Below, piece after piece: positions 1-32,806 of a stretch of DNA of 32,806 nucleotides; within the stretch, counting starts at the first letter, position 1, and every line of letters starts with the position of its first letter. A model generated the notes under the pieces. It did not search any database, was not told the DNA's origin, and worked only from the letters and a program-made list of their open reading frames with translations. Location of the stretch: contig CAIPYV010000116.1 of NCBI GenBank assembly GCA_903869365.1, positions 1-32,806 of the forward strand, in the 5' to 3' direction. The position numbers and the translations under genes are program-made. Source of the DNA: an uncultured Chlorobiaceae bacterium. GTDB taxonomy: Bacteria > Bacteroidota > Chlorobiia > Chlorobiales > Chlorobiaceae.

Positions 1-136
1 TATTAAATATATAAAAAATCGTTTTATTAGAAATATATTAAGACGTGATATTGTTTTAGGCGGTACTCTTACTCGCTGTATAAAAACATAAAATAGTAAC
101 TATTTCATAAGTTGGACACCAATCTGGGGATATGAA

Positions 137-1315
137 ATGCGAGGTTTGAAGTACATATCTTGGGGAAATAACTCGGGCTATGCAATTGCAGCAAAATCAT
201 ACGTTCGAGCCCTTATCGATGTTGGCATTGCTGTAACATGGACGCCAATCGTTTCCGGCAATAAACTGAACGAACCTGAACGCATAAACACATGGCCCTA
301 CTCAAAATTGAATACGGTTTGTAATCGAGCCATTGATTATGATACGGTACTCATTCATACCATTCCGGAATGTTATCCTGAGTGGATTGATAGGGAACGA
401 CTTCAAGGGCGTCGTATTTTTGGATACACCGTATGGGAGTTTGACTATTTACAAAATCATTGGCCGGAGATTCTGAATCGATTGGATGGTGTTATAGTTC
501 CCTGCACATGGAATGTTGATGTATTCCGAAATTCCGGTGTAACAGTCCCTATCCATGTGGTACCGCATTTGTCCCAGTTTGAGGATGTTTCAGTTCCGAC
601 CAACGCCAGCAGGATGGCCCTCCAGTCTCGACTTGGTAACGAAACCCAATATAAGGATTGCTTTGTCTTCTATACCATTGGGGAGTGGTCGAATCGTAAA
701 GCGCATTACCTGACACTTGAGGCATATTGGCAAGCCTTTGATGCTGATGACCCTGTCGTCATGATCGTCAAGACGAGCGCAAATGATATTACAACATGGC
801 ATCGTCACTGGCGAAATTTATTTCGCAACCGGCATCAAAACCCTGAAAAAAGTATAGCTAAACTGCTCAAGAAATATCCACATCCAGCACCGGTACTCAT
901 ACTGACGGATGACTCGCTGAGTGATGAGGAAATGTTCGCTTTACATGAAATGGGAGATTGTTACATTTCGCTCGCTCGTACGGAAGGATGGGGACTTGGC
1001 GCCTTCGAGGCTGCTCGCCTTGGAAAGCCCGTTGTGATGACCGGTTACGGTGGTCAGTTGGATTACCTTTCACCGGATCTCTCCTGGATGGTGGATTACG
1101 AAATGGTGTCGGTATACGAGCCTGGGAGACCTGCAAACCTCAAACCCGGGGTGCTTTGGGCAGCTCCGTCTGTTTCCCATGCAGCAACACAACTGCGAGA
1201 GGTTTATGACAACCAACTGGCCGCAACGGCCCAGGCACAGCAATTAGCTGGCCGTATTGCTGTTGATTTTTCCCGTGAGGCGACAGTCAACTCATTACTC
1301 GCGGCACTTTCATAA
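137..1315 (+). CDS. GT4-family glycosyltransferase, tandem copy 1
   Basis: The 392-residue protein looks like a retaining GT-B glycosyltransferase of group 1 (GT4), expected to add a sugar from a nucleotide-sugar donor to a surface glycan in the cytoplasm. The C-terminal half carries the donor-site signature EGWGLGAFEAARLGKPVV, with the E-x7-E spacing typical of GT4, followed by a GYGGQLDYL segment. The N-terminal YISWGNNSGYAIAAKSY resembles the acceptor-side loop of such enzymes. An ATG at 137 preceded by GGGGA about six bases upstream supports the start; an ATG at 132 is in another frame and stops at once. It is paralogous over its full length to the next gene. Donor and acceptor cannot be told from sequence. 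Confidence 0.85.
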   Translation: MRGLKYISWGNNSGYAIAAKSYVRALIDVGIAVTWTPIVSGNKLNEPERINTWPYSKLNTVCNRAIDYDTVLIHTIPECYPEWIDRERLQGRRIFGYTVWEFDYLQNHWPEILNRLDGVIVPCTWNVDVFRNSGVTVPIHVVPHLSQFEDVSVPTNASRMALQSRLGNETQYKDCFVFYTIGEWSNRKAHYLTLEAYWQAFDADDPVVMIVKTSANDITTWHRHWRNLFRNRHQNPEKSIAKLLKKYPHPAPVLILTDDSLSDEEMFALHEMGDCYISLARTEGWGLGAFEAARLGKPVVMTGYGGQLDYLSPDLSWMVDYEMVSVYEPGRPANLKPGVLWAAPSVSHAATQLREVYDNQLAATAQAQQLAGRIAVDFSREATVNSLLAALS

Positions 1316-1332
1316 TGTTAAAATAAACAGCT

Positions 1333-1405
1333 GTGGTCCCCAGCATATTTCATTTTGTTTTCGCTCGTAGAAGGTATCAACCGAACCTTTCAATCTGATG
1401 TACTG
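1333..1405 (+). pseudogene. Relic of the 5' end of the DXD sugar-transferase gene
   Basis: Starting at GTG 1333, about 70 bases align with the start of the gene at 2605: shared runs include CATATTTCATTTTGTTTTCG and CCGAACCTTT, then GATGTACT just before the second GT4 start. The original ATG is GTG and the frame shifts and stops at TGA. This is the scar of the tandem duplication and has no coding role. Confidence 0.8.
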
Positions 1406-1407
1406 AC

Positions 1408-2586
1408 ATGCGCACGCTCAAATACATTTCATGGTGCGATACGACAGGCTACGCCATCGCGGCCAAGTCCTACGTGCGTGCTTTGGTTGATGTTGGTGTT
1501 GACCTGACTTGGTCGCCTCTGCTGACAGGCCAGGGTGACGATGAAGTCTATGTGGCGACGAGCTTCCCTTGTCCGACACTGGGTCCAGTGTGCAATCGTG
1601 ACATCGACTACGATACGGTGCTTATCCACACCATACCGGAGCACTATCCCGAGTGGATAGAGAGGGAGCGCAGACCTGGTCGACGTATCCTGGGTTATAC
1701 AGTATGGGAACTGGAGCTCTTGCCTAAGCACTGGCCGGCCATCCTCAATCAGCTTGATGGCGTGATCGTGCCATGCCGCTCAAACGTCGAGGTTTTCCGG
1801 AACTCAGGCGTCACGGTGCCGATTCATGTGGTGCCACACCTTTCACAGTTCGAGAACATGGGTCCGGTGACGGATGCTGACCGTACCTCCATCCATGCAC
1901 GTATGGGGAAGTTTGCAGCTGATCACGAACGGTTTATCTTTTTACATGTCGGCTTCTGGTCCAATCGTAAGGCACCTTATCTTGCCGTGGAGGCTTACTT
2001 GCGTGCGTTTGATGCCAGTGATCGGGTGCTGATGGTTGTCAAGACCTCCTCCAAAGATATTACCAGCTGGCATCGCCACTGGCGTAACGGCTTTCGTCTA
2101 CGCCATCCTTCGTCGCAGCAATCGGTGAAAGCTCTGCTATCTTGCCACCCGGGCAGGGCACCGGTCGTTGTTATCGCCGACGACTTCCTCTCCGATCCAC
2201 AGATGCTGGCTCTGTATGAAATGGGAGATTGTTTTGTTTCGCTCACCCGTACCGAAGGGTGGGGGCTTGGCGCTTTCGAAGCTGCTCGCCTTGGAACACC
2301 TGTTGTGATGACCGGTTACGGTGGTCAGTTGGATTACCTTGCACCGGATCTCTCTTGGCTGGTAGATTACGAGATGGTACCTGTATACGAACCGATATGG
2401 TCTGCCAACTATAAACCCGGTGACCGTTGGGCTTCTCCCTCTGTTTCCCATGCAGCAACACAACTGCGAGAGATTTATGACAACCAGATGGCAGCAAGGA
2501 GCCGGGCACAGCACCTGGCTGACCGTATTGCTGTCAATTTTTCCACAAAGGCGACGATTACATCATTACTTGCAGCACTGTCATAA
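1408..2586 (+). CDS. GT4-family glycosyltransferase, tandem copy 2
   Basis: A 392-residue GT-B glycosyltransferase, the same length as the preceding paralog. It keeps the EGWGLGAFEAARLGTPVV donor-site motif, the GYGGQLDYLAPDLSWLVDYE stretch and the YISWCDTTGYAIAAKSY N-terminus. The acceptor-side half differs more than the donor half, so the copies may use the same donor on different acceptors (inference). The ATG at 1408 follows the duplication scar directly; no strong ribosome-binding site is visible. It is followed 18 bases later by the DXD sugar transferase, suggesting one transcript. Confidence 0.85.
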   Translation: MRTLKYISWCDTTGYAIAAKSYVRALVDVGVDLTWSPLLTGQGDDEVYVATSFPCPTLGPVCNRDIDYDTVLIHTIPEHYPEWIERERRPGRRILGYTVWELELLPKHWPAILNQLDGVIVPCRSNVEVFRNSGVTVPIHVVPHLSQFENMGPVTDADRTSIHARMGKFAADHERFIFLHVGFWSNRKAPYLAVEAYLRAFDASDRVLMVVKTSSKDITSWHRHWRNGFRLRHPSSQQSVKALLSCHPGRAPVVVIADDFLSDPQMLALYEMGDCFVSLTRTEGWGLGAFEAARLGTPVVMTGYGGQLDYLAPDLSWLVDYEMVPVYEPIWSANYKPGDRWASPSVSHAATQLREIYDNQMAARSRAQHLADRIAVNFSTKATITSLLAALS

Positions 2587-2604
2587 TGCCAGAATAAAAT
2601 AACT

Positions 2605-3510
2605 ATGATCCCCAACATATTTCATTTTGTTTTCGGTCTCAAGGAACAAACCGAACCTTTTCATTTGATGTACTACCTCTGTCTTGCTTCTTGTATCGAG
2701 GTGAACAAACCGGATAAGGTTTGTTTTCATTATCATCATGAACCGTATGGTGAATGGTGGGAGCAGATTAAGCCTAAACTCCATCTGCGGCGAATCCAAC
2801 CGGAACGTTTCGCAGCTGATTATCAATATGGTGATGCGTTCATAGGGCAGTATCGCTATGCCCATCTTTCAGATTTTTCTCGACTGCAGATACTTTACGA
2901 TGAAGGCGGATTCTACGCCGACATCGATACCCTTTTTCTGCGCCCCTTTCCTGTCAGTTGCTTGTCCGGCAAGTTCGTTCTGGGCAAGGAAAAAGCGCTA
3001 TTGGAAACCAAGGATGGCGGATCGTTGTGCAACGCGTGGATTGCTTCAGCAAAAAATGATGAATTTTGCAGACTTTGGCTTGAGCAGATGCCCTCTTCGT
3101 TTGATGGCACATGGAGCAATCACTCCACGCTGCTCCCATATCGGCTGAGTTGCCAGTTTCCTCATCTGATCGATGTCGAACCAGAAAGCTCTTTTTACGC
3201 TCTCGATTATACCAGGCAAGGAATTAATGCGCTTTTTCTCCATGATACACCATTGCCTGAGAACGCCTACAGCCTGCATCTATGGAACCATCTGTGGTTC
3301 AACCCAAAGCGACTTGACTTCAGTCATTTTCATTGCAACCTGTTAACCGTCGATTATGTTGTTTTTGCAAATACCACGTACGCCAGGCATGCCAGACGTT
3401 TTCTTCACAAGGATGTTGTTGGCAGCCTGTTGCGATATGGCAGTCAAACTGCAATATCTGTTCTCCGGCACCCATGGCACAACTTGCTCTCTTGGCAGGA
3501 CGCAAGATGA
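2605..3510 (+). CDS. DXD-type sugar transferase (GT32-like)
   Basis: A 301-residue protein of the Gly_transf_sug type (PF04488, GT32-like). The N-terminus MIPNIFHFVFG is the usual IPKIIH-like opening of the family. The block DEGGFYADIDTLFL contains the metal-binding DXD (D106, D108) that coordinates the nucleotide-sugar donor. The C-terminal SLHLWNHLWFN matches the family's H-x-W segment. It lies in the same direction, 18 bases after the GT4 copy. Its first ~70 bases were duplicated in front of GT4 copy 2. Its end abuts a relic of an ABC ATPase, suggesting this block was inserted into an older transporter gene. Confidence 0.85.
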   Translation: MIPNIFHFVFGLKEQTEPFHLMYYLCLASCIEVNKPDKVCFHYHHEPYGEWWEQIKPKLHLRRIQPERFAADYQYGDAFIGQYRYAHLSDFSRLQILYDEGGFYADIDTLFLRPFPVSCLSGKFVLGKEKALLETKDGGSLCNAWIASAKNDEFCRLWLEQMPSSFDGTWSNHSTLLPYRLSCQFPHLIDVEPESSFYALDYTRQGINALFLHDTPLPENAYSLHLWNHLWFNPKRLDFSHFHCNLLTVDYVVFANTTYARHARRFLHKDVVGSLLRYGSQTAISVLRHPWHNLLSWQDAR

Positions 3511-3616
3511 TCTAAGTTTGGTTTACATAACCAATCGAACGCCTAACCTACGCTTTGCAGATGGAGTCCTTCAGATGCATAACGGCGAACTCGACGACAT
3601 CCCAATTGCATCATGA
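3506..3616 (+). pseudogene. C-terminal remnant of an ABC-transporter ATPase
   Basis: An open stretch in another frame from the preceding gene reads DDLSLVYITNRTPNLRFADG then VLQMHNGELDD, ending at TGA 3614-3616. This resembles the H-loop and tail of exporter ATPases (pattern VIxITHR...L..ADR.L.L..G.L), with N in place of the H-loop histidine. The stop overlaps the ATG of the next GT gene by four bases (ATGA), as in a real operon junction. No Walker A or B region is present, so only the 3' end survives. The identification rests on about 30 residues. Confidence 0.45.
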
Positions 3617-4812
3617 ATAATGTTAAGCCTGTCGCGCTGTTACTGACGCCAGTATTGCCTCAGCCCGGAGGATCCGGGCGTGCGTTTCGTGCATGGGATT
3701 GGCTACAGACATTAGGTAAAACTCATCGAGTTCATGTCGTGGTCACGGATCCGTCGATAAAGGTGTCTATGCTTCATCATGACTTACCTGCTGAAAAAGT
3801 TATTATGGTTGGCCATACCCTGCAATTGACCAGCAGAACATTTAGCCGTTTCGGAATGCTGTTTCCCTTTTTGGTGTTAGGGTCCCAGAAATTTGTTGTT
3901 GATTGGTTGCACCCTGTGTCGAAAAAGATTTTGGATATTTGTCTGGCTGATCTTGCTGATGAACCGGTTAAACATATCCTTGCATACAGGTTTTATCTCC
4001 ATGATGTCGCAATTTCTTTGTCAGAGAGGTTTCCTGAAGCTGTTCTTGAACTTGACATGGATGACTACGAGCCGCAGACACGGTTGAGCGTTGCTGGTGC
4101 ACAGGCTCGTTTGGGACGTTATGCCGATGCAGTACGTTGCCTTTCTGCTGCGATCCAGTATTGGTTTCTGGAAAGGCAAGTTGCGAAACGTTATCATACA
4201 GTGTATCTGGCATCTGAAGGGGATTGCCCTCAATTTCCAAGAGGTAAAGGGACGGTAATTGCTTGTCGCCCAAACAAAATTGTGTTTCCTGCTTATTTAC
4301 CACATGCTCCTGCCATCGGTGAATTACGCATGCTGTTCGTTGGCTCTCTGAGTTATCCTCCAAATGAGGAGGCTGTGAGAATTTTGGCTACAGGAATCTT
4401 GCCAGAGCTGCAACGGCGCCTCAAACGCCCATTTCGGTTATTTGTTATAGGGCGACAACCATCTCCTGAGGTGAAGTCACTATTAAAGCAAACGGAGCAT
4501 GTGGATTTTGTTCCGGATGCTGATGATTTGGCTGCATTTTACGCCGATTCCCATATAGTGCTTATCCCATTACGCGCAGGCGGGGGAACCAAACTGAAGA
4601 CCTTGGAAGCTTTCGCGTACAGACGCCCTGTCATTTCAACGCGTCACGGTGTTCGCGGACTTGGGGCTGTAGTAGGCGAGCATTACCTGCATGCGGAGAC
4701 GCCCATGGAGTTTGCTGAAGCAGTCATAAGGCTTGAAGCGGATCCTGACTTGTCAGAGCGTATTGCTCAAGCAGGATGGGAACTCTGTTCAAGAACTTTT
4801 CGGGTTGAATAG
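3613..4812 (+). CDS. GT4-family glycosyltransferase
   Basis: A 399-residue protein with a GT-B fold layout. The N-terminal LLTPVLPQPGGSGRAFRAWD resembles the opening glycine-rich loop of GT4 enzymes. The C-terminal half has MLFVGSLSYPPNEEAVRIL, a VDFVPDADDLAAFYADSHIV block, then PLRAGGGTKLKTLEAFAYRR, the donor site of GT4 members that build peptidyl or capsular glycans. The start ATG overlaps the stop of the ABC-ATPase relic. The C-terminus (ELCSRTFRVE, then TAG) ends soon after the final helix region and is followed at once by a broken GT4, so it may be slightly shortened. Probably catalytically intact. Confidence 0.8.
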   Translation: MNNVKPVALLLTPVLPQPGGSGRAFRAWDWLQTLGKTHRVHVVVTDPSIKVSMLHHDLPAEKVIMVGHTLQLTSRTFSRFGMLFPFLVLGSQKFVVDWLHPVSKKILDICLADLADEPVKHILAYRFYLHDVAISLSERFPEAVLELDMDDYEPQTRLSVAGAQARLGRYADAVRCLSAAIQYWFLERQVAKRYHTVYLASEGDCPQFPRGKGTVIACRPNKIVFPAYLPHAPAIGELRMLFVGSLSYPPNEEAVRILATGILPELQRRLKRPFRLFVIGRQPSPEVKSLLKQTEHVDFVPDADDLAAFYADSHIVLIPLRAGGGTKLKTLEAFAYRRPVISTRHGVRGLGAVVGEHYLHAETPMEFAEAVIRLEADPDLSERIAQAGWELCSRTFRVE

Positions 4813-4876
4813 ACGCGAGGGACTAACTAATTTTTATGGATTTCGTCCGAAAAAAAGTAAACCAAGTTTTGTGGAA

Positions 4877-5569
4877 ATGCTTTTTATTTTATCTATAGCG
4901 AGTGGTTACGGTGGCGCGGAACGTAGTATTGAGACCATTATGCGGCATCTTCCCCTTGGCCTTCCCGTTCTATTCCAAACCCTATGGTCCGTCTGAATGT
5001 GAAATCATACCCGACATGATTGATTTGCCGTCAGATGGTATCACTATCAAATACACAGGGCCGATTCTTCATCTGGCCACTATATCCCCATGGAAAGGCC
5101 ACGTCTTCTTAATGATGGCAGTCTATTGCCTGAAGGCTAAGGGAATAACGTCAATTCGCGTTTCATCTTATGGAATTGTTCGCGATCCGTTCATAAAAAA
5201 TTCTTTGACGTCTTTTATAGCTCAACTTCATATAGATGATTGTTTTTTTCTTGGTGGATATATCTCTGACCCGACGCCCTATCTTAGGGAATGTCGAGCA
5301 GTTGTTGTCTCATCGGTCTCGCACTCCGGAGGCCCCGAGACTTTTTGTAGGGCACACAACTGATCAACCATGAAGTGGATGGATTACTTGTTCCAGAAGG
5401 GAATTATGAGGCACTTGCAGCAGCTCTTCAGCGCTTGATTGAATCACCGGATTTGTGTTGTAAGCTCGGAGAATCTGGCTATGCGAAAGTGGCAAAGTCC
5501 TACCAATCATCACAGGTGACTCATCAATTATTAGATTATCTCTGTGGCGCCAGGGACGTTGGTGAATAG
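4877..5569 (+). pseudogene. Broken GT4 glycosyltransferase
   Basis: Three segments of one GT4 protein lie in two frames. Segment 1 (ATG 4877) reads MLFILSIASGYGGAERSIE, the usual GT4 N-terminus. Segment 2 (about 4990-5363, shifted by one) reads ILHLATISPWKGHVFLMMAV and SSVSHSGGPETF, the donor-domain start and the E-x7-E region. Segment 3 (back in the first frame, to TAG 5567-5569) reads LINHEVDGLLVPEGNYEALA, the usual C-terminal part. A normal GT4 has about 370-400 residues; here about 230 remain. This implies one large deletion between segments 1 and 2 and a smaller one after PETF. No function is expected. Confidence 0.8.
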
Positions 5570-5888
5570 CTCGCTTCTATCACCATTTTGATTTTGCCCT
5601 CCAGCCCTCTCATCCTGTCTTTTTCTTTTTCGAACATAGGTGAACAACAAGTGCAGACAAGTGAAAGGCTCTATTGCTTACGCGTGTCCATATACTGATT
5701 TATTGCATTGAAATTACAATACCATCAGACGATCTGCATGTGCTTCATACTTACGATCATTTTCCGTAGCCGGTAATGGATGTAAAAATTCAAAAAAAAT
5801 CTTGAGCACTCTTTGTTTTACCAATCAAAAGTCAGATATTTAATATGATTGTTTAACTGTGATTAATAAACCATAATCTTTTATTCCT
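5570..5888 (+). promoter_or_regulatory. Upstream region of the first precursor gene
   Basis: 319 bases without a gene. The last ~180 bases (from about 5708) recur upstream of the second precursor at an offset of 660-662 bases. The conserved core is GCACTCTTTGTTTTA followed by CAAT and AAAGTC. TTGTTT with an 18-base gap to TATTTA could be a promoter in this copy, but the second copy does not keep the -10-like part. Just before the start codon AATAAA (5865-5870) and TTTATT (5880-5885) could pair. No Shine-Dalgarno sequence is visible. Confidence 0.5.
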
Positions 5889-5993
5889 ATGAATAACAAT
5901 AACGCAAACCCCGAGCATTCCTTACCGGTCAGCTCATCATTACGCACTTGGTCTGAACCAAGCTTGATTTACTTATCAGGTGATAAAACAGAA
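5708..5993 (+). repeat. Duplicated precursor promoter and leader, copy 1
   Basis: About 285 bases similar to 6369-6655. Similarity covers the upstream region and codons 1-35 of the precursor, then stops abruptly at the end of the leader. The downstream core sequences show no clear nucleotide similarity. Confidence 0.75.
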
Positions 5994-6047
5994 AAACTTC
6001 CATTACATATTTTATTTGATAATACAATGGATACACAGGCATCGTAG
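5889..6047 (+). CDS. Putative lasso-type RiPP precursor peptide 1
   Basis: A 52-residue peptide. Residues 1-35 are nearly the same as in the second small gene at 6551: PEHS, PVSSSLRTW and IYLSGDKTE are shared. The leader has W21-x-x-P24-x-x-I27 and T34, close to the Y-x-x-P-x-L ... T pattern by which lasso B1 proteins recognise leaders and B2 proteases cut after T(-2). Cutting after E35 gives a 17-residue core beginning KLPLHILFD, in which D44 is position 9, a usual ring-acceptor position. The last residue is serine, the site phosphorylated by lasso-associated kinases. Lys as residue 1 is unusual (Gly is commonest). It lies upstream of a complete set of lasso-type maturation genes. Confidence 0.65.
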   Translation: MNNNNANPEHSLPVSSSLRTWSEPSLIYLSGDKTEKLPLHILFDNTMDTQAS

Positions 6048-6164
6048 CTTGTTATCCATGACCTGAACGCATACCCTGAGAAGTCACCGATAACGGTCTT
6101 TTTTTTATCAATGGTCAACGCGCCGTTGTCTTGGTGGATGATTGGAGGTTGAAGTGCTTGTAAA

Positions 6165-6344
6165 TCAGGTTGAGTCATCAATGCGGGCTTTGTGGTGAAG
6201 CCCGTTTATATTTTTTTTTACAGTCAGCATCTTTGGCTTGTTTACATCCTGACCTTGCCCCTTTCCGACTGTTGCTGGCAGATTCAGGTTTTCTTCACGG
6301 GTCGGTTTACAGTCCATGTACTTGCGGCTCAACTGACTGAACAA
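6165..6344 (-). other. Unrecognised open frame on the minus strand
   Basis: A 59-codon open frame (TTG at 6344 or ATG at 6315-6317) containing LSRKYMDCKPTREENLNLP and VGKGQGQDVNKPKMLT. The composition looks protein-like rather than random, but I do not recognise a family and see no ribosome-binding site. It overlaps the terminator-like hairpin. It could be the remnant of an older gene. Confidence 0.2.
6184..6219 (+). terminator. Rho-independent terminator after precursor 1
   Basis: CGGGCTT (6184-6190), a 7-base loop and AAGCCCG (6198-6204) form a perfect 7-bp stem followed by TTTATATTTTTTTTT. It points along the plus strand, about 140 bases after the precursor 1 stop. It would separate the transcripts of the two precursors. 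Confidence 0.75.
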
Positions 6345-6368
6345 TTAGCCTTTTAAGTATCAGACAAT

Positions 6369-6655
6369 CCCACTACAATACTTTTACGTCACACATCACC
6401 ATAGCTTCTCCAGTTATTTTCCGTCGCAGGTAATGAGGTAATGAAGGTATTCCAAAAAAAATGGAGGGCACTCTTTGTTTTATCAATAAAAAGTCGGAAA
6501 TTGAATAGTGATGTTTTTATTTGACTAATAAACCAAAATCTTTTATTCAAATGAACAATAATGACGAAAGTTCTGAGCATTCAACGCCGGTCAGCTCATC
6601 ACTGCGTACGTGGGTTGAACCACGTGTAATTTACTTGTCAGGTGATAAAACTGAA
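6369..6655 (+). repeat. Duplicated precursor promoter and leader, copy 2
   Basis: Second copy of the ~285-base unit at 5708-5993, carrying the same GCACTCTTTGTTTTA element, the AATAAA/TTTATT arms and the leader codons. Offset between copies is 660-662 bases. Confidence 0.75.
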
Positions 6656-6721
6656 CGTAGACATAAATTATTTTTCTTTGTAGAGGAGGCTTCCCCTTTT
6701 GGTCAACTTGGGCCATCATAA
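6551..6721 (+). CDS. Putative lasso-type RiPP precursor peptide 2
   Basis: A 56-residue peptide with the same leader as precursor 1 (W21-x-E-P24-x-x-I27, IYLSGDKTE ending at residue 35) and an unrelated 21-residue tail, RRHKLFFFVEEASPFGQLGPS. It again ends in serine. If cleavage is after E35, the first acidic residues are positions 10 and 11, outside the usual 7-9 ring. If cleavage is one residue later, E45 becomes position 9. The conserved leader with a freely changing core and the fixed C-terminal serine are strong signs of a RiPP precursor pair served by one enzyme set. ATG 6551 is chosen because it aligns with precursor 1; an upstream TTG at 6521 lies in the untranslated repeat. Confidence 0.65.
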   Translation: MNNNDESSEHSTPVSSSLRTWVEPRVIYLSGDKTERRHKLFFFVEEASPFGQLGPS

Positions 6722-7086
6722 TATCAGCAAACGGGAGGTTGTTAAGTAAATGAAGGTAATTACGGCTAACCGATTCCCTTTTCAGTCTCTGTTGGTGTTG
6801 CATGAGACGATACCAAGTGGTATCCATTTGATGTAAACCATGCCGAGAACCTGGATAAGATATGGCATGGAATCAGTTATGTCTTTGGCTTGAACCGAGC
6901 CTCATTTAATGTTTCCCCTATTTCTGCTGGGGGCATGGTTTCGCACAGGTCGATGGAGGCCTTCATAATATTGGAATGAAGCAAACTTATGATTATGCAT
7001 CAAGTCCAGCATCATGCAATATTTGAAAGACTTTTGACCTAAAGAAAAAAATTACCGAATATTCTTACAATAAAAGACCTTTCGAC
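6722..7086 (+). other. Gap between precursor 2 and the maturation genes
   Basis: 365 bases. The middle part (6806-6979) looks like a fragment of a DUF1877-type gene. The rest shows no gene I can support. An SD-like GGGAGG (6733-6738) precedes a 28-codon frame at 6750, which I do not consider real. No clear terminator lies between precursor 2 and the nucleotidyltransferase gene, so read-through is possible. Confidence 0.5.
6806..6979 (+). pseudogene. Fragment resembling a DUF1877 (YfbM-like) protein
   Basis: A 57-codon open stretch with no start codon near its 5' end. It contains DDTKWYPFDVNHAENLDKIW followed by HGISYVFGLNRAS, recalling the LDKAWHGIHFLLTG block of DUF1877 (PF08974) proteins. 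Such proteins have about 160 residues, so only the central part would remain. It sits between precursor 2 and its enzymes, indicating that the precursor pair and the enzyme genes were brought together, or separated, by rearrangement. Confidence 0.4.
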
Positions 7087-8286
7087 TTGGAAGCTCAGCA
7101 TTCTTCAACAAGAATCACAGAAGTATCTCCGGAATTTTGTCTCGCGCTTGCTATTGCATGGCTCCCATCAGGTGCTTTTGCTGAACATCAAACACTTCTT
7201 ATTAAGAAGTTGTGTGGAGAAGTAAGAAGCTGGGATGCTGTTCTTGTTTTGGTTGACCGTCATCGCATTCCCGCATTAGCCTATACCAATCTTCTTGGTT
7301 CAGCTGGTATTGTGCCAGAACGAATTATGGCTGCATTAAAGATGCGAAGCCAGAAAGCACGGCATCAGGCACTTGCTCATACCGCAGAAATTTCCAGAGT
7401 ACATAAGATACTAACGCAACAGGGAATAGCCTGTCTTCCGCTAAAAGGCTCGATACTTTCAATTCAGCTCTACGGCGACCCTGGAGTCAGACAGGCTAAT
7501 GACATTGATATACTTATACAGGCCAAGGAATTCGAAAGAGCTGAAAAACTCTTGCTGGCAGAAGGTTACCAACGACAAAGTCCTCCTTTTGCCTTACCTC
7601 CTGACTCTGGTAAATTAATGAATTCAGTGATTCATCACTTCGAATACCATCATCCCCAACGCAAAATAATGCTTGAACTCCATTGGAGAGGTAATTTTTA
7701 TAGGAGTCAGAGCAATAAATATTTCTGGGAATATAATACAAAAACAAATATTGCAGGGCAGGAGTATACTGTTTTAAATGAAGACTTGCAGCTTCTTTAC
7801 CTATGTACCCATGGAGCATATCACAAATATTTTCGCATCAAATGGCTTGGAGATATTGCAAAAATAATTTCAGAAAACCGTATTTCATCATGGGAAAGAG
7901 TAATTGAAATAGCCACAGAGTTACAGGTTCTCAGAAGTCTTGCCTTAAGTGTGTTACTGATCAATCAGCTCTTTCTTTTGCCGATCCCTGACGCTCTTTC
8001 AAAGCTGGCAAAACAAGAAACAGTACAAGATCTTGTTCCAGAAGTAATAGAGGCCATACTGGGTAAAGAAGAAGAAGTCAGCGGTGGAATAAAAAATATT
8101 GTATTTCAAAAACGTCTTAATCCATCAGTATCAATTGCAACTATTCTGAAGACTATGCTTGTGTGTAGGGATGACTTAAAACTTGTGCACTTTTCAGGCC
8201 AGCTTTTCTGGTTATATATACCCCTGCGTCCCGCTTTTTGGATTTGGCGACACTATCTGGCAACAGAAAATTCCAAAAAAAAATGA
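7087..8286 (+). CDS. Lasso-associated nucleotidyltransferase-like protein (PF14907)
   Basis: A 399-residue protein of the NTP_transf_5 family, common in lasso-type clusters. PLKGSIL (118-124) and NDIDIL (D139, D141) are the G-S and D-x-D elements of the nucleotidyltransferase fold. LYLCTHGAYHKYFRIKWLGD is the usual central helix block. In the pseudomycoidin system a protein of this family is linked to adding a sugar to the phosphorylated C-terminal serine of the peptide; the reaction here is not shown. TTG 7087 is the first usable start because the frame has no ATG for a long way. It heads the maturation gene run and is 69 bases from B1. Confidence 0.85.
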   Translation: MEAQHSSTRITEVSPEFCLALAIAWLPSGAFAEHQTLLIKKLCGEVRSWDAVLVLVDRHRIPALAYTNLLGSAGIVPERIMAALKMRSQKARHQALAHTAEISRVHKILTQQGIACLPLKGSILSIQLYGDPGVRQANDIDILIQAKEFERAEKLLLAEGYQRQSPPFALPPDSGKLMNSVIHHFEYHHPQRKIMLELHWRGNFYRSQSNKYFWEYNTKTNIAGQEYTVLNEDLQLLYLCTHGAYHKYFRIKWLGDIAKIISENRISSWERVIEIATELQVLRSLALSVLLINQLFLLPIPDALSKLAKQETVQDLVPEVIEAILGKEEEVSGGIKNIVFQKRLNPSVSIATILKTMLVCRDDLKLVHFSGQLFWLYIPLRPAFWIWRHYLATENSKKK

Positions 8287-8355
8287 CACTCTTGTAATCC
8301 GAAAATACACCATGGCTTCAATCGCTCCATTTCGATTTTTCTTTAAACTTTCTCT

Positions 8356-8658
8356 ATGAAGATGAACATCATGATAACTCCAGCCAGTATTATTTCCAGA
8401 CGAAAGGAGATAATGGCATCAAAGCTAAGTGATACTGAAACGGTGATGCTCAACATTGAAAAAAACAGTTATTACGGTATGGACGAAAGCGCCCGAGAGA
8501 TATGGGAACTCCTTGCAGAACCCTGTTCTGTCAATGGAGTGTGTGATCACCTGCTTACAATATTTGCTGTAGACAAAGAGGTGTGCCAGAAGCAGGTACT
8601 CTCTTTTCTTGAAGAATTACGAGAAGAGGGTTTGATTGATGTCGTTACACCCTCATAA
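8356..8658 (+). CDS. PqqD-like RiPP recognition element (lasso B1)
   Basis: A 100-residue PqqD-family (PF05402) protein, the winged-helix RiPP recognition element that binds the precursor leader and hands it to the peptidase and cyclase. The core pattern is visible: DTETVMLNIEKNSYYGMDES, then AREIWELL, then a helical C-terminus with VLSFLEELREEGLID. The first ~15 residues are extra compared with minimal PqqD proteins, and the internal ATG in MITPAS could be the true start. Its stop overlaps the start of B2, suggesting translational coupling. Confidence 0.9.
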   Translation: MKMNIMITPASIISRRKEIMASKLSDTETVMLNIEKNSYYGMDESAREIWELLAEPCSVNGVCDHLLTIFAVDKEVCQKQVLSFLEELREEGLIDVVTPS

Positions 8659-9094
8659 GCTCTCTAATTTTATGCAACGTCCCTGGCAGGATAAAATACT
8701 GGTGGGTCATGCCTGTATGGTGCTGGGACTGTCAAGGGTTGCTGCTCTGCTCGTTCCAATGCGTCATCTGACAAATTTTTTTGGAACGCACATGTTGGAG
8801 ACTTCCCAGGATGCACCATTGGAACACCTCAGGGAGGCAAAACGTATTGCTTGGGCAATCAACAGCATCAGCCCCTATACACCTTGGAAAAGCAACTGCT
8901 ACGCTCAGGCAATGAGCGCCAAATATTTTTTAAGTCGTAAAGGTATTCCCTGCACTCTTTATCTTGGTGCTGCATTCAAAAAAAATGGAGAAAAAGGTCT
9001 CGAGGCCCATGCTTGGGTACGCTGCGGTACTCTTTACGTAACAGGGGGAAAAGGACACACACAGTTTGGTACCGTCGGGATATTTGGTTCGTAA
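8639..9094 (+). CDS. Transglutaminase-like leader peptidase (lasso B2)
   Basis: A 151-residue protein of the lasso B2 type (Transglut_core3, PF13471), the cysteine protease that removes the leader. C87 in SNCYAQA and H124 in EAHAWV are the catalytic Cys and His. The third member, normally an Asp after the His strand, is not obvious: the segment reads YVTGGKGH. The N-terminal helix with RPWQDKILVGHACMVLGLSR is typical of stand-alone B2 proteins. ATG 8639 is chosen, with GAGGG at 8626-8630; TTG 8636 is one codon upstream. It overlaps the B1 end by 20 bases. Confidence 0.88.
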   Translation: MSLHPHKLSNFMQRPWQDKILVGHACMVLGLSRVAALLVPMRHLTNFFGTHMLETSQDAPLEHLREAKRIAWAINSISPYTPWKSNCYAQAMSAKYFLSRKGIPCTLYLGAAFKKNGEKGLEAHAWVRCGTLYVTGGKGHTQFGTVGIFGS

Positions 9095-9123
9095 AATTCT
9101 ATATAACCAATGATAAAAGTCAC

Positions 9124-10038
9124 TTGTATTATTATTACGCCTATACCTGTCTGATAGAATCAGTATTTCCTTTTCCTGAGTTTGTCCCGGTCAGGGCCGA
9201 AAAGATGAAAGACGCCATACCTGACATCACGATTTGTTACGGCGAAGTTCCAGGAGAGCTCAATAATCCGACAGGATGCGGTGAGCTTTATCAGGCCAGC
9301 CTCAATCAGTTTTTACTCAAGTTAGACCATATAGCAAGCTATCTCGTGCTGAACGGCAATAAAATTATTGTCCAGCCGGCTCCAGATTCAATTGAGTCTG
9401 ATATACGGGTGTTTCTCCTTGGCTCCTGTATCGGTGCACTCCTGCATCAGCGTGGAGTACTTGCGCTCCATGCCAGTGGTATAGGTTCAGAAAGCGGTGC
9501 AGTCCTGTTTACAGGTGTGTCCGGTGCCGGAAAAAGTACCCTTTTAGGGGAACTGCTTAATCGAGGTTGCCGCATGATGGTCGACGATGTCTGCGCTGTC
9601 GTCAATGATAATAAGGGTGTTCCAACCATACTGCCAGCCTACCCCCGTACTCGGCTGTGGGCAGATTCAGCTCAAAAGCTTTCTCAGGATATCACTAAGA
9701 TGCCCCGCACGCGACCCTCCATGGAAAAATATGAACGACAGGCTTCAGAGTTTTTTTGGGATACTCCGGCCCCGCTCCGCCGCATATACCATCTAACCAG
9801 CGATAACAACAATGAGCTTCGTCTCTTGCCAATGAGCCGCTTTGAAATATTTAATACAGTGCGGCACAACACTTACCGTCAGATATTTCTCGATGGTCTG
9901 GAGATGCGCAAACCGCATTTTGATCTTGTTTCCAGTGTTACCAGTACCGTCACCATGCGATGCGTCGTACGCCCCAGCGGATGCTTTCTTCTTAAAGAAC
10001 TTGCTGACCTTGTTATGGAAGATATGGCATGCTCTTGA
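9124..10038 (+). CDS. HPr-kinase-like peptide kinase of the lasso cluster
   Basis: About 304 residues from TTG 9124. The P-loop GVSGAGKST is at 131-139, preceded by LHASGIG and followed by MVDDV, the layout of the HPr serine kinase C-terminal domain. In lasso clusters (paeninodin type) such kinases phosphorylate the C-terminal serine of the precursor; both upstream precursors end in serine. The N-terminus YYYYAYTCLIESVFPFPEF is the usual opening of these kinases. The start is uncertain: no ATG fits, B2 ends only 29 bases upstream, and no good ribosome-binding site is seen. Confidence 0.85.
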   Translation: MYYYYAYTCLIESVFPFPEFVPVRAEKMKDAIPDITICYGEVPGELNNPTGCGELYQASLNQFLLKLDHIASYLVLNGNKIIVQPAPDSIESDIRVFLLGSCIGALLHQRGVLALHASGIGSESGAVLFTGVSGAGKSTLLGELLNRGCRMMVDDVCAVVNDNKGVPTILPAYPRTRLWADSAQKLSQDITKMPRTRPSMEKYERQASEFFWDTPAPLRRIYHLTSDNNNELRLLPMSRFEIFNTVRHNTYRQIFLDGLEMRKPHFDLVSSVTSTVTMRCVVRPSGCFLLKELADLVMEDMACS

Positions 10039-10101
10039 GCGAAACGGGTAAAATTTACTGGATGCGCATACTTCAGTTAATCGTTCTTCAGGAGTGATCA
10101 A

Positions 10102-11970
10102 ATGCAGATGATTTATGGAAGTATCTCCTGGGATGGTCATCATGACGGCGTTAGCGACATGATTGCAGCCCTTAAGAGTTATCCTTGGAAAGACGGAGAT
10201 TTATTCACCGAAACGACTTCGGCCACTATCTGCAGCATGGCTGTAACCAGTTCAGAAAATACGAAGAACAAACCACTTCAACTGCTCAAGGATGGAAATC
10301 TGACCATTGCGGCAGATATACGTATTGATAACCGAAAAAGTTTACTCTCCTCATTTGCTCTTTCTACCGGATTCTCAGAGCCGCTTTCAGACTGCCAACT
10401 CATCCTGATGGCCTATAAAAAATGGGGAATTGACTGTGCAGGTAAACTCCTTGGCGATTTTGCTTTTTCTATCTGGGACACATCAAACAAGCGCCTCTTC
10501 TCAGTCCGCGATCATGCAGGAGTAAGACCATTCTATTATTTTCACCAGCCAGGCAGACAGACTGTTTTTGCAAGCGATCTTTTGGCACTGTTGGCCCACC
10601 CCAACGTACCTCAAAAACTCAACCTTCCTTATGTGAAGGCTTTTTTGCTATCAACAGGAGCCATCTATCAGCATCCAGCTCAAACCTATTATCTGGGAAT
10701 CCAGAAGCTTCCCCCCGCAACAGCTCTAATTGTTGATCGTGATGGCATCAAACTCCATCGTTACTGGTATCCAGGAAAGATCGACGACCGACGCTACCAA
10801 CGTGAATCCGATTATGTTGACGAGTTGCGTCAACTTCTCCATGAAGTCGTCGAGTGCAGAGTAGATGGCATACGTCACGCAGGTGCACACCTGAGCGGCG
10901 GTCTGGATTCATCGAGTCTCGCTGTTCTTGCCCATCGAACCATGCAAAAGAACGGGGGAAACCTTACCGGATACTCCTGGGCTCCCCCTATCAGTATTCA
11001 ACCGCCCTTGCATGGAGACGAGCGTATTCTTGTAGAGGCCGTATGCCAGAGAGAGAGTATACCACTTCGCTACACCACACTGAGAGGGGATCACTTAATA
11101 ACCCATTTCCAGCGGGATATAACGCGACAGCCGACAACCACACTTCAGATGGAGTTATCCGCAAGTGAGGATGCAAACAGTCAAGGCATTACCGCTATGC
11201 TTTCAGGATGGGGAGGTGACGAACTGCTTGTTTTCAATGGTCGTGGCTATTTTTCCGATCTCTTCCGCCGTGGCCGCTGGGTTACCCTCCAGCGGGAACT
11301 GGCCATGCAAAGTGAACTGCATGGTGGGACAGTGTGGAAAGACTGGATTATCCGAGGAATTTTCCCCCTGTTACCGGAACCTATACTGCAACGTCTGAAA
11401 CCCAATCAGCACCCGACCGTTTCCGATCTGCCAGACTTTTTAAAACCCGATTTTCAAAAAGCACTTTCAGCCGTTGACCCACTAAAAAGTAAGCAATTAA
11501 GGGAGCGCCCCGGTGTGCGCCGCATGCAGATTGCCCTCCTGGAAAACGGCCATATCAGTTATAGAATGGAATCATGGGCAGCACACGGCGCAACACTTGG
11601 AATAACCTACCTCTACCCACTATTAGACAACAGGCTGGTAGAATTTGCGCTGAGTATCCCAGACCATCTTTTCTTTAAAAATGGATGGAAACGTTATCTC
11701 TACCGGACAGCCATGGAAGGCATTCTACCGGATAATGTTCGCTGGAACAAGTCAAAATTCGATACAGCAATGATTGCGCAACACCAGCAGATCATAACCT
11801 ATGAGATAAAACGAATGCAAGCAAAACTGCAGGAACGTGCCAACAATCCCTATGTTGATATAAAAAAATTAAAAACAATCATCGATCAGGTCGCAACAGC
11901 AAATGATATCCGTTCACTGCCCAGTAAAGGTCTGATGACGGCCTTTTGGGATTGGGGACGACATTCATAA
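10102..11970 (+). CDS. Asparagine-synthetase-like lasso cyclase
   Basis: A 622-residue protein with an N-terminal glutaminase-like domain and a C-terminal synthetase domain. The N-terminus lacks the Cys2 needed to hydrolyse glutamine (it opens MQMIYGSISWDG), as in lasso cyclases, where the domain is vestigial. The ATP-pyrophosphatase loop LSGGLDSSSLA (S265 onward) is intact. The enzyme would adenylate an Asp or Glu side chain of the core and form the isopeptide bond with the new N-terminus. AGGAG (10090-10094) seven bases before ATG 10102 supports the start. The protein ends AFWDWGRHS, a tail echoed at 13134. This is the only cyclase in the window. Confidence 0.9.
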   Translation: MQMIYGSISWDGHHDGVSDMIAALKSYPWKDGDLFTETTSATICSMAVTSSENTKNKPLQLLKDGNLTIAADIRIDNRKSLLSSFALSTGFSEPLSDCQLILMAYKKWGIDCAGKLLGDFAFSIWDTSNKRLFSVRDHAGVRPFYYFHQPGRQTVFASDLLALLAHPNVPQKLNLPYVKAFLLSTGAIYQHPAQTYYLGIQKLPPATALIVDRDGIKLHRYWYPGKIDDRRYQRESDYVDELRQLLHEVVECRVDGIRHAGAHLSGGLDSSSLAVLAHRTMQKNGGNLTGYSWAPPISIQPPLHGDERILVEAVCQRESIPLRYTTLRGDHLITHFQRDITRQPTTTLQMELSASEDANSQGITAMLSGWGGDELLVFNGRGYFSDLFRRGRWVTLQRELAMQSELHGGTVWKDWIIRGIFPLLPEPILQRLKPNQHPTVSDLPDFLKPDFQKALSAVDPLKSKQLRERPGVRRMQIALLENGHISYRMESWAAHGATLGITYLYPLLDNRLVEFALSIPDHLFFKNGWKRYLYRTAMEGILPDNVRWNKSKFDTAMIAQHQQIITYEIKRMQAKLQERANNPYVDIKKLKTIIDQVATANDIRSLPSKGLMTAFWDWGRHS

Positions 11971-12116
11971 CGTACACTTGTGCAAAAAAAACCTCACCCA
12001 GCTCACTTTTTCTTAGAATTGTCAAAATCCTTAAGCAAGATGTCTCATACCGAATGGTTTCGAAAAAAAATGCGGAATGACTCGTTGTTGTAAAAAATAT
12101 AACAAATCAATTTTCT

Positions 12117-13133
12117 ATGCAAAATGGATTGTTAGTATATACAGAGAAATATAATATTTTTAATATTGGTGATTATATTCAGAGTCTTGCGGCTAAACAA
12201 TTTTTTCATAAAATTGATGTTTTAATTGATAGAGAAAATCTTGATAAATATACAGGTGAGAAAGTAAAAATAATTCTTAATGGCTGGTTTATGCATTCAC
12301 CTGAAAATTGGCCACCATCTCAATTTATAAATCCTTTGTTTGTATCATTTCATATTAATTCAGCTGTAGAAAAAGTGTTAACAAACGAAGTAAATATTGC
12401 TTATTTAAAAAAACATTCTCCCATTGGATGCCGAGATAATAATACAGTTACAATATTAAGAGAAAAGAATGTTGAAGCGTATTTTTCTGGATGTCTAACC
12501 TTGACGTTAGCAGGGAAATATAAAAAAAATAAGCAATCAGATATAATCTATTTTGTTGATCCATATTTTGATTACTATGATGATGCATATCACTCACTTT
12601 GTTATATCAAGCTTCTCTTGACTCATTACAATTTAATTAATAAAATTACATTGAGTTTGTACAGTGTCATAAATATTAAAACATTGAAAAAAGGAGCGGC
12701 ATTTTATAAAAGCTATAAAGATTTATTTTCGGATGAAGTCATAAGAGATGCTGTATATATTTCGCATATATATTCCAACACTTATATCATTGGCCACACT
12801 GCAAAATTTAAATTAGCAGATAGTTTGTTAAAAAAATATGCATCGGCGAAATTTGTTGTCACATCAAGAATTCATTGTGCTTTACCATGTTTAGCAATCG
12901 GGACGCCTGTTTTGTATGTTGAGAATGTTAACCAGAAAAAGAGTAGCTTTTGTAGGCTCAGTGGATTAACTGAACTCTTACATGTAATAAAATATAATAA
13001 AGAAAAATTAAGCTGTGAATTAATAAAAAAAAATAAAATAACACAAAGTTTTGTTTTCAATAATAAATTAACACATACATTGTTTGTCGAAAAGCTCGTT
13101 AAGACATGTGAAATCTTTTCCAGTAATACATAG
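12117..13133 (+). CDS. Polysaccharide pyruvyltransferase-family protein
   Basis: A 338-residue protein resembling the PS_pyruv_trans family (PF04230), which adds pyruvate ketals to sugars or has related glycan roles. Visible family features are NIGDYIQSLAAKQFF at the N-terminus, SPIGCRDNNTV, and KFVVTSRIHCALPCLAIGTP, the conserved S/T-R-x-H segment. The gene is strikingly AT-rich with many AAA/AAT/TTA codons, unlike both flanking RiPP modules, which suggests recent transfer. It starts 147 bases after the cyclase. Its stop touches a relic of a cyclase C-terminus, so its insertion may have removed the cyclase of the second module. Confidence 0.75.
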   Translation: MQNGLLVYTEKYNIFNIGDYIQSLAAKQFFHKIDVLIDRENLDKYTGEKVKIILNGWFMHSPENWPPSQFINPLFVSFHINSAVEKVLTNEVNIAYLKKHSPIGCRDNNTVTILREKNVEAYFSGCLTLTLAGKYKKNKQSDIIYFVDPYFDYYDDAYHSLCYIKLLLTHYNLINKITLSLYSVINIKTLKKGAAFYKSYKDLFSDEVIRDAVYISHIYSNTYIIGHTAKFKLADSLLKKYASAKFVVTSRIHCALPCLAIGTPVLYVENVNQKKSSFCRLSGLTELLHVIKYNKEKLSCELIKKNKITQSFVFNNKLTHTLFVEKLVKTCEIFSSNT

Positions 13134-13151
13134 TGGGGATGGGGACGATAG
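13134..13151 (+). pseudogene. Possible relic of a second lasso cyclase C-terminus
   Basis: Directly after the pyruvyltransferase stop the sequence reads W-G-W-G-R-stop. The intact cyclase ends W-D-W-G-R-H-S, with nearly the same bases. The position just upstream of a B2 gene is where a cyclase could lie. Five codons are little evidence, but identity of composition and place is suggestive. Confidence 0.35.
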
Positions 13152-13183
13152 ATTTTGGTGAGAACCAGTAAAATTGGTCATTC

Positions 13184-13681
13184 ATGGTTTTGATTCACTA
13201 TTTTAGCCGTAGCTGGCGAGGCTACATGAATGCCGCAGAAGCATTAGTGCTTCTTGTCGTGTTTGGCATTGCACAGCGTTGGATTCCAATAAAGAGGTGG
13301 TCCAGGGTATTGGGACGCAATGCCCGTGTACCAAGTCACTGGCAAGGAGAAACGGCGGTCACTCCCATACCAAGGGTGAGGGTCACAGAGGAACGTGTTG
13401 TTGCGATTGCGATAGAGAGAGCCTGCCGGCGCCTCCCATTTATCCCAACATGCCTTGCTCAGGCATCGGCTGGGCAAGTGATGCTTCGCCACCGAGGACG
13501 AAGTGGGGTAGTTGTCATTGGATTGCGGCTTAACCCGCTATCGGCCGGCAAGAGTTGGGAGGCCCATGCCTGGCTCCTTGGGAAATGTGGGGCCATAACA
13601 GGTGGCAAGAATGCACCTGGCTTTACCCCAACAAATATTTTTGAGCTACCCTCTGGTCTATCCGCCGATGAGATTCTTTAG
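13184..13681 (+). CDS. Transglutaminase-like leader peptidase (B2), module 2
   Basis: A 165-residue stand-alone lasso-type B2 protein. C90 in PTCLAQA and H128 in WEAHAWLL are the catalytic pair. As in the first B2, the place of the third catalytic residue reads AITGGKNA without a clear Asp. The N-terminal hydrophobic helix (AAEALVLLVVFGIAQRW) is a family trait. Sequence identity with the first B2 is low, so the modules are not a recent duplication. The ATG at 13184 is the first in the frame. It is followed 48 bases later by the nucleotidyltransferase gene. Confidence 0.85.
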   Translation: MVLIHYFSRSWRGYMNAAEALVLLVVFGIAQRWIPIKRWSRVLGRNARVPSHWQGETAVTPIPRVRVTEERVVAIAIERACRRLPFIPTCLAQASAGQVMLRHRGRSGVVVIGLRLNPLSAGKSWEAHAWLLGKCGAITGGKNAPGFTPTNIFELPSGLSADEIL

Positions 13682-13729
13682 GCGAATCCATCTCACTTTG
13701 CTTTAAAAAAGTTTATTAAAGATCTACCT

Positions 13730-15010
13730 TTGACAACGACAGCAGCCACAAAATTTAGGGATCTTCTCCTTGAGATTCTTCACTGCGATCCCTCACTGCC
13801 AAATTCTGGCCGCTTATTAACATTAACCACTGATGACTGGTATCAAATTACAGCGGAAGCGATTCGTTACCGTATGGCCTTTCAGGTAAAACAGTTTTTT
13901 GATAGCCAATCTCAATTAACTGGTGTCGTTCCGCAAGTTTGCATGGAACGACTTGGTGCTGATGTTCGTAAGATACTGATGAATAATCTCCGCCAGCAGG
14001 CCTATTTACGCGATATGCTTGCTCTCCTCAAAGAGGCAAATATTCCTGTCATACTACTGAAAGGACTGTGGTTGGGGGAATTAGTCTACCGTGACTTGAA
14101 GGCCCGTGATACAGGCGATATAGATCTCTTGCTGCATGCAGTGGATATGCCTCGTTTCACCAAACTTGTCATTGAACATGGCTTTGATGTGCCGTCGACT
14201 ACCACCAATATTTGCGATCTTGCTCCGATCAGCAATGAATTTTTGCTGATTCATCCAACACGGAAGTCCGTTTTTGACATCCATTGGTCGATGACGCTCT
14301 CGCCGGTCGAAAAGCCGGTTGATGAAGAAAAGTTTTGGCAACGCTCAGAAATATACACGATCGCGGGTATGCCCTGCCAAACCTTATGCATTGAAGACCA
14401 TTTGCTCTATCTCTGCTTTCATGCAGCAGTCCATCATCGTTTTGTTTACGTAGGTCCGAGAGCTTTGCTCGATATTGATCGTTTGGTTGCTGAGCCAATT
14501 CGCACGATCGATTGGCAAGATCTGGTTGCACGAACCCGAGAGCTATCTTGGGATCGTTGTGTTTGGCTGATGCTCGACCTGACGCGGCAGCATCTTGGCT
14601 CCCAGGTACCAAAGTCGGTACTTGACGAACTCTATCCTACTGGAGGTGACGGTCAAAGTATTCAAGCTCTTGTAATAGATGCCATATTTCTCGATCAGGG
14701 ACGAAAGGGTAACCTTATAAGAAATATTTTAAGAATAGCTACAGAGCGGTCACTCCTGAAGCGCGTAGCCCTCTCTTTCGAGCGCATCTTCCCGTCATCG
14801 GAAGAAATGGTGACCAAATTCAGGACATCAGTTGACTCACCTGGTTTCCGCTGGCTCTACATGAAACGGCTTGGTTTATTGGCGAAGGATCGGTTTTCGC
14901 AGATTTTCCATTTTATCGTTAGAGATGTTGCGATCTTGGCAGAAAAAGAGAGAGTAAAAGCCATAGATCGATGGATTGAGGGCGATGCAGTCCGTGATCA
15001 GAGTGCTTGA
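13730..15010 (+). CDS. Lasso-associated nucleotidyltransferase-like protein, module 2
   Basis: A 426-residue PF14907 protein. LLKGLWLGELVY (from 109) and the D-x-D of GDIDLLL (D130, D132) mark the nucleotidyltransferase fold. LLYLCFHAAVHHRFVYVGPR is the central helix block. It is diverged from the module 1 paralog but of the same plan. Start TTG 13730 gives MTTTAATKFRD; no upstream ATG is available in frame. Expected to modify the phosphorylated peptide, by analogy with characterised lasso systems; substrate unknown. Confidence 0.82.
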   Translation: MTTTAATKFRDLLLEILHCDPSLPNSGRLLTLTTDDWYQITAEAIRYRMAFQVKQFFDSQSQLTGVVPQVCMERLGADVRKILMNNLRQQAYLRDMLALLKEANIPVILLKGLWLGELVYRDLKARDTGDIDLLLHAVDMPRFTKLVIEHGFDVPSTTTNICDLAPISNEFLLIHPTRKSVFDIHWSMTLSPVEKPVDEEKFWQRSEIYTIAGMPCQTLCIEDHLLYLCFHAAVHHRFVYVGPRALLDIDRLVAEPIRTIDWQDLVARTRELSWDRCVWLMLDLTRQHLGSQVPKSVLDELYPTGGDGQSIQALVIDAIFLDQGRKGNLIRNILRIATERSLLKRVALSFERIFPSSEEMVTKFRTSVDSPGFRWLYMKRLGLLAKDRFSQIFHFIVRDVAILAEKERVKAIDRWIEGDAVRDQSA

Positions 15011-15143
15011 TGCATTGGCCTACACTCAGGGCATTGTGTTCGGAATACGTTGGGAGATAAGTATTTTCGCAACTGAAAGTGAGAACTTCGATTTTATTTT
15101 TTTACTATAACTCAAATAAATTGCTTTTTCTAAGGTTAGCTAT

Positions 15144-16073
15144 ATGAGAAGAAAACTCGCGCTCGCCATTACTGCCGACGGAGAGGTGGATCTCATCCGA
15201 GGAATGATTGATTTGTTACGCCCCAAGCTTGATCGAGTTCTTCTTGTTGAGGGGCGACGTACATTCCATGGTAAACCTCGAGAAGTCCTGGGGGGCGCCT
15301 GGATGGATCTGCTTGATCTCAAACCAGGAGAGTTTCGATCTATCGTTACAGATTTACCAGCCGACAACACGCCTGGCGCCACGATGCGCCAAAGGGAAAT
15401 GTTTCAGCGTAATGCTATTGGTCTTGGTGTGCGGGATATGGAACCAGATGATCTCCTGATTGCCGTCGATGCCGATGAGTTCGTTGATCCAGACTGGTTG
15501 GACTCCAATGCTTATTCAGTGACTGTACCTACCCGCATGCTTATGCTCCCTTGTTATGGGGGTCTTGACCGTCGAGCACCGGACTGGCACTGTTGTCTTA
15601 AACACCTCTCCATGCCCGTTGGCCAATGGCCACCTCATGAGACGGGTTGGCTCTGTCTCGGTGGTGTGGTTGGACCAATACGTGATCTTGCCAATTGTGG
15701 CGTCCAATACTGGCGTTCGTATCCCGTAGCGAAAACAAATGAGGTTGCAGGATGGCACTTGCTACATGTGCTGCCTCCTGAACAGGATCCATCCTGGAAA
15801 CTTCAAAGGCAAGCCCATGACTGGGATCCTACTGTAACTCATCAATATATGGCTCGTTACCTTGCTGCCGGAATTCATCCTTACGGCTGGTGGGGGGCTA
15901 CTCAAATCACTGTACCAAGCCCACTTGAATTTTTTGTTCAACGCCATCCTGACAGTGTGCTTGGCCAACTTCCATCGCTTAACGAACGTTACCAGATGAT
16001 GCAAGCCGCACTTGAACGGTTCCAAAAGTATTCTAATTTGACCCATTCATCCATCAATCCAGAACAACTCTGA
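15144..16073 (+). CDS. GT17-like glycosyltransferase inside RiPP module 2
   Basis: A 309-residue protein resembling the GT17 family (PF04724, founded on beta-1,4-mannosyl-glycoprotein N-acetylglucosaminyltransferase). Family landmarks are VDLIRGMIDLLRPKLDRVLL, VEGRRTFHGKPRE, MRQREMFQRNAI and the metal-binding DADEFVDPDWL. Its stop overlaps the B1 start (TGATG), so it is co-translated with a RiPP recognition protein. This points to a peptide rather than a free glycan as substrate (inference). No counterpart exists in module 1. The exact sugar cannot be predicted. Confidence 0.72.
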   Translation: MRRKLALAITADGEVDLIRGMIDLLRPKLDRVLLVEGRRTFHGKPREVLGGAWMDLLDLKPGEFRSIVTDLPADNTPGATMRQREMFQRNAIGLGVRDMEPDDLLIAVDADEFVDPDWLDSNAYSVTVPTRMLMLPCYGGLDRRAPDWHCCLKHLSMPVGQWPPHETGWLCLGGVVGPIRDLANCGVQYWRSYPVAKTNEVAGWHLLHVLPPEQDPSWKLQRQAHDWDPTVTHQYMARYLAAGIHPYGWWGATQITVPSPLEFFVQRHPDSVLGQLPSLNERYQMMQAALERFQKYSNLTHSSINPEQL

Positions 16074-16336
16074 TGAGCTATCAACGAAGTCCAGATGCAT
16101 TGCATGCAGAAGTTAACGGCTCTCTCATTCTTATGAATGTTGAATCGCTGGCTTATTTTGAGTTTAACGATGTCGCAAAGAGAATTTGGAATCTCTTGTC
16201 AGACGCAGTATGGTCCGAGGAGCAAATTTTATCCGTACTTGTGGATGAGTACGATGTGCAGCCTGAACATTGCCGGATAGCGGTTGCAACGTTCCTGAAG
16301 CAGGCTCTTGAAAAGGGGTTTGTGGTGGAGGCGTAA
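16073..16336 (+). CDS. PqqD-like RiPP recognition element (B1), module 2
   Basis: An 87-residue PqqD-family protein. LHAEVNGSLILMNVESLAYF, then EFNDVAKRIWNLL, then VATFLKQALEKGFVVEA give the usual strand-helix-helix layout of the winged-helix element. It would bind the leader of the small peptide encoded after the kinase. ATG overlaps the GT17 stop by one base; its own stop is one base before the TTG of the kinase. Confidence 0.88.
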   Translation: MSYQRSPDALHAEVNGSLILMNVESLAYFEFNDVAKRIWNLLSDAVWSEEQILSVLVDEYDVQPEHCRIAVATFLKQALEKGFVVEA

Positions 16337-16337
16337 G

Positions 16338-17321
16338 TTGACAGGGAAGGTTTACTGCTATAAATTATTTGACCGCCATATTTTCAGTTTGCATGAACTG
16401 AAGCTGCTCAGTCGGGTTAACCATGATATGGAGCCCGACCATCGGGATGTCATGGTCGAATGGTCATCTGACCCGGTCATGCCTGAGGGGCCATTCTGTG
16501 CCGGTGATGCGAGCTGGGGCATTATTGTTCTGCGTGCAGATGGAGGGGTCTGGGCGGTTTTGCCGCGCACAGGATTTGTTGTTTGGGTACCGAAAAATGG
16601 AACCCGATTAACGGTGCATCCTGACTTAAGCCAGTTGCCTAACCATGATCAGGCGGCACAGCCGTGTCGTGATGTAGCAAACTCCCTTGTGACAGGTTTA
16701 TTGTCGCGCCTGCCTGCGATGTGGGGAGTACTTCCGCTTCACGCAGCAATGCTCAAAGCCCCTGAAGGCTATATTCTGCTTTCCGGGGTGAGTGGCGTCG
16801 GAAAGTCGACTCTTAGTCAGTTCTTGGTTCGTCGTCACGGATGGAGACTCCTTGATGATGACTCTTGCATGGCGTCAGTTATCAATGGCGAGCTTAAGGT
16901 GACACCGATGGGCGGGATGGCTCGTTTGAGAGCTGACGCTGCCAATCGATTGCAATTGTCGGGGCCATTGTTGTCAGGTTACGCCGATGGAAAGGTTATG
17001 GTGCCAATTGAAAGGTCTGCATTGCTTATACCAGAAAAAACTCCTGTCGTTGCGTTGTTCCATCTTTCCCGGAACAAAGAACACTCGGTTAAACATATCT
17101 CTAACTCTTACATCACCCGGCTGGATACTGCAAATGCAGTGATACAGGCATCAACTACTGCGCTCAGTCTTGATCGAGAATCTCAGCAATGGCGTACCAA
17201 TCGGTTCTATGTAGCCGCGCAGTTTGGGAAAACTGCAAATTATTTCGTAACATTCAGTCAAACTACTAAACCAGAGGAGGTAAGTGATGATATCGAAAAA
17301 AGATATGCCGAACGCCATTGA
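16338..17321 (+). CDS. HPr-kinase-like peptide kinase, module 2
   Basis: About 327 residues from TTG 16338, with GGAGG just upstream inside the B1 end. The P-loop GVSGVGKST is at 150-158; LPLHAAML precedes it and LLDDDS follows, the same layout as the module 1 kinase. It would phosphorylate the module's precursor peptide. That peptide ends FPCG rather than serine, so the target would have to be another residue (S50, T20) or a second peptide. Its last 35 bases overlap the precursor gene in another frame. Confidence 0.83.
   Translation: MTGKVYCYKLFDRHIFSLHELKLLSRVNHDMEPDHRDVMVEWSSDPVMPEGPFCAGDASWGIIVLRADGGVWAVLPRTGFVVWVPKNGTRLTVHPDLSQLPNHDQAAQPCRDVANSLVTGLLSRLPAMWGVLPLHAAMLKAPEGYILLSGVSGVGKSTLSQFLVRRHGWRLLDDDSCMASVINGELKVTPMGGMARLRADAANRLQLSGPLLSGYADGKVMVPIERSALLIPEKTPVVALFHLSRNKEHSVKHISNSYITRLDTANAVIQASTTALSLDRESQQWRTNRFYVAAQFGKTANYFVTFSQTTKPEEVSDDIEKRYAERH
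17274..17280 (+). promoter_or_regulatory. Strong ribosome-binding site of precursor 3
   Basis: GAGGAGG ends six bases before ATG 17287. It lies inside the kinase coding region and is one of the best Shine-Dalgarno sequences in the window. It argues that the small overlapping gene is translated strongly, as expected for a precursor. Confidence 0.75.
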
Positions 17322-17451
17322 GAATTCTCAGCCACATGCTGAAACTATTGAAATTGGTAGCCAGAAGCGTGAATGGTTAGACCCGGCCATGGTAGAAGTT
17401 ATGAGGGTCAATGATGCTCGTGATGCTGGTGGTAGTTTTCCATGTGGGTAA
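17287..17451 (+). CDS. Putative RiPP precursor peptide 3 (module 2)
   Basis: A 54-residue peptide. REWLDPAMVEV contains W30-x-x-P33-x-x-V36, the same spacing as W-x-x-P-x-x-I in precursors 1 and 2 and like the lasso leader motif Y-x-x-P-x-L. The tail is VNDARDAGGSFPCG. No Asp or Glu falls at position 7-9 of a core starting with Gly, Ala or Ser, and no T(-2) is present, so a classical lasso is unlikely; this fits the missing cyclase. Evidence for a gene: GAGGAGG ribosome-binding site, coupling to the kinase, leader motif and position at the end of the module. Confidence 0.6.
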   Translation: MISKKDMPNAIENSQPHAETIEIGSQKREWLDPAMVEVMRVNDARDAGGSFPCG

Positions 17452-17593
17452 ATATTTCTCAAGAAGTTATATTCGGCGGTTATGCGCTCTACCACAAGAC
17501 GATAAAAAAGAGTTCAGACCGCCGGATACCATTGAAGCAAGAGAGGATACTCCTGAAAGATACTCCCATTTTGTCCGAATAAGAAGGAAATCT

Positions 17594-17704
17594 ATGAGCG
17601 AGCGTGTGGACGAATCATCCATAGCTCGCCAGACAACAGAGGTTTCTTCTGGATGGGTATGCAAGAGAAAAGTGAAACTTAATCCCATTTCACTTGATTG
17701 GTGA
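17594..17704 (+). CDS. Small hypothetical peptide downstream of module 2
   Basis: A 36-residue frame, starting MSERVDESSIARQTTEV and ending SLDW, preceded by AAGGAA six bases from ATG. It could be another small peptide of the module or chance. The same frame is open further upstream to 17411 and includes FRPPDTIEAREDT, which faintly recalls the leader spacing. No family recognised. Confidence 0.25.
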   Translation: MSERVDESSIARQTTEVSSGWVCKRKVKLNPISLDW

Positions 17705-17711
17705 TTTGCAA

Positions 17712-18395
17712 TTACAAGGCGTAAGTAAATCCAACAGAAATTGAGGGATAACATTTAAACTCCGCCGTGTCATTTTTAAACTTGTTGTTCTCTTTTTGCA
17801 GATTCGTCTGAAATGCAGGGGAGTAAGAAATTGGGCCATCAGCTGTGAGTGATACGTCAGGACTGCCTTGAAAAACGACTCCCAGATCAAAAGAATAAGA
17901 AAATGCAGAATCCGAACGAAAAGGATTACCCCATCCCATTCCCACATAAGGCGAAGTGCCGTTTTTAACTTTAACAACGGCTTTTAAGGTACCTATTTCT
18001 TTTGCAGAATAATGTCCATCGCCAATGATATTGGAATCTTGTAAAATTGCGTTTGCCAGAATTTGATTATTGTTTATAAGCATTCCTGTTGTTAGTCTGA
18101 AGCCTGAATCATCTCCCATGGGGTGCCAGTCAATAAGAATCGGTAGCGATCGCAGACGGAGATTAAAGTTATAGTCTAAATTGCTTTTTGTGAATTTACT
18201 ATGATAATTGAGAAAATTAAACCCGGTTCTAGCGTTAAAATATTGGGAAAATCCTAAGAATCCATCTATCCCCATACCAAGCGTCCCAGCCTTTATACCA
18301 AACGCAACATCCCCAGTCTCCGCTAATGCGGTCGAGCTTAATGCCGAAATAGTCATCGAGCTCATCAAGATACTGTTAATCAGTATTTTTTTCAT
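17712..18395 (-). CDS. Outer-membrane beta-barrel protein
   Basis: A 227-residue protein from the ATG at 18393-18395. The N-terminus MKKILINSILMSSMTISALS ending in STALA, then ETG, is a Sec signal peptide with an AXA-type cleavage site. The rest alternates polar and hydrophobic residues with many Gly, Tyr and Phe, for example DIGFGIKAG-like and SYSFDLGVVF segments, as in small outer-membrane barrels. Convergent with the RiPP module and divergent from the radical SAM gene. Function unknown; upstream in-frame codons to 18425 are not needed. Confidence 0.7.
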   Translation of the reverse strand: MKKILINSILMSSMTISALSSTALAETGDVAFGIKAGTLGMGIDGFLGFSQYFNARTGFNFLNYHSKFTKSNLDYNFNLRLRSLPILIDWHPMGDDSGFRLTTGMLINNNQILANAILQDSNIIGDGHYSAKEIGTLKAVVKVKNGTSPYVGMGWGNPFRSDSAFSYSFDLGVVFQGSPDVSLTADGPISYSPAFQTNLQKENNKFKNDTAEFKCYPSISVGFTYAL

Positions 18396-18502
18396 AATTG
18401 AAAGTTTTTGAACTGGTTGCAACAAATACCATTACCAGCAATTTATGAAAAATTGCTTGTTTTTTTGTTTATCCCATGTAAAAACGTCAATAATGCGTAT
18501 CT

Positions 18503-18527
18503 TTAACCATCTATCGATAATGGTTAA
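18503..18527. promoter_or_regulatory. Palindrome between divergent genes, possible operator
   Basis: TTAACCAT (18503-18510) and ATGGTTAA (18520-18527) are perfect inverted arms around CTATCGATA, whose TATCGATA is itself palindromic. The site lies 20 bases before the radical SAM start in the divergent interval and has no T-run, so an operator is likelier than a terminator. Confidence 0.5.
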
Positions 18528-18547
18528 CAAATCACGCTTCAAATTTT

Positions 18548-20365
18548 ATGGCCTATTTTAACCATATCTGTCTTGTAGAGGCTCCACAGACAATTATTAT
18601 TCCCTTTCCCCGCTTTATCACCGACTGCATCGGTGTATGCTACCTCGCTGCCGCCGTCCAGCACGATGTCGAAAGCCTCGTCATGCCCGACAACTTCTAC
18701 AACTACGGCATCTTCGACAGCCTTCGTTCGCTCCTGAAAAAAAGTCCGGTAGACCTTGTCGCCATCTCCTCAATGACCGGAGCCTTCAACCAGGCCGAAC
18801 GACTTGCCCGTATTGCGAAAGAGGCCGGAAAATTCGTTGTCATGGGAGGTTTTCATCCGACCGCACTGCCCGAAGAGGTCTTGAAGCACACCTCCGTTGA
18901 CGTTGTGGTAATCGGAGAGGGAGAGCAGACCTTCAGGGAACTCGTTCTTAACGGTCCATCTCGTGATGTCAAAGGAATCGCCTACCGCGAAGCTGGAGGC
19001 ATTGTCTATACTGGCCAGCGCGACGTCATCGCCAACATAGACTCCATAGCATTTCCACTGCGTTCTCTTCGTCCCGAACGATATGGCGAAAAAGGCGATG
19101 CCTATTCTATCGACACCATCTACACCTCGCGCGGGTGCCCTTGGTCATGTTCTTTTTGCGCCAATGACCAGATGCACAAAGGCTGGCGAGGCAGAAGCGC
19201 CGAAAATGTTGTCGAAGAGATCGCCCTTCTGCACGACCCGAAAAATAAAAAACTCATCAAGATCTGGGATGCCAACTTTCTGACTAATATCGGGCGGGCA
19301 GAAAAAATCTGCGACATGATGATCGAAAGGGGATTGACAAACTTTCGAATCATGACGGAATCCAGAGCCAAAGATTTAGTCAGAGCCGAACGGATCCTCG
19401 ATAAACTGCGCCGCATAGGGTTAAGCAAAGTAGGCCTCGGCATCGAAAGCCCGAGCGAAGCAACCCTTGCTCTGATGAACAAAAAAAACAGCCTTGACGA
19501 CGTCGCCCGCGCCATAGAACTCTGCAACAAAAACAAAATCGGTGCCGAAGGCTATTTCATTATCGGCCACTATACCGAAAACATCCAGGACACCATCGCC
19601 TACCCCGAATTCGCACGATCACTCGGCCTCCGTCAGACCATTTTCATGGTCATGACCCCATATCCAGGCACAGGCATCTACCAGGAGTACAAAGACGAAG
19701 GCAAAATCCGCTCCTTTGACTGGGATCTTTACAACAACTACTGTCCAGTGATTGAGACCCGCAGCATGGACCGCCAGACTCTCGTTGCCATGCTGGTATA
19801 CTGTAATGTCGCCTTCAACAGCTACAAGTCAGCCATGAAGCGCAACAGCACCAACGCAGTGCTGCTCAGCTTTATGATAGATCTTTTCCAGCTCAGCTGG
19901 CTCATGAGGGTCAACAAAAACCTGTCAAACAAAGATATCAGCGACCTGTTGTTTAACGCGCTTCTAAGGTTTCTTGACCACAAGAATGGTGAGGTAGAAC
20001 AGCCTGCAGCTGCAAAATGCAAACCATTGAAGCAGCCCATTCACCTCCGCATCCGCCACACATCAGGCAAAAGCATCGATTATACTCTTTCAGAACGTGC
20101 AGGCAATCGCGTGCTTACCATGACAACGCAGCAGAACAATAAACCTTTTTCCGGACCGGAAATCAGGCTCGAAGAACTTGTAGAGTGTGCATGCGCTGTC
20201 TCCATGGACAAACTGATGGGCGTCCTCTACAGAAACGAGTGGTTGCGGAATAACCCAGGACGCACGACACGTATGCTTTTCCCCATACTCAAAGACCTCG
20301 AAGTTATGGGTTTTGCCGCAAAACTCATCAAGCTCTTTCTTGACTCATACTGGGCAAAAGCTTAA
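18548..20365 (+). CDS. B12-binding-domain radical SAM protein
   Basis: A 605-residue protein. An N-terminal cobalamin-binding-like Rossmann domain (about 1-145: VMGGFHPTALPEE, VVVIGEGEQTF) is followed by a radical SAM domain with C197-x3-C201-x2-C204 in RGCPWSCSFCAND, which holds the 4Fe-4S cluster. GLGIESPSEATLALMNKKN is the usual later strand. The B12-binding loop lacks an obvious D-x-H-x-x-G. A C-terminal ~170 residues are unassigned. This is the BchE/methylthiotransferase-like class; substrates range from tetrapyrroles to lipids and peptides. It is GC-richer and more C-ending in codon use than its neighbours. A link to the RiPPs is unproven. Confidence 0.85.
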   Translation: MAYFNHICLVEAPQTIIIPFPRFITDCIGVCYLAAAVQHDVESLVMPDNFYNYGIFDSLRSLLKKSPVDLVAISSMTGAFNQAERLARIAKEAGKFVVMGGFHPTALPEEVLKHTSVDVVVIGEGEQTFRELVLNGPSRDVKGIAYREAGGIVYTGQRDVIANIDSIAFPLRSLRPERYGEKGDAYSIDTIYTSRGCPWSCSFCANDQMHKGWRGRSAENVVEEIALLHDPKNKKLIKIWDANFLTNIGRAEKICDMMIERGLTNFRIMTESRAKDLVRAERILDKLRRIGLSKVGLGIESPSEATLALMNKKNSLDDVARAIELCNKNKIGAEGYFIIGHYTENIQDTIAYPEFARSLGLRQTIFMVMTPYPGTGIYQEYKDEGKIRSFDWDLYNNYCPVIETRSMDRQTLVAMLVYCNVAFNSYKSAMKRNSTNAVLLSFMIDLFQLSWLMRVNKNLSNKDISDLLFNALLRFLDHKNGEVEQPAAAKCKPLKQPIHLRIRHTSGKSIDYTLSERAGNRVLTMTTQQNNKPFSGPEIRLEELVECACAVSMDKLMGVLYRNEWLRNNPGRTTRMLFPILKDLEVMGFAAKLIKLFLDSYWAKA

Positions 20366-20970
20366 AAGCCGATCCTTAAACCAAGGAGCACAGCGTTGTT
20401 TGAAGGAGAATATTTGAGGTAATTTGCTTCGGTAATTTCACCCATGGCAAAATGACGGAAACGTACATCAATAAAGCTGGCTTCAGCGATAGGAAAAGAG
20501 ACGCCAGCACCAAATTGATAAGCAAAACCAGTAGCACTGTCATTGGAAATAAACGCATCAGGAGAACTGCCGATTAAAAATCTGCTGAGTCGAGCCTGTG
20601 CTCCGCCCACACCTGCCATCAAATATGGCTGAATGCCTTCGGTGGTAAAATCGTAATAATTGTTAAGCATCAAAGAAAGTATCCTCTCATGGCCTTTCCC
20701 TAACTTATCATTGATCCCGCACAATTGATAACCGACTTCGCCTTCAATCCTGAAATTTTCAAAAACCATACCGACAGCACCCACAAAATTCATCCCTTCC
20801 TTAACAGGAAGTTGTAATAAGGTGTTACCGTTTACTTGATTAATATCCACAGTTCTTGACAGTATCATCCCGGCATTGCCGCTGATATATTTATCGTCTG
20901 CGTATGCAGGAACTGTCATCATAACCAACGCTACAACAACAGCAAAAAGCAGTGAAAGTTGTTTTCTCAT
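20362..20970 (-). CDS. Outer-membrane beta-barrel protein (OmpA/Opa-like porin fold)
   Basis: A 202-residue protein. MRKQLSLLFAVVVALVMMTV followed by PAYA and DDK is a clear signal peptide. The mature part has paired strands such as FRIEGEVGYQLCG, IQPYLMAGVGGAQARL and YQFGAGVSFPI, and it ends LGLRIGF with the terminal Phe recognised by the barrel assembly machinery. It resembles the 8-stranded surface-antigen/OmpW-like group. Its stop overlaps the radical SAM stop tail to tail by 4 bases. Role unknown. Confidence 0.78.
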   Translation of the reverse strand: MRKQLSLLFAVVVALVMMTVPAYADDKYISGNAGMILSRTVDINQVNGNTLLQLPVKEGMNFVGAVGMVFENFRIEGEVGYQLCGINDKLGKGHERILSLMLNNYYDFTTEGIQPYLMAGVGGAQARLSRFLIGSSPDAFISNDSATGFAYQFGAGVSFPIAEASFIDVRFRHFAMGEITEANYLKYSPSNNAVLLGLRIGF

Positions 20971-21266
20971 TCTTCCATTTGGTTATCAGTAGTGGATTAA
21001 ATACCTAATAATTAAATATACTCCATACACAATCAAGTATAGTAAAAAAAAGTTAATTTAAAAACGAGCGGTTAACCTCGCATATTATTTTACGTTCACA
21101 ACGGTTATCAATGCCATTTACAGAAAACCCTCATTCTGTGACTGAAGGTTGCGGAGCTTTTTTCCAAAAATATTCTTGTCATTCACCCTGCAGTTAACCC
21201 GCCTGATTGAACCATAAGAAACAAGAGATCACTATTGCTCAATTCCTCCACTGGATGTAAACCTGT
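20971..21266. other. Divergent promoter interval before the capsule operon
   Basis: 296 bases between the leftward outer-membrane gene and the rightward export gene, AT-rich near 21010-21060. It must hold both promoters. I see no confident -35/-10 pair and no gene. Confidence 0.5.
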
Positions 21267-22457
21267 ATGAACTATAAGCCCTGCAATCATATTCGAAGCA
21301 CAACCCTTCAAGCTGCACTTCTCGCGCTGATGTTGATATTTTCCGGATGTGGATCGTTTATTCCTACATCCGGACCAGATACTGGAGAGATAACTAATGC
21401 AGCTGACTCAAAACGCCTCAAAGATATTCAGATTGTAGACATCAATGACACCGTGGTCAGCAGATTGCTGTTGTCGCAAACACAAAACTCGTTTTCAGAC
21501 ACCTTCAACACTTCAATTCGTAAAGGTAATGTCATCGGAGCCGGAGATGTCATAGAGGTTTCAATATGGGAACTCTCCCCTGCATTATTCAGTGGCGTGG
21601 TGTTTGATTCCCGCACAGCTTCTTCAGCCTCCCATGTCACCACATTACCGGAACAGATGGTCAATAGCGAAGGAACCATCAATATTCCTTTTGTAGGTCA
21701 AATAGAGGTTGCGGGACGAAGCATTCAGCAAATAGAGTCAGAAATAAAACGCAGCCTGAAAGGAAAGGCAAATCAGCCTCAAGTGCTCGTCAGAACGCTC
21801 CGTAATAATACCACCAATGTCACTGTCGTAGGTGAAGTTGCTTCGAGCATCCGTATGTCGCTTACTGCAAGGAAAGAGCGTGTGCTTGATGCACTTGCAG
21901 CCGCCGGTGGAGTCAGGATGCCAGTCAATAAAATGACCTTGCAGCTTACACGCGGAAGTCAGGTTCAGGCCATGCCGCTCGACGTGATTATTCGAGATCC
22001 AAAACAGAATATAGTGCTGCAGCCTGATGATGTTATAACGCTCTCCTATCAGCCATTGAGTTTCACGGCATTAGGAGCAACCGGCAAGAATGAAGAGATA
22101 AATTTTGAAGTGCAGGGTATCTCTCTTTCACAGGCTCTCGCTCGATCGGGCGGTATACAAGATAATCGTGCCAATGCAGATGGTGTATTTATTTTCCGGT
22201 ATGAATCAGCTAAAGCAGTGGGTTTGAATGGACAGGGGCAACTGACCAGGCCGGATGGAAAAGTTCCGGTGATTTACCGGGTGAACCTGAAAGACCCGGC
22301 ATCCTTGTTTATTGCTCAGAATTTTATCATGCAAAACAAAGATCTCCTCTATGTTTCCAATGCCCAGGCTGCTGATTATCAAAAGTTTCTAAACATGGTA
22401 GTCTCCATAGTCTATCCAGTGGTCAATGTCATCAATGCAATTCCATCCCTACCCTGA
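21267..22457 (+). CDS. Polysaccharide export outer-membrane lipoprotein (Wza/KpsD type)
   Basis: A 396-residue protein of the polysaccharide biosynthesis/export family (PF02563 with SLBB repeats). The signal peptide ends LIFSGC, a lipobox, so the mature protein would be a lipoprotein. GAGDVIEVSIWELSPALF and EGTINIPFVGQIEVAGRS are the Poly_export motif; VTVVGEVASSIRMSL and the later ITLSYQPLSFTALGATGKN are SLBB-type domains. It forms the outer-membrane channel through which the capsule leaves the cell and opens the operon that follows. Confidence 0.88.
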   Translation: MNYKPCNHIRSTTLQAALLALMLIFSGCGSFIPTSGPDTGEITNAADSKRLKDIQIVDINDTVVSRLLLSQTQNSFSDTFNTSIRKGNVIGAGDVIEVSIWELSPALFSGVVFDSRTASSASHVTTLPEQMVNSEGTINIPFVGQIEVAGRSIQQIESEIKRSLKGKANQPQVLVRTLRNNTTNVTVVGEVASSIRMSLTARKERVLDALAAAGGVRMPVNKMTLQLTRGSQVQAMPLDVIIRDPKQNIVLQPDDVITLSYQPLSFTALGATGKNEEINFEVQGISLSQALARSGGIQDNRANADGVFIFRYESAKAVGLNGQGQLTRPDGKVPVIYRVNLKDPASLFIAQNFIMQNKDLLYVSNAQAADYQKFLNMVVSIVYPVVNVINAIPSLP

Positions 22458-22482
22458 AACCATGTGTTGACAGGGATGAACA

Positions 22483-23637
22483 ATGAGAGATATCATCATA
22501 GATGTGACTCGATTACTTTGGCGTTTCATGAAGCAGCGCCTGCCGACAGGAGTCGATCGGGTCAGTCGGGCTTATATTCAGTATTTCGGCCACCGTGCCA
22601 GAGCAGTAGTAAGAATCGGAAACTATAGCATGCTCTTGTCTCAGTCAGGCTCTTTGAAACTGTTCGCCACCTTGTTAACTCCTGCCATCGACAGAAACCT
22701 CCTTATTACTCAACTCCCCGAATATGAGCTTTTCACTGCTTTTCGTCCGCAAAACCTCTCCGGATCATTTTTTATCCATACAGGCCACAATGGCTTGGAG
22801 AGTGAATCATATCTCTTGTGGCTGAAGCGACTCCAGGTAAAACCCCTGATTTTTGTACACGACCTGATTCCGATCCGCTATCCTGAGTATTGCCGTCCCG
22901 GTATTATGGAGAAACATCGTTCCCGGATGAACAATGTCATGCGCTTGGCAAATGGTGTCATCACCAATTCACAAGCCACCCTTGATGATCTTGTCCGATA
23001 TGCACAAAAAACCGGTCACCGGCTTCCACCTTCAATTGCAGCTCCCTTGGCCGCCGCAGAACTGCCACTCCCTTCCATAAGCTGTCCAGCAGCTGAACCC
23101 TATTTTATCATGCTCGGCACCATAGAGCCCCGGAAGAATCACCTCCTTTTGCTGCAGATATGGCGCAACATGATCGGGCGTTTGGGCGATCGGGCCCCAA
23201 GACTGGTGATTATTGGGCAAAGGGGGTGGGAATGTGAGCATGTTATTGATTTACTCGAAAGGTGCGAAGCACTCCAGGGGTTTGTAACCGAACTGCCGTC
23301 ATGTTCCGATTCCGATCTTGCAACCTATCTCCATCATGCACAGGCATTGTTGTTTCCCTCTCATGCTGAAGGATATGGCATGCCGCTTATGGAGGCCTTG
23401 AGAGCCGATGTACCGGTTATAGCGAGTGACTTGCCGGTCTTCCGCGAAATTGCAGGAAATATCCCTGATTATTACGATCCGCTTGATAGCCTCGGCTGGA
23501 TGGCTTGTATAGAAGCATTTTCAACACCCTCAAATCCGCTGCGTACAGCACAGAAGCTCCGCCGGATAAATTTCGTGCCGCCCACCTGGGCAGAACATTT
23601 TCAATTGGTTGAAGATTGGATGAACCGGTTAGCATGA
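22483..23637 (+). CDS. GT4-family glycosyltransferase of the capsule operon
   Basis: A 384-residue GT-B enzyme. [19 protein letters not shown] is the classical GT4 start of the donor domain, and SHAEGYGMPLMEALRADVPV carries the E-x7-E donor site. The N-terminus RLLWRFMKQRLPTGVDRVSR resembles the acceptor loop of mannosyl/rhamnosyltransferases that read G-I-x-R-V. It ends overlapping the KpsC-like start (ATGA). Donor sugar not determinable. Confidence 0.85.
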   Translation: MRDIIIDVTRLLWRFMKQRLPTGVDRVSRAYIQYFGHRARAVVRIGNYSMLLSQSGSLKLFATLLTPAIDRNLLITQLPEYELFTAFRPQNLSGSFFIHTGHNGLESESYLLWLKRLQVKPLIFVHDLIPIRYPEYCRPGIMEKHRSRMNNVMRLANGVITNSQATLDDLVRYAQKTGHRLPPSIAAPLAAAELPLPSISCPAAEPYFIMLGTIEPRKNHLLLLQIWRNMIGRLGDRAPRLVIIGQRGWECEHVIDLLERCEALQGFVTELPSCSDSDLATYLHHAQALLFPSHAEGYGMPLMEALRADVPVIASDLPVFREIAGNIPDYYDPLDSLGWMACIEAFSTPSNPLRTAQKLRRINFVPPTWAEHFQLVEDWMNRLA

Positions 23638-24689
23638 ACCAGAAGAAGCCCCTTTCAGACTCGACTCTCTCTGCCTACGGCTTCTCATTGCGCAAGCAGC
23701 CGATTGTCCGGCGCTTCACCGGAAACAAAAAGGTACATTTTATCACTCAAGTGGCGCAACTCCGACCAGATACATCATTACTCTTGTGGGGAAGTCATCC
23801 GGTGCCGTCAGCTCTTCCCGAAGGTGTGCCGATAATCCGGCTTGAAGACGGTTTTTTACGCTCAGTCGGCTTAGGTGCGGATCTTATACAGCCGCTCTCT
23901 CTTGTAGCCGATTGGAGCGGTATCTACTACGATGCAACAAAGCCATCCGATCTCGAACAGCTTTTGCAGACAACAGCATTTTCTGCAGAGCTGATCGAAC
24001 GGGCCTCACAGCTCCGCAGCAGCATTGTCGAACACAGGGTGACCAAGTACAGCACAGGCAGCAAAAGCTGGCATCGATCTCCGGAACTGTTGCAGACAGG
24101 TCAACGGGTTATTCTTGTTGCAGGCCAGGTTGAAACTGATGCATCAATTCGCTTTGGCGCACCGGTCATACAGACAAATATCGCATTGCTGCAGGCAGTA
24201 AAAGAAGCAGAACCAGATGCGTATATTATCTACAAATCACACCCCGATGTTACCGCCGGATTGCGGGCCAGAGGGCAAGGAGAAGATAAAGTGCACCAAT
24301 GGTGCAACGAAAGTGTATCTGATGTTTCGATGGCTGATTTGCTGACTCAGGTCGATGAAGTAAAGGTGATGACTTCGCTCACAGGTTTTGAGGCTCTGCT
24401 TCGCGGAAAGCCTGTAACCTGTTACGGAAATCCGTTTTATTCAGGCTGGGGCTTGACAAAAGACATGGTGCCAATACCCCGCCGCACTCGCAGGTTATCG
24501 CTTGATATGCTTGTTGCCGGCGCACTTATCCTTTATCCAATCTATGTAAGCAAAGCGACAGGAAAAATAACAACTCCTGAAAATGCACTCAATGAGTTAC
24601 TGGAGTGGAGGGAGAGCAGCCAAAATGAGTTATCAGTAAGCCGCAAGATTGCTCGATTTGTAATAAAAACTCTTTTTAGCCAGCCATGA
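23634..24689 (+). CDS. kpsC: Capsule Kdo-transferase, single-module KpsC-like
   Basis: A 351-residue Capsule_synth (PF05159) protein. IRLEDGFLRSVGLGADLIQP, VADWSGIYYDATKPSDLEQL and YGNPFYSGWGLTKDM are KpsC landmarks. In E. coli KpsC is about 675 residues with two such modules that alternate beta-2,4 and beta-2,7 Kdo linkages on the lipid anchor. Only one module is present here, so the linker may be built with another protein or be simpler. ATG 23634 is chosen for its ATGA overlap with the preceding gene over TTG 23616. Confidence 0.85.
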   Translation: MNQKKPLSDSTLSAYGFSLRKQPIVRRFTGNKKVHFITQVAQLRPDTSLLLWGSHPVPSALPEGVPIIRLEDGFLRSVGLGADLIQPLSLVADWSGIYYDATKPSDLEQLLQTTAFSAELIERASQLRSSIVEHRVTKYSTGSKSWHRSPELLQTGQRVILVAGQVETDASIRFGAPVIQTNIALLQAVKEAEPDAYIIYKSHPDVTAGLRARGQGEDKVHQWCNESVSDVSMADLLTQVDEVKVMTSLTGFEALLRGKPVTCYGNPFYSGWGLTKDMVPIPRRTRRLSLDMLVAGALILYPIYVSKATGKITTPENALNELLEWRESSQNELSVSRKIARFVIKTLFSQP

Positions 24690-25975
24690 TCAAGAATGGC
24701 CTGCAGGTGTTTAACGGTAAGCGTCTCCTCATGCTGCAGGGGCCGATGGGTCCTTTTTTCAGACGGCTCTCTCGCGACTTTGAAAAAGCAGGAGCCGAGG
24801 TTTACAAAATAAACTTCAATGGTGGAGACTGTCTCTTCTATCCGTGCGATTCTCTTTTGTTCAGAGGATCCCTTGACGAATGGCCAGCTTTTTTAGAAAG
24901 CATGCTTGATAAGTATCAAATTGATATAGTATTTCTGTTTGGCGATTGCCGACCGGTACACCGGATAGTGAAAGAAATTGCGACCAGGCGGGGCATAAAA
25001 ACCGGAGTTTTCGAAGAGGGCTACGTCAGGCCGGACTACATTACCCTTGAGCTTTATGGCGCAAACGGACACTCACAGCTCCCTCGTGATCCCGCCTTTT
25101 ATCTCACTCAGCCAATCAGCGCTATTTCCCCCACAAAACCTGTCGGAAGGGCGGCATACTGGTACATGGCTCTCTGGGCTGTGTTGTACTACATTGCCAG
25201 TGCGGCTTTAAAGCCCATATTTCCTCACTACCAACACCATCGTCCGCTCACTCTTCAAGAGGCCTTTCCATGGATTCGAGGTGCCTTTCGGAAATATTAT
25301 TACAGAATAAAAGAAAGAGGTATTGAAGAAAAGCTTGCGGGTCGTTGTAACGGAAAATACTTTTTAGTGCCTCTGCAGGTACATAACGATTCTCAGATAG
25401 AGGTACACTCTGATTTTGATTCAGCCAGAGTATTTATTGAAAAAGTTGTCGACTCGTTCCGGAAGCATGCACCGCACGACACCATACTGGTCGTCAAACA
25501 TCATCCTTTGGATAGAGGGTATGTTGACTATACTGACCTGATCGATCAACTCATCCGTAAATACGGACTGCAGAAAAAACTTCTCTATCTTCACGATCAG
25601 CATCTGCCGGCTTTGCTCGAGCACGCTCAAGGCGTAGTAGTGATTAACAGCACCGTAGGTCTCTCAGCGCTTGACCAGGGTAAACCCTTGAAAGTTCTCG
25701 GTTCAGCACTCTATAATCTGAATGGATTGACCTTTCAGGGCACCCTTGATGAGTTCTGGAATCAAGCACCGACGCATCAGTTAGACCGTAATCTGTTCTA
25801 TCGTTTTCGCCGGTATGTGATTGCACAAACCCAGCTGAATGGAAGCTATTACAAAAGACTTGACAGCACAGAATCTGGTGCAGGATTAATCTGGGAAGGT
25901 TCCGATACGAACTGCGCGGCAAAAAAAAAACTGTTTCAGAATATGGAGCCGATAGAGATAATCAGGTTACCATAA
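24686..25975 (+). CDS. kpsS: Capsule Kdo-transferase KpsS-like
   Basis: A 429-residue Capsule_synth-family protein. LLMLQGPMGPFFRRLSRDFE, KINFNGGD, FRG and VFEEGYVRPDYITLE are KpsS signatures; VVINSTVGLSALDQGKPLKV near the end is the conserved capsule-synthesis block. KpsS adds the first Kdo to lyso-phosphatidylglycerol, starting the capsule anchor. The ATG overlaps the KpsC stop by four bases. A run of ten A (25921-25930) sits 15 codons before the stop, where slippage would change only the C-terminal tail. Confidence 0.88.
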   Translation: MIKNGLQVFNGKRLLMLQGPMGPFFRRLSRDFEKAGAEVYKINFNGGDCLFYPCDSLLFRGSLDEWPAFLESMLDKYQIDIVFLFGDCRPVHRIVKEIATRRGIKTGVFEEGYVRPDYITLELYGANGHSQLPRDPAFYLTQPISAISPTKPVGRAAYWYMALWAVLYYIASAALKPIFPHYQHHRPLTLQEAFPWIRGAFRKYYYRIKERGIEEKLAGRCNGKYFLVPLQVHNDSQIEVHSDFDSARVFIEKVVDSFRKHAPHDTILVVKHHPLDRGYVDYTDLIDQLIRKYGLQKKLLYLHDQHLPALLEHAQGVVVINSTVGLSALDQGKPLKVLGSALYNLNGLTFQGTLDEFWNQAPTHQLDRNLFYRFRRYVIAQTQLNGSYYKRLDSTESGAGLIWEGSDTNCAAKKKLFQNMEPIEIIRLP

Positions 25976-25987
25976 AAAAATAATACA

Positions 25988-27136
25988 ATGAGTTCAACAA
26001 TACCCTTAAAAAACCAGAGTTTTACTTTCCTGAAATCACTGAAAACCCGCCTTGCAAAAATCAACAGCCTGTTTCTTGGTACCGTCATTATTCCGACCCT
26101 ACTCTCCATCATCTATTTTGGGTTTATTGCCAGCGATATCTATATCTCCGAGTCCCGCTTCGTTGTACGCAATCCGGAAAGGCAGATTCCTACCGGTTTG
26201 GGAGCAATTATCCAGGGAGCAGGATTTTCCCGTTCCCAGGACGACACCTACAATGTCCAGGAATTTATGCTCTCCCGTGATGCGTTAAGTAAAATCAACC
26301 ATCAAATCAATCTCAGGGAAGCTTTCGCCAGGAGCGGTATTGACATCTTCAGCCGATTTAATGCGTTAGGATTGGATAACAGCATTGAAGCCTTGTTTCG
26401 CTTCTACCAGAATCATGTCGAAATCAACTTGAACACATCCTCCTCAATCGCAGTGCTCAAAGTCAAGGCTTTCAATACGGATGACGCATACCGCATGAAT
26501 GAAATGCTGCTGCAGATGGGGGAGCAATTCATCAACCGGCTCAATGAACGCGGACGGCAAGATCTTATTCGCTTCGCCTCTTCCGAAGTGGACATCGCCG
26601 TAGAAAAAGCAAAAGCAGCCTCACGAAAGCTTTCCACATTTCGAAACAAGCAAGGGATATTTGATCCCGAAAAACAATCTGGACTGCAATTGCAGCAAAT
26701 CTCAAAACTGCAGGATGAGCTGATTGCAAGTAAAACACAGTTGAGTCAGGTACAGGCTTTCACTCCTGATAGTCCTCAATTGCCGGCTCTGAAAAACAGA
26801 ATCGGGAGTATTCAGGCATCGATAGAGAGCGAAATGGCTAAAGTGGCCGGTGGTAGCACTTCGCTCACCAATAAAGCTGTTGAATACGAAATGCTTACCT
26901 TGGAACGTGCAGTTGCCGACAAGCAGCTTGCTGCTGCCATGGCATCCCTGGAGCAAGCCCGGAGCGATGCCCAGCGAAAGCAGCTCTACCTTGAGCGAAT
27001 TGTGCAGCCCAATAAGCCTGATATAGCAATTGAGCCATACCGGTTAAGGGGTATCCTCAGCGTTTTTCTTTTGGGTTTAGTTGTTTGGGGCATATTGACC
27101 ATGCTGATAGCCGGAGTCCGTGAACATCATGACTGA
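25988..27136 (+). CDS. kpsE: Capsule export inner-membrane protein KpsE-like
   Basis: A 382-residue polysaccharide co-polymerase/export protein, the length of E. coli KpsE. It has an N-terminal membrane helix (TVIIPTLLSIIYFGFIASDI), the following YISESRFVVRNPE segment typical of the family, a long coiled-coil middle (about 190-330) and a C-terminal membrane helix (LSVFLLGLVVWGILTMLIAG). It bridges the ABC transporter and the outer-membrane channel. The stop overlaps the start of the next gene. Confidence 0.9.
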   Translation: MSSTIPLKNQSFTFLKSLKTRLAKINSLFLGTVIIPTLLSIIYFGFIASDIYISESRFVVRNPERQIPTGLGAIIQGAGFSRSQDDTYNVQEFMLSRDALSKINHQINLREAFARSGIDIFSRFNALGLDNSIEALFRFYQNHVEINLNTSSSIAVLKVKAFNTDDAYRMNEMLLQMGEQFINRLNERGRQDLIRFASSEVDIAVEKAKAASRKLSTFRNKQGIFDPEKQSGLQLQQISKLQDELIASKTQLSQVQAFTPDSPQLPALKNRIGSIQASIESEMAKVAGGSTSLTNKAVEYEMLTLERAVADKQLAAAMASLEQARSDAQRKQLYLERIVQPNKPDIAIEPYRLRGILSVFLLGLVVWGILTMLIAGVREHHD

Positions 27137-27941
27137 GCAGATGCCGCCCATATTGCACGAAACCTCTTTGTTCCGCTCTTTAAGAATACAGATGCGTGTT
27201 ATCGGTGCCCTATTGATGCGCGAAGTGCTGACAAGGTATGGCCGGCACAACATCGGGTTTCTATGGCTTTTTATTGAGCCCATGTTGTTTACCTTAGGGG
27301 TTACGGCCTTATGGACCTTTTCAAATGTTCATCATGGCTCTAATATCCCCATTGTCGCATTTGCGGTTACTGGTTACTCATCAGTATTACTTTGGCGTAA
27401 CATGCCGGGGCGCACTGTTGGGGCGGTTGAGCCGAACCTGTCGCTGATGTATCATCGCAATGTGAAAATCATTGATGTATTTGCAGCCCGACTGCTGCTT
27501 GAGGCTGCAGGTGCAACGACCTCATTTTTTGTGCTTTCCATTTTATGGATTTCTATTGGATGGATGCAGCCTCCGCAGGATATTTTAAAAGTTTTATTTG
27601 CCTGGTTCATGCTGGCCTGGTTTGGCGCATCGCTTGCGTTGCTTCTTGGATGTCTCAGTGAGCGGAGTGAGGTTGTTGATAAAATATGGCACCCGACAGC
27701 ATACCTTCTCTTCCCTTTGTCTGGAGCAGCTTTTATGGTCGATTTTCTGCCCCCAGTAGCACAAAAGGTTATCCTTATTCTACCAATGGTCCATGGAGTA
27801 GAATTATTGCGGGAAGGTTATTTTGGCTCTTTCGTGCATGCTCATTACGATATTCCATATATGGCGGCAGTGTGTTTTGGTCTGACATCTCTTGCTCTTG
27901 CCCAGGAGCGATATATCAGTAAAAGGGTGACCCCTGAATGA
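27129..27941 (+). CDS. kpsM: Capsule ABC transporter permease KpsM-like
   Basis: A 270-residue ABC-2 type permease. [20 protein letters not shown] is the amphipathic start of the KpsM family and is followed by about six membrane helices ([28 protein letters not shown] and others), then [12 protein letters not shown] near the end. With the ATPase it flips the lipid-linked capsule across the inner membrane. ATG 27129 overlaps the KpsE stop; GTG 27120 is an alternative start. Its own end overlaps the ATPase start (ATGA). Confidence 0.9.
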
Positions 27942-28597
27942 TTTGTATTAAAGACATTGTAAAAAAATACCATACCCGTCATGGGTCGGTAACAGTGCTC
28001 GATCATATCAATCTGACCATTAATAAAGGAGAAAAGGTTGGGATTCTCGGTCGTAACGGCTCTGGTAAATCAACCATGATTCGCCTTATCAGCGGTGCTG
28101 AACAACCATCATCGGGCTCAATTGAACGCTCAATCAGCATTTCCTGGCCTCTGGCTTTTGGCGGCGCTTTTCAGGGAACCCTCACAGGGCTGGACAATCT
28201 GCGTTTTATCTGTCGCATCTATGGTGTTGAGTTTGAAAGCCGCATCGACTATGTTCAAGAGTTTTCCGAACTGGGCCCGTACCTAAAAGAACCGGTTAAA
28301 ACCTATTCTTCGGGTATGCGGGCTCGCTTGGCATTCGCCATCTCCATGGCTGTTGAATTTGATTGTTTCCTGATTGACGAGATCATCGCCGTTGGTGACA
28401 GCCGGTTTCATGAAAAATGCCAGTATGAGCTCTTTGAAAAGCGCAAAAACCGCACCATGATCATTGTCTCACACCAACCTGATTTCATTAGGACACATTG
28501 CGACAAGGCTGCTGTATTGGTTTCTGGGAAATTGTATGCTTTTGACCAGATAGATGAAGCAATGGCATTTTACCATGAACATTCTGTCAGTGTATGA
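27938..28597 (+). CDS. kpsT: Capsule ABC transporter ATPase KpsT-like
   Basis: A 219-residue ATPase, the normal KpsT length. Walker [10 protein letters not shown] (38-46), signature [11 protein letters not shown] (S124-S125-G126) and Walker B FLIDEI (D147, E148), then an H-loop in IIVSHQPDF. It powers export of the finished capsule with the permease upstream. No extra carbohydrate-binding C-terminus is present, consistent with the KpsT rather than the Wzt type. Confidence 0.93.
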
Positions 28598-30087
28598 CAA
28601 AAATCCTGCTTGACCTCAAACCAGCACTGGACGGTTTCGCTGGCATACCACAGGAGAGTCGCTTACTGTTTTATTGGTTAGGAACTCTTGATGGTTACGA
28701 TAGAGAAGGGCTTATTCAGCATGGTGGAAAAATATTGCGATCAGCCTCTCCATCAAATAAAACAGATATTTCATCCTCGCGGAGAATTTATCAACACTCT
28801 CGCTTGGTTGTCTCTTTATTCAATAGTCCATCTAATAATATTCTTGAAACTTCTGCTCAGCTCTGTCAGAATTATTTCGCTCTCCTGCATTTACAAATAC
28901 GTGCACTTACAGGGGTTCCTATTTCACTGAGTAACTTTGATGGTGAGCATTTTGAAGACTTTGTCTGGAGTACCCTTTTTAGCAAGACGCTTCATGCTGA
29001 TGAAAAACAGCCGATCTCGCTCAGCCGGTTTCGCATTCTCAAACAGTCACGAAAACTCTTTCACCGGGCAGCACTGGAAGGGATTAAATTATTTTCTCCC
29101 CCACGCTATGCACCGATCAATACAAAGGGGTACGACTTTTTTGTAGCACAAACCCCATTTCCAGGCAAAATCTCAAAGGGAACCAGGATGGTTGTTCGTT
29201 ATCACGATTCCGTTCCTATGCTTATGCCTCACACGATTAAAGACAAAGCATTTCACCTCTCTTCACATTACTATGCATTGCAGGAAAATATAAGCGCTGG
29301 TGCTTGGTTTTCCTGTGTTTCAGAATCAACGAGAAATGATCTTGTTAAAATCTTTCCGGAAGCTGAAACAAAAAGTAACGTTATTCATAATATTGTTTCC
29401 ACAGAGTACTTTGAAGAGGAGTCGCCGAAAGGAATTATTATTCAGATTATTCGTAATCGCCTCTCATCTTCAAAAGAGTTTGTTACTGATTTAACAAAAC
29501 TTGAACTTGATTTTACAAAGGACAATGGTAAAGACTTTACCTATCTCCTCATGGTTTCGACTCTTGAGCCTCGAAAAAACCACTTGCTCCTTGTGTCAGC
29601 GTGGGAGCGGTTAAAATACACCTCCATGCCGAACCTCAAACTTGTTGTTGTAGGTAATAAGGGCTGGAATCACGAAGCGATTATAGAGAGCTTTCAGCCT
29701 TGGGCAAAGCAGGGTGAATTGTTTCATCTCAGCAATTTGCCGGTAACAGAACTGCGAGTGCTTTATAAACATGCGGCAGCGACCATCTGTCCGAGTGTAG
29801 GCGAAGGTTTTGATTATTCAGGTGTCGAAGCCATGCAATCAGGAGGAGTGGTGATTTCGTCGGATATCCCGGTTCATCGGGAAATTTATCAACAAGCATC
29901 TGAATACTTTAATCCATACTCTTCTGAAAATGCGTCAATGGTCATTCAGCGAGTTCTGGCCGAAGAGGGGGTATCAATTCGCCACACCCTTCGCCACCAT
30001 GGCCGTCAAGTATCTGCTCTTTACACTCCGGATAACATTCTACCCAAATGGGATGCTTTTTTTCAAAGCTTTAAAAAATCATCGTGA
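28594..30087 (+). CDS. GT4-family glycosyltransferase (long form)
   Basis: A 497-residue GT4 enzyme, about 110 residues longer than usual. The N-terminal [20 protein letters not shown] contains the G-I-x-x-x-x-R acceptor loop. [20 protein letters not shown] opens the donor domain and [20 protein letters not shown] holds the E-x7-E site. The additional length lies between the two halves. Start overlaps the KpsT stop (ATGA) and the end overlaps the next start, so it belongs to the capsule operon. Confidence 0.85.
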
Positions 30088-31655
30088 AAATTATTGTTAC
30101 CACCGGATATCCTGATTCTGGTTTTCAGACCGCACATCAACAATTACTCACTGCAGGTCTCAAGGAAGCAGGGGTATCACAGCGGGAAGGCCTTACGGTG
30201 CATCAAATACAGAAAAAGATTTTCAAAGCCTATCAAAAAGAGTCCAGGGCCTTGGGTAGTAGTGTACAACTTGCTCCAGGGAGAATTTGGCATGAACTTG
30301 CTGTACATTTTCTGATAAGCAACTCTGATCATAGCGAATGGGGCTGGGCGGATGCAGGAACGGTAAGGCTTCTTGATTTCTGGAAAGAAATTGAACCGGA
30401 AATATGTTTTGTGTTGATCTACTCTTCTCCGGAATTTGCTGTAGCTAAAGCGCTGAGAAATCAACCATCAACTCAAGAGACGATTCAAAACATCATTGCT
30501 GGCTGGGAAGCCTGCAACAATGAGTTGCTTCGTTTTTACCATAGGCACACAGATCAGTGTATGCTTGTTAATATATCTTCAATAACCCATGTTCCTGAAC
30601 TGTTTATAGGCCAAGTAGCCGATCTTTTTGATCTTGATCTTAAGTTTTTGCACGTCGAGAATCAAGGTGAAACTCATGAGTTGACTGCTATGCCTGCGCT
30701 TTTGGCATCAACACTTATTGAAGACTATCAAGACGCCAGAGCTCTCTATTGTGAACTCGAAAGTAGCGCCAATATCTCCGAAAATGCTTCCGGCATAAAG
30801 TCTGCAGAAAAACAGCTTGCATGGCAGGAATATACCAGCCTCCTTTCTGACTTGGATCAAACTCTTGCTGAGCGCGACCAGGCCGTTCAGAGTAAAAGCG
30901 AACTTTCAAAAGCTATAACGCTCCATAAGCAGCAGATTGCACAACTCACTCTGTCATGTGATGAACAGGCAAAGCTGGCTGAGGATCGCCAGAACAACCT
31001 TGAAGAACTGACGGCAAAACTTGAGGTACTTCGTAGCACGTTAATCAGCAAGCAATCTGAAACCGATGCCCGGAAAGTTCAGGCAACTGAATTACAGCAG
31101 GAAAACGAACTTTTGCTGCTCCAGTTGCATCAGGTTCAGGAAGAACTGGAACATTACTTTTTACAATACCAGGAATTGAATGGTAACGTTCGGCGTGAAT
31201 CGGGGAATATTGCTTTTCATACCCAGTTCTGGCATGAACAGCAGCCATCAGAAATTCACATTGACATGAGGTGCCAAATAACAGGGGAAAACTGGTACGA
31301 AGCTGAGGTGGATGGCAGATGGGCAGGTCCTTCCAACATCAGCACACTCAAAGTTCCTGCACTTCGTGACGGTCGTTACAGCATCATTCTTGATATAGCC
31401 GATGCAATTGATCCTGAAATTATGACTGGACTCGAGCTTTCCGTGAATGGTATGCCGCTGCAATTGATACTGCATGAATATTACGGTGGTCCAGAACTCT
31501 TTGAAGCTGAATTTACGGCATCTGAAATATCAAAAGCCAGTATATGGGAAATACAGTTCAAATTTCCAAAACTTATGTCTCCCACACAGCAAGATCCTGA
31601 TGATCACAGGCTTATTGCAATACGTCTTAAATCGCTATCGTTAAGCCTCCTGTAG
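30084..31655 (+). CDS. Sulfotransferase-like, coiled-coil fusion protein
   Basis: A 523-residue protein from GTG 30084 (GTGA overlap). The N-terminal ~225 residues look like a sulfotransferase: IIVTTGYPDSG in the place of the sulfate-donor loop, WGWADAGTVRLLDFW and FVLIYSSPEFAVAKAL in the usual order. The classical R-S/G-T-x-L is altered, so activity is uncertain. Residues about 255-375 are coiled coil. The last ~140 (GENWYEAEVDGRWAGPSNIS onward) look like a beta-rich domain, possibly glycan-binding. It may sulfate the capsule or form a scaffold for it. Three-part architecture not known to me by name. Confidence 0.55.
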   Translation: MKIIVTTGYPDSGFQTAHQQLLTAGLKEAGVSQREGLTVHQIQKKIFKAYQKESRALGSSVQLAPGRIWHELAVHFLISNSDHSEWGWADAGTVRLLDFWKEIEPEICFVLIYSSPEFAVAKALRNQPSTQETIQNIIAGWEACNNELLRFYHRHTDQCMLVNISSITHVPELFIGQVADLFDLDLKFLHVENQGETHELTAMPALLASTLIEDYQDARALYCELESSANISENASGIKSAEKQLAWQEYTSLLSDLDQTLAERDQAVQSKSELSKAITLHKQQIAQLTLSCDEQAKLAEDRQNNLEELTAKLEVLRSTLISKQSETDARKVQATELQQENELLLLQLHQVQEELEHYFLQYQELNGNVRRESGNIAFHTQFWHEQQPSEIHIDMRCQITGENWYEAEVDGRWAGPSNISTLKVPALRDGRYSIILDIADAIDPEIMTGLELSVNGMPLQLILHEYYGGPELFEAEFTASEISKASIWEIQFKFPKLMSPTQQDPDDHRLIAIRLKSLSLSLL

Positions 31656-31715
31656 CGTTTACTCACCTTCACAAAGTATTCCCGTAGTTATCAATCGGAT
31701 TAAATTAGGTTTCAG

Positions 31716-32806
31716 ATGCTAAGTAATCAATCATTGCAGAGTTGGGTTGACCATTTACGCGCCATATTTCCTATTACAGCAATTGTGCACGTAGGTGTCG
31801 GAAGTGGACATATCTTAACTCATTATGCAGAATGGGGAGTATCCTGTGCGTTACTGATTGAAGCCGAAGAAACACTTTTTCAACAACTCGCATCAGCAAC
31901 TCAAATGCAAGAAGGATTGATTGCTCATAAAGCGTTGATAAGTGATAAGGAGTGCAGTAAAACATTTTTCCTTGCATCAAATCCAAATGAGCATGGTGTT
32001 ATTAAACCGGAAAATTTCACTGACCTTTGGAGAAACCTTAAAACACAAGAAGAACGGCAAATTGATTCGAAAACTCTTGAGTCAGTTTTAAATTCCCAGA
32101 ACACTCTTGCTGCTCCGGTGAACTGGTGTGTTATCGACTGTTTGCCTGCTTTGCAAGTCCTTCAGGGAACAGGTAAATTTATTGAAGGTCTTGAAGTCAT
32201 TATAACCCGTGCGATTCTAAAAGAAGAAAGATGTTCAGAAATTGGCGCTTCAAAAAATGAGCTTGATATATTTCTTGCTTCACAAGGTTTCTATTGCATC
32301 GCGTTGGAAGAGGAGCGACAACCAGCCCTTGGTTCCTTGGTTTATATTCGTAATTGGAAAAACAAATACAGGGTAACAAATGTACAGCTTGAAGCTTTAA
32401 CGGGTGAGAAAAGAACTCTGCAGGAGTCACAAGACCATCATGCAAAACTTGCTTCTGAGAGGCAGGTGCAGTTGGAGCAACTCATACTGTCGCGTGATGA
32501 AGAAACAACAAAATATCAAGGCTTGCAACAGCAACTTGAGGCAATAGGGAAACTCAAGGATGAAGCTGTAAAGGAGTCGGAAGAGCTTAGGGTTCAGCTT
32601 GAAGCATTAACAGGGGAAAAAGGATCTCTTCTTGAGTCACGAGACCATCATGCAAAACGTGCTTCTGAGTGGCAGGTACAGTTGGAGCAACTCACACTAT
32701 TGCGTGATGAAGAAACAACAAAATCTCAAGGGTTGCAAAAGCAACTTGAGGCAATAGGGAAACTCAAGGATGAAGCTGTAAAGGAGTCGGAAGAGCTTAG
32801 GGTTCA
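31716..32806 (+). CDS. FkbM-like methyltransferase domain with coiled-coil repeats (partial)
   Basis: The gene runs off the right edge; 363 codons are visible. The N-terminal ~225 residues resemble an FkbM-type Rossmann domain: ITAIVHVGVGSGHILTHYAE in place of the usual DVGANxG loop, then ALLIEAEE as the second strand with its acidic end. Key residues of true FkbM enzymes are only partly kept, so it may bind without methylating. From residue ~224 the protein is a coiled coil made of 70-residue repeats. ATG 31716 has an AGG-type site just upstream. Follows the sulfotransferase-like gene by 60 bases. Confidence 0.6.
   Translation, partial: MLSNQSLQSWVDHLRAIFPITAIVHVGVGSGHILTHYAEWGVSCALLIEAEETLFQQLASATQMQEGLIAHKALISDKECSKTFFLASNPNEHGVIKPENFTDLWRNLKTQEERQIDSKTLESVLNSQNTLAAPVNWCVIDCLPALQVLQGTGKFIEGLEVIITRAILKEERCSEIGASKNELDIFLASQGFYCIALEEERQPALGSLVYIRNWKNKYRVTNVQLEALTGEKRTLQESQDHHAKLASERQVQLEQLILSRDEETTKYQGLQQQLEAIGKLKDEAVKESEELRVQLEALTGEKGSLLESRDHHAKRASEWQVQLEQLTLLRDEETTKSQGLQKQLEAIGKLKDEAVKESEELRV
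32385..32806 (+). repeat. 210-bp tandem repeats encoding 70-residue coiled-coil units
   Basis: Unit 1 is 32385-32594 and unit 2 is 32595-32804; a third begins at the last two bases. Each starts CAGCTTGAAGC and ends GAAGAGCTTAGGGTT. The second half of each unit is almost identical. 70 residues equal exactly ten heptads, so gain or loss of a unit keeps the coil in register. Confidence 0.9.

Follow-up and report, generated by a model that had tools for sequence, protein, structure and literature searches.

A Chlorobium-group lasso peptide module with a decayed cyclase, most likely a damaged member of a known pathway type

The stretch of DNA analysed here (the window; 32,806 nucleotides of contig CAIPYV010000116.1 from an uncultured green sulfur bacterium of the Chlorobiaceae) carries two RiPP modules, the second of which has lasso-type enzymes and no intact cyclase. 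Is module 2 a pathway that works without ring closure, or is it what is left of one that closed rings? The genome is 2.93 Mb and 99.99% complete. The first-pass annotation described B2, nucleotidyltransferase, GT17-like, B1 and kinase genes, closely packed and followed by a leader-bearing peptide gene, and all of these were confirmed, in this order on the plus strand and spanning 13184-17451. A further feature, the decayed remains of a cyclase gene, lies just beyond them. The features are as follows.

13184..13681, plus strand: B2 leader peptidase, transglutaminase-like, lasso type; conserved start probably at 13223 (PF13471, 4.8e-13; NF033537 lasso_biosyn_B2, 55.7 bits against a cut-off of 33)
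13730..15010, plus strand: NTP_transf_5 nucleotidyltransferase, PsmN/LppN-like (PF14907, 1.9e-41)
15144..16073, plus strand: GT17-like glycosyltransferase (PF04724, E=0.021, below cut-off; assigned also through homologues)
16073..16336, plus strand: B1, a PqqD-type RiPP recognition element (RRE; PF05402, 1.4e-15)
about 16338..17321, plus strand: HprK-like kinase with a TTG start (HprK_rel_A, 1.2e-8, below cut-off)
17287..17451, plus strand: precursor peptide, 54 aa, WxxP leader (49-58% identity to relatives' precursors)
17504..17711, minus strand: decayed asparagine-synthetase-like cyclase (tblastn with relatives' cyclases, 7e-6 to 1e-5)

The window thus has both the RRE (B1) and the leader peptidase (B2) of lasso clusters. 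B2 is 67-74% identical to its counterparts in related genomes and retains the Cys and His of the family. The nucleotidyltransferase shares 68-70% identity with those of the relatives, B1 84-87% and the kinase 74-80%; the kinase keeps an intact Walker motif, GVSGVGKST, and starts with TTG at the position where the relatives have ATG. The GT17-like stop and the B1 start share one base in TGATG, the overlap that had been reported between these genes. The module has no transporter gene. No SipW-like (SpI) leader peptidase is present in 13134-17451, where all frames were accounted for, and the peptidase is B2. The five remaining enzymes are predicted to be intact, and no ring closure is expected of the window copy.

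A scan of genome contigs with the GT17-like protein recovered the module in five other Chlorobium-group contigs, all from Chlorobium or Chlorobiaceae metagenome-assembled genomes; recurrence of this kind is not chance. Module 2 is found in 5 of 65 genomes of the genus that were searched. On contigs that extend far enough, the genes run B2, nucleotidyltransferase, glycosyltransferase, B1, kinase and one or two precursors. Two contigs (L010, L012) end before the cyclase position, and the cyclase comparison comprises L011, L013 and L014. All three carry an intact asparagine-synthetase-like cyclase of 571-603 aa, downstream on the minus strand. In L011 and L013 the precursor is followed by Sulfotransfer_2 proteins (one or two) and by two minus-strand genes, which encode a PS_pyruv_trans protein and an Asn_synthase-domain protein of 571-574 aa. 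The pyruvyltransferase-like gene is missing from L014, where both sulfotransferase and cyclase are present. The relatives' cyclase matches PF00733 (3.9e-17) and retains SGGLDSS; its match to the lasso cyclase model NF033535 is weak (29 bits, cut-off 525).

The relatives vary in other respects. L013 has a second precursor copy (17056-17214) with a shortened core, upstream of the cyclase and with a fragment of the kinase 3' end before it, which indicates duplication of a kinase-end/precursor unit. The kinase frame of L011 (11204-12168) is split into 193 and 131 aa, either by true decay or by misassembly. At 1262-6622 of L011, immediately upstream of module 2, is a SynChlorMet cassette (ScmC, 1.8e-97) with a PqqD protein, a nucleotidyltransferase-like protein, two proteins of the radical SAM kind and a signal peptidase of archaeal/SipW type (TIGR02228, above cut-off).

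With the relatives' cyclases as queries, tblastn matched the window at 17711-17509 on the minus strand, the same strand as in the relatives. Cyclase codons 1-50 correspond to 17564-17711, with a stop and a frameshift, and codons about 196-209 to 17504-17546. At the DNA level, 17564-17710 is 82% identical to bases 2-150 of the L014 cyclase, and 17504-17543 is 85% identical to its bases 587-626. The blastn score of the remnant is 141 bits, as high as which none of 500 shuffles came (top shuffle, 31 bits). Its lesions are TTG in place of the start ATG, TAA in place of a Tyr codon, a one-base deletion and a gap of ~140 codons; in addition the ATP-binding loop reads SGGLNS instead of SGGLDS (D to N). 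The earlier statement that the module lacks a cyclase holds for an intact gene; it missed the decayed one, which starts about 50 bases past the 13134-17451 interval then described. A whole-genome search of this 99.99% complete genome revealed no other copy of a module 2-type cyclase or sulfotransferase, and its sole Asn_synthase-domain protein is the module 1 cyclase.

The precursor is damaged as well. The relatives' precursors have a common MISKK...QKREW.DP.M.EVM, then 7-9 variable residues and a D-G-x-G-(R-G)-C-x-S core; the cores share [N/D]..G...D-G.G..C.S. The conserved Asp is at position 8 counted from the N/D seven residues earlier, or at 9 from the residue before that, and either position fits a lasso ring as judged from the alignment. 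Most lasso leaders have a Thr two residues before the core; the relatives' leaders have no clear Thr two residues ahead of the assumed core starts. The window leader keeps the WxxP motif as WLDP (in REWLDPAM), and W.DP is found in all relatives. Its core is shortened to ...NDARDAGGSFPCG: the DGxG(RG)CxS core is missing, the Asp-Gly is gone, the core ends DARDAGGSFPCG and, with the cleavage site assumed, there is no Asp or Glu at core positions 7-9. DNA likeness to the relatives stops near 17417 and the peptide ends GGSFPCG. A C-terminal Ser is the usual kinase site. It is absent here, where the window peptide ends in Cys-Gly and those of the relatives in AA, VV, GC and GA; the relatives have a Ser 2-4 residues from the end, and the truncated window core still has a Ser.

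Weak likeness to the cyclase reaches down to about 17460, and the precursor stop is at 17451. Between these points there is nothing more of the cyclase, sulfotransferase or pyruvyltransferase-like gene. Since likeness is lost in both the precursor core and the cyclase, substrate and cyclase were damaged together, and the simplest reading would be one deletion with an edge in the precursor core, followed by smaller damage. Recombination between two precursor copies, as in L013, was considered as the cause of the deletion and rejected: the window has a single precursor, with the remnant downstream of it, and no long direct repeat is left.

The intact cyclase at the same site in the relatives, together with the remnant, argues for a recently broken lasso cluster. 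Module 2 very probably descends from a Chlorobium-group lasso cluster hit by a deletion beside the precursor, which took most of the cyclase gene, the sulfotransferase gene and perhaps the pyruvyltransferase-like gene, and shortened the core. It is most likely a broken representative of a pathway type already known, not a pathway working without a cyclase. The distinct cyclase-free pathway that the first-pass annotation proposed gives way to the intact cyclases found at that place in L011, L013 and L014 and to the remnant in the window.

In paeninodin biosynthesis the kinase phosphorylates a Ser of the linear precursor, and in pseudomycoidin the nucleotidyltransferase adds hexoses to the Ser phosphate (PMC8498205). 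B1 presents the WxxP leader (PMC13381572). Like clusters of this type, module 2 has B1, B2, an HprK-like kinase, a nucleotidyltransferase (fused or next to B2) and a WxxP leader; some of them carry sulfotransferases (PMC8498205, PMC13381572), as do the intact relatives. Unlike them, it adds GT17-like and pyruvyltransferase-like genes, its precursors do not end in Ser, it has no transporter, and the window copy has no cyclase. Gene content, remnant and intact relatives were observed directly; every chemical step that follows is one that we infer. In the intact relatives B1 would bind the WxxP leader, the kinase would phosphorylate the core Ser, and the nucleotidyltransferase and GT17 enzyme would put sugars on the phosphorylated Ser. 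B2 would cut off the leader and the cyclase would link residue 1 to Asp8 (or 9). The sulfotransferase would add sulfate, so that GT17 and sulfotransferase together would lengthen the sugar and sulfate it. In the window copy, the leftover five enzymes may still modify or cleave the truncated peptide, or may have module 1 peptides as substrates.

A role of the GT17-like enzyme on the peptide depends on its identity and on its association with the module. The window protein scores 14.3 bits against PF04724, under the curated cut-off of 26, and the L011 protein is also below cut-off (0.0013). A Tistrella homologue (28% identity, 2e-12) matches PF04724 at 2.6e-16 and 60.1 bits. The GT17 label thus appears right, weak on the window protein's own match and resting also on homologues. 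A profile search of the PDB with this protein gave no match, and an AlphaFold model built with five close sequences had a mean pLDDT of 32. The protein is 78-80% identical to those of the five relatives (79-81% in the contig scan), and within the 65 searched genomes of the genus it occurs in exactly the same 5 as the module 2 B1. The neighbourhoods are unlike: SynChlorMet and cobalamin genes in L011, restriction-modification genes in L013 and NRPS genes in L014. The gene therefore travels with module 2 rather than a capsule locus. Such co-occurrence is the best evidence for a GT17 enzyme acting on the peptide, and it bears out the earlier assignment of the gene to the peptide module. Plasmid homologues in Azospirillum and Niveispirillum are surrounded by TPR/glycosyltransferase genes and not by genes of RiPP pathways. 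On Tistrella mobilis pTM1 (7998-13494) the GT17 gene adjoins an HprK-like kinase, two sulfotransferases and a nucleotidyltransferase; B1, B2 and cyclase are absent from the annotation of that interval.

Could the remaining genes nevertheless form a working linear pathway, in which B1, kinase, nucleotidyltransferase and GT17 yield a linear peptide bearing phosphate and sugar, set free by B2? The dN/dS of the five genes on the window branch is 0.06-0.29, as among relatives, with no stops, and the Ser of the truncated core remains. Such a product also has a counterpart in the linear polyphosphorylated peptides (LPPs) of Bacillota described by Popov et al. 2026, whose cyclase-free RRE+HprK+NTase sets neighbour lasso clusters within capsule loci (PMC13381572); the annotation had known of no characterised pathway with the exact gene set of module 2. 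The window, too, has RRE, HprK and nucleotidyltransferase without an intact cyclase (through decay), adjoins a lasso cluster, and has kps-like capsule genes at 21-29 kb. LPPs, however, have a SipW-like peptidase and a YxxP leader where module 2 has B2 and WxxP; the window leader, WLDPAMVEVMRVNDAR, does not match the LPP consensus YxxPxVLxHQxIxFETxxS, and the GT17 gene and recent cyclase remnant are further differences. By its B2 peptidase, WxxP leader and apparent descent from a lasso cluster, module 2 is not an LPP. It is distinct also from the SynChlorMet cassette (NCBIfam TIGR04248/TIGR04249), which likewise pairs a PqqD-type protein with an HprK-like kinase in Chlorobi; that separate system, which adjoins module 2 in L011, has radical SAM enzymes and lacks B2 and cyclase. 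The RRE+HprK+NTase+SpI content of L011 1262-6622 is reminiscent of LPP clusters, apart from its radical SAM enzymes.

The loss that would have created a linear pathway shortened the precursor core as well. Because the remnant can still be recognised, the loss is most likely recent relative to the split from the relatives, and open frames require no new function. The remnant's dN/dS against the relatives, 0.29-0.56 over about 60 codons, is somewhat above the 0.18-0.30 among relatives, in line with decay, but has too few sites behind it to date the loss. Open frames neither prove nor exclude present function of the five genes, which may have had some use after the loss. With the ancestral cyclase decayed and the core shortened, the linear phosphorylated, glycosylated product once proposed is improbable as a working pathway. 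A step from lasso to linear, in which selection keeps B1, B2, kinase, nucleotidyltransferase and GT17 for a linear phosphoglycopeptide and an LPP-like system originates independently in Chlorobi, is likewise given a slim chance; without such selection, any linear product would arise as a by-product of decay.

Less probable still is a switch of the module 2 enzymes to additional tailoring of the lasso peptides of module 1. In its favour, module 2 is the only one of the two with a GT17 gene, and the module 1 precursors have WxxP leaders and a C-terminal Ser. Module 1, though, owns its B1, B2, kinase and nucleotidyltransferase. The two likely module 1 precursors (plus strand), MNNN...RTWSEPSLIYLSGDKTEKLPLHILFDNTMDTQAS at window 5889-6047 and MNNN...RTWVEPRVIYLSGDKTERRHKLFFFVEEASPFGQLGPS at 6551-6721, lie far upstream of the module 1 enzymes. 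Between the two modules, at 12117-13133 on the plus strand, is an AT-rich pyruvyltransferase-like gene (PF04230, 3.8e-16); the PF04230 protein of the relatives is a different one, downstream of the precursor. Least probable is closure of the module 2 ring in trans by a borrowed module 1 cyclase, intact and with WxxP leaders in both modules: that cyclase is only 21% identical to the lost one, the B1 proteins of the two modules are 27% identical, and the relatives' D-G at ring position 8 is absent from the window core.

A candidate cyclase-free RiPP pathway is thus replaced by explained decay of a lasso cluster. The novelty lies in the intact type: gene content in the relatives suggests a Chlorobium lasso peptide tailored by a kinase, a nucleotidyltransferase, a GT17-like enzyme, a sulfotransferase and a pyruvyltransferase-like enzyme, a set of which no description was found in the literature searched. 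With the broken copy one can ask if tailoring enzymes persist once the cyclase is gone, a question relevant to the origin of LPP-like linear families.
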